From Coprinellus micaceus (taxonomy: Eukaryota > Basidiomycota > Agaricomycetes > Agaricales > Psathyrellaceae): a stretch of 64,000 nt of DNA. The notes below the pieces were generated by a model. That model did no database searches, had not been told where the DNA came from, and saw only the letters and a program-made list of their open reading frames with translations. Each line of letters begins with the position of its first letter. Positions within the stretch are counted from its first letter, which is position 1. This document shows positions 1-64,000 of this stretch, piece after piece. Position numbers and translations under genes: made by a program. The stretch spans positions 930,001 to 994,000 of the forward strand of contig OX596343.1 of assembly GCA_951394405.1 (NCBI GenBank). Direction: 5' to 3'.

Positions 1-426
1 GGGAACAGCTTATTTAACCACTGGTATGTCCTGTGAACCATAGATGCTCTTGCCTCAGGACCACACCTTGCATATCATGCAACTAGTGTGCCATATTCAA
101 TTGTGATGGCCCATGACTGAACAAAGAAAGAATAAGTTATCTGAGCCCCTGGGACTGGTGTACTGTATACAGCACTTTATTCTGTGCCCCAAGAATCATC
201 CCATACTGCTGTTTGTCTGTGGTTATTTACACAACATACAATAAAAAATACAAATATCAAGCTAAAGCACCTCCTGACAGGGGTGAGAGCAGTGGGTCTA
301 CCTGGACTACCCGGATATGAATAGCCCTGATTCAACGCTTTCTAATGATACCCAAACCTTCCTTATCGGGTAAGAACTGACAGAGAGAGAAGGCAACGAG
401 TATTGTTTGCTCTTATCTAAATGAGT
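1..426. other. no gene recognised
   Basis: I see no open frame with family resemblance, no RNA gene and no clear repeat in this AT-leaning stretch. Position and composition suggest it is transposon flank, but nothing in the sequence proves this. Confidence 0.4.
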
Positions 427-600
427 GTGATGTCATTTGATGGACACAATCTGTCCATCAAATCCGGTACCTGTGATGTAATTTGATGGACAGATTGTGT
501 CCCATCAAATCTGGTACCTGTTCCTGAGATCTGTGATGTCATTTGATGGACAGGCTATCTGCCATCAAATCTGGTGCCTGTTCCTGACAATCATGATGTC
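427..600. repeat. tandem repeat, three diverged units of about 60-75 bp
   Basis: Three successive units share a core reading roughly TGATGTCATTTGATGGACA, then a mirrored ATCAAATCTGGT, then CCTGTTCCTGA. Each unit is an imperfect hairpin, because TTTGATGG pairs with CCATCAAA inside it. Repeats of this kind are common in the subterminal regions of DNA transposons. No terminal inverted repeat was found around them, so the parent element is unknown. Confidence 0.6.
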
Positions 601-654
601 ATATCTATTTTTGGTATCTATGATGTCACCTTCCAAATATATATCCAGGCACAG

Positions 655-892
655 ATGATGTCATGGCTGGATGCATCCAGGCACTGTGGATCTATCCAGT
701 ATCTGGATCTAATCCAGAACCAGGACCCCAGATACCTGTCATGTGACACTCCATCAGATTACCAAGCAAGGCATCCAGGTGGATGAATCCAGGCTTAATC
801 CAGGCTCTGGACAAATCCAGGTGGTCCAGAATGGATCAGAACCAGGGGGGAGGCTGGATGGATCCAGGCGGGAGCAGGCTGGACAGATCCAG
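655..892. repeat. cluster of short palindromic CTGGAT/ATCCAG motifs
   Basis: The motif CTGGAT and its complement ATCCAG recur many times within about 240 bp, often close to each other. The block lies just upstream of the hAT transposase remnant at 949-2213. It looks like the subterminal transposase-binding repeats of a hAT or KDZ element. The link to the neighbouring hAT remnant is inferred from position only. Confidence 0.45.
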
Positions 893-896
893 TTAG

Positions 897-949
897 GCCT
901 ACCCCTTAGGTAGCTGATCCAACAATTTTTTGATACCTAAGAGGTAGGC
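897..949. repeat. inverted repeat, 16-bp arms
   Basis: The arms lie at 897-912 and 934-949. They are complementary over 16 bp with one mismatch (GCCTACCCCTTAGGTA against TACCTAAGAGGTAGGC), around a 21-bp loop. It sits at the edge between the palindromic motif cluster and the first recognisable hAT exon. It could be a fossil transposon terminus or a foldback. Confidence 0.6.
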
Positions 950-2213
950 TAGTCCATGTGACTGAGGTGGTTTCGACTAGGTGGAACTCGACATCGGAGC
1001 TTGCCCGGTCTGGCCGTAAGCTTCGCCCAGCCCTTGACAAGATGGTTCTCATGGCTGAGTTTAACAAGCCTGGTGGAGTGAGGCTTCGTCGGTGCCATAT
1101 GTCTGATAGTGAATGGTCCATTATCACCGACCTTGACCCTCTTCTCAATGTATGTTACTGTCCCTTTCATTGGTCGCATATACTCAACCATTGATCTAGG
1201 CGCTCTTGTATGCTACCAAGAAGGTCTCGCACACCGCCACCCCTCTTATCCACACGGTTATCCCTGTTATTGACTCCCTCACTGCCTACTTCAACAAGAC
1301 CATTGATAACCCTGCTCTCCATCCGGCAGTTCACCACGCCGCCCTCTGTGGTGTCCTCATGCTCAACAAGTACTATGCAAAGACCGATGAGAGTGTGGTC
1401 TACCACATTGCTATGAGTGAGTTCCGTAGACTCTATTTATTGCTAGCTATTCATGTGTCCTTGTTTTGTGCTAGTCCTCCACCCTGAGTTCAAGCTCAAG
1501 TATTTCAAGAAGGCCAAGTGGCTCCCTGAGTGGATTGCAGAAGCTCGCCGTGTTGTCACAGCTGAGTGGGAGTCTCATTACAAGTCAGCCGCTCCCCCTC
1601 AGCCCTCATCATCACACCATGTCCCATCCTCAGCCCTCATCATCACACCATGTCCCATCCTCACCCCGTAATGATGTGAGTTATCGAAGCCTGTTTGTTC
1701 AACTCCTTCCTCATTGGGTCATAGTGCTATGCCGATGTCCATAACATCTTCAACACTCACCTTCAGGCTGCCCCATCGGATAGTGATGCTCTTGAGGATT
1801 GGCTATCCCTCCCCACCATCTCCCTCAATGGTAAGATGGATGTTATTGAGTATTGGTCTCATGAGAAGGCTACGGGCCACCCCCTCACACAGATGGCCCT
1901 GGATTATTTATCCACTCCTGGTATGTCCTTGATTTATTCTTGTTGATCCCCCGACTCACTCAATGCTCTAGCTGCCTTGACGGACATCGAGCTGGCCTTC
2001 TCTCGTGGGGGGCTCACTGTGTCCAAGCTTCACCCCTCCCTTTCAGACTCCTCTACCCATGGTGCAACTGTTCTTGGGGCATGGCATGGGGTTCCAGGTC
2101 TTGTTCCTTATGATTTAATTGTCTCGAAGTTCAAGGAAAAGAGTAAGCACCCTAAAATGAAGGCCCGCCTTGAACCTCAGACCACTGAGGTCATTGATCT
2201 TGAATCTTCGTAG
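949..2213 (+). pseudogene. hAT-type transposase remnant, C-terminal part
   Basis: Five stretches, separated by short GT..AG introns, join into the C-terminal half of a fungal hAT transposase. They begin near 949 (STRWNST), continue at about 1200-1418 (KYYAKTDESVVYHIAM) and about 1473 (FKLKYFKKAKW), and then cover the dimerisation region at about 1730-1920 (YWSHEKATGHPLTQMALDYLS). The last runs from about 1970 (ELAFSRGGLTVSKLHPSLSD) to a stop near 2213. In intact relatives the last block contains the sequence SERxFS; here SERA has become IELA. The N-terminal BED finger and most of the RNase H-like catalytic fold are missing upstream of 949. A 31-bp tandem duplication of coding sequence lies near 1600-1660. 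The remnant is a 5'-truncated, non-functional copy; the hAT assignment is secure, the exon borders are approximate. Confidence 0.75.
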
Positions 2214-2485
2214 AATTAACTGTTCTGTAACTATCTTCTTATATGCCAATGTATGCCTGCTTTCTCTTTCACCTTGTACATGCGAGTTACTTGTGAGTTT
2301 ACTTGTGAGTACTTGATATACTCGCTCACACACAAGTACTTGGACACTTGCGAGTACTTGGAGCCGTGAGTCAAGTGATCCGTGGGAAGATACTCGTGTG
2401 GATCCAAGTATGGCATTTGGCAGGACAAGTACTTGTGCTGCAGGTCCAAGTATACTTGCGAGTGCACTCATGCTATGCCTTAGTC
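2214..2485. repeat. probable hAT 3' end with ACTTG/CAAGT subterminal repeats
   Basis: After the transposase stop codon the sequence is filled with ACTTGCGAGTACTTG-like words in both orientations, including CAAGTACTTG palindromes. That pattern fits the 3' subterminal region of the hAT element just upstream. The repeats stop abruptly near CTATGCCTTAG at about 2481, where LINE endonuclease sequence begins on the other strand. This suggests that the hAT element inserted into, or is fused to, the LINE. I could not identify the matching left terminus or a target duplication. Confidence 0.45.
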
Positions 2486-3507
2486 TCGGGGGAGTTATCC
2501 CCTTGATACTCGTCGTACGCCTTTTCACACTCTTCATCCCACCACTTCTTGGAGTGAGGAGTGACGATGTATTCTTCAGAGTGGGCAAGCCAAGCTCTGT
2601 TGAATATGTCCACGATAGCAGAGGAGAGGGAGTCAATCCCCTCTCTGGTATTGAGGTCATGTACGCCGTTAAGCGCTGGCAAATCTTGCATGACTTGCAC
2701 TAAGAATTCCGTTTCTGAATCCGATTTGGGTTTCAGAGTACGGCCTTGGATCCTCTCGACCACGTGGTCAAGGTGGATAACAGAGGTGAGCGGAACGTGG
2801 TCCGACTCTCCTTGAAGGGGGAGGTTCCGAAGCGGGGCGCTTGCGATAACTTCCGGAGGGGGAAGGAACACCAGATCTATTATGGACCTGATATTCTCAT
2901 CAGCTCGGGACACAAAGGTAGGCCCGATGTTCTGGGGTGGAGCATACTCCAATCCCAGAGTAGCAGCAGTGTCCATTAGGAGCACCGCCTTCGCCCGGTG
3001 GTGAGCGACTTCATCGTCCCACTGGCTCGAGTGACAATTGAAATCCCCTGACATGTGATGTAGCTGGGGAAGTCGATGCGCACGTTCAGCAATGAGGTCA
3101 ATTCCTCTGTGCTGATCGTTGGAGTAGACATTCATGAGATGAATAGGTTCATTCCCCACAAAGAGGGAGATGATCATAACATCTCGATCGTCGATAAGAT
3201 CTCGACGGTACGTCGGACGCATAGTGTCCAGACGTCTAGAAACATAGGTCAAAACTCGAGGCTTTGTCCCAGGGGCCATGGCCGGCGCAAGGCACGACCA
3301 TTGTGGATGACGAGGTGAACCAATCACCTTGGAGCCCTCCTTATCCGTAGCTGAGGGGGCATGTCTTATTAAGCGCCAGGGCGGCTCTTGAAGAAACAGA
3401 ACATCGATTTTATTACATTCGCGCTCGAGAAGTACATTCAAGGACTCATAGTTCTTAGCAATGTTAAAAGTACACAAACGGAGTTTACTGATTAGCGATC
3501 TAACCAT
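2473..3507 (-). pseudogene. LINE (Tad1-type) ORF2, endonuclease domain only
   Basis: This reads as the N-terminal apurinic-type endonuclease (EEP fold) of a non-LTR retrotransposon ORF2. Visible signatures in order are LRLCTFNIAK near the N-terminus, LFLQEPPWRLIRH, a conserved RRDLIDDRDVMIISLFV stretch, the catalytic SGDFNCHSSQWDD, and the terminal GESDHVPL. The Asn, Glu, Asp and His expected of this nuclease are all present. The frame ends about 30 residues after KKWWDEECEKAYDEYQ, where reverse transcriptase should start, so RT and RNase H are absent and retrotransposition is impossible. The start at 3507 was chosen because this ATG overlaps the ORF1 stop codon as TAATG. A related but shorter copy lies at 13890-14218. 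Confidence 0.85.
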
Positions 3508-5816
3508 TAAACAGGACGTGAGTGAGAGATTTGCCTGCCGTGTTGTTGAATAACACGTACCTTGGCATAGAGAGAATCGATCTTGGGACAATCGAAGCGA
3601 GCAGTCCAGAACTCACACCGCCGATCCGTGGCGATGTGACCTTCCTTGCGACAATTGATGCACCTCCGGGTGTGAGGGCAGGCGGTGACCTCCGGGGGAG
3701 TGGGGTCAATAGGAGGGTTGGCCTTGGGCTGACCCTTGCAGCACGTCACGTGCGAGCGATGCTCGTGTTCGCGATGAGGCTGGCCACAGATTGTGCACCG
3801 TGCGTGAGCTTGGCATCCGACAGTAGGGTGACCCCAACACCAGCAGTTCTGGCAGAGAGGGACACCGGGTTGGGGGGTTGCTCCACGAATGAAGCACTCC
3901 CACCCGAGAACGATGATGCGCTTGTCGATCAAGCACTTCGCGCGGGACCCGTGTTGGGAATCCCAGATGTTGAAGTAGGCCGTGGCAGAAGTGCTGCGGT
4001 CCGACTCTTTGATGACCCGGGGCATAGCCGTCAGGTGGATGTAGACGGAGAGAGGGGAGGCCTTGAGGGCGGTCCTGATATCTCCGGCAGTGGTGACGTC
4101 TCCGCTTGCGTTGCGGTAACGAGGACAGCCGACGATCTTGAGGTAAGACGTCGACGATGGTAGACCCGCCCAGATCTTCTTGGCGAGGTCGGGATAGGCG
4201 GCGTGTAGCCATCCGCGGATGACATCGAGGTCATTCTCGGACGGTACTTCCGTCGTGGCGAGGGCCCAGCCCACAGTGGTGTTGCTCCCGGAGAGGATGC
4301 AAATCCTCAATTGCCGGACTTCAAGAGCTGTGTTGAGACCGCCTTGCACGGTTTCCCAAGGAGGAGCGGGGGCCTTGACGCCCTCGCCGAAGATGACGAC
4401 GACCTGCCTTCGAGAAGGCCCGTCGATCGTAAAAGGAGCCTTCGCGGGCTTCTTCTTCTTCGACTTCGAAGAACCAGAAGTGCCGGAGGGCGAGGGGTTC
4501 GCGTCCACCATCTTCGCGATGGAAGCTGCGGGGAGATCAGGGCGAGCCTTTGCCAGAATGGCAGCGGACTCAGCCTTGGAGAGGTTGGCGGCCTTGCGTG
4601 CAACGACGACGAAGATTTGCCGAGCCTTGGGTTTTGTTGCCCCGGCCCGAGGGCCAGCAGGGAGACCTCCACCCGAGGGAGGACGTTGGAACGGGACCGT
4701 CGGTCGAGCCGGTTGGGCATGGACAGGGGTCGATCCAGCGATCGGAAGAGTGGGCCGGTCCTCCGGGCCCTTGGCGGGCTTGGGGGGAGCGGCCGGAGCT
4801 TTAGCCTTGCCCTTCTTCCGGGACACCACTGGGAACAGACAACTCGGATCGGGGGCCTGGGCTAGGGGTGGGGCCCGGGCCGGAGCCTGGGCCGGAGCGA
4901 CGTCCAGATCCATCGCCGGGTCGGCCAGAGCGGGCCGGGTCTGGTCTGTGCGCCGGGTGGGAGTTGGGGGTCTAAAGACCCTACGCCGCACCGTGGGATT
5001 TTCCCCCTGATCGTCCCAGTCAGAGGGCTGGGGATCAGAGAGGAGAGAGAAATCGTCGGTGTTGGACAGTTGTCCGCCTGCCAGGAAGAGTTGTTCGTGC
5101 GCCATAGGCACGTAGACCGCAGGGGGGTCCAGAGCGATAGAGTCAGCCCAGGTAGAGCCCCGGACTGCAGCAGTCAGCCTGTCGAAGGCTGATGAGATAA
5201 GGTCGACCTCTTCCACAGCCATGTCTTCCGTTTCCGCGTCCTGGGACGGCGGGGGAACATCATGGTCGAGGAAGTAGGCGGCGAGAAGGTGGAGGGCGTC
5301 AGAGGCCTCTCGCAGGGATGTGATAGACCTCGTAGGAACTACCGTTGAAGCTCGACTGAAAGTATCCTCCGTGGTTGGAGCTCCCGGCTCTTGACGCAAC
5401 ATCTCCGAACTCGCAGAACCCCTAGGGGTCTGCGACGCCTCTGCTCGGGCGGCTTCCAGGCGAGCCTGGAGGACCTGGGCGGAGAGCGGAAGTGTGTTCA
5501 ACGGATCTTCATCATCTCCATCCGTTGAAGCACGAGAGGGGGGCCTGATCGTTCCTCGCTGGGAGGGAACGTCCGGGCGATAGCGGTCCCTGGTGGAGGA
5601 CACGCGAGGTTGAGACGACCCGAAAGACACCCCCGACTCTGTAGAGATGGTAGATGCCGCACGGGCAGTCGGAGTGCGCTGGTGTCTACCCCCAGGGGAG
5701 GTAGCACGCGAGCGAGGAGGAGGGAGGGTCAAGGGGGGTTGAGCCCGCGATCGAGATCGAGCCCCCGGGGGGGACGACGACGACCGGGGCGGGTCGCGTG
5801 GGTGTGATGTTGGCAT
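3507..5816 (-). CDS. LINE ORF1 (gag-like, CCHC zinc knuckles), 769 aa
   Basis: This is the first ORF of a fungal LINE, whose product would coat the RNA in the ribonucleoprotein. The N-terminal two thirds are low-complexity, rich in Pro, Ser and Arg. A folded segment around residues 480-680 contains FEGxVKAPA-like and WECFIRG motifs. The C-terminus carries a cluster of cysteine knuckles: CQNCWCWGHPTVGC, CTICGQPHREHEHRSHVTCC, and CPHTRRCINCRKEGHIATDRRC. The frame is fully open, but ORF2 downstream is truncated. The ORF ends in TAA, whose last A is the first base of the ORF2 ATG. The second LINE ORF1 at 14211-16919 is a diverged paralogue with the same knuckle layout. Upstream, 5817-5950 resembles sequence ahead of the second ORF1. 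Confidence 0.85.
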   Translation of the reverse strand: MPTSHPRDPPRSSSSPPGARSRSRAQPPLTLPPPRSRATSPGGRHQRTPTARAASTISTESGVSFGSSQPRVSSTRDRYRPDVPSQRGTIRPPSRASTDGDDEDPLNTLPLSAQVLQARLEAARAEASQTPRGSASSEMLRQEPGAPTTEDTFSRASTVVPTRSITSLREASDALHLLAAYFLDHDVPPPSQDAETEDMAVEEVDLISSAFDRLTAAVRGSTWADSIALDPPAVYVPMAHEQLFLAGGQLSNTDDFSLLSDPQPSDWDDQGENPTVRRRVFRPPTPTRRTDQTRPALADPAMDLDVAPAQAPARAPPLAQAPDPSCLFPVVSRKKGKAKAPAAPPKPAKGPEDRPTLPIAGSTPVHAQPARPTVPFQRPPSGGGLPAGPRAGATKPKARQIFVVVARKAANLSKAESAAILAKARPDLPAASIAKMVDANPSPSGTSGSSKSKKKKPAKAPFTIDGPSRRQVVVIFGEGVKAPAPPWETVQGGLNTALEVRQLRICILSGSNTTVGWALATTEVPSENDLDVIRGWLHAAYPDLAKKIWAGLPSSTSYLKIVGCPRYRNASGDVTTAGDIRTALKASPLSVYIHLTAMPRVIKESDRSTSATAYFNIWDSQHGSRAKCLIDKRIIVLGWECFIRGATPQPGVPLCQNCWCWGHPTVGCQAHARCTICGQPHREHEHRSHVTCCKGQPKANPPIDPTPPEVTACPHTRRCINCRKEGHIATDRRCEFWTARFDCPKIDSLYAKVRVIQQHGRQISHSRPV

Positions 5817-5901
5817 CGATGATGCCGAAGGCGGATGTTGTACCGATAACGCTAGGCGTCGTCTTCCTATATGTCGAGTAGCGAAGAATGCGAGGTGGAG
5901 A

Positions 5902-6572
5902 GTGTGCGGCCCAAAGAGGAAGGTGGTGGTACGAGATCAAGAAGCGATGCCTGCACCTCCTGTCCCAGCTCCTGCACCTGCACCTGCGCCACCTCTTGCT
6001 GCCCCCGCACCTCGTCCTCTCACCGCCCCTGCCCTTGGCCGGGCCCTTGCACCGCAACTCGCCCCTGCTCCCCCAGCTCTCTGGGAAGCCAGGGAACCGA
6101 GTCCTGCCGTTGACGATGAGAGTGATGATGACATGGGTGGATACGGTGAAGTCAACGACTTCGCAGGTGTTTCTGCCACTGGTGACCCTCGTACCTACAG
6201 GGAAGCCCTTGCTCGGCCTGACAGTCAGCACTGGGAAGCTGCCGCATGCGAGGAGATCCTCACCCTCACAGGCAATGGGACTTGGGAGCTAGTCGAACTG
6301 CCTCCTGGAGCCAAGGCCATCCCCTCTGGCTGGGTCTTCAAGACCAAACGCACTCCTGACGGCAAAGTTGAACGCTTCAAGGGTCGTATTGTGGCCAAGG
6401 GCTGCAGCCAACGTCCTGGGATCGACTACTCTGAGACCTACGCCCCCACCTTCCGTCCTGCTGCCTTTCGAAATGCCCTTGCAGCTGCTGGGATTGAGGA
6501 CATGCACCTTCGTTCCTGCGACTTCTCCTCTGCCTTCACCAACGGCGACTTGGACGAAGTCATCTACATGCG
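5902..6572 (+). pseudogene. Ty1/Copia polyprotein, N-terminal part of reverse transcriptase (5' fragment)
   Basis: A Pro/Ala-rich linker leads into the start of a Copia reverse transcriptase. Recognisable blocks are YREALARPDSQHWEAAACEE, the WxFKTKRTPDGKVERFKGRI block, and YSETYAPTFRPAAFRNALA. The frame reaches LDEVIYMR and is interrupted exactly there by the composite element at 6573-12025. The other half resumes at 12034 in the same frame. No gag, protease, integrase or 5' LTR lies upstream; instead a LINE 5' end abuts at about 5950. The Copia copy was therefore already 5'-deleted or joined to the LINE by rearrangement. Confidence 0.85.
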
Positions 6573-6994
6573 GAGTACTTTACTGTGCCCCACTTCTCTA
6601 ATTGGACTCCATTGGGTATCCAATGGGGTCCATTGGAGTCCAATTGGGGTTGTTGGGTAGACTGCCCCCCAAATTCTATGCCATTGGGCCTAGCCCACCC
6701 CAACCAACCCCAATCTACCACCCAAAATTCACACATTGGACTCCAATTGGACCAAAAATAACAGTTTCCCCAGCCTAGACTCACAAGACACCATTGGGGT
6801 TGCAATTTGGGGTCCATTAGACAAAATCTCATTGGACTCCAATGGAGTTCCAGTGGGGACCCATGACCCAAGTGGTGCAAAAGCGTGGGTATGGGAAACT
6901 GTGGCTGTGCTATTTTGACATATGATATCATTCTGTCACATTAATTCCGGAAAATTACCGAAAATTACCGAAAATTACCGAAAATATTCCCATC

Positions 6995-7069
6995 ATTCTT
7001 GTTTGGGAAATATGACATCATAACTGTTATGACAAATTTGACATGTAACCTTATTCCACCACATTAATT
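6995..7069. repeat. left copy of a 75-bp direct repeat flanking the DIRS-like insert
   Basis: The stretch starts ATTCTTGTTTGGGAA and ends CCACCACATTAATT. It recurs at 11444-11518 with only two differences. In intact 1-kb copies, for example near 22526-22601, the sequence occurs once. The segment was therefore doubled when the DIRS-like sequence arrived between the copies. Confidence 0.85.
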
Positions 7070-7287
7070 GATGGTCTCGGAGTAAACTTGTGCTCCGAGA
7101 GTGAGGTCTATGGCTGAGTCAGTGTGGCGGAGGAAGATCTCTTGCTTCCCGCCACGCCGACTCCTGCTTGCTCAAGGCTCTACAACATAGTGTAGAGCAC
7201 GGTTCTTCTCAGAAAACACGTAGATCGTGCAACCTACCGAACACGCTTCAAGCTTTCCACAAAAATTTCCAAGAATTAGTATTCACT

Positions 7288-8214
7288 ATGCAGGTCGTAA
7301 ACAACCCCTACTTGGAAGAATGCCCTGATTTCTCAGGGGACGCTCACCGGGCCCAGCGCCTGAGGCTCGTCACAGCTGGACTGTCCGAGGCCGACGCTAC
7401 GGAATTTTTGCAATCCTCATGGACCGCGGTGAACGAAGAAGCGAAGGAACGATGGGATCAACTGAGACATGAACACCAGTTGGCCGAAGCTGAAGAAGCC
7501 CGACTGGCTGCGGAAGCAGAGGCCCTCAGGGAGGCAGCAGAGCGCGAGGAGAGAGACGCCCAGGTGGCTGAAGACCGGAAGAAGAATCGAACCAAGTTCA
7601 TTCCCGTAGTGGTCGGCGCCAAGATGCCCAACACTGATCCAATCTACTTCACGACTGCCTACATGACGAAGTTGCGGAAGGGAGAACTCCAAGAACTTTG
7701 GCTCATGACCCCACAGGGTATGCGTTACTTGCTGAAGGCACTCGGGACGTCATCCGCACCACAAGCATGGTCTTTGTCGACTGGAGAGGATGGCCAGGTG
7801 AAGGTCGTCGCCTCGGACGAACTAAAGCTGTCGAACGTCCTCATTAGGGATGAAGACCTTTCGTGGGAGGATTTTCTCAGCGCTCTTATCCTTCTCATCA
7901 AGGCTATGAAGGAGGCGGAATGGCCGGTAGACAGAGTTGAGATGTTCAGCCGTCTAGCTGGAGTCATCCAGTCTCACCCCTACGCCACCTCGCTCGACAC
8001 CATGGGATGCGACAAGCGGGCGCTCATCATCTATGTTGCACGCCAGCGTCGGGCCTGGCACACCATGGCCCTGCGTGAGCAGTCGCTGCCCGACCTCTCG
8101 ATCATCGATGAAACGGCTTTGGCTCGGGCTTGGGAGGAGGTGTTTAGGAATTTTAGGCAGGCAAACTTTCGCGAGGTGCGTGTGGTTCTCTCTCCGTGTT
8201 TGGAAACACACTGA
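7288..8214 (+). CDS. DIRS-like retrotransposon gag-like ORF
   Basis: This is the first ORF of the DIRS-like unit. It encodes about 308 residues with a charged helical N-terminal half (a run of EEARLAAEAEALREAAEREE near residues 70-100) and then a conserved domain. That domain contains KFIPVVVGAKMP, RKGELQELWLMTPQG, LSWEDFLSALILLIKAM and VARQRRAWHTMA. It matches the pattern of the gag-like protein that precedes RT in Agaricomycete DIRS elements. The start at 7288 is the first ATG ahead of conserved sequence; the open frame extends further upstream without an obvious ATG. The frame closes before the zinc-knuckle region. Confidence 0.6.
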   Translation: MQVVNNPYLEECPDFSGDAHRAQRLRLVTAGLSEADATEFLQSSWTAVNEEAKERWDQLRHEHQLAEAEEARLAAEAEALREAAEREERDAQVAEDRKKNRTKFIPVVVGAKMPNTDPIYFTTAYMTKLRKGELQELWLMTPQGMRYLLKALGTSSAPQAWSLSTGEDGQVKVVASDELKLSNVLIRDEDLSWEDFLSALILLIKAMKEAEWPVDRVEMFSRLAGVIQSHPYATSLDTMGCDKRALIIYVARQRRAWHTMALREQSLPDLSIIDETALARAWEEVFRNFRQANFREVRVVLSPCLETH

Positions 8215-8515
8215 CCTTGTTTGGACTGCAACCGTGCCTCATCAACCTACTCGGAAAATCTACTCCCTTCAACATCGCTCGCACCTGCTTGATCTTACGC
8301 GTGGGTGTTCGCTCGAATAACCACATCGCGATGGCGTTCATGCGCAACGGCGCTCACGCTTTGGCGTTCCCCTATCCTCTGCTTGGTCCCTGCTCGCACC
8401 GTACAGTCATTGGGACCTACGCAGAACGCTCGTCAGCCAGTTCAAGTCGACAATGGTCGTCATCAGCGGGGTCGTGGAATGAACCGTCTTCCTTCACGAT
8501 CGCCGTCCCCACGCC

Positions 8516-10879
8516 GTGCTCGCCGCCGAATGGACAACGACAGCTACCGTCCTCGATACGAGGCCCGCCGTTCCCGTTCCCCAACCCCCCGGTTTCCTGC
8601 CACATCCCGGAACCAGGGTTTTCAGGTCGGCGCAGGCAGCTCGGCATACCCAACCTGCGCCGTGTGCCTGGGACGACACACCCACGATGTCAGCGATTGC
8701 AAGGTGCCGTCGACGTGGGATGGAAAGCACCCAACTTTCTCTCAGCGCAGAGGAGGCGTACTTACCACCTATGGGGGAAAGGGCATCTGCAAGGACTTTC
8801 AGACTCGTTGAGGATGCGCCCACCGCTCGCACCCCGAGAGGCACATCTGCTCAGGATGTGGAGATCGAGAACACGGAGCCCAGGACTGTCCTCGCGCGCA
8901 GCGCAGGGATTAGGACGCCCTACAAGGCGTCAAACTGGGAGGCCGTGTTACGAGACGCCGGTCTGGATGTCCACTATGATCATGTCATCCAGGGTCTGCG
9001 ACACGGTTTCATCCTCGGTCTCCCTACGGTCAAGCAGACCCAAGTCCCCTCGAACGGTGTTTCCATCAACGAGCACTCTGATCACTTCCGGGGGATCATC
9101 AAATCGGAGGTTGAGAAGGGCAGGTACATTGGCCCTCTCTCCTCGGAGGCGATGGAAGCGTTCCTCGGTCCCTTCCAGACCTCGCCCATCACGATCATTC
9201 CAAAGTCGACGCCAGGGAAGTTCCGACTCATTCAGAACTTCTCGTTCCCTTATCAGCCCTCCAAGCACCACCCAAACCCTTCAATCAATTCCAACATCGA
9301 CTCAGACGACTTTCCGTGCACCTGGGGAACGTTCCGTGCCATGTGCATCCTCATCTCGTCGCTCCCACCGGGCTCTCAAATGGCGGTACGTGATGTATCC
9401 GAAGCCTACCGAACGATTCCCCTCCATCCATGCCAATGGCCAGCGGCAGTGGTCAAGGGGCTGGGGGACGAGTTATATGCGGACATATGCGGAGCGTTTG
9501 GGTGTACATCGTCGGGGGGCGTCTACGGCATGGTGTCGGACTGTGCATGTGAGATCTTCCGGTATCGAGGCATTGGCCCTGTCACAAAGTGGGTGGACGA
9601 CCATCCTTTCTTCCGGGTCCTACGAGAGCATTTGGGGAAGTTCAATGACGTGCGAGAGGGCTGGAGGAAGACAATCGAAGCTTCGCCTGGTCAAGGTCGA
9701 CAGGTGTCGGGAGGGAGGATTTGGTATGGGGGAGAGATCATGGCGGATGGAGGAGTGTTTGAGATGTTTGAGGACTGTCGGTTCCCCCTGCAGGATCTCT
9801 CCGGCTCCTCTCCCAGGTCGGAGGAAGATGCTCGCTTCACGTACTCCATCCAGGATGTCGATGTTATTTCGAACGAGCTCGGCATCATCTGGGGACTGTC
9901 CAAGGATGTTCCCTTTGCATCCTCTGGTCCCTACATGGGGTTTGTGTGGCACATCGCAGAATGCGAGGTGGAATTGCCACGGGAGAAGGCAGAGAAGTAT
10001 AGAGGGGTGGTCGAGGAGTGGTTGCAGGAGGATACGCACACGCTCGAGTCCGTTCAGAAGATCTACGGCAAGCTTCTCCATGCTTCGCTCGTGGTTCCTT
10101 CAGGATGTGCAAGGCTTACTGGACTGGAACGGGCGCTGGCCCTCGGACATAAGAATCCTTTCCAGCCACGACACCCTCCAAAATCAGCTCGCCAGCATCT
10201 TCAGTGGTGGCTCGAACGTCTCAGACATCCCTCTATCCGCAGATCCATCGCAGTCCCACAGGAGGTTGTGGACGCCCATGCGTACTCCGATGCCAGCACC
10301 GGGTTCGGTGTTGGAATTGTCATTGGCAAGCAGTGGAGGGCATGGGTTCTACGACCAGGATGGCGGACAAGAGATGGTGAGAAGGACATCGGGTGGGCAG
10401 AGGCAGTGGGCTTCTACTTCCTTACAGTCGCCCTCACTCGTTACGTTCAGCGGGGGACCCACCTACGGGTCTACGGAGACAACGAAGGTGTCGTGGATGC
10501 GTGGAGGAACTTCAGGAGTCGAAACAGCGCAGTCAACAAGGTCTTCCAGCTCTTGCACGACCACCTTGAGCGAGACGGCTTTGTGGATTGCATCCACCCT
10601 GTCTGGATCCCCACCAAGGACAACCCAGCTGACAAGCCCTCTCGCGGGGTCTTTCCACCTGTATCCGACCTCCTCCCACCCATACCGGTTCCCACCTATT
10701 TCGCTCCCTTCGTCGTCGACACATTCATACCCCCCAGTGGTGCTAGCAGGGGTGAAACGTTCAGCAGCAGTGATGGGGAAGGTAACGACTCAAGCGAAGA
10801 AGAAGAAGACGGCTACGACTCGCCCTCCTCGGATTCTGAGCTCGCTTACCTCAATGATGCCCTCAACTCCTTCAATTGA
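8516..10879 (+). CDS. DIRS-like reverse transcriptase/RNase H, 787 aa
   Basis: The polyprotein would copy element RNA to DNA. The reverse-transcriptase fingers and palm include PITIIPKSTPGKFRLIQNFS, VRDVSEAYRTIPLHP (first Asp) and VTKWVDDHPFFR, the WVDDH form of the YxDD box that is usual for this fungal group. The RNase H domain follows with YSDASTGFG, IGWAEAVGF, VYGDNEGVVDAW and PTKDNPADKPSRG, so all acidic residues are in place. Zinc-knuckle sequence CAVCLGRHTHDVSDC lies just upstream in a neighbouring frame (about 8655-8700) and a second knuckle near 8838-8890, so the gag end probably reaches RT by a frameshift or an intron. The C-terminal tail is acidic. The recombinase frame begins before this one ends. 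Confidence 0.85.
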   Translation: MLAAEWTTTATVLDTRPAVPVPQPPGFLPHPGTRVFRSAQAARHTQPAPCAWDDTPTMSAIARCRRRGMESTQLSLSAEEAYLPPMGERASARTFRLVEDAPTARTPRGTSAQDVEIENTEPRTVLARSAGIRTPYKASNWEAVLRDAGLDVHYDHVIQGLRHGFILGLPTVKQTQVPSNGVSINEHSDHFRGIIKSEVEKGRYIGPLSSEAMEAFLGPFQTSPITIIPKSTPGKFRLIQNFSFPYQPSKHHPNPSINSNIDSDDFPCTWGTFRAMCILISSLPPGSQMAVRDVSEAYRTIPLHPCQWPAAVVKGLGDELYADICGAFGCTSSGGVYGMVSDCACEIFRYRGIGPVTKWVDDHPFFRVLREHLGKFNDVREGWRKTIEASPGQGRQVSGGRIWYGGEIMADGGVFEMFEDCRFPLQDLSGSSPRSEEDARFTYSIQDVDVISNELGIIWGLSKDVPFASSGPYMGFVWHIAECEVELPREKAEKYRGVVEEWLQEDTHTLESVQKIYGKLLHASLVVPSGCARLTGLERALALGHKNPFQPRHPPKSARQHLQWWLERLRHPSIRRSIAVPQEVVDAHAYSDASTGFGVGIVIGKQWRAWVLRPGWRTRDGEKDIGWAEAVGFYFLTVALTRYVQRGTHLRVYGDNEGVVDAWRNFRSRNSAVNKVFQLLHDHLERDGFVDCIHPVWIPTKDNPADKPSRGVFPPVSDLLPPIPVPTYFAPFVVDTFIPPSGASRGETFSSSDGEGNDSSEEEEDGYDSPSSDSELAYLNDALNSFN

Positions 10880-11443
10880 TACAGGGATTGGTCTAGTCCT
10901 TCGCCCGTTGGATGTCCCACAAGCGGAGCGCCTAGAGAAGTGGAGACCGTTGTTCCAGGGTCTTGCTTCGACGAAGCTAAGCCGAGAAGCCATGGATCGG
11001 ATTTACGAGGTCTTGGCGCAATCGCGTTTACTCTCCACACGAGCGACATACGGTGGTGGACTCACCGTGTTCCACATCTTCTGTGATGCACTCGGCATCC
11101 TTGAGCGTGATCGGGCACCTATCTCAACACCCCTGTTACTCTACTTTATCAGCTGCTGTGCTGGGGTGTATTCAGGTTCAACGGTGGTAAACTATGTGGC
11201 GGCGGTCAAGGCGTGGCATCAGATGCACGCTCTTCCTTGGAGAGTTGACGAAGGTCAGGTCAGCGCAGCCCTCTCCGCGGCTGAGAAGATGGCTCCACCG
11301 GGTTCGAAGCGGAAGAAACGTGCTCCGGTTACAGTCGACTTCATCGGGAAGGTAGCTGAACAGCTTGATCACACGAATCCGCTCGACGTAGCAGTACTCG
11401 CTTGCCTGACGACAGTCTTCTGGTCGGTTTCACGATTGGGAGA
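10855..11443 (+). pseudogene. DIRS-like tyrosine recombinase, truncated
   Basis: The third DIRS frame overlaps the RT stop by about 25 bases. It gives the core-binding part of a tyrosine recombinase (STRATYGGGLTVFHIFCDAL, FISCCAGVYSGSTVVNYVA, VKAWHQMHALPWRV) and enters the catalytic domain at VFWSVSRLGEF. The Arg there corresponds to the first catalytic Arg. It is then cut at 11443, where the second copy of the 75-bp repeat begins. The remaining catalytic residues (Lys, HxxR, Tyr) are missing, so this copy cannot integrate on its own. The frame continues artificially to 11516 inside the host element. Confidence 0.8.
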
Positions 11444-11518
11444 ATTCTTGTTTGGGAAGTATGACATCATAATTGTTATGACAAATTTGACATGTAACCT
11501 TATTCCACCACATTAATT
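11444..11518. repeat. right copy of the 75-bp direct repeat flanking the DIRS-like insert
   Basis: It matches 6995-7069 at 73 of 75 positions. It begins at ATTCTTG, fused to the truncated recombinase frame, and continues into the right half of the 1-kb element. Confidence 0.85.
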
Positions 11519-12033
11519 CTGGAAAATTCTGGAAAAATACTGAAAAAAATCCTATCTTACCTGTTTATGAGATATGATGTCATGCATATGTTGATTTGAT
11601 GTCAGGGCTGATCCAAAATCTAAAGACTGGTAATTTGATTCAGTTACTATATTTGCATTCAGGGGGTCTGATATGAGTGTGATGATAACTGGTGACAACT
11701 GTGAGAAAGATAATGATTTCTCACACAGTCTACAGTTACATAAAAGACAGATGTGGCTAGTGTCTCATTGGACTCCAATTGGAGTCTAGTTGGAGTCCAA
11801 TCACTACCAAACATTTCACCCTGGAGTCTGGACAGAGTTGGTTGGACTTGGTTGGACTTGGGTTGGAGTCCAATTGGAGTGGGCTGGGGTGGGCTAGACT
11901 TGGTTGGGGTTCATTGGGTTTTCACTGGACTCCAATGGACCCCAGCCCCCCCAGGCTGGATATCCAATGGGGTGGCTGGACTCCAATGGAGTCCAATTAG
12001 ACAAGTGGGGGAGTGTGAAGTACTGTACATGCG

Positions 12034-13183
12034 CCAGCCTGAGGGCTTCCACCAAGGTGGTCCCAACACGGTGTGCCTGCTCAAGAAGTCGCTGTATGGC
12101 CTCAAGCAAGGTGCTAGGCAGTGGAACAAGAAGCTGCATGCAACGCTTCTGGACATGGGATTCACTCGACTCCAGTCTGATCGGTCCGTCTACATCTACG
12201 CTCATGGGGACATCCACATCATCCTCCCCGTCTACATTGACGACGTGACTCTGGCCTCCAAGAGCAAGGAGGCACTGGATCAAACTGTGGAGGAGCTCTC
12301 CAAGCGGTTCAAGCTGCGTGACTTGGGTGAAACCAAGTTCATCCTTGGTGTTGAAGTCATCAGGGATCGCCCCAACCAGTCCATCTCCCTCTCCCAGCGC
12401 CAGTACATCATCGACATCCTTGCCCGTTACGGTTTCGAGTCCTGCAGCCCTGTAGGCACTCCTCTCCCTCCTGGGATCAAGCTCTCCAAGTCCATGGGTC
12501 CTATCACCCAGGAAGAGATTGAGTTCATGCGCAGCATCCCCTACCTCAGCATCCTTGGTGCCATCCTCTACCTTGCCACCATGACTCGTCCTGACATCTC
12601 CTACGCCGTTGGCTTCCTTGGCCGCTTCAGTGCCAATCCAGGACCTCGTCACTGGGCTGCTCTCAAGCACCTCCTTCGCTACCTCAAGGGCTCTATGGAT
12701 TACAAGCTCACCTACAGTGGAAAAGGCGTCAACTTGGTCACATTTGAGACCTACTGTGATGCCTCCCAAGGTGACTGCCTTGATTCTGGATGCTCCACTG
12801 GTGGTTATGTCACCACTGTGGCTGGAGGTGCTGTGAGCTGGTCCAGCAAGCTGCAGACCATTGTTGCTCTCTCTAGCACAGAGGCTGAGTACATGATTGC
12901 AGTTGAGGCTGGAAAGGAGATCCTATGGATGCGCAACATCCTTGGTGAGTTTGGCTTCCCCCAGCATGGTCCATCCACCCTCCACATCGACAACCAGTCA
13001 GCTATCAGTGTCAGCAAGAACCCTGAGCAATTTGGACGTATGAAGCACCTGGATCTGTGGTCCTTCTGGCTGCGAGACATTGTGGAAGCCGGTACCATTG
13101 CCCCTGTTCACATCAAGGGCACTGAGCAGCCTGCAGACTGCCTCACCAAGGCCCTTCCTCTTCCAGCCATCCGACTTGCATGA
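12034..13183 (+). pseudogene. Ty1/Copia polyprotein, reverse transcriptase and RNase H (3' fragment)
   Basis: The frame resumes the Copia reading cut at 6572. It contains QPEGFHQGG, LKKSLYGLKQGARQWN, the catalytic YIDDVTLAS, FILGVEVIRD and YLATMTRPDISYAVGFLGRF. The RNase H follows with TYCDASQGDC, IVALSSTEAEYMIAVEAGKE, HIDNQSAI and the C-terminal VHIKGTEQPADCLTKALP. All catalytic acidic residues of RT and RNase H are visible. No stop or frameshift was seen within the fragment, which suggests the split by the composite element is fairly young. Both halves together still lack gag, protease and integrase. Confidence 0.9.
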
Positions 13184-13254
13184 GAACGACTTCGACTCCG
13201 TGCAGATTAAGGGAGTGTGTTGACTGAAGGGAGTGAGTCTAAGTCAAGGGAGTG

Positions 13255-13564
13255 TGTTGGAACTTGGTGACTTGGTGACTCCACCCTTATCCATCCTTAT
13301 CCATTCGCAGATCACCCTTATCCATCATGATCTTCCCCTTCATCAGTTACCTTGATCTAATCAGACTTAGTTATCATATCTGGATCATCTAGCATCATGT
13401 GACCTGATTCCTGTGTATCAACACTCCATGTATTGCCCTGAGGCCCCTTAGTTCAGTACTCTGACCTAGAGGCTTCAGGTGAGTAGCAGTATGCCCCAAT
13501 ATCATCAGTTCAGTACTCTGACCTAGAGGCTTCAGTGTCCCTGCCCCCAGTTACACTTTCAACA
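13255..13564 (+). repeat. Copia 3' long terminal repeat, 310 bp
   Basis: The purine-rich AAGGGAGTG just upstream is a polypurine tract candidate. The repeat begins TGTTGGAAC and ends TTTCAACA, the inverted TGTTG..CAACA ends typical of Copia LTRs. Inside, a 24-bp phrase containing CAGTACTCTGACCTAGAGG is duplicated about 55 bp apart (near 13453 and 13508). No matching 5' LTR is present in the window. An alternative start at 13215, after an equal purine tract, is possible. Confidence 0.6.
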
Positions 13565-13566
13565 TA

Positions 13567-13882
13567 TAGTGATCACCAAGGATAATCCCCGGATACGAAA
13601 GTGCCAATCCGTATCCGATCCGTGGCCCTATCCTATCCGTATCCGGCGGATTTATCCGATCAAAATGAGCCCAAGAACGTCTGAATCGGGTAAGAACTGA
13701 TGTAAATAAGTTCCAAAACATCATATTAACTAAATCAAGGCTATCTGCACCAGTTCTGGTCCGTTTTGGACGTTTTTGGGCGCGTTTTAAATTCCACGGA
13801 TAGGAGAATCTCAATCCTTATCCTATCCTCGATGTATTTTATCCTTTATCCTCAGGGATATCCTTATCCTTGGTTATCACTA
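13567..13882. mobile_element. hAT-type MITE, 316 bp
   Basis: The left end is TAGTGATCACCAAGGATAA and the right end read inward is TAGTGATAACCAAGGATAA. The element is flanked by the exact 8-bp duplication TCAACATA at 13559-13566 and 13883-13890. It is internally rich in GGATAT and ATCCGTATCC words and has no coding capacity. The 8-bp duplication and the TAG start fit the hAT superfamily. It inserted precisely at the end of the Copia LTR, duplicating the LTR's final TCAACA plus two bases of the flank. Confidence 0.85.
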
Positions 13883-13889
13883 TCAACAT

Positions 13890-14218
13890 ACATCTCGATC
13901 GTCGATAAGATCTCGACGGTAGGTTGGGCGAAGGACGTCCAGTCTCTTATTTACGTAGGCCATGACACGCGGACGTGTCTCAGGCTCGGTGGGAGGGACC
14001 ATGCAGGTCCACTTAGGATGGCGGGGAGAACCCCATACTGCCGTACCTTTTTTATCATGCGCAGAAGAGGCGTGGCGAATGAGCCTCCAAGGAGGCTCTT
14101 GCAAGAACACGATATCCAACGATTTACATTGCGATTCGAGGAGTACTACAAGGTCGTTGGGAGACTTAGCAATATTAAAAGACAGAACCCTAATCTTCTG
14201 TAATGTTGTACTAAACAT
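13890..14218 (-). pseudogene. second LINE, ORF2 start (endonuclease fragment)
   Basis: This is the N-terminal third of the endonuclease: IRVLSFNIAKSPNDLVVLLE, LDIVFLQEPPWRLIRHASSA and YRRDLIDDRD. It is colinear with 2473-3507 and about two thirds identical by eye. It is cut within the endonuclease where the Copia LTR and MITE abut, so the catalytic SGDFNCH region is lost. The start at 14218 is the ATG embedded in the last codons of ORF1 (AATGTTTAG), an 8-base overlap. Confidence 0.8.
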
Positions 14219-16919
14219 TAGGAAGGACTGGGTTAGATGGAAGCCTGCCATGATCTTGACGATCACGCACCTGCTTGTTAAGAGAGTCGATCTGGGCGCG
14301 GTTGAACCCCGTGTACCAGAACGGACAGTTCGACGACTCGGCGTCGTGGCCTTCCTTCCTGCAGTTGATACAACGTACACGATGGGGGCATGTGAGGATC
14401 TCCTCCGGGGTGGGAGGGATAGGCTTTGGGAGTTGCTTGGGCTTGCCCTTGCAACAGCTCGCGTGGTGGCAATGCTCGTCCCGAGTATGAGACTCGCCGC
14501 AGATGGGGCACCTGCGACGGGTCCGGCACATGAAGTCAGGATGTCCCCACTTGCAGCAATTCTTGCAGAAGGGGACGCCGGGTTGACGAGGAGTGGACCT
14601 AATGAGGCACTTCCTGCCGAGGATGTTGATGGTCTTGTTGTTCAAGGCCTTCGCACAGGTCCCTGCTTGGGAGTCCCAGGTGTTGAAGTAAACTGTCACC
14701 GAGGTGGAGTTCTTCGATTCGGAGTTGATCACCTGGGGACGGGCGGTCGGAATATAGTGCGGTTTCAAGGGCGAAGCCTCGAACACACTGTCGATGTCAG
14801 AGTATATCGTTAGATTACTCCCGACTTTGTATTTTGGTACACCATGTATCACAAGATAACTGGTGGAGTGCCGAAGACCGACCCACAAGTTGCGGGACCA
14901 GTCTGGAAGGACTTGGGTGATCCAACCGCGCGCGGCATTTAAGTCACGCTCGTTTGGAACATCCGTTGTTCGAAGACTCCAACCCCCATAGGCCTGACTG
15001 CCTGAGAGGACTCGGAGCTCTGATCCAGCATGCTGAAGGATGTCGTTCATCCCCCTCATGACGAACGCGCCGTCAATCTTGGGAATCTGACCATCCTTCT
15101 CGTTGAAGAGGACCATGATCTGCGTGCGAGGCGGACCCTTGGTCGTAGAAGGAGGGATAACCGTCTTCTTCTTCTTCTGCTTCTTCCCGCTCGAGACGGG
15201 GCCAGCAGAGATCGGAGGAGGGTGAACCTGAGGTAGGGGAGGTACAGGGCCGCCGTTGATGACCTTGGCGATCTGCATTGGAGTTAAATCAGGTCGAGCC
15301 CGCCCCCAAGTGGCAGCAGCCTCGACGTAATTCATTTTCGTCTTGCCCCCCTTGGCAACGACGTTCCACGGCCTGAGGGCCGAGGCTTTAGGGATAGGCT
15401 TCTTAGGGCCGACTGGGAGGCCGACTCTCTGGAAGGGGACAGCGGGGGCTTTTGGCTGCGGCCTTGGGCCTCCGTCGTGCACACGCTTCCGTGTAGCCGC
15501 AGAGAACGGGAGGCTCGGGTTCGGGCTGGGTACGGCCGGTTCCTGAGCGTCCCGAGAATCTTCGGGGCGTTCCTCCACGGGGGCGGGACGTTCTGGGATA
15601 GGGTCCTGGTCCACTCGGATGGGCGAGCCAGTGGGTTTACGCTTGCCGCCCCCAGGGGGAACGACACGCGAGCGTTGCTTGTTCGTCTTGGATGGGGCGA
15701 ACGAAGGAGGAGGATTCTGAGCGGGGTACTCCGGAGGTGGTGTGTCCGCGAGACCCTCTTGGATCTTGCAAGCAGACGCCTCGGTGTACTCTCGCCAGTA
15801 GCGAAAGCCCTTGGGAGGAGCTGTGGATAAGGGGGAGGGGGGCCGCCCCGCGGGGTCGGCCTTCCCCCAGCCTTGAGGTACGAGCACCACCTGTAGGGAT
15901 GACGGCTCTTGAACCACTGGGCTGACGAGCACGTCCTCCATGGGACGTGGTGTAGTAGAGTCTTGGAGGTTCTCACCGGGAGGTACAACCTCGCCGCTGA
16001 TCATCTCCTCGACATTGGCAGCCCAGGACCCGATTGCGGGGTCTGAGGCATAGATATCGTCGTCCTCCTCTTGCACCTGCATGGGGTGTAGTGGGGGGGC
16101 GTGTGCGGTGTCGCCGACAGGTCGGCTACTGAGAGGATCCTCGCTCTCTCTGCGTCCAAGGGGAGGGATCCTTCCGAACTGAGTCGGGGGGGATCGGATC
16201 CTCTGGGCGCGGGGAGTAGCTTGGGTGTGTGGAGATGGTGGATGGGTGCCTGGTGGGGTCACCATGTCGTCGTCGTCCATGGAATTGAACGCCTTCCCCC
16301 AGGCAGAGCCTTGGATGGCAGCGTCGACTCGGTCCCAGGTGAACCGTAGAGTATTGACCGCCTCGTACTCCTCAGCAGGGGGATCCCGTCTGAGGAAGAA
16401 CTCGGCAGCCGGATTGAGGGAGGAGATGGTGTCTTCTAGTGTGAGGGTGTGGGAGGGCGCCGGGGTGGGGAATGGGGTCCTGGTCGCTTCCGAGCCAAGA
16501 CTCACCTCCTCCTCCTCGTCACTCTCCTCTTCATCCTCCGTCCCATCCTTCTCCCTGTAGACTGTGGATGGTGGTATGGTGGCAGAGCGGGCGCTCTGAT
16601 CCTCCGTACCCCCTCCGCTGATGCTCAACAGGTCATCGTCACTCTGGGCGGCGGTGCTCGTCGATGTTTGAGATGGTCCGTGCTGAGCCCGAATCGTCGG
16701 CACGTCCGGCGTGTATCGTTCGTGGGCTTGCGCCCCTAACGAGATGGATTGAGGGGCCTGAGACAGGTCCCTGTTGGAGTGCATGGAGGCTGCCCGCGAG
16801 TGGGGCCTCGGTGTAGAGGAAGCCGGATGGCTGGGATCTCGGGACGACGTGCGGGATCGGCCGCCTGGTGGGGACGACTTCTCCCGGCGCGCGGCGGATT
16901 TTTTCTTCGTTGAGGACAT
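14211..16919 (-). CDS. second LINE ORF1 (gag-like, CCHC zinc knuckles), 902 aa
   Basis: A diverged paralogue of the ORF1 at 3507-5816. A long Pro/Ser/Arg-rich N-terminal region contains an acidic EDEEESDEEEE patch near residue 130. The conserved domain follows with SLRTTDVPNERDLNAARGWI and SVTVYFNTWDSQAGTCAKAL. The C-terminal knuckles are CKNCCKWGHPDFMC, CPICGESHTRDEHCHHASCC and CPHRVRCINCRKEGHDAESSNC. No internal stop is present although the element is dead, because ORF2 is truncated. It would bind element RNA. Confidence 0.85.
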   Translation of the reverse strand: MSSTKKKSAARREKSSPPGGRSRTSSRDPSHPASSTPRPHSRAASMHSNRDLSQAPQSISLGAQAHERYTPDVPTIRAQHGPSQTSTSTAAQSDDDLLSISGGGTEDQSARSATIPPSTVYREKDGTEDEEESDEEEEVSLGSEATRTPFPTPAPSHTLTLEDTISSLNPAAEFFLRRDPPAEEYEAVNTLRFTWDRVDAAIQGSAWGKAFNSMDDDDMVTPPGTHPPSPHTQATPRAQRIRSPPTQFGRIPPLGRRESEDPLSSRPVGDTAHAPPLHPMQVQEEDDDIYASDPAIGSWAANVEEMISGEVVPPGENLQDSTTPRPMEDVLVSPVVQEPSSLQVVLVPQGWGKADPAGRPPSPLSTAPPKGFRYWREYTEASACKIQEGLADTPPPEYPAQNPPPSFAPSKTNKQRSRVVPPGGGKRKPTGSPIRVDQDPIPERPAPVEERPEDSRDAQEPAVPSPNPSLPFSAATRKRVHDGGPRPQPKAPAVPFQRVGLPVGPKKPIPKASALRPWNVVAKGGKTKMNYVEAAATWGRARPDLTPMQIAKVINGGPVPPLPQVHPPPISAGPVSSGKKQKKKKTVIPPSTTKGPPRTQIMVLFNEKDGQIPKIDGAFVMRGMNDILQHAGSELRVLSGSQAYGGWSLRTTDVPNERDLNAARGWITQVLPDWSRNLWVGLRHSTSYLVIHGVPKYKVGSNLTIYSDIDSVFEASPLKPHYIPTARPQVINSESKNSTSVTVYFNTWDSQAGTCAKALNNKTINILGRKCLIRSTPRQPGVPFCKNCCKWGHPDFMCRTRRRCPICGESHTRDEHCHHASCCKGKPKQLPKPIPPTPEEILTCPHRVRCINCRKEGHDAESSNCPFWYTGFNRAQIDSLNKQVRDRQDHGRLPSNPVLPNV

Positions 16920-16924
16920 CGGTG

Positions 16925-17436
16925 ATGCCCTCGGTGGTCGTATACCAGCCTAGCAGTCGGCGGTACACCTTCCAGTCGACGGGGTAGAGATGTTGCGAGT
17001 GTGGAGATAGGTCGGCCCGAATAGGAAGGTGGTGGTAAGAGATCAAGAAGCGAGGGTCGGAGCCATACTCCCCTGTTGGAGTACGTCGGACGGATTGGCT
17101 TCCCCTTCGGGTCACGCAGCACCCAGAATTGATGCCCTAGATAGTCTGGGTTGCGTGCCTGAGTAGCCCACGCGTCCAGTGCGGAATCGGCAACATGCTT
17201 GCGCACGCTATCGAGAGAGGTAGCGGGTCTCACTCCCGCGGGAGTGGGAGGGAGGCTCCGCGCGTGCAAATGAGCGCGATGTTGGAGGCCCCACTTCAGC
17301 TTGGAAGGGGTCTCAATGAAGTCCACCCGTCTGTCCGCCTTGGCGGCAAACCAGGTGCGGAGGGCCTTACAGGTTGCAAGCGAAAATGCCTGGCCCGAAT
17401 GGATCCCCGGATCAACTGCCCTCTTAGCCATGGCTA
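16925..17436 (-). pseudogene. LINE ORF2 C-terminal (RNase H side) remnant upstream of ORF1
   Basis: From 17431 the minus strand reads SLATCKALRTWFAAKADRRV, HRAHLHARSLPPTPAGVRP and YLGHQFWVLRDPKGKPI. This matches the region C-terminal to RNase H in Agaricomycete LINE ORF2 proteins. The frame then shifts, and the neighbouring frame gives DPRFLISYHHLP and WKVYRRLLGWYTTTEGITD. The piece is cut at 17436 by copy 2 of the TIR family. The same RFLISYHHLP-like sequence stands upstream of the first LINE's ORF1 (about 5880-5960). The arrangement therefore recurs, as expected if one LINE sits behind the tail of another. Confidence 0.6.
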
Positions 17437-18430
17437 CAGTACTTCACACTCCCCCACTTGTCTAATTGGACTCCATTGGAGTCCAGCCACCCCATTGGAT
17501 ATCCAGCCTGGGGGGGCTGGGGTCCATTGGAGTCCAGTGGAAACCCAATGAACCCCAACCAAGTCTAGCCCACCCCAGCCCACTCCAATTGGACTCCAAC
17601 CCAAGTCCAACCAAGTCCAACCAACTCTGTCCAGACTCCAGGATGAAATGTTTGGTAGTGATTGGACTCCAACTAGACTCCAATTGGAGTCCAATGAGAC
17701 ACTAGCCACATCTGTCTTTTATACAACTGTAGGCTGTGTGAGAAATCATTATCTTTCCCACAGTTGTCACCAGTTATCATCACACTCATATCAGACCCCC
17801 TGAATGCAAATATAGTAACTGAATCAAATTACCAGTCTTTAGATTTTGGATCAGCCCTGACATCAAATCAACATATGCATGACATCACATCTCATAAACA
17901 GGTAAGAAAGGAATTTTTTCATTATTTTTCCAGAATTTTCCAGAATTAATGTGGCAGAATAAGGTTACATGTCAAATTTGTCATAATAATTATGATGTCA
18001 TATTTCCCAAACAAGAATGATGGGAATATTTTCGGTAATTTTCCCGATTTTTCCGGAATTAATGTGACAGAATGATATCATATGTCAAAATAGCACAGCC
18101 ACAGTTTCCCATACCCACGCTTTTGCCCCACTTGGGTCATGGGTCCCCACTGGAACTCCATTGGAGTCCAATGAGATTTTGTCTAATGGACCCCAAATTG
18201 CAACCCCAATGGTGTCTTGTGAGTCTAGGCTGGGGAAACTGTTATTTTTGGTCCAATTGGAGTCCAATGTGTGAATTTTGGGTGGTAGATTGGGGTTGGT
18301 TGGGGTGGGCTAGGCCCAATGGCATAGAATTTGGGGGGCAGTCTACCCAACAACCCCAATTGGACTCCAATGGACCCCATTGGATACCCAATGGAGTCCA
18401 ATTAGAGAAGTGGGGCACAGTAAAGTACTC
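17437..18430 (-). mobile_element. non-autonomous TIR element, copy 2 (994 bp, inverted relative to copy 1)
   Basis: The copy begins CAGTACTTCACACTCCCCCA and ends, read inward from the right, GAGTACTTTACTGTGCCCCA. Both ends pass into repeated ATTGGACTCC/GGAGTCCAAT palindromes. The middle is AT-rich, with GACATCA and TGATATCA words and GGAAAATTC runs. No protein is encoded. The 8 bases on the left (CATGGCTA) and right (AACGTCAT) do not match, unlike copies 1, 3 and 4. This copy therefore probably results from recombination between two insertions. Confidence 0.85.
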
Positions 18431-19765
18431 AACGTCATTGGCACTGTCCTTCCACGCCCCGTCACCCCACCAAACCCCGCCTCTGCACCCTCGACTCCCC
18501 CGCGCCGCCTCACTGCCTCCACGACCCCTCTCGTACCCCAACCGCCCCCATACAGTGTCCCTCGTGGCGCTTCAAGGTGAGTACGCACTCCGTTCGGCGT
18601 TCTCACCCACCCCTGACCGCCACGTCACCACGCAGACCCAGCCCCAGGATCTCCGGAAAGCCCGGAACAGCGGGCGCCAGCTCTCGCAGCCCACCACCCA
18701 CCTCCCTCGCCTCCCCACCACCACCGACTACCCCCACGGACGACTTCCATCACATCCCCAACCCCCACCACCACCTAATCACCTCCCACAATCCAGGGAG
18801 CGCCCGGAATGGCACTCGCGCCACCGGGTCCCCACCCAATGCCCCGCGAACCCCCGCGGCCTGCTCGCTACCCCCAAGACCCATCCCGCAACCACCACCC
18901 ACCACCACGCGTCCGTAGGGACATTCCCAGGTGAGCCCACCCCGTTCGGCTTCGTCACCGCCCACTGACTGCCAGGTCAGCAGCCCGAACAGCGCGGGAG
19001 GCCCTCGCACGACCCGACTCGCCCATCCTCGACTCCCACCCGCTGCCCAAGGACCCCGCCGACCTCCTCCCCCAACCCACCATCCCCCACCGTCCCCCAA
19101 CCCACCATCCCCCACCGTCCCCCAATCGCCACCAGCGACTGCCCGGGTACCCCCGGAAGCGCACGAACCAGCCCGGGAGCCGCCACCGAGGCCCAAATGC
19201 CGCACGCACAGCCTCCAACACCCACCAACGGCCCCCACCCGCTGCCTGCCGACCCCGCCGACCTGCTCCCCACCCCGCCACCATCGCCGGGTCACCACCA
19301 GCGACCCGTAACCACCTACACGCTGTCCAAGTGACCGGCCGACCCCTCCACCTCCTCGCAACCCCCGAATCCCCCTGCCGCGGCCACCAGCGACCCACAA
19401 ACGTCCCTGTGGACGTTCCCAGGTGCATACGCCGTCTTCAGTGCTCTCACTGCACACTCACGGCCCTGTCAGTGCACGGAACGAACAGCCGAGCGACTTC
19501 ACGGGTGTAAACGCCACACGCGTGGCCTTCAACGCCCACCCACGGCCCCCACACCCCTCGAAACGACCCCGCTGACTGCCTCCCTTGCCTCCACTGCCCA
19601 CTAACCACTTTGGGCAACACTGGGAGTGCACAGAAACGCACCCCGTGCATCCCCGTCACCAACCGACTCCCTTTCACCTGGACTCTGCCCTCTCACAACC
19701 CCCAAGACCCCCTCTGCTGTACCAGAACCCCATCGTTCAACCCCCCAATACCCACACAATCACCT
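18431..19765. repeat. C-rich, G-poor block with three degenerate repeat units
   Basis: For about 1.3 kb the plus strand is dominated by C and A with CCCC runs, a very strong strand asymmetry. A unit starting around TTCCCAGGTGAG, then CACCCCGTTCGGC and TCACC, recurs near 18568, 18920 and 19410 (spacings about 355 and 490 bp). Long open frames occur on both strands but shift and have repetitive Pro- or Gly-rich products, so I do not call a gene. It directly precedes the gene at 19770 and may be its 5' region. Confidence 0.55.
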
Positions 19766-19769
19766 TCCA

Positions 19770-22094
19770 TGAAGCATCGCAATAATCCAGCTGCCCATCA
19801 TGGCAAGACACCACCTCCTGATCGCCGCAAGCGTGCCGGAACACTGTCGTCCCCACCTAGCAAGCCCAAGGTCAAGCGGATCCGAAAGGATACTACAGAG
19901 GAGGAGGGGGATGATGATGAACCCAGCACGAGTGTTCGCCGAAGCACCAGGGTGCCAGGCAAAGTGAAGAAGGAGCAGAAGGAGAGGCAGAAGGCTGGGA
20001 GGCCAAGAGGAAAGCTCGGGAGGAGGAAGACCATAGTGAGGAGGAGGAACCTGGGCCTTGTCGATCAACCAGGGGCAAGGCAGTCAAGGAGGAGGTTAGT
20101 CAGGAGACTCCTGAGCCTCGTCATCGATTGACTAGGGGTAAGGCTACCAAGGATGAGGAAGTAAATGAGGATGAAGGAAGTGAGGAGGATGAGGATGAGG
20201 ATGAGGATGAGGCTGCTCCTGCAACCCGCTCTCAGTAAGTGTTTCATTCATTGATTTGTTTCTTATAGCTGATGCTCTTGTTAGATCAAAGGGCACCTCG
20301 AAGACTGGAGAAACTTCCACTGCGAAGGCCCCCAAGAAGCTGGCTCTCAAGGAGCCAGCCCTGAAGCCCAAGCCCAAGCCCAAGACGTGAGTATCAATCA
20401 TTTGTTTTGGTTTACCACATGAGTATTATCCCTTATTTGTCTGTGACCATGAGTTGAGGTGCCCTTGCGAGGCTTGCCAGTGACAGTACCTCCCTTGCAG
20501 TCCAGATAGACCCCTGTTTTTATTTTATTTTAATTCTTTAGTTATACCGTAACTCACTGTGCTACTGTAGTGCTGAGCAGAAGCTTGAGGCCCTTGGGGT
20601 CTCTGTTGCACCTCCTCCTCGTCCTTTTGAGGGCATATCTGGTAGTGGTGGAACTGCATTGCACCCTAAGCGCCAAGTAGTGAAGCCCGAGTCCTTCATT
20701 CCGTCATAGTTGATGCACCATGCTGACCCTGGCTCAGACAAAAGCAGCCCATCCACTGAGCAGAGCATCACTGGCTCTGACAGTTCTCAACCTGGTTCTC
20801 CTGCTCCCTTAGAGGAGATTCCTCTTCCTTCAGATCCCAATAGTCCCAAGCCAGCCTCTCATCCAGCCAGCCTTCCACCTTCCTGTCCTGATAGTCCCAA
20901 GCCTGCCTCTCCACCGCCTAACCCTCCACCCCAGCCACGACATAGCTCTTCTCGTGCAGTTGGCAGTATACTTAGGGACAACCAGGCAAATTACGATCTT
21001 GCTGAAGCTAAGGAGGAGCAGAGGGATATGTTAATTGGTGGAAAGGCGATGGTGTTCATTCTACAGGGCACCTATAACCCTGAAATCACACCTCCTCCAA
21101 CCACAGGTACCCGTCTCATGATTGACTACCTTCCCACCATCGGTCAAGTTCTTGAGCCTCTGGGCACAAGAATCCCATACATTAAGAGTATGTCCCCCTA
21201 TTTTATTTATACCCTTTCTATTGCTGAATGTTCTATAGAAACTCAGAGTTCTGTGGGCCGGGACCAAGTTGTTCATGTCTGGATGGCACCCTACAAGTTC
21301 TGGGAGCCTCTTGGCCATTACGAGGATGCCATTAAGAATACTGGTGAAGTTTCATGGACTGTTGTCAACAACATGCCGACTGTCTATGTGCTCCTGGTAT
21401 GTTTACACTTCCACATCTTTTCTGTCCTAATTCTGACTGGATCTTTAGACTGATTGGGAAATTGGCTGCGAACCCATGGCCTCTATTGCCCCTTCTCCCT
21501 CCACATCCACTTTTCCTGCCTCTATTGCCCTTGGTCATCGAAGCACCTCCCAATTCTCGTCTCGTTCAGCAACTCCTTCCTCCACAGCCACTGCACCCTA
21601 CTCTGATTCTACTAAAATTGAACTCATGACTCTTCTTGAAGTTCCCAATTCCCAATGACCCAGACCTTGTCGAACCCACCACCATCAAGGATGTCCAAAA
21701 GGGCTACAGATGCTATCAAGCCCTGCTCAAGGCCGCCCAAGTACTCACTGAGAAGAAGACCCAGGAGAAGTTCAGGGTGGCATGTGCAATGGTGAAGCAG
21801 GAGCACATCGACAGCCTTTTTTTTGGCAAGAAGAATGTTTATAACTACAAGAACCCCTTCAAGCAGTTTCTAGGCCATGTTACTATCAACGCCCATCCCG
21901 ACTTTCATCGCATGCAGCTCTGGCTGCTGGACGCTCCTGGAGCACCAGAGCCAAAGGAGATCTGGGGTGCATTTTACAAGGGGGGGAAGGAACAGGGACT
22001 CACAGACTTCACTAGTTGGCAGGCTGATCTGGTTGGAAAGATCACTCCTCCAAAGGATACAAAGAGGTCTCATAAGAAGAAGCAGAAGGAGTAA
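19770..22094 (+). pseudogene. nuclear-type basic/acidic protein gene next to KDZ transposase, decayed
   Basis: Not recognised as a named family. Exon 1 from 19770 encodes a basic start with KPKVKRIRK and an AT-hook-like GRPRGKLGRRK. A neighbouring frame then takes over with repeated RSTRGK-type motifs and an acidic EDEDEDEDE run, implying a frameshift near 20000. Later exons give Pro/Ser-rich sequence and a folded part (QANYDLAEAKEEQRDMLIGG, VWMAPYKFWEPLGHYEDAI). The last exon (about 21640-22094) contains KTQEKFRVACAMVKQEHID and ends in a lysine-rich tail. An in-frame TAG at about 20707 breaks it. The gene is codirectional with the transposase at 23120 and may be an accessory gene of the same element. 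Confidence 0.45.
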
Positions 22095-22136
22095 GCGATC
22101 CATTCCTGGTTTGGTTTTGTCTTTTATCTAAATTGT

Positions 22137-23069
22137 GAGTACTTTACTGTGCCCCACTTCTCTAATTGGACTCCATTGGAGTCCAATTGGGGTCATTGGG
22201 TAGACTGCCCCCCAAATTTTATGCCATTGGGCCTAGCCCACCCCAACCAACCCCAATCTACCACCCAAAATTCACACGTTGGACTCCAATTGGACCCAAA
22301 AAGATGGTTTCCCCAGCCTAGACTGACAAGACACCATTGGGGTTGCGATTTGGGGTCCATTAGACAAAATCTCGTTGGACTCCACTGGAGTCCAATGGGG
22401 ACCCATGGCCCAAGCCAGAGAAAAAGCGTGGGTATGGGAAACTGTGGCTGTGCTATTTTGACATATGATATCATTCTGTCACATTAATTCCGGAAAAATC
22501 GGGAAAAATACTGAAAATATTCCCATCATTCTTGTTTGGGAAGTATGACATCATAATTGTTATGACAAATTTGACATGTAACCTTATTCCATCACATTAA
22601 TTCTGGAAAATTCGGGAAAAATACTGAAAATATTCCTATCTTACCCATTTATGACATATGATGTCATGCATATGTTGATTTGATGTCAGGGCTGATCCAA
22701 AATCTAAAGACTGGTNNNNNNNNNNNNNNNNNNNNNNNNNNNNNNNNNNNNNNNNNNNNNNNNNNNNNNNNNNNNNNNNNNNNNNNNNNNNNNNNNNNNN
22801 NNNNNNNNNNNNNNNNNNNNNNNNNNNNNNNNNNNNNNNNNNNNNNNNNNNNNNNNNNNNNNNNNNNNNNNNNNNNNNNNNNNNNNNNNNNNNNNNNNNN
22901 NNNNNNNNNNNNNNNAATTGGAGTGGGCTGGGGTGGGCTAGACTTGGTTGGGGTTCATTGGGTTTCCACTGGACTCCAATGGACCCCAGCCCCCCCAGGC
23001 TGGATATCCAATGGGGTGGCTGGACTCCAATGGAGTCCAATTAGACAAGTGGGGGAGTGTGAAGTACTG
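22137..23069 (+). mobile_element. non-autonomous TIR element, copy 3 (contains assembly gap)
   Basis: The left end is GAGTACTTTACTGTGCCCCA, and the right end read inward is CAGTACTTCACACTCCCCCA. Exact 8-bp duplications TAAATTGT flank it at 22129-22136 and 23070-23077. It lies between the accessory gene and the KDZ transposase in the same orientation as copy 1. Its middle keeps the single, undisturbed version of the 75-bp segment that is doubled in copy 1. Confidence 0.9.
22716..22915. other. assembly gap, 200 N
   Basis: A run of exactly 200 N interrupts copy 3. In copy 1 the same interval (11632-11871) holds 240 bp, so the gap is a placeholder and the true length is probably about 240 bp. 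Confidence 0.95.
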
Positions 23070-23119
23070 TAAATTGTCATACACATTTTCGTAGCTTCTT
23101 TTCATCAGTTATCTTTGGC

Positions 23120-25268
23120 TTGTCTATGCTATCCTGCTCTATGTGCTCTGTCTTTGGCTTGGCTTTTGTTCTCCTTGCTTTGATCCCATCTGTATCTGCG
23201 TATGTGCCTACCTCCCCTACCTCCCCCTTCCCAGACATTACCTTTGCTACATTCTCCTCCTTCATCACTGGCAACTTTAACTCGGATATTTCTCTGGCAA
23301 CTGTGCTTGTACTTCTCTCGAGCTTCACTGAAAATCCTGAGCTTCTCAATCTCCATGGGTGACAACAACACTCCAAAGTCCAAGGTAAGAACCACTCTTC
23401 ACTCTCAACTTGGATGATGATGTTCTCCCATCTCTTGCTTGGCAAGCGGCTTAGAGATGAATGGAGGGAACTATTTCATCCTGCTGATCGTGTCTATCTG
23501 GCTGACAATGAGCCATACAATACCACTGCTGTCAATGCTCTGTCAACAAAGCTCAACGGTCTGGTCTCTGTACTGGGCCTCAATGCTTTTAAGCATACTG
23601 GAAAGCTTCGTCATCGGCGAAGGGAGATTTCATACAAGGATACTGAACCTCTGCGTCTGATCCTGTCTCAGTCATATGAGTGCGATGCAGAGGGTTGTTC
23701 CCGATACTCCCTCAGTCAGAATACAAAGTATTCCCAGGTTCCCAAGGTCAACCTGATCAGAGTCTCTGATTCAGTCAAGGCATGGGTACTGCATGGACAC
23801 TGTGATTGTTGCAAAACATCATACTATGCAGACCACACTTGCTTCCGTGAGTCTGACACAGACGAGTGGCAGCAGTCAATCTTGAGCTCAGCTCGATTTG
23901 TCAAGCTTGGCCAATCCACTTGGGCTGACCGGGCCTTCACCACCTCTGTTCTGAATGCCACTTATAGCTTCCATGCCTCTACCTCTGCATTTGCGGAGTT
24001 TTGGAGTACAAGCTTTGGAGATCAGGCCAACACTACTGTCACACGTCGCCATGTCTAGCAGGCCTTCATCTCCGAATCTATTGCTATGGTTGCCCAAGAT
24101 CTTCCAGAGAACAACTTGGTGGTTTCTGATACTGCAGACATTGACGAGGTCACTACTGCGGCTTTCACCCAACTTGGCAATGGAGGTATCATCCAAGCTG
24201 CTCAAGGGCATACCTGCGATGAGTGTTGTCAGAAGAGGAGATTTGGACCCAATGAGCAGCACTTGAATGCAGATCTCTATGATCCGGTTCGAATGTGTGT
24301 TGTGGATGGGATTGTGATGTCTTCAACAGTATGTCACTCATCTTTTTGAGAAAGTGTCTCCTATAACTTATTTTTCAAACCCAGCATTGTGCCTATGATG
24401 GCTGTCAAGCCACACTGGCGAACGCTCGTGGTGAAGCTTTCTGCGAGTATCACCGCCAGCTCTATGGCAACCGTTGTCGTGTCTGTGACTGCCATCTTCC
24501 CTCTATGATTGGTACACAGGCATGTGTCCATCGTCAGAGAGAATGGGAGCACCACCAGGATACGCATAGTAGAGCCAGCCTTGCTGGAGTACATCGCATG
24601 ATCTCTAGGCCTCAGGAACGTGTTCCTTGGCAGAATCCCTGCCAGGTAGCTGAGGTTCAAGCCCATGACCAACCTGCACCTGAAGATGAGGATGCTGGCG
24701 TCCTGCACAAGCACATCTTTTCTCCTGCCAGGTACTACTGCACAGAGACTGCATGCTACCCATGTGGTGCTGTCATTGCATGGACTCTGTTTGACCGGAG
24801 CGAATCCCCCACCAACATCCTTCGTTTCTTGGCCACCATCTTCTCCACCCCCCAGTCTCATCCTGATTACATTTGTGTTGACAAGGGGTGTCAGATTCTC
24901 AGGACTGCTGTGGTCAATGGGAGCTTCAAGACAACTTGGAAGGATACCAGGTTTATTGTGGACACCTATCACTACTCTAACCACAAGCGCACTGACAACC
25001 TGTGTCAAACCTGGTGCAACCCCTCTCCCCTTGATGGTAGCCAGCCCAACCTTGTTGTTCAAGACATTGACCACAATGGAGAGCCATACTACAGGCGTGC
25101 TTTCAACACTCAGGCATCAGAACAACTTAATACCTGGATTGCAGGCTTTGCTGGGATTCTCAAGCACATGACAATTCACAACTTCAACTGGTTCTTGCAT
25201 GCAATGTTGTATTTGCATATAAGCGGGTTATTGCTGCACAGGAGAAGAAGAAGCAGGCTGCATAGATG
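23120..25268 (+). pseudogene. KDZ-type transposase with CxC5- and CxC6-like cysteine clusters, decayed
   Basis: The N-terminal exon (TFATFSSFITGNFNSDISLA) fits the leader of CxC5 proteins. After an intron at about 23381 comes a CxC5-like region with YECDAEGCSRYSL and HGHCDCCKTSYYADHTCF. After a further intron (about 24331-24385) a CxC6-like region follows: HCAYDGCQATLANARGEAFC, then RQLYGNRCRVCDC. The DDE-type catalytic half includes YYCTETACYPCGAVIAWTLF, YICVDKGCQILR, VDTYHYSNHKRTDNLC and AFNTQASEQLNTWIAGF. Defects are a TAG stop at about 24056 in an otherwise conserved stretch and a frameshift near 25210, after which the expected KRVIAAQEKKKQA tail lies in another frame. The C-H-x-C patterns and order are characteristic of KDZ-associated proteins of Agaricomycetes. 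Confidence 0.75.
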
Positions 25269-25584
25269 ATAGGAGAGGTGTTGAGGAGTGATGGGAGTTG
25301 TTGCTGGACTGATTTTTTTTGTTGCTTTATTATGCTATCTTGTCTTGTCATGGACTTGTTTTATCTTCAGACAGCCTTTTTTTTTGTACTATACTTGTCT
25401 CTTCCTTCTCATATGGCCTCACTGTTCCTCTGATGACTCACCTTTACTTATGCTTGTCCCCTTGACTTGTTTTAATACAGCTATACTCCTGTTGTGGTCG
25501 TCACATCTGTACTACATTTGTACTGTATTGGATTGGTTGTGTTTTTGGTTCAAAGTTGCTCATACCTCTACATCAAATTAGATA
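25269..25584. other. T-rich 3' flank of the KDZ gene, no gene
   Basis: The stretch is T-rich and gives hydrophobic translations that resemble no family. I read it as untranslated or decayed transposon DNA. Confidence 0.5.
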
Positions 25585-26053
25585 AATTCCGGTTGGGGTC
25601 CAATAGAGTCTTGTTGGAGTCCAGTTGGAGTCAAGTTAGAGTTGAGCTGAAAGTCAATCCATACTGAACATATTTACACTAGTCGGTAGGACTGAGGATG
25701 TTTGCTAGTTGGAGTCTAGTTGGAGTTTGGTTGGAGTCCAGTTGGACTCACAGAGTCTAGTTAGACATGAATGTGGACTTTTAGAGCAAGTCCTGATTGG
25801 GGCCCAATTGGAGTCTAGTTGGAGTCCAATCACTACCAACAATTTTTGTCTGGAGTCTGGACAGAGTTGGTTGGACTTGGTTGGACTTGGGTTGGAGTCC
25901 AATTGGAGTGGGCTGGGGTGGGCTAGACTTGGTTGGGGTTCATTGGGTTTCCAATGGACTCCACTGGACTCCAGCCCTCCCAGGCTGGATCCCAATGGGG
26001 TGACTGGACCCCAATAGAGTCCAATTAGACAAGTGGGGGAGTGTGAAGTACTG
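25585..26053 (+). mobile_element. half copy of the TIR family (right end only), copy 5
   Basis: The last 240 bp match the right part of copies 1 and 3, ending GTGGGGGAGTGTGAAGTACTG at 26053. Upstream the copy contains extra TTGGAGTCYAGTTGGAGT repeats in one orientation, more than other copies. No left terminus of this family lies upstream in the correct position and no target duplication was found. It begins about 300 bp after the KDZ transposase, so it could be the right end of the KDZ element itself. Confidence 0.6.
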
Positions 26054-26241
26054 AGCCACACACCCAATATTGGCTGGAAGTCATTGGTCTTCCACTGGAT
26101 GTCCAGTGGATTTAAGAGGGTGGACATCCACTGAACAATCCAGTGAAATTTTGGCTGGACAATTTGAGCAAATTTGGAAGAGAAAGGCCAGTGAATGTCC
26201 ACTGGATTCCTACAGGCAAAATGGAGGAGTGTGAAGTACTT
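26054..26241 (+). repeat. second right-type terminus with different subterminal palindromes
   Basis: This block ends GGAGGAGTGTGAAGTACTT at 26241, nearly the same terminus as copy 5 just before it. Its internal palindromes are different, of the form CCACTGGATGTCCAGTGG, with TTTTGGCTGGACAATT words. It appears to be the end of a related element that shares terminal bases but has its own binding repeats. Confidence 0.5.
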
Positions 26242-26566
26242 GCACTAAGGTGTTAGGGGTAGACAAGGAGGTGGAGGATGACAAGATTGGAAGAGGTGGC
26301 TATGTTGAAGAAGGCACTGCTGCTGGCATATTGGAGGGTTGGTGAAGAAAGTAAGGCTGGTTGTATCTATCACAAACTAATCTGCCTGTTTCACCAGCAG
26401 TCTATTGGTTGGGGGTGGTCAGTACAAACAATAAAACCCATAAAAAGACTGTTTCTCACCTGAGTCCGAACAATGTCGTTTGAAAACATGGACCCATCAG
26501 ATCACTCAGGACACAACCTGACCCTGGGTATAACACCTGGGCCCTGTGTGAGGTGTTGACCGTCTG
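26242..26566. other. spacer without recognisable gene
   Basis: Between two transposon ends, 325 bp show only short unconserved frames. I see no feature here. Confidence 0.4.
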
Positions 26567-27561
26567 CAGTACTTCACACTCCCCCACTTGTCTAATTGGA
26601 CTCCATTGGAGTCCAGCCACCCCATTGGATATCCAGCCTGGGGGGGCTGGGGTCCATTGGAGTCCAGTGGAAACCCAATGAACCCCAACCAAGTCTAGCC
26701 CACCCCAGCCCACTCCAATTGGACTCCAACCCAAGTCCAACCCAAGTCCAACCAACTCTGTCCAGACTCCAGGGTGAAATGTTTGGTAGTGATTGGATGC
26801 CAACTAGACTCCAGTTGGAGTCCAATGAGACACTAGCCACATCTGTCTTTTATGCAACTGTAGGCTGTGTGAAAAATCATTATCTTTCCCACAGTTGTCA
26901 CCAGTTATCATCACACTCATATCAGACCCCCTGAATGCAAATATAGTAACTGAATCAAATTAGCAGTCTTTAGATTTTGGATCAGCCCTGACATCAAATC
27001 AACATATGCATGACATCATATCTCATAAACAGGTAAGATAGGAATTTTTTCAGTATTTTTCCAGAATTTTCCAGAATTAATGTGGCGGAATAAGGTTACA
27101 TGTCAAATTTGTCATAATAATTATGATGTCATATTTCCCAAACAAGAATGGTGGGAATATTTTCGGTAATTTTCCCGATTTTTCCGGAATTAATGTGACA
27201 GAATGATATCATATGTCAAAATAGCACAGCCACAGTTTTCCATACCCACGCTTTTGCCCCACTTGGGTCACAGGTCCCCACTGGAACTCCATTGGAGTCC
27301 AATGAGATTTTGTCTAATGGACCCCAAATTGCAACCCCAATGGTGTCTTGTGAGTCTAGGCTGTGGAAACTGTTATTTTTGGTCCAATTGGAGTCCGATG
27401 TGTGAATTTTGGGTGGTAGATTGGGGTTGGTTGGGGTGGGCTAGGCCCAATGGCATAGAATTTGGGGGGCAGTCTACCCAACAACCCCAATTGGACTCCA
27501 ATGGACCCCATTGGATACCCAATGGAGTCCAATTAGAGAAGTGGGGCACAGTAAAGTACTC
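26567..27561 (-). mobile_element. non-autonomous TIR element, copy 4 (995 bp)
   Basis: The copy is in the same orientation as copy 2 and nearly identical to it. It begins CAGTACTTCACACTCCCCCA and ends, read inward, GAGTACTTTACTGTGCCCCA. The flanks are ACCGTCTG (26559-26566) and ACCTTCTG (27562-27569), an 8-bp target duplication with one later substitution. It has no coding capacity. Confidence 0.9.
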
Positions 27562-28659
27562 ACCTTCTGCATGTCTGCATGGACACACATCCCCAGACTG
27601 GTAGATAGTCAAGTCAGGGAGGTGGAATAAAACAAGAGATCACAGAACTTACCATGTCTGCCAAGTCAACACAACAACACAGAGAGCATGGCCACATGGC
27701 CATCTCTGCCAGGTTCAAGTCTGGCATATGCCCTCAAGATCTTAAGATGGAGGGACAAGAAAAGGAAAGGAAGGGAATACAAATAACAACCACAAAGTAA
27801 GCCTGGTTTTATAGATAAAATCTGGCTCTTCTTGAAGGTGAAAGCACTAATTACCAGTTCCAGAAGAGAAGGTTGATTGCTGTCCATCAAACCTCTCCCC
27901 CTGAGGAAGCGTACTGGACATAGACTTTTAGTGCCTTAATTACAGCTCTATTCACCCAGCTTAACTTTCAGGTAAACAATAAAACAACAAGTAGGTACGC
28001 ACAGAAGACTCTTTCCTTCCCCAAAATCATTAGCAAATGGTCAAAAATATACCAAATGTGCAATGATTGGTGCTCCTTCTTGTTCTTGGAGGCACTGACA
28101 GGCGTCAACCCATCCCAGGCCAAGAGGGGGACCTGGTCCTCCTCCCAGATTGTGAAGGCCAAGGCCCATTAGGATCTCTTAAGGTTCATGGTTAAGATTG
28201 GCATAGAGGGAATGTAGAGGGAGAACACACAGAGATCAAACAATGAGGTTGGGATCAGTTCTGCCTAGCCTGATGCATTTTCAAACTCCGGCCCCCAGGG
28301 TGCCAGGAATGACCCCCTAGAAAAAGCCTCTAGGTCTCAAATAAGAGACAAATTTATATGGAACATAGTATATAGAGTCATTAAAGGGATTTGGAACCAG
28401 GTTTGTGTTTCCTCAACCCCTTTTGCAGCTACATCTAAGGCAAAGGGCTTGCTTACTAGGCTGATCACTACCCTTACAAGTGTCCCTTCCCCACAACTCC
28501 ATGGTCTCAAATAGTACTTAAATTATGTTGAAACATGTACTATCACAGCTTACTTACAGTTATGAGCAAAAATTGTGTTTCCCTCTGTACATTTAATTCT
28601 ACTATTGTGAGTGCAACCTAAGGACTGAATGTGACCCAGCCCTGTTCCAAAAGGGAAGG
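27562..28659. other. about 1.1 kb with no recognisable gene
   Basis: The translated frames are short and unlike known families. The segment precedes a polypurine-like tract and a possible LTR start at 28660, so it may be the decayed interior of an LTR element. Confidence 0.35.
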
Positions 28660-29464
28660 TGTTATCACGGTAGGGTTATGTTACGACCTCGATGAGGGAG
28701 TTTGCATTGTCCGTCACTGGTTGGCTTCTTAGTTGTACTATCCCCCTATTCCTAATAGCTTCTGGGATGTTGTGTGGTTAGTCACATGTCTATTGGGCAA
28801 TAGTATGTTGCACTGGTATCAGACTTGCACATTCTTCTATGACATGTCAGGGGTCCACAGATACTCTCGGATGCTTACTAGTTGGTCGATCTTCTAGTCA
28901 AGTCCGGCTTACAGATGCTTCCTAGTTGGGCGATCTTCTAGGCAAGTCTGGTGTCGTCACATGGCAGGTTCACTACTAGGCAATAGTGGAGTGTGAAAGG
29001 TTCTCAGTGGCATTCACTGTCTCGGCTGTTATTTGTGATGCGAAGGGAGTCTTGTGGAGTTGCAGAAGTCTTGCAGGAGCTTATTGAATGGGAGAGCAGA
29101 GTGATGGAGTGGGCGAAAGGGGACTAGGATTAAAGTATAACAAGCTAAGCTACATCGGATAAACTATGGGGTCTTTATACTACTTTGGTGTGAGTCATGG
29201 GGTAGCTGTGTATGATGATATAATGAGGTCATAGTGGAGCGAGTGGAGTAAATAGTGGGGTGAGTGGAGTATTAGTGGAACGCATACTGCGCATGAGTCA
29301 GGGTAGCTGCGGGGTAGCTGCAGAGTTGTAGTAAACGCATACTGCACATGAGTCAGGGGTAGCTGTGGAGTTGTAATTACTATAAGTCATAAAAAGAGAA
29401 AAGGAGAAAAAGAATATGGTGGTCATGCATAGGTAGGAGGGGAGGTGTGAAGTGAAGCGTAACA
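28660..29464 (+). repeat. possible Ty3-type LTR, 805 bp
   Basis: The block begins TGTTATCACGG, ends GAAGCGTAACA, and so has the TGTTA..TAACA ends common in Ty3/gypsy LTRs. AAAAGGGAAGG directly upstream is a good polypurine tract. The interior contains two tandem duplications: GATGCTTMCTAGTTGG near 28870 and 28914, and CGCATACTGCRCATGAGTCAG near 29281 and 29335. No flanking duplication was seen and no partner LTR is in the window. Confidence 0.4.
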
Positions 29465-31575
29465 GGTTATCTCAAGTGCCCACTGGCACCCATTTCCAGC
29501 TCTTTAAAGCCCTTGCACCTTGTTTCAGGCCTTCCCCCAACATCTCCCTTCATTACATGTCATTCTATGAAAGAAGGACATGCCATATTTGCAGAGCATA
29601 CCCGCACCACATACCTGGCCCTTTTTTGGAGTGTTGCAGAAACATTGTGGATGCATGTTGGAAATTGGGAGATTCTGAGATCGCAAAGACAGCGCTGTCT
29701 GATCTTTCTAAACAATGCAAGAAAGGTAGTCCTTATAACAATTCAATCCAGCTCCCAGACCATTTTATGGTTATAAATTAATAATTGATTAGAGCTTGGA
29801 TCGCTTGGATCCTGAGGATGTGGAGACAATCACAGTCAGTGTCCAGGATATGGTTGAGTGCTTAGATGAGGCAGCGACCACGATCAGAGACCCTGCTGAT
29901 CACCCTGCACCATCCCATGGTAATACCATCCACACTGGAGCAAGAGGTCACCCTGCCATTGATATCAGACCTGAGGATCTTGCCTCCCTCCAACAAGGCA
30001 GGACTACCCATGTCAAGCTGGCTAGCATTTACAATTGCAGCACCAAGACTATCCAAAGAAGGCTATTGGATTATGGCCTTTCAGAATCTGGCCTGCCAGT
30101 TAGAACAAGGGTTGAAGTGGAGGATGGGACACTCATGGACATTTTCTGTGTGAGGAGCAGCAGTAATCTATCCAAGCTAACAGACGAGGAGCTGGATGAA
30201 GTCCTCCTACATATCTATTAGCAATTTCCAAGATTTGGGTGAAGAATGATTGATGGGTATCTTATGGCTATGGGAAAGAGAGTTCCAAGACAAAGAATAG
30301 CGGAACCTTTTGGCAGAGCTATAGGTCCACCTGAAGGTGTTTTTGGACACAATCAACCCATCAAGCATAGAGTGCATGATGCAGAGGGTCCTGGATCCCT
30401 ATGGCACCATGACAGGCAGCATGATAATTGTTTCCATTCAACATCTCAATCTCAGCAATTAGCTAACACAAGATACAGGGCTCCAACGATACAACATCAT
30501 CTTTCATGGCTTTATTGACAGTTTCTCAAGGCTGGTGGTTGGGATGAGAGCCAGCACAAACAATCAGGCAGCCACAGTGTTGCTATTATTTGAAGAGATC
30601 ACCAGGGTCTTTGGTTATCCCAGTCAGGTGAGGGGAGATTACAGTATGGAGAATATCTTAGTTGCTGCTGCAATGAATGAAGTTCGTGGGAGGGGTCGAG
30701 GATCATACATCTGGGGAAAGTGAGTTTTTAAAACATACTGACAGCCTTTCCAGCTAAGTGACATGGTTACTCTCACTTAGGTCTGTCCATAATATCCAAA
30801 TCAAGTGTTTATGGGTCGATGTCACATTTGGGTTTGGAGGAAAGTGGAAAACCTTCTTCCAGGAGTTGGAGTCCAGGGAAGGTTTGGACCCAGACAATCC
30901 ATCTCATCTCTGGTTACTTCATTACCTCTTCCTGGATGATATCAACTGAGACATTGAGGACTGGGTGGCCTTTTGGAATAATCATAGTGTAGGCTGACAA
31001 GGAAGCCGCAACATGACACCCAACAACATGTATCACCAAGGAATACTAGAGAGGGGTGTGAGAGCATTTTATCTGGAGAGGCACTTGGATTGGCGGTTGG
31101 ACAAGGAAGACATTGGGGGCTTGGATGATCCCATCAAAGGGGGCCTGGATGGCTATGGGATCAATTGGAATAACCTGGACAATCGGTGCATTCAAGCTCA
31201 TTATGCAGAGCACAATGGTGATAGAGAGAGGGAGGAGGGAGGTCAAAATCCTTTTGGAATGCAAATCCCACACCACCTATCACATGTTGGGGTCAAAGAC
31301 CTGGACTGCCCATTTGACAAAGACATGAAGCAGTTATTTACAGTGAAAATTCAAAGCTTACCAGAATATGGCAGTGTTGACATGTACTCCTGCTGGATCC
31401 TACAAATGCAGGCATTGGGGATTGTGGGAGAGATGTTTGAGGATGGGGCAGATGAGGAGGGTGGTTTGTATCATGATGGTGAAGATTGGGAGGCTATAGA
31501 TGGCTTCAATACCAGCCAAGGGCCAATGGAATACATTGGTGATGATCTACTGGAGTATATAGATCCAGAATAAAC
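29465..31575 (+). pseudogene. DDE integrase-core transposase pseudogene
   Basis: In order: an N-terminal helical part; a helix-turn-helix (VKLASIYNCSTKTIQRRLLD) at about 30016-30080; a QFPRFG..RMIDGYLMAMGKRVPRQRI linker broken by two stop codons (about 30219 and 30238); the integrase core with LWHHDRQHD; then, after a frameshift, NIIFHGFIDSFSRLVVGMRA, QVRGDYSMENILVAA and RGSYIWGK. After an intron come SVHNIQIKCLWVDVTFGFGG and LWLLHYLFLDDIN. A last open frame (31013-31575) has the family's C-terminal tail. Relatives have IERLW where this copy has IKCLW, so the catalytic Glu is lost. It is dead by several independent lesions. The family is a widespread fungal rve-like transposase; I do not assign a superfamily name. 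Confidence 0.7.
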
Positions 31576-32203
31576 TCATTAGCCTTCCCTCTAGCCTTCC
31601 AGAACTGTGTATCTGCCTCTCTAGTCCTCCAGGGGGATGTTTGTTCACACAATAGGTGTAGCCTCTGTGCTAACCTGGCCAAGCACAAGACACAGCACAT
31701 TGAGGTGTCTTCAAGTTCACTGTGTATGACCGGTGGATTTGAGCAGGTAAAATCCACCATCCACCTTGCCGCTCAGCAAGCCATTGTAGTGTTGAACACA
31801 ATTATCATGAGAAGGGCAACTGAGATCCAGAATGTCTAAAACAAGAGGGCAAGAGCCCCACAAAGCCAAATGCTAAAATTCAGCGGCACCAAGAACACAA
31901 ACATTTGCCTCTTGAGTGGATGTGCTTGGGGCGACTCATCAATGTGAAGAATGGCGAATGCTGCAATGATCAGTGGGGGGTATGGGGATTTGGGGGGACA
32001 CTGTCGCACATGTACTCAGCACGATAGATGTGCGGTGTTAGCTCATGTAGAAAGCACCCCAAAGTGAACAAGACCCAATATAGTATTGAATGTCGTTCGG
32101 TATGGTAGTGGTAAGAGCTAGAGGGACACGGTAGGCGTGGCCCTCAGTAATGTGATGTGATGACTAATGATCAAAATGGGAAATAGGGGTGATCCCTGTT
32201 ACA
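31576..32203 (-). repeat. Ty3/gypsy 3' LTR region (minus strand, LTR starts at 32203)
   Basis: On the minus strand the sequence runs through a polypurine tract, GGAGGGGGAGAG, and then begins TGTAACAGGGATCACCCC. This is how a Ty3 3' LTR starts. The far end of the LTR is not clear, so the left coordinate is only a limit. A TATATATATATA run lies just inside the element at about 32254. Confidence 0.5.
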
Positions 32204-35200
32204 CTCTCCCCCTCCGGCTTGGAACAAGACGTAGGGCTCGAGTAAAGTATGGTAGGTATATATATATATGTTAACAGTGAAAAGAAAAATTTTCAAGACA
32301 AACGGCGAACGGCGACGAGCATTACAACAGTTGATAGTGCAACAAGATAAGGAGAGACAGAGGCGAGTCTTCTTTGTGTCCCAATGGACGAAGGGTGACG
32401 GGACCAGGAAGAGGACGGAGATGAAACCGAAACCAAATAAGCAAGTCGCAGAGAGAATTGATGATTGTGTGATATGAGGGACAAGTCCAACGATGAGGTG
32501 GGGCTGTAAGTGCCTGTGGAGACGCCCATTTACGCATTTGTCATGGTCGTGTCAGTCATTTTCACATCCGCCGATTGAGTGAGATGGGGTGCCATCGCCT
32601 CTACGCCGGCTCCCACAAACCCACAGCGGTGTACTCGCCAATTTTGGCAGACAGCTGGGGTTTCAGGGAGTCAGGGCATCGAGGCAGATGATAATTGTAT
32701 CACTTGTCCTCCTTAATGATTGGGATTTGGTGGTTGATTTTGCGCAGAGGCGGTTTCTTCAACCCACTCCCTCCCCATCTATCTGCGAGGACCCTGGACC
32801 ACACCTCCTTTAACCTAGGTATGTCCGCTTGTGTCAAGTCATCGTTCATTGACGCTTGTAGTTCGGCGGCTTCCTCAGAATTTGCAAACTCCTCAAGCAT
32901 CTCCTTGAATTGTTCTGTGAACTCCAGGTTGTCCACTGCAGGGCGTATTTTTGTTTTTTGTTTAGTGTGTACCGCCGGATCAGGGTACCGCTTCTGAGTG
33001 AACTCCTTGACGACTTTGTCCACCATCTGGTGAACATGAGGAGGCTGTGATACCCTTCCCACATGGTCACCTGAACAGCAGGCATCATTGTCAGGCACTT
33101 TGTGCACAGTGACTCTGGGTTTAGGAGGCTTGGGAGGCTAGGGAGGGGGAATAGGCGCCGGTTTACAAGCCAGGCACCTCTTCCCCTTGCAGCAGTCCTC
33201 ATCATCAATGACATCCTCCACGTATGCATTTCTCCGTCCCCACTTATTGGGGTCATTCTTCTTGACATGGTCAAATACCCCAGCAGCCACCTCAGTGGGG
33301 ACTTGCTCCCCCTCAGACTGAGTCCTGCCTGGAAGTCATTCCTTGTTCGAAGGTCGCTGATGATGCATCGACACCCGTCGTACCATAGGCACTGTCTTGT
33401 CAGTCTCCCTTCTCACAGGAATAACTTGTCCATCAGGGAGGACAATCGCTTCACGGCCGAAGTCGACAGCCAACCCATGCTTGTGCATGAATGGGGTGCC
33501 AATGACGGTGTCGTACTTTGCGACATTCGTGATGTCGAGGTAGTAGTCCTTCTCAGTAATTGGGCCAACCACAACATTCAATCAGGTGCCTCAGCTAATC
33601 TGAGAACGACTACCTACCATGCCCAATTGTAATGCCACTGGTGTGGATAATACACAGGTTCATAGATTAGCAACCTCAGCGAAGGCTGGCGTCACTGAAT
33701 CCATCGAGCACCCTGAGTTGAATAGTGTGAGTGCTCTCTGACCATTTATTTTTATCTCAGCAACAAGGCAAGCCTTCTGCTCGCTTGTCTGCACAGGTCT
33801 TTCCATGGTCGTAAGGGGCTCCATGCCTCGCATGTACTCCATGGGAGCCCCATCAAGGTTGTCACCGAAGTCTTGTATAAGACCCATGTGATCTTCCTCC
33901 TGGAAATCCCTTGTGTTCTGCACCGAACCATTCATAGGCTTTGTCGTTGAATGGCTCATCATCGGACCCCTCAGGTTCCTCAGTATGACCCCCTTCATCG
34001 TCATCGCCCATGAATGCAATCCCTGCTTCACCCTCATTGTGGATTTCATTGTGACCACCCGATTGGCCCCCACCCTCCTCTTCCTCATCGTCATGTATCG
34101 CTCTGAAACACACAATCTGAGGTCGGGAGGACGATTGGCCTTTCTTTGGACAGTCAGCCATACAGTGACCAGGTTGGCCACAGGAGTAGCAATTACCTGA
34201 GCTAGTACTCAGTCGGTTGCCCCCCACAGCTGGTCTACCTGTCGGCCTAGGAATCTCTTTGGAATCTGGGGCTGTATGGAGGTATCTCTCATTCTCTCGT
34301 TTCGCATCTGCACAGTCGCAAACTAATTAGTTCTGCTCCCGCCCAGTACACTCTGCGGAGTACTGAGTCTTGAACACTCTGCCCTCAGTAGCTTTGACAG
34401 GCACGAAGCGAGAGCTGCCCATATAGGCTGCTCTTACTGGTGTCTCTCGAGCTTTTGACTGCTGTAGAATATGGGCCTGTTTCTCATACTGGAACCCAAC
34501 ACGTAGTATTGTGTGAGGGTCATAGTACCAGGGATCAATACCATGTTCAGCAATGTACGTCCTCATATTCCAAGGGAGACTGTTGAAAAGATGTTTCACG
34601 AAGTTAGAGTCTGATGGAGGCTGCACCAATTCATTGTGTTTATTACACAACTCCTGGTAGTACTCCATTATACCCTCAGTCTTGGTGAGTCTATACCTCA
34701 CCGCCTTGTACTCAGCTTCACGATCCTCCAATAGACGGGGATGAATGAAGTGATTGTACATCACGATCAGTATATCCTCATATCCCCAGATGCCAACGCC
34801 CCTGATCCTATCCTTGAGGACATTGTTGTTATACCAACTGAGTGCCTCCCCCAACAACAACTGCTTAAGGACAGACATGCGGGTACCATTGTGTACATCC
34901 CCAGTGAGCCAGTTGTTTGCGAAGTAGTTCAGTTGGCCTAATAACCACTGCATGAAACATCCTGAATCTTCCTCCCCCATGTACTTATTGTCCATTGGGG
35001 AAGGAGTCTTGGGAGGTTGCATCTTGCCATCGGGCCCCACCGCTCCCTGTACCATGACAGAGAGCTCCAATCTCACCAGGTTGATGATCTTGGTATGTCT
35101 CTGCTCAAGGAACAAGGCCTCGGAAGAATTATCACCAGCAAGTTCACGTGCCAGAGATTGATGCCCATTACATCAGGCCGCGGAGGGCCAGATGATAAGC

Positions 35201-35255
35201 GCAGATCTGGGCTTACCTGACGCATCAGAGCCATCATTTCCCTTGAGTAGGACAA
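32204..35255 (-). pseudogene. Ty3/gypsy retrotransposon gag-protease remnant
   Basis: Reading the minus strand from 35255: a gag capsid region (34327-35115) with YMGEEDSGCFMQWLLGQLNY and MEYYQELCNKHNELVQPP; a zinc knuckle CYSCGQPGHCMADC (about 34180); and an acidic linker. An aspartic protease follows with INGQRALTLFNSGCSMDSVT (about 33690-33750) and, in a shifted frame, YDTVIGTPFMHKHGLAVDFG. The start of the region before RT comes next (about 32600-32810: KINHQIPIIKEDK, then LPRCPDSLKP) with in-frame stops. RT, RNase H and integrase are absent; the reading jumps to the polypurine tract. The protease motif has Asn in place of the catalytic Asp (FNSG for FDSG). The element is clearly dead. Confidence 0.75.
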
Positions 35256-36410
35256 GGGCTTATCTGCGGTTATATGCGATGATAGACCTGGTAGATCTGG
35301 CGGAACACTTGGATTTGCTGACCTTCAGCCGTCTGCGTCATGGGATGTCTGCAGGGAATCCTGTGAAATGACTCGATCGCTATCCGATTGACCGCAATAG
35401 ATAAAGGGTTCGGGATGGCTGTGAGTGATCGGACCGTGTGTTCGCGTGAACTAGATACCTACCGGTTTGTGTCGTGACGGTTTCCAGGTTCCAAGTACCT
35501 GTATAGCTGGCATCTTGGTTTCATTTGTCAGTATTTCGTAGGCGCAGCACACTGCTTATGACGATTGCGGGGAACGGACACTGATGCTGCTGATTAGACG
35601 CCCGACCTTAGAAACTTATACATACATACATACATACATACCGCAAGCTGCAACTTCCTCCTTGATGTCAGTGGAGTCGCGTCGTTCGCAGCTGGCTCCC
35701 ATGGCGTCGAATCCATGGTGCGAGCTCGTGGCTGGGCAAGGGTGTTCTCCAGAAAGTCGATGACGGTCGGAGATGTTGGCGATGTTCACGGGATGATTTG
35801 GTGGTGAGGCAGCGAGCACTCACCAGTCACTGTAATGGTATAGAGAGCCTTGACTCCGAGCTCGAGTCTGTACTCTCGAGCCAAACCTTATACCTTGGGA
35901 GCCGAGGTCCCATGTCCCCGTTTCGCGGCGCCCCCGCCCACCCAACCAAGTACATTGACACCACGAACCTGGAAATGGCATTACTACTCCGACTACGACA
36001 GAAGGCCCCGGCATGATGGTTGGCCCCAAGTTTATTGCTTACTTGCGGCGAGCGATGCATTATTGGGTTGGTCGTAATGGACTTTACACTGGCTTACCCA
36101 CAGGCCGCAAAAGTGACTGGCAGGTACACATGGATAGCCACACAAACGATGTACAGTAGCCCTCTTTCTCAATCCCGTGGACCACAGCACCGGAATGGCT
36201 GACCCAATGTTGGCCCGATGTGCTTGGAAGGCTGTAAATAATCAGTCCATGTATTGTACTGATTGGTTGGGGTAATAGGCCTTCCCCGCTGAAATGTCAG
36301 ACGGCAGGGAACGTGAACTGCAAGGGCTGACATGTCTGTCAGGCTGCTGTAGTTTGCACAGCTGGTATGAGATGGCAGATCTGGCGGGTCCTTGGATCCT
36401 ATGAAGGATG
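35256..36410. other. no gene recognised; (CATA)n microsatellite
   Basis: About 1.15 kb without convincing coding sequence. A short CATA microsatellite of six to seven units lies at about 35615-35641. Short overlapping frames near 35800-36080 exist on both strands with no family signal. Confidence 0.45.
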
Positions 36411-36579
36411 TTAAGGCCCCATTCGGCTACTCTGTGCAATAGCCCGTACAGCCAAAATTTGGCGGTGTTACGGGATCCGCTCTGGCCTCGCACTGGGCTT
36501 GAGCCCGTAGATCCATCCCGTAACCCCGCCAAATTTTGGCCGTACGGGTGTAGCCCAGAGTTGCCGAATGGGGCCTTAA
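36411..36579. mobile_element. foldback MITE with TTAA ends, 169 bp
   Basis: TTAA at 36411-36414 and at 36576-36579 flanks a nearly complete foldback. The left arm begins GGCCCCATTCGGCTACTCTG and the right arm read inward begins GGCCCCATTCGGCAACTCTG. Both arms continue through CCCGTAC, CCAAAATTTGGCGG and GTTACGGGAT. The central loop is about 30 bp. The TTAA target fits piggyBac-like transposition, and the GGCCCCATTCGG ends also recall PIF/Harbinger MITEs. No coding capacity. Confidence 0.8.
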
Positions 36580-38813
36580 GCTGTGCTATCATAGATCCCT
36601 GGGGAATCCGTACCTTCGTTGAGGGGACCGCGCCCCTCCTATTGCCGCGCCGGAAATCGTTGAGACTTCCCAAATCGTCCTTTGACACGCCTCCAGCGGG
36701 CTGAGAGATCACTGACCATTATGAACAAGGTCCCTTCACAGCTGTGCAATGGCCGGGTAGATATGCGCGGCTACACCTCCGACGCTCGCACCCTTCATGA
36801 CACTAGGTGTTGGGCTCCTGGACGCGACCTTCATCGTAAGGTTGGTCTCGCCTGTCCACCTACCAAGCCATCTTCTGTGCCCATATGTATGCATTATGAC
36901 GACTGAACGCTATTCTACTTGCTCGACCTGGCCACACTTGGCAGGCTGAAAGTTCCGTTTTGTTGGTCCATGTTCAGTTTAGTCATAACCGATGCTTCCT
37001 TCGACTCCATCCCCCCGTATTGGATGTACGATGACGAGGGTAGGAAGCTGGAAAAAACGACCTATTTATTGGGCGAGCAGTTCTCCAGTTGGTAGGACAC
37101 AGGACACGATAATTGGAAAAAGGATGCCATTGGTACATAGTTGAAACTTGATGTAGAGAGATCTCTTTAGCTACTAGCTACTACATGGTTACAATGCTTT
37201 GGCAGTTGAAGTTCACCACCCTGAGCCAAAAGCCATCGCGGTACTACTGTTCATCGGTGGTGACTTCAGGGGGGAGGTATGAACGGGAAGTCGATCTCAT
37301 CAAACGTCTGCACCAAGGTTAGCATTGGTATTGAAAATGGGCTGTGGGCCAAGAATAGGGCAAGCAACGTGCTCACCTAGTGGGGGCGTATGCGAGGCTG
37401 GTGTCGAGGTGACTAGAATTATAGGGATGTTTATCTCAGGTAGAGGGGGCAATGGAAGGGAATTGAGGACGTGCCACGTTCTGGACGATTCTCCTGTGCA
37501 AACGGAGGAGATCGTATCCACCGTTCATGGATTTGACGTCAGCTGGGTTCCCGGGGGGAGGGCTGACGGGTTACTCACCAGAGGGATGAGAATTGGTCTA
37601 GGGCGTGGGTCAGTGATGTGAGGTTGATCGGGATTTGCGGAAGGTGGCGCAGTCGCGGAAGCTAGGGAGAAGCAAGGAAGTCAGAGTAGGAGTAAAGAAA
37701 TGTACGCCCGACAGCTCAACCTTATATAGCGTTTAGTCTTGAGCGGAGGTCACACACCCACGCCACGTACTCGAGTACGGGCAGTGCAGATCTGTCTCCG
37801 AATCCGTTGTGGCAGCTCCACCGTCCTTGGAAAACCAAGGGTCTGGAAACCGCATTGGGGACCTTGAGTCTGTGCGATTGGTGCAGGAGGTCGGGTCGAG
37901 AAGAGTTCAGAGGGAGGTGCCATCCTGAGCATACGAGCGAACCGAGTGGTTGAAGGACTTGGGTGTCAATGACCGTGTGTCCATAAGCGCCCGTGGTGCA
38001 CTTGGGGGGCTTTGTACTTGCCCCGTTCCTTGGAGATGTCCTCAAGTTGGAAGAGGACTCCGTTGGTCCGACCGAAGGCGAGAGTCTGGACCGAGCTGAA
38101 GAACTATGCCCGTCCGCACAGCCAAGAAAAGATGGGACTCTCTACCCTTGCCCGAGAAGGCGTATTGGTCGTCGACAACGCCAACCTCTCACCGAAGCCT
38201 GTGGTTGGGACAGGCGTGAAGAGCATGCGCGGGTGGGTAGATTGGGCCACCGTAGGCTGTCCTGCAGGGAGTCAGAGGTAGCCGAGGATGCTTGTCTGGC
38301 GCTTGCCCCTCGCAGGCAACCGCATGCTGAAACTTGATTGTTGGAGGGCGGTCTTGGACAGTCGCAACTCGCAGTAGCATTGGGTGGGGGATCTGCGTCT
38401 TGGAATGGTTTTATTTCGGCCAAGCGAGCCCAGCAACCGAAGCAAGACCTGGTAATGATGCAAGCCCCGCATATTCATGGGGCACAGGCGCAGAACTTTA
38501 CCTTAGAGCCTCGAGTTATTTGACGCGCCCTCAACCCGAACGACACAGCCGCTTGCTGTGAATTCCTGCACCCCCCTCACAGCAGATATTCAGCGCGGGA
38601 GACAACGATTCGGGGCAGGATCAGGAATAACGGAATAACCCAGCCTCCTTTTTGAATGGGTTAAGGGGAGGAGAAGAGAGGTGTGCATGGGATGCCCATA
38701 AATACCAAGGTAGATGAGGCTTTGTCCCCACCACATATTTCGCGTCGCTTTCAAGCTGTTCTTTATCTTACCTCATTCGCCGTGCCTCCATCACCTCAAA
38801 CCCTCTGCTCACT
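36580..38813. other. about 2.2 kb without a convincing gene
   Basis: Frames of 60-115 codons occur, the most regular at 37325-37621 and 37993-38337 on the plus strand. None shows a domain, conserved motif or plausible splice pattern. I cannot support a gene here. Confidence 0.4.
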
Positions 38814-39488
38814 ATGCCCAAATTTGTCTCACCTCGCGTACAGGCTCCTCTCGGCACCCGAACGGGTGCCAGCAGGCGAGGAGCCCTCATCGACCGACCG
38901 GCACCCAACCGAAATGAAGGCATGCTTCCCGCCATTCTTGAATTTCTGAGTGCGTTCCGTGCCCTATTGATCAGTCGAATTCTGCAATAACATCAAAACG
39001 TCTGAAGAAGAGTCCAATGAACCATCTGCCCGAGCTCGAAGGCAACTGCGACGGGAGGCTCATCGGTACGTGCTGCTGGAGCTAGCCAGAGCTAAAACTC
39101 ATTGAAGTTCGCGTTGTCCAACAGGGCAACTTTGGAGGACCGCAAAGCAGAGGAGGAGATGGAAAGAAAGGCTGCCGAACTCACAAGCAAGGTTCGCGAC
39201 TTGGAAGGGAATAACGCCGCTTTCCAAGATCAATTGCAAGTGGTGACGGCGGAGAAGGATCGCCTTGCAGCACGAGTTCCAGTCCTTGAAGATCGTGCAG
39301 ATACCAACGCCAGGCTCAATATAGAGCACTGGGAGGCATGGGTTGAAGCTCAGAAGGAGATAGAGCGCCTTTGGGATGCCTTGGAAACGGGAGAATTATC
39401 AGAATTCCCAGGAGGTTACAGTGAGGCGCGAAAACTGAGGCCAGTGAAGCAACGGCTCACTAATAATAGATCAGAAATTTGCGGGTGA
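38814..39488 (+). CDS. small coiled-coil protein, three exons (paralogue of 58812-59432)
   Basis: Function unknown. Exon 1 (38814 to about 38950) gives MPKFVSPRVQ and RRGALIDRPAPN. Exon 2 (about 38998-39065) gives ESNEPSARARRQLRREAHR and ends at a GTACGT donor. Exon 3 (about 39123-39488) is a heptad-rich coiled coil (KVRDLEGNNAAFQDQLQVVT, then EHWEAWVEAQKEIERLWDAL) ending LETGELSEFPGGYSEARKLR plus a tail. The gene at 58812-59432 has the same exons, intron positions and sequence order, which supports both as real genes. It is convergent with the Ssn6 pseudogene at 40823-42420, as its paralogue is with the other Ssn6 copy. The exon 1/2 border is uncertain. Confidence 0.65.
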
Positions 39489-40822
39489 CTGACATGTACT
39501 GGCTCACCTTTCCACCCATGTTGTACTCATTTGCCTGTACATACTATGCTCTAATCGACGGCCTGTTAATGTTCAGGATAAGGGGGTCAGTTCTACGGCT
39601 CTTGTCACTGGTGTCCCTGTGTTGGAGGCCATGGGGAGTTGGACCTTCATAGGTGGGCACTACGTACTCAGCATCTGGGTAGCATACAAGATGGAGGGGG
39701 CTTACCGCTTCAACAGAGTGAGGAATCACTCTGCTTGTGGATGCTGCAGGAGCCCAATAGGAAGGGAGAAGGCGAAAGCGTATAGGAATACGACGTATGC
39801 AGGTGGTGGATAACGGTGGGTCAGTCGAACGATTGGAAGGCGAAGGCGTAGAGACATAGGCGTAAGGCGTGAAACGGCACGAAAGAAGAAATGAAATACT
39901 ACGTTGTCGGTACGTTAAGATAGTCGATGACGAAAATTCAGTCAAGCAGGCAAAATAGATAAAGAGGCCACGGCACAGAGGCATAGGCGAGATGTGAAAC
40001 AGGGATGAAACAAGAAACGAAATACCCCGTTGAACAAATGGTCCAATGCCTCCTATTCTTATGGCCCCTCCTTCTCCATCGGCGGGCTCGATGTGTGCGT
40101 ATGCTTGCTCGGCGGGGTCCTCGATATTCCCCTCATTTCCGTCCTTGAGCGCTTACTGTCGTCGTACTCGTCGCCGATAGAGCTTTTGCACAGCTCCAGT
40201 TGGGCAGCCTGGGTTGAAGAGGATGTGCGACGGAGGTGGCTTCAGACAGAGTCGCGATGGGATGGAGGAGGACAAGGTGAAGGCTCGGGAGGGCACTGTT
40301 GCATGCCTGTAGGCGAGATGGCGAGAGATTGAGCAGGGTGTTCAGGTGCAGGGACAGTGGTCGTGGGGAGGAGCGTGGCGGTAGTGCTGCTGGGAAAGGC
40401 CCATGAGAGTTTCGACCCCTTCGTCGTAATCCTCGTTGGTCGAGCGTAACGGGGCGAAGGTCAGAGATGGGCGGCGGTTGAGCAGGGCGCACCTCCGAGG
40501 CAGGCTCCGGTGAGCCCTTGAACGACGAGTAAGGCGCACGCTTGAAGCTGTTACGCGTTCGTCGGGAGAGTTGGGGCCGTTCGGTATGACATGAGGAGGA
40601 CACATCATCTTCTCGGAGGGAGAGATTGAGTGGGTTCGGTCGTAAAACCGCCCCGCCTGTACACAATTGAACCGTGTTGTTGTAGCTGCTCTGGCTTTGG
40701 CGTCTCGATCCACCACTGTCGTCCTTCTGCTTGCTGGCGTTCCCCCTCTTTCTCGCATTCGGATCCTGGATGATCGGCGTCGACAACTGCGAAAGATGAC
40801 CCGGAGGAAAATTTGCGTAGCA
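39489..40822. other. convergent intergenic region, no gene supported
   Basis: Frames on the minus strand (40133-40786, 40342-40758) are probably degraded 3' sequence of the Ssn6 pseudogene that follows, since they continue in its direction and are Pro/Ser/Arg-rich. Nothing else is recognisable. Confidence 0.4.
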
Positions 40823-42420
40823 TCATGCGGGTCGCGCTGGACCGCAGCGTCTCGGAGGGTGTAGCGATGGGGAAGCGCCGCAGGGCTGTATGTGGGCCGA
40901 AGGGGGAGCGGTGGAGGGTTTGTCCCAGAGGCGCCCGTGTTGTGAACAAGACGGCGATTGTAGAGGGCCGTGGGGACGATCAGCCATCTGAGGCGAGTGC
41001 AGGTACGTGGGTGGGGAGATGTCGGAACTTGCCCCTGTTGCGAGGGCGGCAGTCACGTTCACGTTCCCAGTTTCGCTGGCCGTTGAGGGGTGGGGGGCCA
41101 CGACGATCGCAATCCCAATCGAGCAGTCTCATTGCCTGGTAGAGGACGACCATGCTCAGTGGTGTAGAGGCGAGGCGAACGTTGAGGAGGGCCGTTCGTT
41201 CGCTGAGGGGTAATTGAACCCATATTGTCCGGGTGATCAAGTCCATGAGATATGGGGGAGAGGAAGCTTGACTGGGAATGAGGAGAGCCCCTGCGATAGA
41301 TGGATGGGTGGTGACCATTCTTCGTATCGTCGGGCCCAGGAGGAGGAGGAAGACCATGGCTCCGAGTCAGCGGAAGGTTCTGGTGATCAGAAGGTCCGCA
41401 ACCGGGTCCTTCCCTAGTCAAGCTGGTGGAAGTGAGATGTCGTTCGCTGGACCTCTCGAGTTGGCGTGCATGGCATTGCAGTGGCCTCCGTCCACTATGT
41501 GAGAGCTGTTCAGATGCAGGTGGGACGACCGCGCTGGCGTATGCTGTAGGGTGTCCATTCTGGGGACCAGGTGGAGGAGGAGGGAGCTGACCACCAGCAA
41601 CATGTGCCTGCTTCAAAAGCTGAAGATGCTGGGTGATGCTGGGGTTGTTGGGACAGAGCTCAGAGGCTTGGGCGTAGGTGTCGATAGATTTGGTTATTGC
41701 AGCGCTCGTACAGGGATCCGAGATCGAACCAGACTTCGGAGATGTAAGGGTTGATACGAATGGCTTGGGAGTAAGCATCGAGGGCGTCGCGGTGTTGGTT
41801 GATCTGGAAGTACAAGATGCCGATGGAGCGAGAGAGCGTAGGGTTTCCCCCGTCGCGACAGATAGATTGCTGGTACACTTCATACGCTTTGTTGTACTTG
41901 GTCACGGCCACGCACGCACGGCCCAGCAGGTACCAGGTCTGCGCGTCAGAAGGGTGTGATGAAAATGAGGTGAGACGGCGCGACAGCTGCAGGAACGAAG
42001 AGCGACTCGCCAACCCCCAAAGATTTGGTCGGGTATTGGATGGCGAGATCTTGGTTGTGGAATGAGGAGCGGCCTTGGTGATACAGCCAACCCAGTTGTT
42101 GAGGGTCTTTGGCATGCGTGAGAGGGGCTGTCGGCGACTACGCGCTCGCACGCATATTTGGCGTGTTTGCTACTGGGCAAGGGTAAGTAGAGAGAAAGTG
42201 ACATAGTTGCCCCAACTCACGCCTTTTTGCTGCTCGGAAACATGGCCAATTTGGAACCAGATGTCGGTATGGGCGAAATGACGTGGAGAATTGTGGAGTA
42301 TTTGAGGGAGTCTTCGTCCTTGCCCGGCCGCTTGTAGATGATGCCGAGTCGGAAGGGTATTTCGTTGTTCCCATAGAAATTGCGACTTGTATGTAGAGTT
42401 AGACCTGCTCAAGTTAGGGA
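40823..42420 (-). pseudogene. SSN6: Ssn6/Cyc8 TPR corepressor pseudogene, copy A
   Basis: Intact Ssn6 is a TPR adaptor that joins Tup1 in the nuclear corepressor. From 42420 the minus strand gives RLGIIYKRPGKDEDSLKYST and, by frameshifts, pieces of the next repeats. It then reads SDAQTWYLLGRACVAVTKYN, LYFQINQHRDALDAYSQAIR, and INPYISEVWFDLGSLYERCN, the Ssn6 hallmark. A shifted frame continues with ASELCPNNPSITQHLQLLKQ and the Pro-rich tail (GGQLPPPPPGPQNGHPTAYA). The N-terminal TPRs are missing and several frameshifts are needed, so it is a pseudogene. An intron with a GTGAGTTGGGG donor near 42220 matches the intron in copy B, so the copies arose by DNA duplication, not retroposition. Confidence 0.85.
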
Positions 42421-44630
42421 GCTCTGGAAACCGAGACGAGGGCGCAGGTCGACCAACTGAGGTAAATTCGGGTAAGTTACGACTTGATGGAGGACAGAAC
42501 GTGCTGTAGCACTCACCTCCTTCGCTATCGCGTTCTCCGGCTCAGACTCGATGAAAAGAGGATTTTTTGGTGCCACGCACAAGGCCAGTGCGACCATGGG
42601 CACCAGGTAACACCTGAGTTGGGAAGGCAAGCAAGCCGATAATGGGCAGGATCTAAAACAGAGTGAGTACGCTGGATTCACGTTTTTCCAGAGGGCTGCC
42701 CACCTTCGTACCCCAATCCCTCTTCAATTTCGCTTTCCCAAGGCCGGAGTCAATGATCGCTTTCCAACACTTGGGACGGTGGAGACCCAATACGCTGGAT
42801 TCTGGGACGCTCGTTGCGAACACGGCAAGCCGATACAGTGTGGCGACTAAAACTAGAGCGGTGAGACTTCGGCTAATATTCGTTTCCGTTGGATAGGGTG
42901 AGTCGCCAATTTCACCGCCTTGGAAGCTTCCGGGAATAGTGCAGGGTACAATAAGCGGGGGTATTCAAGGGCTAAGAGCGATGCGAATATTTTTTACAAA
43001 AGGCAAGTAAGCGTGGTGTAATCATGGAGAGAAGCGATTGTACTCACACCATCGGATCAGTACTTCGGCCCCTGCTTATGCGCGGAATCACCACCCACTA
43101 CGAGGCCATAACGATACCCCACCCCCCCTCCGCTTTGCACACCCCTTGATGCGTCGACCTGGAGCTCCCAACCCGGGACTAACCCCCTTCCACAGTACAA
43201 TGCGCAGATCCGGCTCACAACACCTGGCACTGCTGCCTACCTCCACTCGGTCCCCTGGAATACGACCTCGACTTGGCTCTCCTGCGTCCGCGGTTTCATA
43301 CTCACTTCCAATAGACGAGCTCCCCCGCTTCACCGCGTCGACCAAGGATGTTTCAACTCGCCTCTCCTTGGTTTGATGTCGAGACTGCACGCACATCCAC
43401 CTTGGTCCTAGTCTCGGGTGTCCAGAGGTGAGGGTGGGCTTTAGCCTCCCATTGAAAGGCGTGTGGAGGCACCCGGGGTCGATTCTGGGGTATGTCGATG
43501 AGCCGGTGATCGTTTCGGCCACTTTGTTGATGAGTTTTGGGCGGTATAGCAAGCTTAGTCCCAGGCTCGAGTCACGGTCTAATTCCCGTTGAGTATTGGG
43601 CGGGCGTTTCGGACAACAGCAAGCAGGTCAGTACACGGTCTCACTCTGGTCGATGTGTGATGCACACCTCTCAATCGCATATGGCGATCTCTCCAAGCTT
43701 TGGGCCAAGGGAGGGAGCCAGTGGTGGTCGTTGGGCAAGATAGATGGGCTGTTCTTGGTTTGAGCGAGAGAGGTGAGATTATTGTTGCGCTATTCGATGA
43801 TGCTATGGAGCGCTGATTTTCCAGTAGGTTGAGGAATGACGTTATGAAATCGGGGAGAGGGCGTTGTGGAAAGTGATAGATAATTCAGGGTTTAGGTGGA
43901 GAGGAGAAGCGATATGAGAATTCAGCACTTAATTCCACCCTGAAGTCGTCGATTTCTTCGCCTTAGGGGGTGTCTACCTGGTACTTTCCATCCAATCCCA
44001 AACGCGTTCATCCCCTTGCTCCTTGAAGGCGACTTAACAGCACTCTTGAGGTACGCTCAACATCACCCAGAGCTTGTCTCCGCCTTCGGAGGGTTATGGG
44101 GCCTGGCTCCTCATCCAAAGGTTCGTCCTTCGCAAGGGCGCTGCTCCGTTGAAGGGCTGTTGGAGGGTGGAGTTGGATACGAATGTCGACATCGAATGGG
44201 GGGTGCCCGACGCGTTGGTACTGGGACCCCTGTCGTTCGCGTATGTCAAACGGCAAGTACAGCGTTGATCGATAGATGCGAGAGCAAGTAGGGGCGCGCC
44301 TACGGAAGTCTGCAGTTCTCTGAGAAGTGAGGAGAGGAGAGGAGAAGCCCAACATCAAGGAGGCGTTGAGGAGCCATTCAGACCGGCCCGGGGTTTCCAC
44401 GAATCAGACTCATCTCTCCGAGAATGTCGGGCATTTTCCGAAGTTTGAAGTATTCGTAGGCATTCAATTGCGGGCTCTGGAAACCCATCTAATTGCATGA
44501 TCATGGAAACACATTCTAGCATAGAAAGACAAGTACAACCCTTGCGATGACTAAAACAAAGTACAGACATAGATCCAGGGAGGGTAGGCGAAGGGAAACA
44601 ATCGAGATCCCGCTCATCGCGTCTGTGTGC
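42421..44630. other. about 2.2 kb without a convincing gene
   Basis: The longest frames are 43088-43552 on the minus strand (154 codons) and 43038-43376 on the plus strand, which overlap each other. Neither shows motifs or splice structure I can defend. The region lies between the inner end of the left duplication arm and the orphan genes. Confidence 0.4.
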
Positions 44631-45955
44631 TCAATGAGTTTCTCCACCACGAGCGTGGCTGTTGGATGCACGAATATAACGAATTACCGCGTCAGGAGTG
44701 AGCTCATCGTCACTATCCCCTTCAATAGAATCCACAGTCAGGTCATCATCCGTATCCTCCTCTGCTGCTTCACGGGCCAACCTCTCCAGAAGGTCACCGG
44801 TACCCCTGTTAGATATCTCTTCGACTGAGCTTGAGCTGGCGCCTGCATTCGATCTCGATCCCCCATCCGAGCTTGTCAACGCCGAAGGGCCCTCAGGCCG
44901 CAGGACCTTTATGCGCTTGAAGCATTGATGAGCGTATGGGTAGAGATGTCGGGGAATTACGTGGTCACAAGTTGCGCACTGCACGAACTGTTCCCAGAAG
45001 TCCGATTCTGGGAGACCCACATCGGCGAGGGTCTGCAGTTGGTCGGATGACTGCTGAATGTCTTCTTCGTATTCATCTCGAAGCCCTGGCAGAGCTCACT
45101 GGATCAGTGGAGACTACAGTGAGCGACAGGTGTGCACTCACTTTTCAACCCGTTTGGACTGCGCGAGAAGCTGCTGCCTTCGTGCTGAGTAGAGCCCACA
45201 AAGACCCGTTTGAATCCTGTTTGTGGTTTCCCAACGCCAAAAAGGAACTCGTCTGACAGGAAGTGGTCGTAGAGACTGATATCAAATCTGGACGCTATAG
45301 GTCGAGGTCAGGTTAGCTCAACACTCTTAGCCCAGACACAGGACTACGGGTGGAGTAGGTCTCGAGTAGACTGTGGCTTACCTCGTTTCGCGTAACTCTT
45401 CTGCATAAGAACCTTGCACGCATAGAACCTCTCCAAGATCACTGTGGTTATGAGGTCAGTGCCGATTTCATATATTCCATTGGGTTTGGGGCATACCAGA
45501 GTACCCGCACGCCTTGGTAGCACATTCCGCCACATATTCTCCAACGAAAGGGCGCATCTCCGCGTCCGCCTGGCCAGCATTGACGGACTCTAACAGGCTT
45601 ATCTTTGCAGCAGCGTAATACTTATTGGCATCGAGATATGCGCAAAGGCAACACGGAGCGCGAGCCTGATACTCGCAAAAGTACTCCTGAAGCTCGTCTG
45701 GAGGGACCCTCCTTCCATCTGGGTAACACGGCCTGCGAAAGGAGAGACCAATGAGTCTAAACTGGAGGAGGCCGAGACGAAAGCAACACACCAGGGCCAA
45801 ATCTGGAGGGCATACGACTTAGAATCCCAGTGCAAGAGCCTGGGGCTTTCGGTCGCGCTCAGGTTGAGGTGCCATTGCCAGCCTTCTCGGACCTTGTCCT
45901 GCATAGCTGCAAGCCGGTACCGGCGCACATCTTGAGGTGGGTGATAAGTGGTCAT
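44631..45955 (-). CDS. multi-exon cysteine-rich protein of unknown function
   Basis: Starting at the ATG at 45955, exon 1 gives DVRRYRLAAMQDKVREGWQW and LHWDSKSYALQIW. After an intron comes a Cys-rich block: CYPDGRRVPPDELQEYFCEY, then APCCLCAYLDANKYYAAA, and YVAECATKACGYSG. Further exons give VILERFYACKVLMQKSYAK, a short SLYDHFLSDEFLFGVG segment, and finally LPESDFWEQFVQCATCDHVI with YPYAHQCFK. The tail is acidic and ends at 44631. Paired CxxC motifs (CCLC, CATC) and nearby His suggest zinc binding. The exon chain uses normal GT..AG introns. The product would be about 330 residues. I do not recognise a named family. Confidence 0.55.
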
Positions 45956-46035
45956 TTCAGCGGAGAGTGAGTTGTTTGAACAGAAAGTGGCTGGAGGCGT
46001 AAACTGGGGAGAATGCTGGCTTATCATCGGCACGC

Positions 46036-46660
46036 ATGTACCTTATAGGCAACTGGGAGATACAGCACCATCCGTTTAAACATGATCAAAGGTGCGTGAG
46101 CAGTGGGGAAGGCGCTGCGCAGAGGTGCAATTCAAACCTCCGCCGCCTATCCGCACACCAGCCAAGCTTGCCCTTGGGTATGCGGCTTCATAGAATTTTT
46201 ACGCAGAGCATAGCATTTGATGAGGTCTACACACCTCGCATTTTTCTCCTGTCAAAGCCCAAGGCTCTCCAGAAGAAGGGGCTACTACCAAAGGGGAAGC
46301 ATATTGTCGACGGCAAGGGAAAACCCTGGGGTTCCGACATCCTGAGCGCAGGGTTTCCGTTCAGTGGTGTGCCCTACACACCATGGAAAATACGCCACTG
46401 TGTACCGCATTGAACTGCTGTTGGATCGAGCTGAGATCCGAGAAGATTTTTTGAGACGTCGCGACAAGGCTGACGAGAGGCAAGTTGAACTTGCCTCATT
46501 CAAATTCGCGGCCCATACAACTGGACTTCAAAATTTGGCCGGCGACTCAATTGAATCCGCCTCTGATCGCCGTGACAGCGGGCGCTTGTTTGGTACGAGT
46601 GGGTTTGAGTGCTCTAATGCAGACTTACTGGAACTGGTAACGACATCTATCTCAAATTAG
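46036..46660 (+). CDS. possible small gene, unknown function
   Basis: Two overlapping frames look protein-like: one gives SKPKALQKKGLLPKGKHIVD (about 46250-46390), the other ELLLDRAEIREDFLRRRDKA and QVELASFKFAAHTTGLQNLA (about 46400-46660). They could be exons of one gene or a frameshifted remnant; no clean intron links them. It is divergent from 44631-45955. Confidence 0.3.
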
Positions 46661-47013
46661 GCGAGATGTGTGCCCCTCTATCATCCCCATAACCGTTTGG
46701 CGTCAGAATGAGTGGTTTTGCAAGCTTAAAGCCCTGGCTGAGAAAGTTCAGGCACGCTACAGGAAGTCGAATGACATAGCACGGTAACAGCTTTCTGAGC
46801 ATCGAAATTGAGCGCATGCAACTTCTGACCTGCTGTAGTGCTATGGATCATCGCCTCAGGAGTCAGAACTCTCTTAGTTTGCCACGCCACCTATGGTGTG
46901 AAGGATACGGTCTAGTTTACTTGTTCAATGGTAGCAGGCCTCAGCTATAAATACAGTGAGTTGTCGGCCTTCCCACTAAGATATTGACCACCCGCACCAC
47001 AAGTAACTACAAG

Positions 47014-48599
47014 ATGGCCACGCGCAATGACGAGAATGCCCCTCCGAAGGGGGCCGCACCTGCCTCAAGCGCCAATAAGCGCCCACATGAAGATTCACCA
47101 GAGGAAGAGCTCTATGCGTCGGGATCGAGGAAGCGCGGGTACGTGCAGCCCACTAAAACCTCTACGCCAACGTCTGACCTCACTCACGGCCACCATGTCC
47201 CAGGATGAAGACTGATCGTTTGGTTCATTTCGGACGCCATTTTGGTCGCACTGTCCGCGCCTTTGTCAATTTTCAAAGTTTAATTAAGGAAGGGGTGTTG
47301 CGCGAAGAGCAGCTGGCGGCAAGCAAGGCCACAATCGACGATCTGGAGGATGTGTATGTCCCGCCTTCCCATTGAAATGTATAACGGTCTTTAGCTCACC
47401 CGCCTGACTTGGTCTTTAGGGACAGAAAAGAACACGAGCTATTCCGTGAACTCCTAAAGCTATGCCCCTTCCTCTCGGACAAGCTTTTCAGCATAGATCG
47501 AACGGAGGGTCATCTGAACTATGTTGCTACTGAGGTGAGTTGTGTATATTCTGTCGATAAAACAAATCAGTAATGGGCCCACAGTTAGCAAAGGGTGCCA
47601 GCACTGCTCGGTCCGATGATGTGAAGAGCCTCAAAACTGCGGTCATAGATTGGATCACCCCTCCCAGTGGAGTTCTGACACCCAATATTCAACGTCATAC
47701 TAAAGATGGCCGAGGATTCTATCACGAAACGACTGGAAGGTACCTTTGCCCAACCGATTACGACTGGACTGATACGAAGTGCGCCACCTGTTTCCTTCGG
47801 GTTTTCCATTTCTAACCATAATACCGTGCAATAGAGTAAAGATGCAGCTGAAGGAGGGTAAGCTAGTCGCATCAGGGCTCCAATGGCCCGTGCTGCTCTA
47901 TTCTAGCCTCAGGTGTAATGAGGATGACATGTGGGACGGCCTTTTCCGTGGTCGGATCTTGGTACAGGTCAGTTGCGGCCGCTCTTTCTCGCCCCACCGC
48001 ACTACTCCGTTGCGCTTCGGCTCCCTGTCTAATACATTCGATATTTTAGGCATATAAACATGTCTTCACAAGCCCCAGCTCTGTGCATGGCGAAAGCCGA
48101 GCCACAAGGTCGGGGAATGCACAGTTGCATGGCATGACGACGGTAACAGTTCCATCGATTGCATATATCGCGACCCTGGCAAGCTCTTCCACGGCTCTCT
48201 CTCCTGATACTTGCTGAGCTCTATCCGATCTAGGTACGGTTTTCTTTGAGTTCGGTCAACACTTTCTGCCGCACCGACAAGGCTACAGACCATCAAAGGT
48301 TTTACAACACCATTATTGATTTCCTGGAAATGGAGGAAGAAGAGCAGCAAGTGTCCGAACTCCTTAAATGGTGGGACCGGTAAGACGACATCCTCAATTG
48401 TATTGAACTGCCTGAACTAACATCCAATTGAATCCAATAACCTACCCCGCTCGAACTCCCATACAGACAAATATTCCCAGCACAGTCAGCCGTTGGGTTC
48501 CACACCGTCCCCAAGACGTCGGCCCTAGCGAAACTAAAGGAACAGCGTCAGAAGAAAGCCCTTGCTTCGGTCGAGAATGGATCCAGTAGTTCGGAGTAG
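47014..48599 (+). CDS. DUF6698-like protein, about seven exons
   Basis: From the ATG at 47014 a short basic/acidic leader (KRPHEDSPEEELYASGSRKR) precedes an intron. The conserved domain then follows through several GT..AG introns: RLVHFGRHFGRTVRAFVNFQ, HELFRELLKLCPFLSDKLF, LAKGASTARSDDVKSLKTAV, and GFYHETTGRYLCPTDYDWTD. Next come LQWPVLLYSSLRCNEDDMWD, AYKHVFTSPSSVHGESRATR, SGNAQLHGMTTVTVPSIAYI, and ELLKWWDRQIFPAQSAV. This order, including AYKHVFTSPSS and WWxxxIFP, is characteristic of a large Agaricomycete family of unknown function annotated as DUF6698. The gene appears complete, with about 400 codons and a TAG at 48597-48599, and I see no disabling lesion. Confidence 0.75.
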
Positions 48600-48937
48600 T
48601 CCTGGAGACCCTTTGGCTTTGAGCCATTCAATTCCCTTTCCCCCGATCTTCTCCCCTCTCGTCGTGTTTACCGTTTTCCAGTATTGATTACTTGTTCAGA
48701 AATGTCATCCGCGAGCACACAGTTCCCCGCTTGATGGACTTGGGGCTAGAAGTGGTTGGGACGGTGCTAGACATAATAATGATAATGAGGAGCTGGGCTT
48801 AGGAGCAAGGATTACGAAGGGACATGTGGGGGGATGCGGACTACATAAGTACAACCAGTCAGACAAGGAGAGCAGAGCTCCGCGTGTTATATAATAATGA
48901 CCAGCTCAGCCCCGGGGGCTACCGAATCACAGAGAAG

Positions 48938-49412
48938 TCAGGCTTGGCCGAGGACAAGAAGTGGGTAGGTGCTCACCAGAGAGGAGCCGATTCCTCAGGG
49001 AATTATAGTCCACTGTCATTTTTTCTTGGCAGAAATATTGAGCCAACTGCATGACTTGGTTGGCCGCCACGTCGTAGGACTCGATCGATGACTGTAGTTG
49101 GCGCTCCGACTCCTCTAAACACTTCACAGAGCCTACGTGCCGTGAGAGGGCTTCGTCAATTGCATCGCTCGGCGTCGGAAGGTGGGAGAACCACAGTGGT
49201 CCCTGAAGCTTGCACCCGTTACAGGCGCAGGGTTTCGAAGGCCAGCTTGTCGCTGGGATGCTTGCTTCGACGTGGTGTTCAGATGAGAGTGAGGGGCGCA
49301 AATTCGACGTTGGGAGGGTGATTTCGTGAATCTGATCCGATAGGGGTTCCCTGATCAAGTCTTTTCTGCGCCTCCGGGCCAAGCGCTGGAAGAACTGGGG
49401 AATTGAGGGCAT
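48938..49412 (-). CDS. small protein of unknown function
   Basis: The ATG at 49412 opens MPSIPQFFQRLARRRRKDLI. The frame continues through a CACNGCK motif and a helical stretch (CLEESERQLQSSIESYDVAA NQV with a break added here), ending RNRLLSG at a GTGAGC donor (about 48970). After a short intron a stop follows almost at once (48938). About 145 residues. It is convergent with the DUF6698-like gene and has no recognised family. Confidence 0.45.
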
Positions 49413-50091
49413 TGACTGGGTGGGGGGGATGAGGGCAGGTGAAAAGACGATATTGCCACAGGCCCAGAGCAAACAAGTTCGATCGTCCCACGACTTGACA
49501 CCTTGTTTACGGTCGCTTCACGCCTGGGTGATCTCAGGCTTCCAATTCAAATTCCTGCTCACCGCTCCTCTTCCCTCTCGATGTGATAGCTCAAAGTACG
49601 GCAGGGTTAATTCAGACCCTCTCCATTTGGGTTACCATTCCGTTCCTATCCTTGTCACTGTGACATGGCGTCCACAAACCTTCAATTTTCGACATGCAGA
49701 ATGTGAGCCCAATTTAACATCCAGACCAAATGAATAGTAACACTCACTCATCAATGGCGGGCGCTCCGCCTCAGCTTCTAATTTCGGGCATTGCGCCACC
49801 GCTTTCGCTGAAAGGAGTAAATAGCGCTTGACGAATCTGTGTTTGCCGAATCTGTAAGCGCTCAGCCTCAGCCAGGCGCATGCATTTCGCCTGCGATCCT
49901 GACCCTGACTACACCATTTAGTCTATTGGAGGCTATCGTAAGACCCGGCAATTGAATTCCCGAATTACTGGAGACCCATCTCAACTATCGAAAGACGGGG
50001 ACCTGCCTAGTAGAGGCTATAGAACCCGTTCACTCCGCTCCTGCCCTCCCGATTCCCTTGTCTTCGTCTCACCCTCATTCCAATTCTAGAA
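49413..50091. promoter_or_regulatory. divergent promoter region, no specific site found
   Basis: This is the shared upstream region of the minus-strand gene at 48938 and the plus-strand gene at 50092. I found no TATA box or repeated motif I would defend. Confidence 0.3.
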
Positions 50092-51616
50092 ATGCCTCAA
50101 GGACCTGCAGGGACCCTTCCCTCTGGGGCGCTTAACCGGCCCTTATTTGGGCAGGTGCGTTGACTTTCAAACCAACGTGCAAATGGCTCACCGTACTGAC
50201 TCTAAGCATCCTCACCTCTCAGATGTTGGATCCAGCTATGGGTAGCAGAGCTGCCCAGCTAAGTGCCGTAGTGGGAGATGCTGTGGCTAACATCGGGGCA
50301 GATTTTGCAGGCCATATGCCTCCCTGCTCGAGGCCCACCTCGTGGTACCCATTGCCTCCCAATATGCAGACCTCATTGTCAGCAACGGCACTTCCAATAG
50401 TGGGAGACATGGCTTCGGAGAGTTCGCTGTCCCTTGCGACTTCGTCTTCCTCACTCGCTCGGGATAGTTCAAGTTCTGAACAGTCCTTTCCATTCATAAG
50501 ACTGGTGAGTACCTTTGGCGCCGCCTCACTCTCGTCCATGGGAGCCCTGCCTCACCTTTCACTTTCGTAGAGGGCCATGGATTCAGCCTTCACCCTTGGA
50601 GAGACTGCTTCTGTGGAGTCTTCTGTCGGACCCACTCCTTCTCCAGGTAATGCGTGCCTCTTCCAGGATTTGCCTCACATTATTTTGAGTCCGCCTTTGC
50701 AGAAGGTAGGGTTTACCAGACTCTTGAGAGCGTCAACTAACTACTTTTTTGATGGTAGCTGTCGCTCATTGACAAGATATCCAACGCACTGAGACGGAAC
50801 ATTTTCAACAAAAAAAACAACCCGCCGCTCGGATACCTGGACCTCCCGCTCACATTCCCAAGTGGTGGCAACCACGCAAATTCGCTTACGGCACCACCCC
50901 TGCAATACGGTACTCACTCGCTCCAACCAAGGGCTTCATATTCCGAACCGCTGACCCGGCCCTCGTTTTCCGAACCGCAGCCACAGCCATACTTCCTTGA
51001 GTCGCAACCCAGGCCTTCAGTCGCATCCATATCACCATCACCATCCAACTCGCCTTCGCTTGCCATCTCTTGCCAGGCGAGCCCGATTCCAGTGCCCTCT
51101 TCCCCTCGACAACTCATCAATGTCGGGGCATCTAACCATGGAGGGCCTGAGGAGATCCAGGCATACTTGCATTCGGTCGAGTCCTCTGGGTCATCCAGCC
51201 ACCACCTACAGGGTGTGGATCCGAGTCGCAGGGAAGGGTATCTTCTTCCGGAGTCACCGGCCTCTGGACGCTCAAACCCCTCCCCCGTACGCAACACCCC
51301 ATTCTTGGATGGGACGCGATCCGCCACCCTCTCCCGCAATCGCAAACGCCGCGTTGCGCACTCAGCCGCCTTCTTAAAGTTCATGAAAGTAGAGGCTTAC
51401 AATCACTATCTTGCCCACGAAGAAGCATTTGAACAAGAGGAAAGGTACCCCGGTAGCGTCGTGGATAGAACTTTATTAATGTTTGTGCTGGGTTCTCGCA
51501 TCGATAGCACCCAATCTAACCTTACCCTCTCTCCTTTAGAGATCCCTCAGAGTGTTACAATTGCCAGATTGACTGCGACCTCACTGTGTATGCCGATCGT
51601 CGCAGCAAAGGGTTGA
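50092..51616 (+). CDS. Ser/Pro-rich protein of unknown function, multi-exon
   Basis: Exon 1 at 50092 gives MPQGPAGTLPSGALNRPLFG and ends at a GTGCGT donor. Exon 2 (about 50222-50505) gives MLDPAMGSRAAQLSAVVGDA and a Ser-rich stretch. Small exons with FTLGETASVESSVGPTPSP and others follow. The long last exon (about 50760-51616) begins LSLIDKISNALRRNIFNKKN and then LGYLDLPLTFPSGGNH, and runs through Pro/Ser-rich disordered sequence. Near the end come an Arg-rich patch (RNRKRRVAHSAAFLKF), acidic AHEEAFEQEERYP and VVDRTLLMFVLGSR. The LxLPLTFPSG core and the basic C-terminal patch suggest a structured segment inside a disordered protein. No family recognised. It is convergent with the dioxygenase gene at 51947. 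Confidence 0.5.
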
Positions 51617-51946
51617 CAAGCCCATCAGACCCCAATCTACTCCTTCGCTAGGCCTCAGGCCTCGGGTCTGACTGCGTCCCATTGACGTATGGTCTCCACT
51701 CCATGATATCGACTCTGTTGTATATACTCCCCCCGCGTAGGCCGTACCTTATTTATCCGACTATGATTCTCAATTATCAGACTGATAGCCCATTACTTCC
51801 CCCTCATGCATGCATACATATTAGACGCCCCTCTCCTATGCTATACCCCTTGTGTACCCTTACGACAATGGAGCGAGAGCAAACTAGAGGGAAGGCAGCG
51901 CACTCGAAAGCCAGTACCGCCTATGCGGCATGTAATTTAAAAGCGA

Positions 51947-53686
51947 CTATTCGGAAGCTGGGGCCACCGCACCTTTCAGGAGCTCGTCGATCGTGGACCA
52001 CAATCCCAATCCCATCTCCCACCGCAAGGCCTTATCCTCCTGAATCTTACGGTACTTGGCCTTATTTCTCTTCTTGAGCCTTTTCTCTGTCGTAAAGCCG
52101 TTGTCGACGTAGCGGAACATTGCGCCGGCTGTATATTGTGTGAAGGAAGCGCGAATCTCGCCGTCTTCGACTGGAATATTTCCGTGGGTGATAGCAGCGG
52201 ATGGGAGAAGTACGTGAGTTCCACTAGGGAATTGGATGATGAGCTTTGGCTCCTTGAGGACGATATGGCCTCCCTTGAGGTAATTGTATTTCCCGACAGC
52301 ATGGACGGCGCACTTGCCAAAGACCAAGTCCCTACAGTCGCGGTGGAAGTACGTCGCAACTCGCTTTCCACAGTTGCAAGCCGCCGTGGAGAAGATGGAT
52401 TTCTCCCAGTTCGGGTTGAAGCCTGCCAGTCGTTGCCTGACGGGTATGGTGTGTGCGTGGTAATAGTCGTAGAGTTTGGGTATGTAAAACTTCAGGGACG
52501 CTAGCCCACCGAGCTTGAGTATTGAGTGGGGTAAGATCTCCAATTATAAGGGCACTCACCACTTTGGTGTAGGGCGAGTCGCTCTAATGCAGGGCTTTGA
52601 CGCAGTCTTCTGTCGATATCCTTATGCCGGCCGTTTCGCAAGGTGTATGGGTCTTGAGGACCGTGGCCTGCTGAGGTTCCGATGTTTATCGCAGCGAAGC
52701 CCTCGCCTCGGGTGTGCTTGAATTCCCCCTCTTCAAAGCTGCCATCTGTACCCAGTTCGACCAGGAGGTCGGCAACGGCGTCGCATGCCGCGTCGTAGGT
52801 TGGGTTGTCGGGCTTGGGAACGCCGACGAAGAAGATCTTTTCGGTCTCCTCTTCCACCAGAATCAGGGGGTTACTGAGGCTCACTTATAAGACGGGGAAT
52901 GGGGGGGGGGTCTGTGTGGGCGGGCTTACCGGCCATCCCATTCAATAACTTCGTAGCCTTCTGACAATAGTTCCTCCATATCCAGCGTCCGCTCCTCCTT
53001 CTCGCTCTGGTACGTAGCTTCATAACCACTTGCGTTGGCTGGAAGATCTTCTAGCACAATCGTGGCCGATGTTGTCGTTGCAGCGCCCAGGAACTCGGCG
53101 ACCTTGGACGCCTGGGGCTTCCCCTTGTTCTCGTTGAAATCTTTGAGCTGCTTGACCTTGCGTCGTGCGATTTTGTGCTTCTTATTGTGCGCCTTTCTTC
53201 CGCTCCCGCGCTTGCTGGTACCTGCACTCAAGTCTGGCTGTAGTGAGGTGGCGAATCGTATTGCCCCCTCCGGGCCTACTGAGCGAGCCTGTGGCGCTGG
53301 GCGCTTAACAGAGCCCCCAGAATCATTGGTGGGGCTGAGGTTGTGAAACTTTCGCTTGCTGCGTTGTAGGGTCAAGCATTCGTCGGTATCATCTGTAAGT
53401 TCCCCGCCGCCCACGTCGTCATCTGTGTCGTCGTCGGTACCGGCGCAGACATCTGCTTCAAAGTCTCTGTCATCTTCGCTTGCAACCGCGCGTTGTAGGG
53501 CTGCCGTTAACGAGAACGTTGTCATGCGGCACTTGAAGACCTGCACATGGGGGGAGGACAGATCTGTGGGGTAGCAAGAAACCTAACAGGTAGGAACGGC
53601 ATCAGGGAGTGGTATCTCAATATCCGCAGGCGAGACTTTGGCGAGACTATCCAGGTTGAACTTACCTCAGGGGTGCTGTTGTCCAT
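51947..53686 (-). CDS. TET/JBP-like 2-oxoglutarate/Fe(II) dioxygenase
   Basis: Four exons, start ATG at 53686 (MDNSTPE, then an intron). The long second exon is acidic and then basic: DDDTDDDVGGGELTDDTDE, and HNKKHKIARRKVKQLKDF, ending EGYEVIEWDGR (about 52929). The next exon has LVEEETEKIFFVGVPKPDNP and GEGFAAINIGTSAGHG. The last exon holds the catalytic double-stranded beta helix: FYIPKLYDYYHA, FNPNWEKSIFSTAACNCG, FHRDCRDLVFGKCAVHAVGK, GGHIVLKEPKLIIQFPSGTH, ITHGNIPV, and IRASFTQYTAGAMFRYVDNG. HRD supplies the HxD iron ligands, the His of THGN the third, and the Arg of RASF is a candidate 2-oxoglutarate contact. The block order matches the expanded Agaricomycete TET/JBP-like family, proposed to oxidise 5-methylcytosine or thymine in nuclear DNA. 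Substrate is inferred. All key residues are present and I see no lesion. An upstream ATG at about 53748 is possible. Confidence 0.7.
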
Positions 53687-53859
53687 AGAGCTGAGGAACA
53701 CAAGGGCAAGGAAGACGCGATTGGCACGTAGACTGAGAAATCTTCTATGAAACTCAGACAAGGCGGGGTCTGATCTTATATGAGGTGATGGAAGAAAAGG
53801 AAATATTGCCCGGCATCTGTGGCATTAAGTTAGGGGTTCTCATTCCACATATAGATGGA

Positions 53860-53879
53860 CAACGCGTCGCGACGCGTTG
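53860..53879. promoter_or_regulatory. perfect 20-bp palindrome with two MluI cell-cycle boxes
   Basis: CAACGCGTCGCGACGCGTTG equals its own reverse complement and contains ACGCGT twice. In yeasts ACGCGT is the binding core of the Mbp1/Swi6 (MBF) factor, which drives genes at G1/S. It lies about 175 bp upstream of the ATG of the dioxygenase gene and about 425 bp upstream of the plus-strand candidate at 54304. The palindrome is certain; its function is inferred. Confidence 0.6.
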
Positions 53880-54303
53880 GCTGTACCAAATCGGGACGTT
53901 GTTGTTGATCAAAACTGCCGTTTACCCTCTTTCTTCCACACCATCGTCAACAGGAGCCAGCCGAGGCTCGGCTCCCGCTCTCAGCAGCATCGCTAGTCGT
54001 AGAGTCTGGGTGTATCAACCCTCTTTCTCTCATCTCTTTACCTTTGGTTTGCGCCCTACTCCAGGGCCGCCGGGTGTAAAGAGATAGCTCAAGAGATAAA
54101 GGGGACCTTCGTCCTTGTTCTACCTCTATGCCCTGCTCGAGTTCCCTCGTTTCTCTACCCCCCGCGGAACCTGGATAACGTTCAGTGGGCCTTTGTTGTT
54201 ACTAGGCCAAATGAAGCAAGCCAAGTGGAGGACTACAGCAGAGTATCCGGAGGTATAATACTTCGCAACTTCCCTTCTTCTATGCCCCACATCAAAATAG
54301 ACT

Positions 54304-54825
54304 ATGAGTGAAGCCAAGGTGCGTTTGCCCCTCTATTATTCTGACCGGTGTAGAGGGAGGAATTAACTGGACCACGGAACGTTCGATCAGTCATACCCTG
54401 TGTGCTCCATGTAGGAGGCCAAATGGCCACAGGGTGATCCCCCCGAAAGGCCAACCGTCGAGGACTATTTTTACGGTATGTGACCTACCCCATTTCTCTC
54501 ATGGAAAGGCTCAACTGCGTCGTAGTCTTCATTGGCGCTCCCGGTGCATACGGTGCGCACCCACACAAGCCGGGGAGAAATACTCATGGTGAACCGATTA
54601 CGATTAGGCAATACCTACGACAGTTCTGTGACGGGTCTACTGGACTCCAGCGCTCAGGTCTTACTTGCGAGGGGATGCCTCTGCTACCTCTTTCCGTGCA
54701 GGGCGAAGGCAGACACACTTTGTATGTCTGTTGGATAGATGAAGGTATGTATACACCCAAATCTTGCATTGATGGTCTAACTTCCCGAATAGACTCGATT
54801 TTGACAAGACGAAACCATTAATCTT
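54304..54825 (+). CDS. possible short gene upstream of Ssn6 copy B
   Basis: MSEAK at 54304 ends at a GTGCGT donor. A second exon (about 54413-54475) gives EAKWPQGDPPERPTVEDYF, which is protein-like, and ends at GTATGTG. Joining to a third exon gives an early stop in the simplest splice, while another frame gives LNCVVVFIGAPGAYGAH. I cannot choose a final structure. It could be a small gene or a decayed one; no family recognised. Confidence 0.3.
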
Positions 54826-56825
54826 CCGATTCGGCGTCGTCTACCAGCAGCAGGGCGAGTACGAAGGCTCCCTCAAATCTTACGCAAGCCCCCAAGTGCT
54901 CTCCTTCACCCCGACATCCACCTCGAAATTGGCCACGTTGACGACCAGCAGAAAGATGTAAGTTGCGGCGACTATGTCACTTTCTCTTTACTCACCATCT
55001 CCTAGTACCGGCGCGCCAGGGATGGGTACGAGCAAGCAGTCACTGACAACCCCTCCCACGCCAAGGCCCTTGAACAGCTGGGTTGGCCGCATCACCAAGA
55101 CGGCTCCTCATTCCAAAACCAAGATCTCGCCATCCAATATTTGAAAAAGTCTTTGGCGGCTGGTAAGTTGCTCTTCGTTCCGGCAACTATCACCCCGCCT
55201 CACCTAGTTTTCATCAGATCCCCCTGATGCGCAGAGTTGCTACCTCCTGCGCCTTGCGTATATGGCCGGGTCCAAGTACAATACAGCGTACGAAGCCAGC
55301 AAGACTCCTATCACGACAGGCAAAGCTCTACCCCATCAGCGTCTTACACTTCTAGATCAACCGATACCGCGACACCCTCGACGTCTTATACTTCCAGATC
55401 AACCTATCCCGCGACGCCCTCAATGCTTATCCCCCGCCATTTGCATCAACCCTTATATCTCTGAAGTCTGGTTCAACCTTGGATCCCTGGACGAGGGCTG
55501 CAATAACCAGATCAAAGATACCATCGACGCCCGAGCCTCGGAGCTCGACCCCAGCCACTCCACCATCGCTCAGCGCCTTCAGCTTCTGAAGCAGGCACTA
55601 GCCGCTGGTGGTCAGCTCCTTCCTGCACCTTGGCCCCGGGATGTACACCCTACGACGTACGCCAACCCGGTCGTTTCACCGCCAGGTCTGAATGGCCCTC
55701 TCATGGTGCGCAGAGGTCACCGCAATGCCATGCACGCTGACTCGAGAGGTCCAGCGAACGACATCTCGCTCCCACCCGCCCAGCTCAGTAGTAATCGCGC
55801 ATCGTCGCCACCATTCCGTGGCGGTCCCCCACCACCTGTCAACATCGACGAGTCCCGCCATCCATCGTCATCGCACTCCCCTCTGGCCCCTATGGAGGTT
55901 GACCGCCCACATGTCCACCCTCGTGACTACCCTCCGCCTCGAGATGGGCCTAGTCGTGGACCTTCTGGGCACCAGAAAATCCAGCTGAACCATGGCCTCC
56001 CTCCTCCTCCTCCTGGGCCCGACGACATGAGGAACAGTCACCCACCCATCCAGGAGAATATCTATCGCGGACGGCCTCCTCGTTCCCATTCAAATTCCCC
56101 TGCTCCCCATAACTCACGACCTCGATCACCCGTTCAGCATGGGTTCAATTACCCCCACCTCGTCAACAAGTTGGTCCTGGTCAACCGACGAACGGCCCTC
56201 CTCAGCGGTCGCCTCATCTGTACACCACTGAGCATGGTCGTCCCCCACCGGACAATGAGGCCGCTTGGGATCGCGATCGCCGTGGCTTACCCCCCCTCAA
56301 CGACCAGCGAGACTGGGACCGGGAACGCGACCGCCGTCCTCGCACCAGCGGCGAGTTCCAGCACCCCCTCCTGGTCCTGGCATATACCAGCACTCACCAC
56401 AGATGACCCACCTTCCCCACAACCCCCCACAACCATCGCCCCGTTCGCAACATGGACGTTTCTGGGACACGAAACCCGCCACCATTCCTCCTTCAGCTCA
56501 CATGCAGCACCCCCGCGGCGCTTCCCCACTACCACCTCCTGGTCCGAGCCGCTACGATCCAGCACGTTTCGGAAACCGTGAGCGCGACGCATATGAGGCC
56601 TCGTTAGCGGCGGAGCGTGGGTACGGTTCGCCAGAAAACCCTCGCGGAGGCCCCAGTCGCCCTCAATTTGCTGCGCCAACACCTCGTCGGTCTGAGTCGC
56701 CGCATCCCAGCCAGAGTATGGAGGCGAAGTCGCGCCGACGACGACGAATATCAACAACGATAAATAGGTCGACGTCGACATCAGGCTGGATCTCGTCACC
56801 CTCTGTGGCTGACAGTCTCATCTAG
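54826..56825 (+). pseudogene. SSN6: Ssn6/Cyc8 TPR corepressor pseudogene, copy B
   Basis: The sequence enters at IFRFGVVYQQQGEYEGSLKS, passes an intron whose donor GTAAGTTGCGG and interior match that of copy A, then gives YEQAVTDNPSHAKALEQLGW and NQDLAIQYLKKSLAAG. After another intron it reads SCYLLRLAYMAGSKYNTAYE, a locally scrambled TPR, and then INPYISEVWFNLGSLDEGCN. The helix ELDPSHSTIAQRLQLLKQAL and a long Pro-rich tail follow, in one open frame from 55262 to 56581. Defects include a duplicated 42-bp segment, loss of the first TPRs and a frameshift near 56580. It is the mirror-image partner of copy A. Confidence 0.85.
55340..55423 (+). repeat. 42-bp tandem duplication inside a TPR of Ssn6 copy B
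   Basis: Two 42-bp units (55340-55381 and 55382-55423) begin CGTCTTAYACTTCYAGATCA and differ at only a few positions. In one frame the unit encodes VLYFQIN..RDAL, the A helix of the TPR. The length is a multiple of three, but the surrounding frame is already disturbed. Confidence 0.75.
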
Positions 56826-57291
56826 ACGTTCTAACGACCCAGGAGCCTCAAGTTCGGACTCGCATCGGAGGGTAGCATTATGAGCGTCGATCAACATTCG
56901 AAAGGCGGGTACACACAGGGCGCACGAGGAGGAAGAGTCCGATTCAGTCAAGGCGACGGAGCACCACCAGAGGCGGCGAGAGGATATTGAGTAATCGAAG
57001 AAGCTACGGACTCGAGAGGAGAGTGTCGGAGCGAGCGAGCGAGAGAGATTGGATTAGACGGGCGAACGGACATCGGATACGAATAGAGCATTCGGCATTC
57101 GAGCCACGAACGCTACCGAGTTTTCGACACACGGTCACAACAGGGGGCCAACGGGCTAAATACCAAGAACGACGAACGAACGACACGAAGGCGTACCGCA
57201 CACGGCGAAGGGACAATGGTCCAACAGTAATCACAACCTTTACGACACGAGCCAGAGTACGACCAAGAGAAGTAGGAGGAGACGCTATTCG

Positions 57292-57807
57292 ATGTCGAGC
57301 GATTCGAGTTCTAGTTCTAGTTCGAGTCCGGAGGAGGATGAGTTTAGGCGAAAGAGAAAGCAGGGTAAGAGAAGAAGGAGGGAAGAGGAGGCGTATCAGG
57401 AGTTTAGAGCCGACCTACAGAAGGGTCCTCTCATGGTGTGCGGGAGCCACCGCAATACTATACCAACTCGAGAGGTTGAGAAAACCACACTTCACTTCCA
57501 CCAACTCAATTCGGTAATAGTCGTGCATCGTCACCGCGATTCCATGGGGATCCCCCACCAACTATCAACTTCGATGGTCCCTTTGGCGCAGGTGTATCGT
57601 GGGTTCGGAAAACGACAACTCCAACCCATTGATCCTGGGTCTCGTACACACGGTGTCTCGATGAACGAAGGGTCACGCGTTCGTGTCGAAGACCAAAACC
57701 TCCACCGATCACGCTCATTCCTCAGCGCCTGCCCCCTGCTACGCCCACCCTACACATGCACCTGTACCGCACCTTCCTCTTTTCTTGACGTTGGGATACG
57801 TGTCTAA
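57292..57807 (+). pseudogene. third, partial Ssn6-like tail fragment (copy C at 57420-57600)
   Basis: The DNA from about 57420 to 57600 (CTCTCATGGTG, then CACCGCAATRC, ACTCGAGAGGT, GCATCGTCACCG) is clearly homologous to 55697-55860 of copy B and to 41385-41550 (minus) of copy A, but diverged further. Just upstream the frame encodes SSSSSSPEEDEFRRKRKQGK, an Arg/Lys/Glu-rich tail. I read it as a fragment left by a local duplication of the Ssn6 tail. Confidence 0.5.
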
Positions 57808-58811
57808 GATATGACGTTCCCCGGTCCACTGCGATGTGCGAGCGTACGGTTAGGCTCCGACCTTGGCCTCAATCTCCAATGCTTTCTTGCCCCGCAAGTG
57901 TCTCGATCCGCTCACTAGCCAAATTTTACACCCCCGACATCATTTGGAACAATCCGCGTCGACACATCCCTCCGCGACTCTTTCTTGACGCCCAACACCG
58001 ATCCCCCACAACGACCTCTAACTAAGTCCTCGCTCACACACCCCCGTTCGTTGATCCAAATAGAACCAAAAACTACGCGCCCAGCCTCGACGTCTGACCC
58101 ACGCCCCAACCCCGATCGACATCCCACCCTACACCCTGAATCCTCGATGACGACGACCACTCTGTCGATCTCTATCCATCCCCGTCAGAGCCCCATAAGT
58201 GCGGACCGTCGATACCGCAGAGGCCACCTACGTCGGAATTGGGACTGGGATGGCCATCGCCGTGAGACCTTTGCAACATCAGGGAAGGCGCGTTAAACTT
58301 AGTAATTTCGAGGGGGGAAGTGTAGAAGGGAACACCGAGGAGTGGAGTACGGAGGTGGGAGGGATGGAAGACAACTCAGGCTGTCGAAGAGGAAGACGTA
58401 TGGAGAGGACTGGGGGGAGAAGAGGCGGGGAAGGACAGCTGGAGGGGGGGGTAATGGGGGTATGGAAACGGAGGCTGATCGTTGTCCCGACGTGGCCCTC
58501 TGAAACAAAGCAAAGTAGCATCGACATCGACACCATTCTCTCGGTTGCAAGGGCGGTCCGGGAATAACGCATAGGGAGGGAGTTGCTGAAGAGGTGAGTG
58601 CGTATCTGTGAACAGGCCAGATACTAGAGTCTAACCTCTTGGCGCTTGCCCCACAGGCACGCCAACCCTCTCTTAATGTACGAGCTCGGTCTAGTCTCCC
58701 AATCACCAACGACCGGGCGCCTGATTTCACACAACGCTACGAGAGCCTTGGATGCCCCAAGTCGATTTAGCATGTATTCGATTCAGTTACAAAGTATGTG
58801 GACAGCAATAT
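57808..58811. other. intergenic region, no gene supported
   Basis: No conserved frame. Short matches to Ssn6-tail words (GGGACTGGGATGG near 58240) suggest more decayed duplicate sequence. Confidence 0.35.
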
Positions 58812-59432
58812 CTATGGCCTCAGTTCTCTAGCCTGACCATAACCTCCAGGGTATTCTCCCGTCTCCAAAGCGACCCAAAGGCGGTCTATCTCGCTCTTGG
58901 CTTCAACCCAGGACTCCCAGTATTGCGTGCTCTGAGTGGTTTCGTAAGCCAGGCGTGCTTCAAGGGCTGGTACTTGTACTGCAAGGTGATCCTTCTCTTC
59001 CACCACTGTTCGCAAATGATCTTGGAGAGCTACAACGGCTCCTTCCAATTCCTCAACCCTGCTTTCGAGTTTGGTGATCTCCCTTTCCATCTTCTCCTTC
59101 TCGGCTTTGTGGTCGTCCGAAGTCGCTCTGTAGGATTCCATGAATTTCCAACGAGTTCCAGGTTTAGTAAACGAGCCCATACCGATTAGCTTCTCGCCTC
59201 ATCTGCCTTTGGGTTCTTGCAGTGGGTTCATGGGGATCTTCTTCGGGGGTTGGGGTTATTGTACCATTCCACGTATCAGTAGGAACGCGAACGCACTTGA
59301 AACCTGGGAAACGACCCCGGGGATGCCTTGGTTTTTGTCGTGTGAAGACAGGTCGATGAGGGCGCCCCGCTTCCTAGAGCCCGAGTGGGTACCGACGGGA
59401 AGAGCTGCACGAGAGGGGACCGCTTTGGGCAT
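58812..59432 (-). CDS. small coiled-coil protein, three exons (paralogue of 38814-39488)
   Basis: The ATG at 59432 opens MPKAVPSRAALPVGTHSGSR and KRGALIDLSSHD, parallel to the paralogue. Exon 2 gives EDPHEPTARTQRQMRREANR and ends at a GTATGG donor at about 59182. Exon 3 (about 59125-58812) is a coiled coil (KEKMEREITKLESRVEELEG, LRTVVEEKDHLAVQVPALEA, YWESWVEAKSEIDRLWVALE) ending GEYPGGYGQARELRP. The conserved exon-intron plan between diverged copies argues that the protein is or was under selection. Function unknown. Convergent with Ssn6 copy B. Confidence 0.65.
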
Positions 59433-60084
59433 TGTGACTTGGACCTACAGACGATGGAAGAGCGTCGACGATGATGGTAGGGTTGAAACCGACACTAGGG
59501 TGATGGGGATGGAACCCCGGCGCCCTGGGTATTTATGGTCTTCTCCCGCACAGCTCGTTCCTCACAAATCCGGCAAATTTAGTTGAAGTAATGGGTTGCA
59601 CTGCTCCCATACGCCGAATCCTGTGGCGAAGCTGTCTCCCGCATTGAACCCTTTTTTCTTTCTTTTTTTTTCTGGCTGTACTTTCAATTGAATCGGAGGC
59701 GCGGGAAGCCACAGGAAGTGCTGTGTTGGTCGGGTTGAAGGCGCATCAAACTGACAAGCATGAATGTATCCTGCTCCTCCGCAACCCTTGGCAATTCAAA
59801 CGACAACGGAACTGACAGCACCCAGGGTCGCAGTTCAGAGAAATGCGGTGTTTGCACTCCTCCCTTCTGGTACTACGCAAACAAACTTTTGCTGACTGCT
59901 GTGGATTATGGGGGGTTTGGCCTGGCGACGTCGAGGCGACGGTTCGATCTGACTTACCCTCAACAGCTTTTGAGGCGCTGCGTTGCCCCGATGAAAGGAC
60001 GGGAAGCTGTTTCATCATTATGTTGAGCTTTGGATATTTCTATGCCTTTAACCTTCCGTTGTAACCCATCCCACTCACATCGGC
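59433..60084. other. intergenic region, pyrimidine tract
   Basis: The sequence contains a T/C-rich tract at about 59649-59672 and otherwise only short frames. It may include the 5' untranslated or terminal region of the Plavaka element downstream; no inverted terminus was identified. Confidence 0.35.
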
Positions 60085-63000
60085 ATGTCGCACCTACCAT
60101 CCCCTTCCCACGTCTGCTCTTCCTGTGGTGGGGGGTTCTTCGACTCTGAGAGGCTGGCCTACCACCAGACCTTTTGTTGTACAACAGAAGAGAGACAGCC
60201 ATACGATTCTCTCGCGGGGTTGCAAGCGGGTCAGCTGGTGGACGCCCACAACAAACGACGGAAGATATCCCTCACGTCGTTCCTTCCACTAACTCTCCGC
60301 TCCAAGGACTCCGATGAGCTTTCGAGAAAGGTACCAGAGCTGACCATCTGTGTATTGCGCGTACCAACTTCTGACGACACATCTAAGATTCCTGGCACAT
60401 CCACCTCAACACAGCGGAGCATTCTTACCAAACCCAGCATTCCAAGTGTCAAGCCGACGACGAGCCAAGCCGGCGCAGACCAGACCCCGTCAAACGCCCC
60501 CAGGCGTGATGCAGAAGCCTCGGACAACCGCCCGATTGCCTCCAGGACCCGCAGGGGATTGCATAACCTCAAGGCAGTTGGAGACCAACTCCCAGAGCCG
60601 TACTCCCTCAACGGCTCAGTTTTCTTTGCCCCTGCTCGTACGTTCAAACAGTAGGTCTACACGTAAAACCAAATGCTTACACAACCTCGATTTCTTAGAT
60701 AGTAGCTATTCACGACACATGGCTTTCCGCAACCTACCCAAGCCAACGCTCCTCCAGGGGAAGCCCAACAAATTTCATCTTCGCCGACAGTACTACAACA
60801 CATCGCTTCCTGATCATGATCCGGAAGAAAGCCTCGGGCTTCAAGATCTTTACAACTGCAAGTATCATACACGCGAGCCACCCGACCACGCAGTCCTCGG
60901 ACCATTCCCCAATCTTTCGAGCTTCGAACTGGGTGAATGGTACATCAATGCCGGATCCCAACTCTCTGTCAAGGGCCTTCAAAAACTTGTCGATATCGCC
61001 CAGGCCCCAGGATTCTCCGACGACATCAAGCAAGCAGACTGGGCCAAGATTCTCGGTGACCTTGGGTCTAACAAGGAGGATCTTCCGCAGCTCGACAAAG
61101 ATAGCGACCAGTGGATGGATGATGACGGATGGGAGAGGACTCCTGTCGCAATCCCTGTTCCCGTGAAGGGATCTACCGAGGATCATGTGGTGGGGACACT
61201 GTACCACAGAAATATCGTCTCAATCGTTCAGGAGAAGATCGCCAACAGTCTCGACGCCCACCTTTTCCATCATGAACCATTCGAGGTTCTGTGGCAGCCG
61301 GACCCATCTCTTCCTCCTACTCGCGTCCACTCAGAGCTTTACAATTCCGACGCATTCCTCAAGGCTCACCGCGACCTGCAAGATACTCCTCGTCCTTCGG
61401 GTTGCCACTGCCCTCGGGTCGTCGTTGGCTTGATGTTTTGGTCCGACGCCACCCACATGACGTCGTTCTCCGACGAGAAGCTTTGGCCCTGCTATATGGG
61501 CTTTGCAAATGAGTCGAAGCATCGGAGGTGCAAGCCAACCTTGGGCCTAGTTCACCAGATCGCTTATTTCGACAGCGTTCGTGGGTTTTCACTCCTCCGA
61601 GTGTCGCATGACTCTAACAGTAATCATACCTTCAGCTCTCCACCAGCTTCAAGGACTACGTGACCAAAAGAGGTGACGGCAGGTATCCATCGGATCCGTT
61701 CACTGCCCATTGCAAGAATGAGATGATGCATGCTCAATGGGACATCATTCTGGATGAGGAGCTGCTGGACGCTATCAAGAATGGGATCGTGATCATGTGC
61801 CACGATAATATCGAGCGCCGATTCTACATAAGGATTTTTACTTATTCCGCTGACTACCCCGAGAAGTAAGTACTTCTCCTGCACCCTTCCCAACCCTCAA
61901 ACTTAAAGCATTTTAGAACTCTGATTGCCACCATCAGGCAGCGAGGGGACTGCCCATGCCCTCGATGTTCCGTAAAGATGGCTGAGATTGATCAAATGGG
62001 AACACCTGAGGACATGCGCCGCCGAGAACAGCAAGCTCGGAAGGATGATGCCGCCAGGCGCGCCTTAGTCCAGGACGCAAGGAAGCTTCTTATTCCCGAT
62101 GACCAAAAGAAAGGAGTTGCGTTTGGGAATGGCGACGTCGAGGCCTTGCTCAAGCCGCAATCTCTACATGCAGTGGAGGTAAGTTTTGTAAATGTAACAC
62201 CTACCACTTTGGTGGTTGACGTCGGCTTTTCCATACAGAATTCCTTCAGTAAAGTCTCGGATATTGACAGCAATTTCGACATCTTCTCCACCCTTGTCGT
62301 CGACCTCCTGCACGAGTTTGAGATTGGCGTGTGGAAGGGTCTCTTCACCCATATTATGAGAGTCGTCGATGCATGTGCGCCCGCTAGTTCCCTTCTGCAT
62401 GAGCTAGACACACGGTACGTCCATTGATGCAGCCTGATCTTTATCTAACAATATCTGTGGGTGCAGAATCCGACTCACCCCGAATTTTGGGAAATCCATT
62501 CGCCGCTTCTCCTCGAACATATCAAAGATGACGAGGAAGACTGCTCGAGACTATGAGGATGTGCTACAGGTATGTGTCGTCACCTGTGATGTCGGGTAGG
62601 CAAAATTGAGCTCCGTTGCAGTGCGCACTCCCTGTGTTCGACAGTTTAATTCCCGACCCCCTCGTTCAGCGTTCTGTGGTGTCTATAGTCGACGTCTGTG
62701 TCCGTTGGCACGCCCTTGCAAAGCTGCGCCTGCACACGGACGAGACCCTTCAGATCCTGGAAGACACGACTGTTGAACTTGGCAACGAATTTCGGTACTT
62801 TGCTTATGAAGTCTGTCACAAGATACCGACAAAAGAGCTGGCTGCCGAACAGGTGAAGCGGATACGGCGAGAAGAGAAGAAGGTAGAGTCAGATGCTAAG
62901 AAGGCAGAGTCAGATGCCAAGAAGGCAGAGGCAGCAGCGAAGAAGGCAGAGGCGGCGGTGAAGAAGGCAGAGGCGACAGCGAAGAAGGCAGAAGCAAAGG

Positions 63001-64000
63001 CAACGAAGGAGGCGGAGCTAGCTGTGAAGAGGGAGACGAGGGGCAAGAAAAAGGCAGACACAACGGCGACCAGACCATTGGCCGTAGGCCCAGGAGGATC
63101 AAAGGCTAATCCAGTTGGGTCGGTTACGGGGAAGAACAAGCCGAGGGCGGAAAACGGGTCATCTAAAGGGCGAAAGGACAGGGACATGGCGAGCAAGGAA
63201 GGAAACATGACAGGATTGGTTGACACAAATGTTAGTCAGAAATTCCGAGGTTGTCAAGTACCTTACTTACCCTCACCGTCAACGCAGGAGCCTTTGGACG
63301 CTGGCTCGCTTCCATCTGCTACTGCAGGCGCTTCCGTACCTCAAGCCTTTGGAGCTCCCAGCGACCGGCCGTATGATGACCCTAGAGTCACTATAGCATT
63401 TTCGTCCTCATCTTCCGTAAGCTATACGTCGCAAACTCTAGCTGCCGTTGTACTAACCGTCCGCTTCAAGGCACTCGAAACCCCAGTCGGTAGATACTCT
63501 ACAGGTCCAACGTCAGTAGACACCATACCCTCGGATGGCACAACAGTCGATAGATCTTCCTCCGAATTGGTACGCACTTCTATGACACGGACTCTGCTAC
63601 CATCTGACCGCTTGTGACACCCAGAGCCCCTCTCTGGCTTCAGAGGACCACACGAGACCAGGAGCATCGGCACGGACAGTCACTGGCCCAGCCTCTGAGA
63701 ATCCCAAGAGCGATAAGAGAAAGGCTGTGAAGATTTCCATTAGCACACCCAAGTTCCACTTTCTTGGCGATTACGTGAAAACTATCCGATTTGTCGGCAC
63801 GACGGATAATTACTCGACAGAATTGGTGCGTCAAGTCGTCGAAGATCGGGTTTGACGCAGGAGTAGCTCACAGTTTCTACGTGTTGCAAGGGTGAACTGC
63901 ATCATCGCTCCCCTAAGCGGTGGTATCATCGGTCATCCAAGAGGAACTTTCGGCGAGAAGTAGTTCGACACGAACGGAAGGTTGGGCGCATGAGAAAACT
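60085..64000 (+). CDS. Plavaka (CACTA-like) DDE transposase, runs past window end
   Basis: The ATG at 60085 leads to a C2H2 finger (CSSCGGGFFDSERLAYHQTF) and a variable region. Exon 2 (about 60710) opens HMAFRNLPKPTLLQGKPNKF and contains VLGPFPNLSSFELGEWYINA and VVVGLMFWSDATHMTSFSDE. Later exons give IVIMCHDNIERRFYIRIFTY with SADYPEK, CPCPRC, VVDLLHEFEIGVWKGLFTHI, CALPVFDSLIPDP, VCVRWHALAKLRLHTDETLQ, and, after a Lys/Ala-rich insert, KFHFLGDYVKTIRFVGTTDN. A final intron (about 63827-63890) joins YSTEL to GELHHRSPKRWYHRSSKRNF. The Plavaka blocks are colinear and I see no stop in the conserved parts, so this copy may be intact. It would cut and paste its own DNA in the nucleus. The C-terminus lies beyond 64000. 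Confidence 0.8.
62877..63010 (+). repeat. in-frame AAGAAGGCAGAG tandem repeat in the Plavaka gene
   Basis: About six units of 21 bp encode KKAESDA/KKAEAAA, a Lys-Ala-Glu helix, between the helical DDE-domain insertion and the last conserved block. Replication slippage is the likely source. It is likely to form a charged linker or coiled coil. Confidence 0.8.

Follow-up and report, generated by a model that had tools for sequence, protein, structure and literature searches.

The 64-kb stretch of DNA analysed here, referred to as the window, carries a TET/JBP-like dioxygenase gene on its minus strand at 51947..53686. A start codon (ATG) at 53686 and a stop codon at 51947 delimit one 499-aa frame across four exons, separated by introns of 125, 56 and 59 nt, all with GT..AG boundaries. 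The exon chain is open throughout, bearing out the intact dioxygenase gene that had originally been predicted at this position. Exon 1 (53666..53686, minus strand, as are all features of the gene) contains the start codon, is followed by a GTAAGT donor at 53665 and is the least certain of the four. In the splice model, exon 2 (52930..53540) encodes an N-terminal region that is acidic and then basic by charge scan, and exon 3 (52560..52873) the N-terminal part of the oxygenase fold, as judged from the predicted model of a relative, P0001. Exon 4 (51947..52500) encodes the double-stranded beta-helix core, assigned from its motifs and from fold comparison. The gene model is not a product of chance, as homologues are detected to E 2.7e-126 and the matches of in-genome paralogues stop near residues 211 and 316, which are the two later intron junctions of the window gene. 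The acidic-basic extension proposed for the N-terminus was recovered in the charge scan as an acidic run with a net charge of -12 (residues 37-61; 53379..53453) and a basic run with a net charge of +12 (residues 116-140; 53142..53216). A basic run is common in relatives, the median best net charge being +8 per 25 aa among the 51 relatives whose anchor motif could be located, compared with +2 per 25 aa at random places in family proteins, used as a control.

Catalytic residues and base contacts

The HRD, THGN and Arg elements of the predicted catalytic site are all located in exon 4. The HxD iron motif (HRD; 52337..52345) aligns with H326 and D328 of CcTet, the second iron-binding His (in THGN; 52184..52186) with H376 and the 2-oxoglutarate (2OG)-binding Arg (in GEIR; 52151..52153) with R385, equivalences which rest on sequence alignment and spacing rather than on structural superposition. 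Order and spacing are TET-like, with 53 residues separating the two His residues in the window copy and 50 in CcTet, and 11 and 9, respectively, separating His from Arg. Conservation was counted in an alignment of 192 rows, comprising family proteins, some represented by more than one row, and 11 in-genome exons, considering at each column the rows with a letter there. H326 is conserved in 175/177 rows, D328 in 173/177 with Glu never present, H376 in 181/181 and R385 in 172/181, and all four ligands are found in 159 of the 172 rows that span all four ligand columns. The base-stacking position (Y1902 in hTet2, F391 in CcTet) is occupied by Tyr in the window copy (52133..52135) and by Tyr or Phe in 181/182 rows.

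Residues aligned with the 5mC contacts are more distinctive. According to excerpts of PMC11040006, the N4 of 5mC is contacted by N1387 of hTet2, D234 of NgTet1 and D350 of CMD1, CcTet having G331 at this position, and the O2 is contacted by H1904 of hTet2, H297 of NgTet1 and R393 of CcTet. The N4-contact position is Asp in the window copy (52328..52330) and also in a frameshifted sister copy (C1:5500), and Asn in 174/177 rows. At the position of CcTet 337, Cys is present in 174/177 rows and in the window copy. The O2-contact position is Ala in the window copy and, in 182 family rows, is occupied by Ala (136), Pro (25), Ser (11), Gly (6), Val (3) or Thr (1), so that the family differs from human TET2 and NgTET1 in lacking the His found there. 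As the O2-contact His or Arg is absent, 5mC may not be the substrate. By these residues the family is neither of the CcTet type nor a plain copy of TET2, the N4-contact Asn or Asp being retained without the O2-contact residue.

Homologues and predicted fold

Neither the window protein nor its three separate frames matched any Pfam family. Homologue searches, each of which scored about 8000 candidates, returned 5 proteins with the window protein as a single query (the E of 2.7e-126 being the best), 61 with the domain of one relative and 138 with a 15-sequence family alignment (the best 120 of the 138 being listed). Relatives of the HxD family of the window gene occur in many Agaricomycetes, the genera among the matches listed being Coprinellus, Coprinopsis, Candolleomyces, Mycena, Tricholomella, Hypsizygus, Pluteus, Pholiota, Pleurotus, Lentinula, Artomyces and Phlebiopsis. 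Judging by its closest relatives and the family tree, the host itself is probably close to Coprinellus. One family protein of 827 aa (P0087, Coprinopsis sp. MPI-PUGE-AT-0042) also contains an alpha-kinase domain, either a fusion or a gene-model error. In the wider alignment, A5, the Pfam model Tet_JBP (PF12851) was matched by 22/52 sequences at E<=1 (best 1.6e-5) and 2OG-FeII_Oxy_3 was matched weakly by 31/52 (best 0.0037), that is, by more members; a further relative, P0140, bears a precomputed PF12851 label. Comparison of A5 with the CcTet-like set by hhalign gave a probability of 20.8 and an E of 0.0011, falling with the wider alignment.

Searches of the PDB by sequence with the window protein and with profiles A2 and A5 retrieved no TET, yet TETs were found by fold search. 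The predicted fold of the full-length relative P0001 is closer to TETs than to AlkB/FTO, with FTO, AlkB and other 2OG classes ranking below TETs, and its fold alignments to known TETs (NgTET1, human TET2, CMD1) have an identity of 11-17%. With window exon 4 alone, Foldseek rows 1-12 are CcTet or NgTET1, after which gamma-carboxylase (2.7e-4), PiuC, AlkB and cupins are mixed in. In structural comparison NgTET1 and CcTet again rank first for exon 4 but by a small margin, NgTET1 leading AlkB by about 2 Z units and AlkB scoring level with human TET2 and CMD1. Thus, the predicted fold agrees with the initial assignment as a TET/JBP-like 2OG-Fe(II) dioxygenase, for the full-length relative and, with a small margin, for exon 4.

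Expansion of TET/JBP genes in fungi was reportedly first described by Iyer et al. in 2014. In the genome studied here, Tet_JBP gave 31 matches, 28 of which exceed the cut-off, at about 30 places, and none of the 31 lies at the window gene; the family of the window gene gave 52 matches at about 19 places, places being collapsed by hand from matches here and for the KDZ transposase below. A profile of seven in-genome Tet_JBP matches finds CcTet at E 3.4e-36, and in the seven aligned CcTet-like rows G331 and D337 are each present in 6/7. The window family has Asp or Asn in place of Gly331, Cys in place of Asp337 and mostly Ala, Pro or Ser at 393; the AG-type combination of Gly or Ser at 331 with Asp at 337 does not occur in the window protein. 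By these sequence characters, the window gene is a member of a separate HxD family which exists beside the in-genome CcTet-like (AG-type) set, and the proposed membership in the known expanded Agaricomycete family of this type was not upheld. Excerpts of PMC12730594 describe TET/JBP enzymes of AG, PU and PE types, the hallmark of the PE type being HxE. The window family resembles the PE type described there in comprising divergent TET-fold proteins carried on DNA transposons, including Zisupton, also in Agaricales, but differs in having HxD. The same excerpts contain no HxD family like that of the window gene outside the AG and PU types, and do not present the Auriculariales AG-type Zisupton enzymes residue by residue.

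Transposon-borne relatives and the window copy

Members of the window family are found elsewhere in the genome within transposons. One unit, delimited at both ends, is common to two 20-kb regions (C1:3058503-3070019 and C11:1007806-1021389; about 96-98% identity where aligned), the ends having the form CACCTG...CAGGTG with inverted repeats of about 270 bp that are 79% identical. The C1 and C11 elements are flanked by the 8-bp duplications AATCTAAA and TGGGGGCT, and a third element (C5:4269776-4281352) has TCGCGCTC on both sides. All three elements, 11.5-13.6 kb in length, have TIRs and exact 8-bp target duplications. A genome-wide scan for the 25-bp element end, permitting up to 3 mismatches, detected it at 7 places, corresponding to the C1, C11 and C5 pairs and one lone end on C1 whose flank is identical to the right-end flank of the C1 element; the reversed sequence, used as a control, gave 0. 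For the C1 element, the target site is seen without the insertion in window repeat copies near 17.8 kb and 26.9 kb, which we take to be of LTR type.

Each of the three elements carries one family copy. H, D, H and R are all retained over a full catalytic exon in the C5 element copy alone; in the C1 element copy His takes the place of the 2OG-binding Arg, and the C11 element copy is truncated. A KDZ transposase was matched in two of the three, the C1 element (where one of the matched parts contains a stop) and the C5 element, and none was matched in the C11 element. The combination of TIRs, 8-bp duplication and KDZ transposase indicates the pattern of Zisupton DNA transposons, which, in excerpts of PMC12730594, have TIRs and an 8-bp target duplication, in contrast to the TET+ Kyakuja elements with 7-bp TSDs and no TIRs. 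The expectation that this kind of gene travels with KDZ transposons thus holds for the window family through its C1, C5 and C11 elements. Across the genome, which has 64 KDZ places, 25 of the 30 Tet_JBP places lie within 10 kb of a KDZ place, compared with 5 of the 19 window-family places, 3 of which are within 5 kb; under uniform placement, a null which ignores transposon clustering, each place would have a 1.3% chance of lying within 5 kb of a KDZ place (P 0.0017). The remaining 14/19 family places, the window copy included, lack any KDZ match up to 10 kb away. Separately, the stretches C7:130840-137800 and C11:2438398-2445400 are 99.5% identical between contigs over at least 6.96 kb, and contain those family members whose catalytic exon is most similar to that of the window gene (80% identity).

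Unlike this Zisupton cargo, the window copy was not found inside such an element. No exact 8-bp pair with 11/14 TIR identity occurs within 11 kb either side of the gene, and the 25-bp end scan detected no copy of the known family TIR nearby. A search for Zisupton- or Kyakuja-type ends (8-bp and 7-bp TSD, respectively) around the gene yielded 0 pairs, and 0 in each of 10 shuffles, and re-found both control elements (C1 and C11). The same search gave 0 pairs in four other family regions, suggesting that missing ends are common in the family. DNA similarity of the window gene to its paralogues is limited to coding sequence. The original prediction that this copy is not inside a recognisable element therefore stands with respect to Zisupton- and Kyakuja-type elements. 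The KDZ transposase it placed 27 kb away was recovered in part: a pair of CxC5 and CxC6 cysteine clusters is present on the plus strand at 23363-25266, the remnant of a KDZ-type transposase within CpG-depleted sequence, but the KDZ core model PF18758 had 0 matches within the window. Another transposase, of the Plavaka type, is encoded 6.7 kb away at 60344-61660 (plus strand), and for this reason the window copy was considered as a possible part of a Plavaka element; DNA of the interval 57.3-64 kb is found elsewhere only as short or diverged repeats. Two inverted, diverged gene copies of about 75-80% DNA identity are also present, at 54800-56500 (plus strand) and 40900-42400 (minus strand), and the same gene recurs on C2 and C4; one copy gave a weak TPR match (E 0.053), and the pair is presumably Cyc8/Ssn6-like.

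Conservation, proposed function and origin of the window gene

By tree, the nearest paralogue of the window copy is the frameshifted C1:5500 (support 100/97). Exon 4 of the window gene differs from the C7 copy with a pN of 0.12-0.13 and a pS of 0.85, silent sites being saturated; pN and pS are quoted instead of dN/dS as pS exceeds 0.75 for most pairs. These values indicate that the window and C7 lineages together have been under long purifying selection, which may date from an element or a host phase. Over the same 173 codons against C7, pN is 0.149 for the frameshifted sister and 0.127 for the window copy, a near equality suggesting that conservation can outlast loss of function. CpG o/e is 0.92 in the window gene and 0.71-1.03 in the 17 other copies measured, broken ones included; the value of 1.02 in the frameshifted sister indicates that this ratio fails to distinguish intact copies from broken ones. 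Within the window, CpG o/e is 0.11-0.31 per 2 kb at 20001-32000 and reaches 0.60 or more beyond 32 kb, which suggests methylation-driven loss at 20-32 kb, and PF00145 (DNA-methylase) has four exon-wise matches over the cut-off in the genome. The idea that the gene shields its element from CpG loss was rejected, as the C1 element (0.79) exceeds its flanks (0.56) yet the C11 element (0.69) falls below its right flank (0.94).

In our view, the product of the window gene is probably an intact Fe(II)/2-oxoglutarate dioxygenase belonging to the TET/JBP structural clade which would oxidise a methylated base, and the gene an immobile copy of an HxD-type Agaricomycete family carried as Zisupton cargo, a reading based on sequence and predicted models. 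In this scheme the basic N-terminal helix would bind DNA, the enzyme probably acting in the nucleus, where it would flip a methylated base, most likely 5mC, out of DNA and oxidise its methyl group. Mobile family members would be the cargo of Zisupton-type (KDZ) DNA transposons, and an enzyme borne on an element may undo the methylation silencing of that element.

Other assignments of the protein appear less compatible with these data. Given the ranking of the full-length relative, it is improbable that the protein is a 2OG oxygenase from outside the TETs, resembling either AlkB/FTO or prolyl hydroxylases, although this would account for the weak 2OG-FeII_Oxy_3 matches in A5 and for the narrow separation of TETs from AlkB with exon 4 alone. 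Membership in the AG-type, CcTet-like and Kyakuja-borne family is very improbable; the two families are in the same clade by fold, reside in the same genome and both have KDZ transposase links, but the diagnostic residues differ (Asp for G331, Cys for D337) and Tet_JBP is blank at the window gene.

The history of the copy is more evenly balanced. It has a little under an even chance of being a stranded relic, old transposon cargo without ends that has stayed intact through chance or youth and is heading to decay, as would fit the failure to find a TIR/TSD pair around it, the coding-only similarity to paralogues and the almost equal conservation of the frameshifted sister; against this, its frames, splice sites and catalytic residues are all intact. 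Domestication as a host gene under purifying selection for the host is rather unlikely. Its conservation with saturated silent sites, intact frame and lack of a detected surrounding element are in keeping with such a role, but the conservation may stem from an earlier life inside an element, and the foreign protein most similar in the catalytic exon, P0101 from Coprinellus micaceus (77% over 133 aa), clusters with the C7/C11 copies. A doubtful reading is that of a further mushroom TET lineage beyond AG and PE, which would use the N4 contact without the O2 contact, generate a different product or act on a different base, and have been spread by Zisupton, with the window copy adopted by the host for an epigenetic role and its Asn-to-Asp change held in common with the sister.

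In the samples scanned, over half of the family goes undetected by PF12851, and matches seen in detail are below its cut-off, so that fungal TET counts based on this model are likely too low. If the proposed activity of the window gene and its family is true, mushroom genomes would hold two or more TET lineages that were mobilised separately, differ in their active sites and travel on different transposon groups. Repeated recruitment of base oxidases against methylation silencing would then become testable, as would host takeover, and this one genome, with its three elements of known extent, provides concrete test material.
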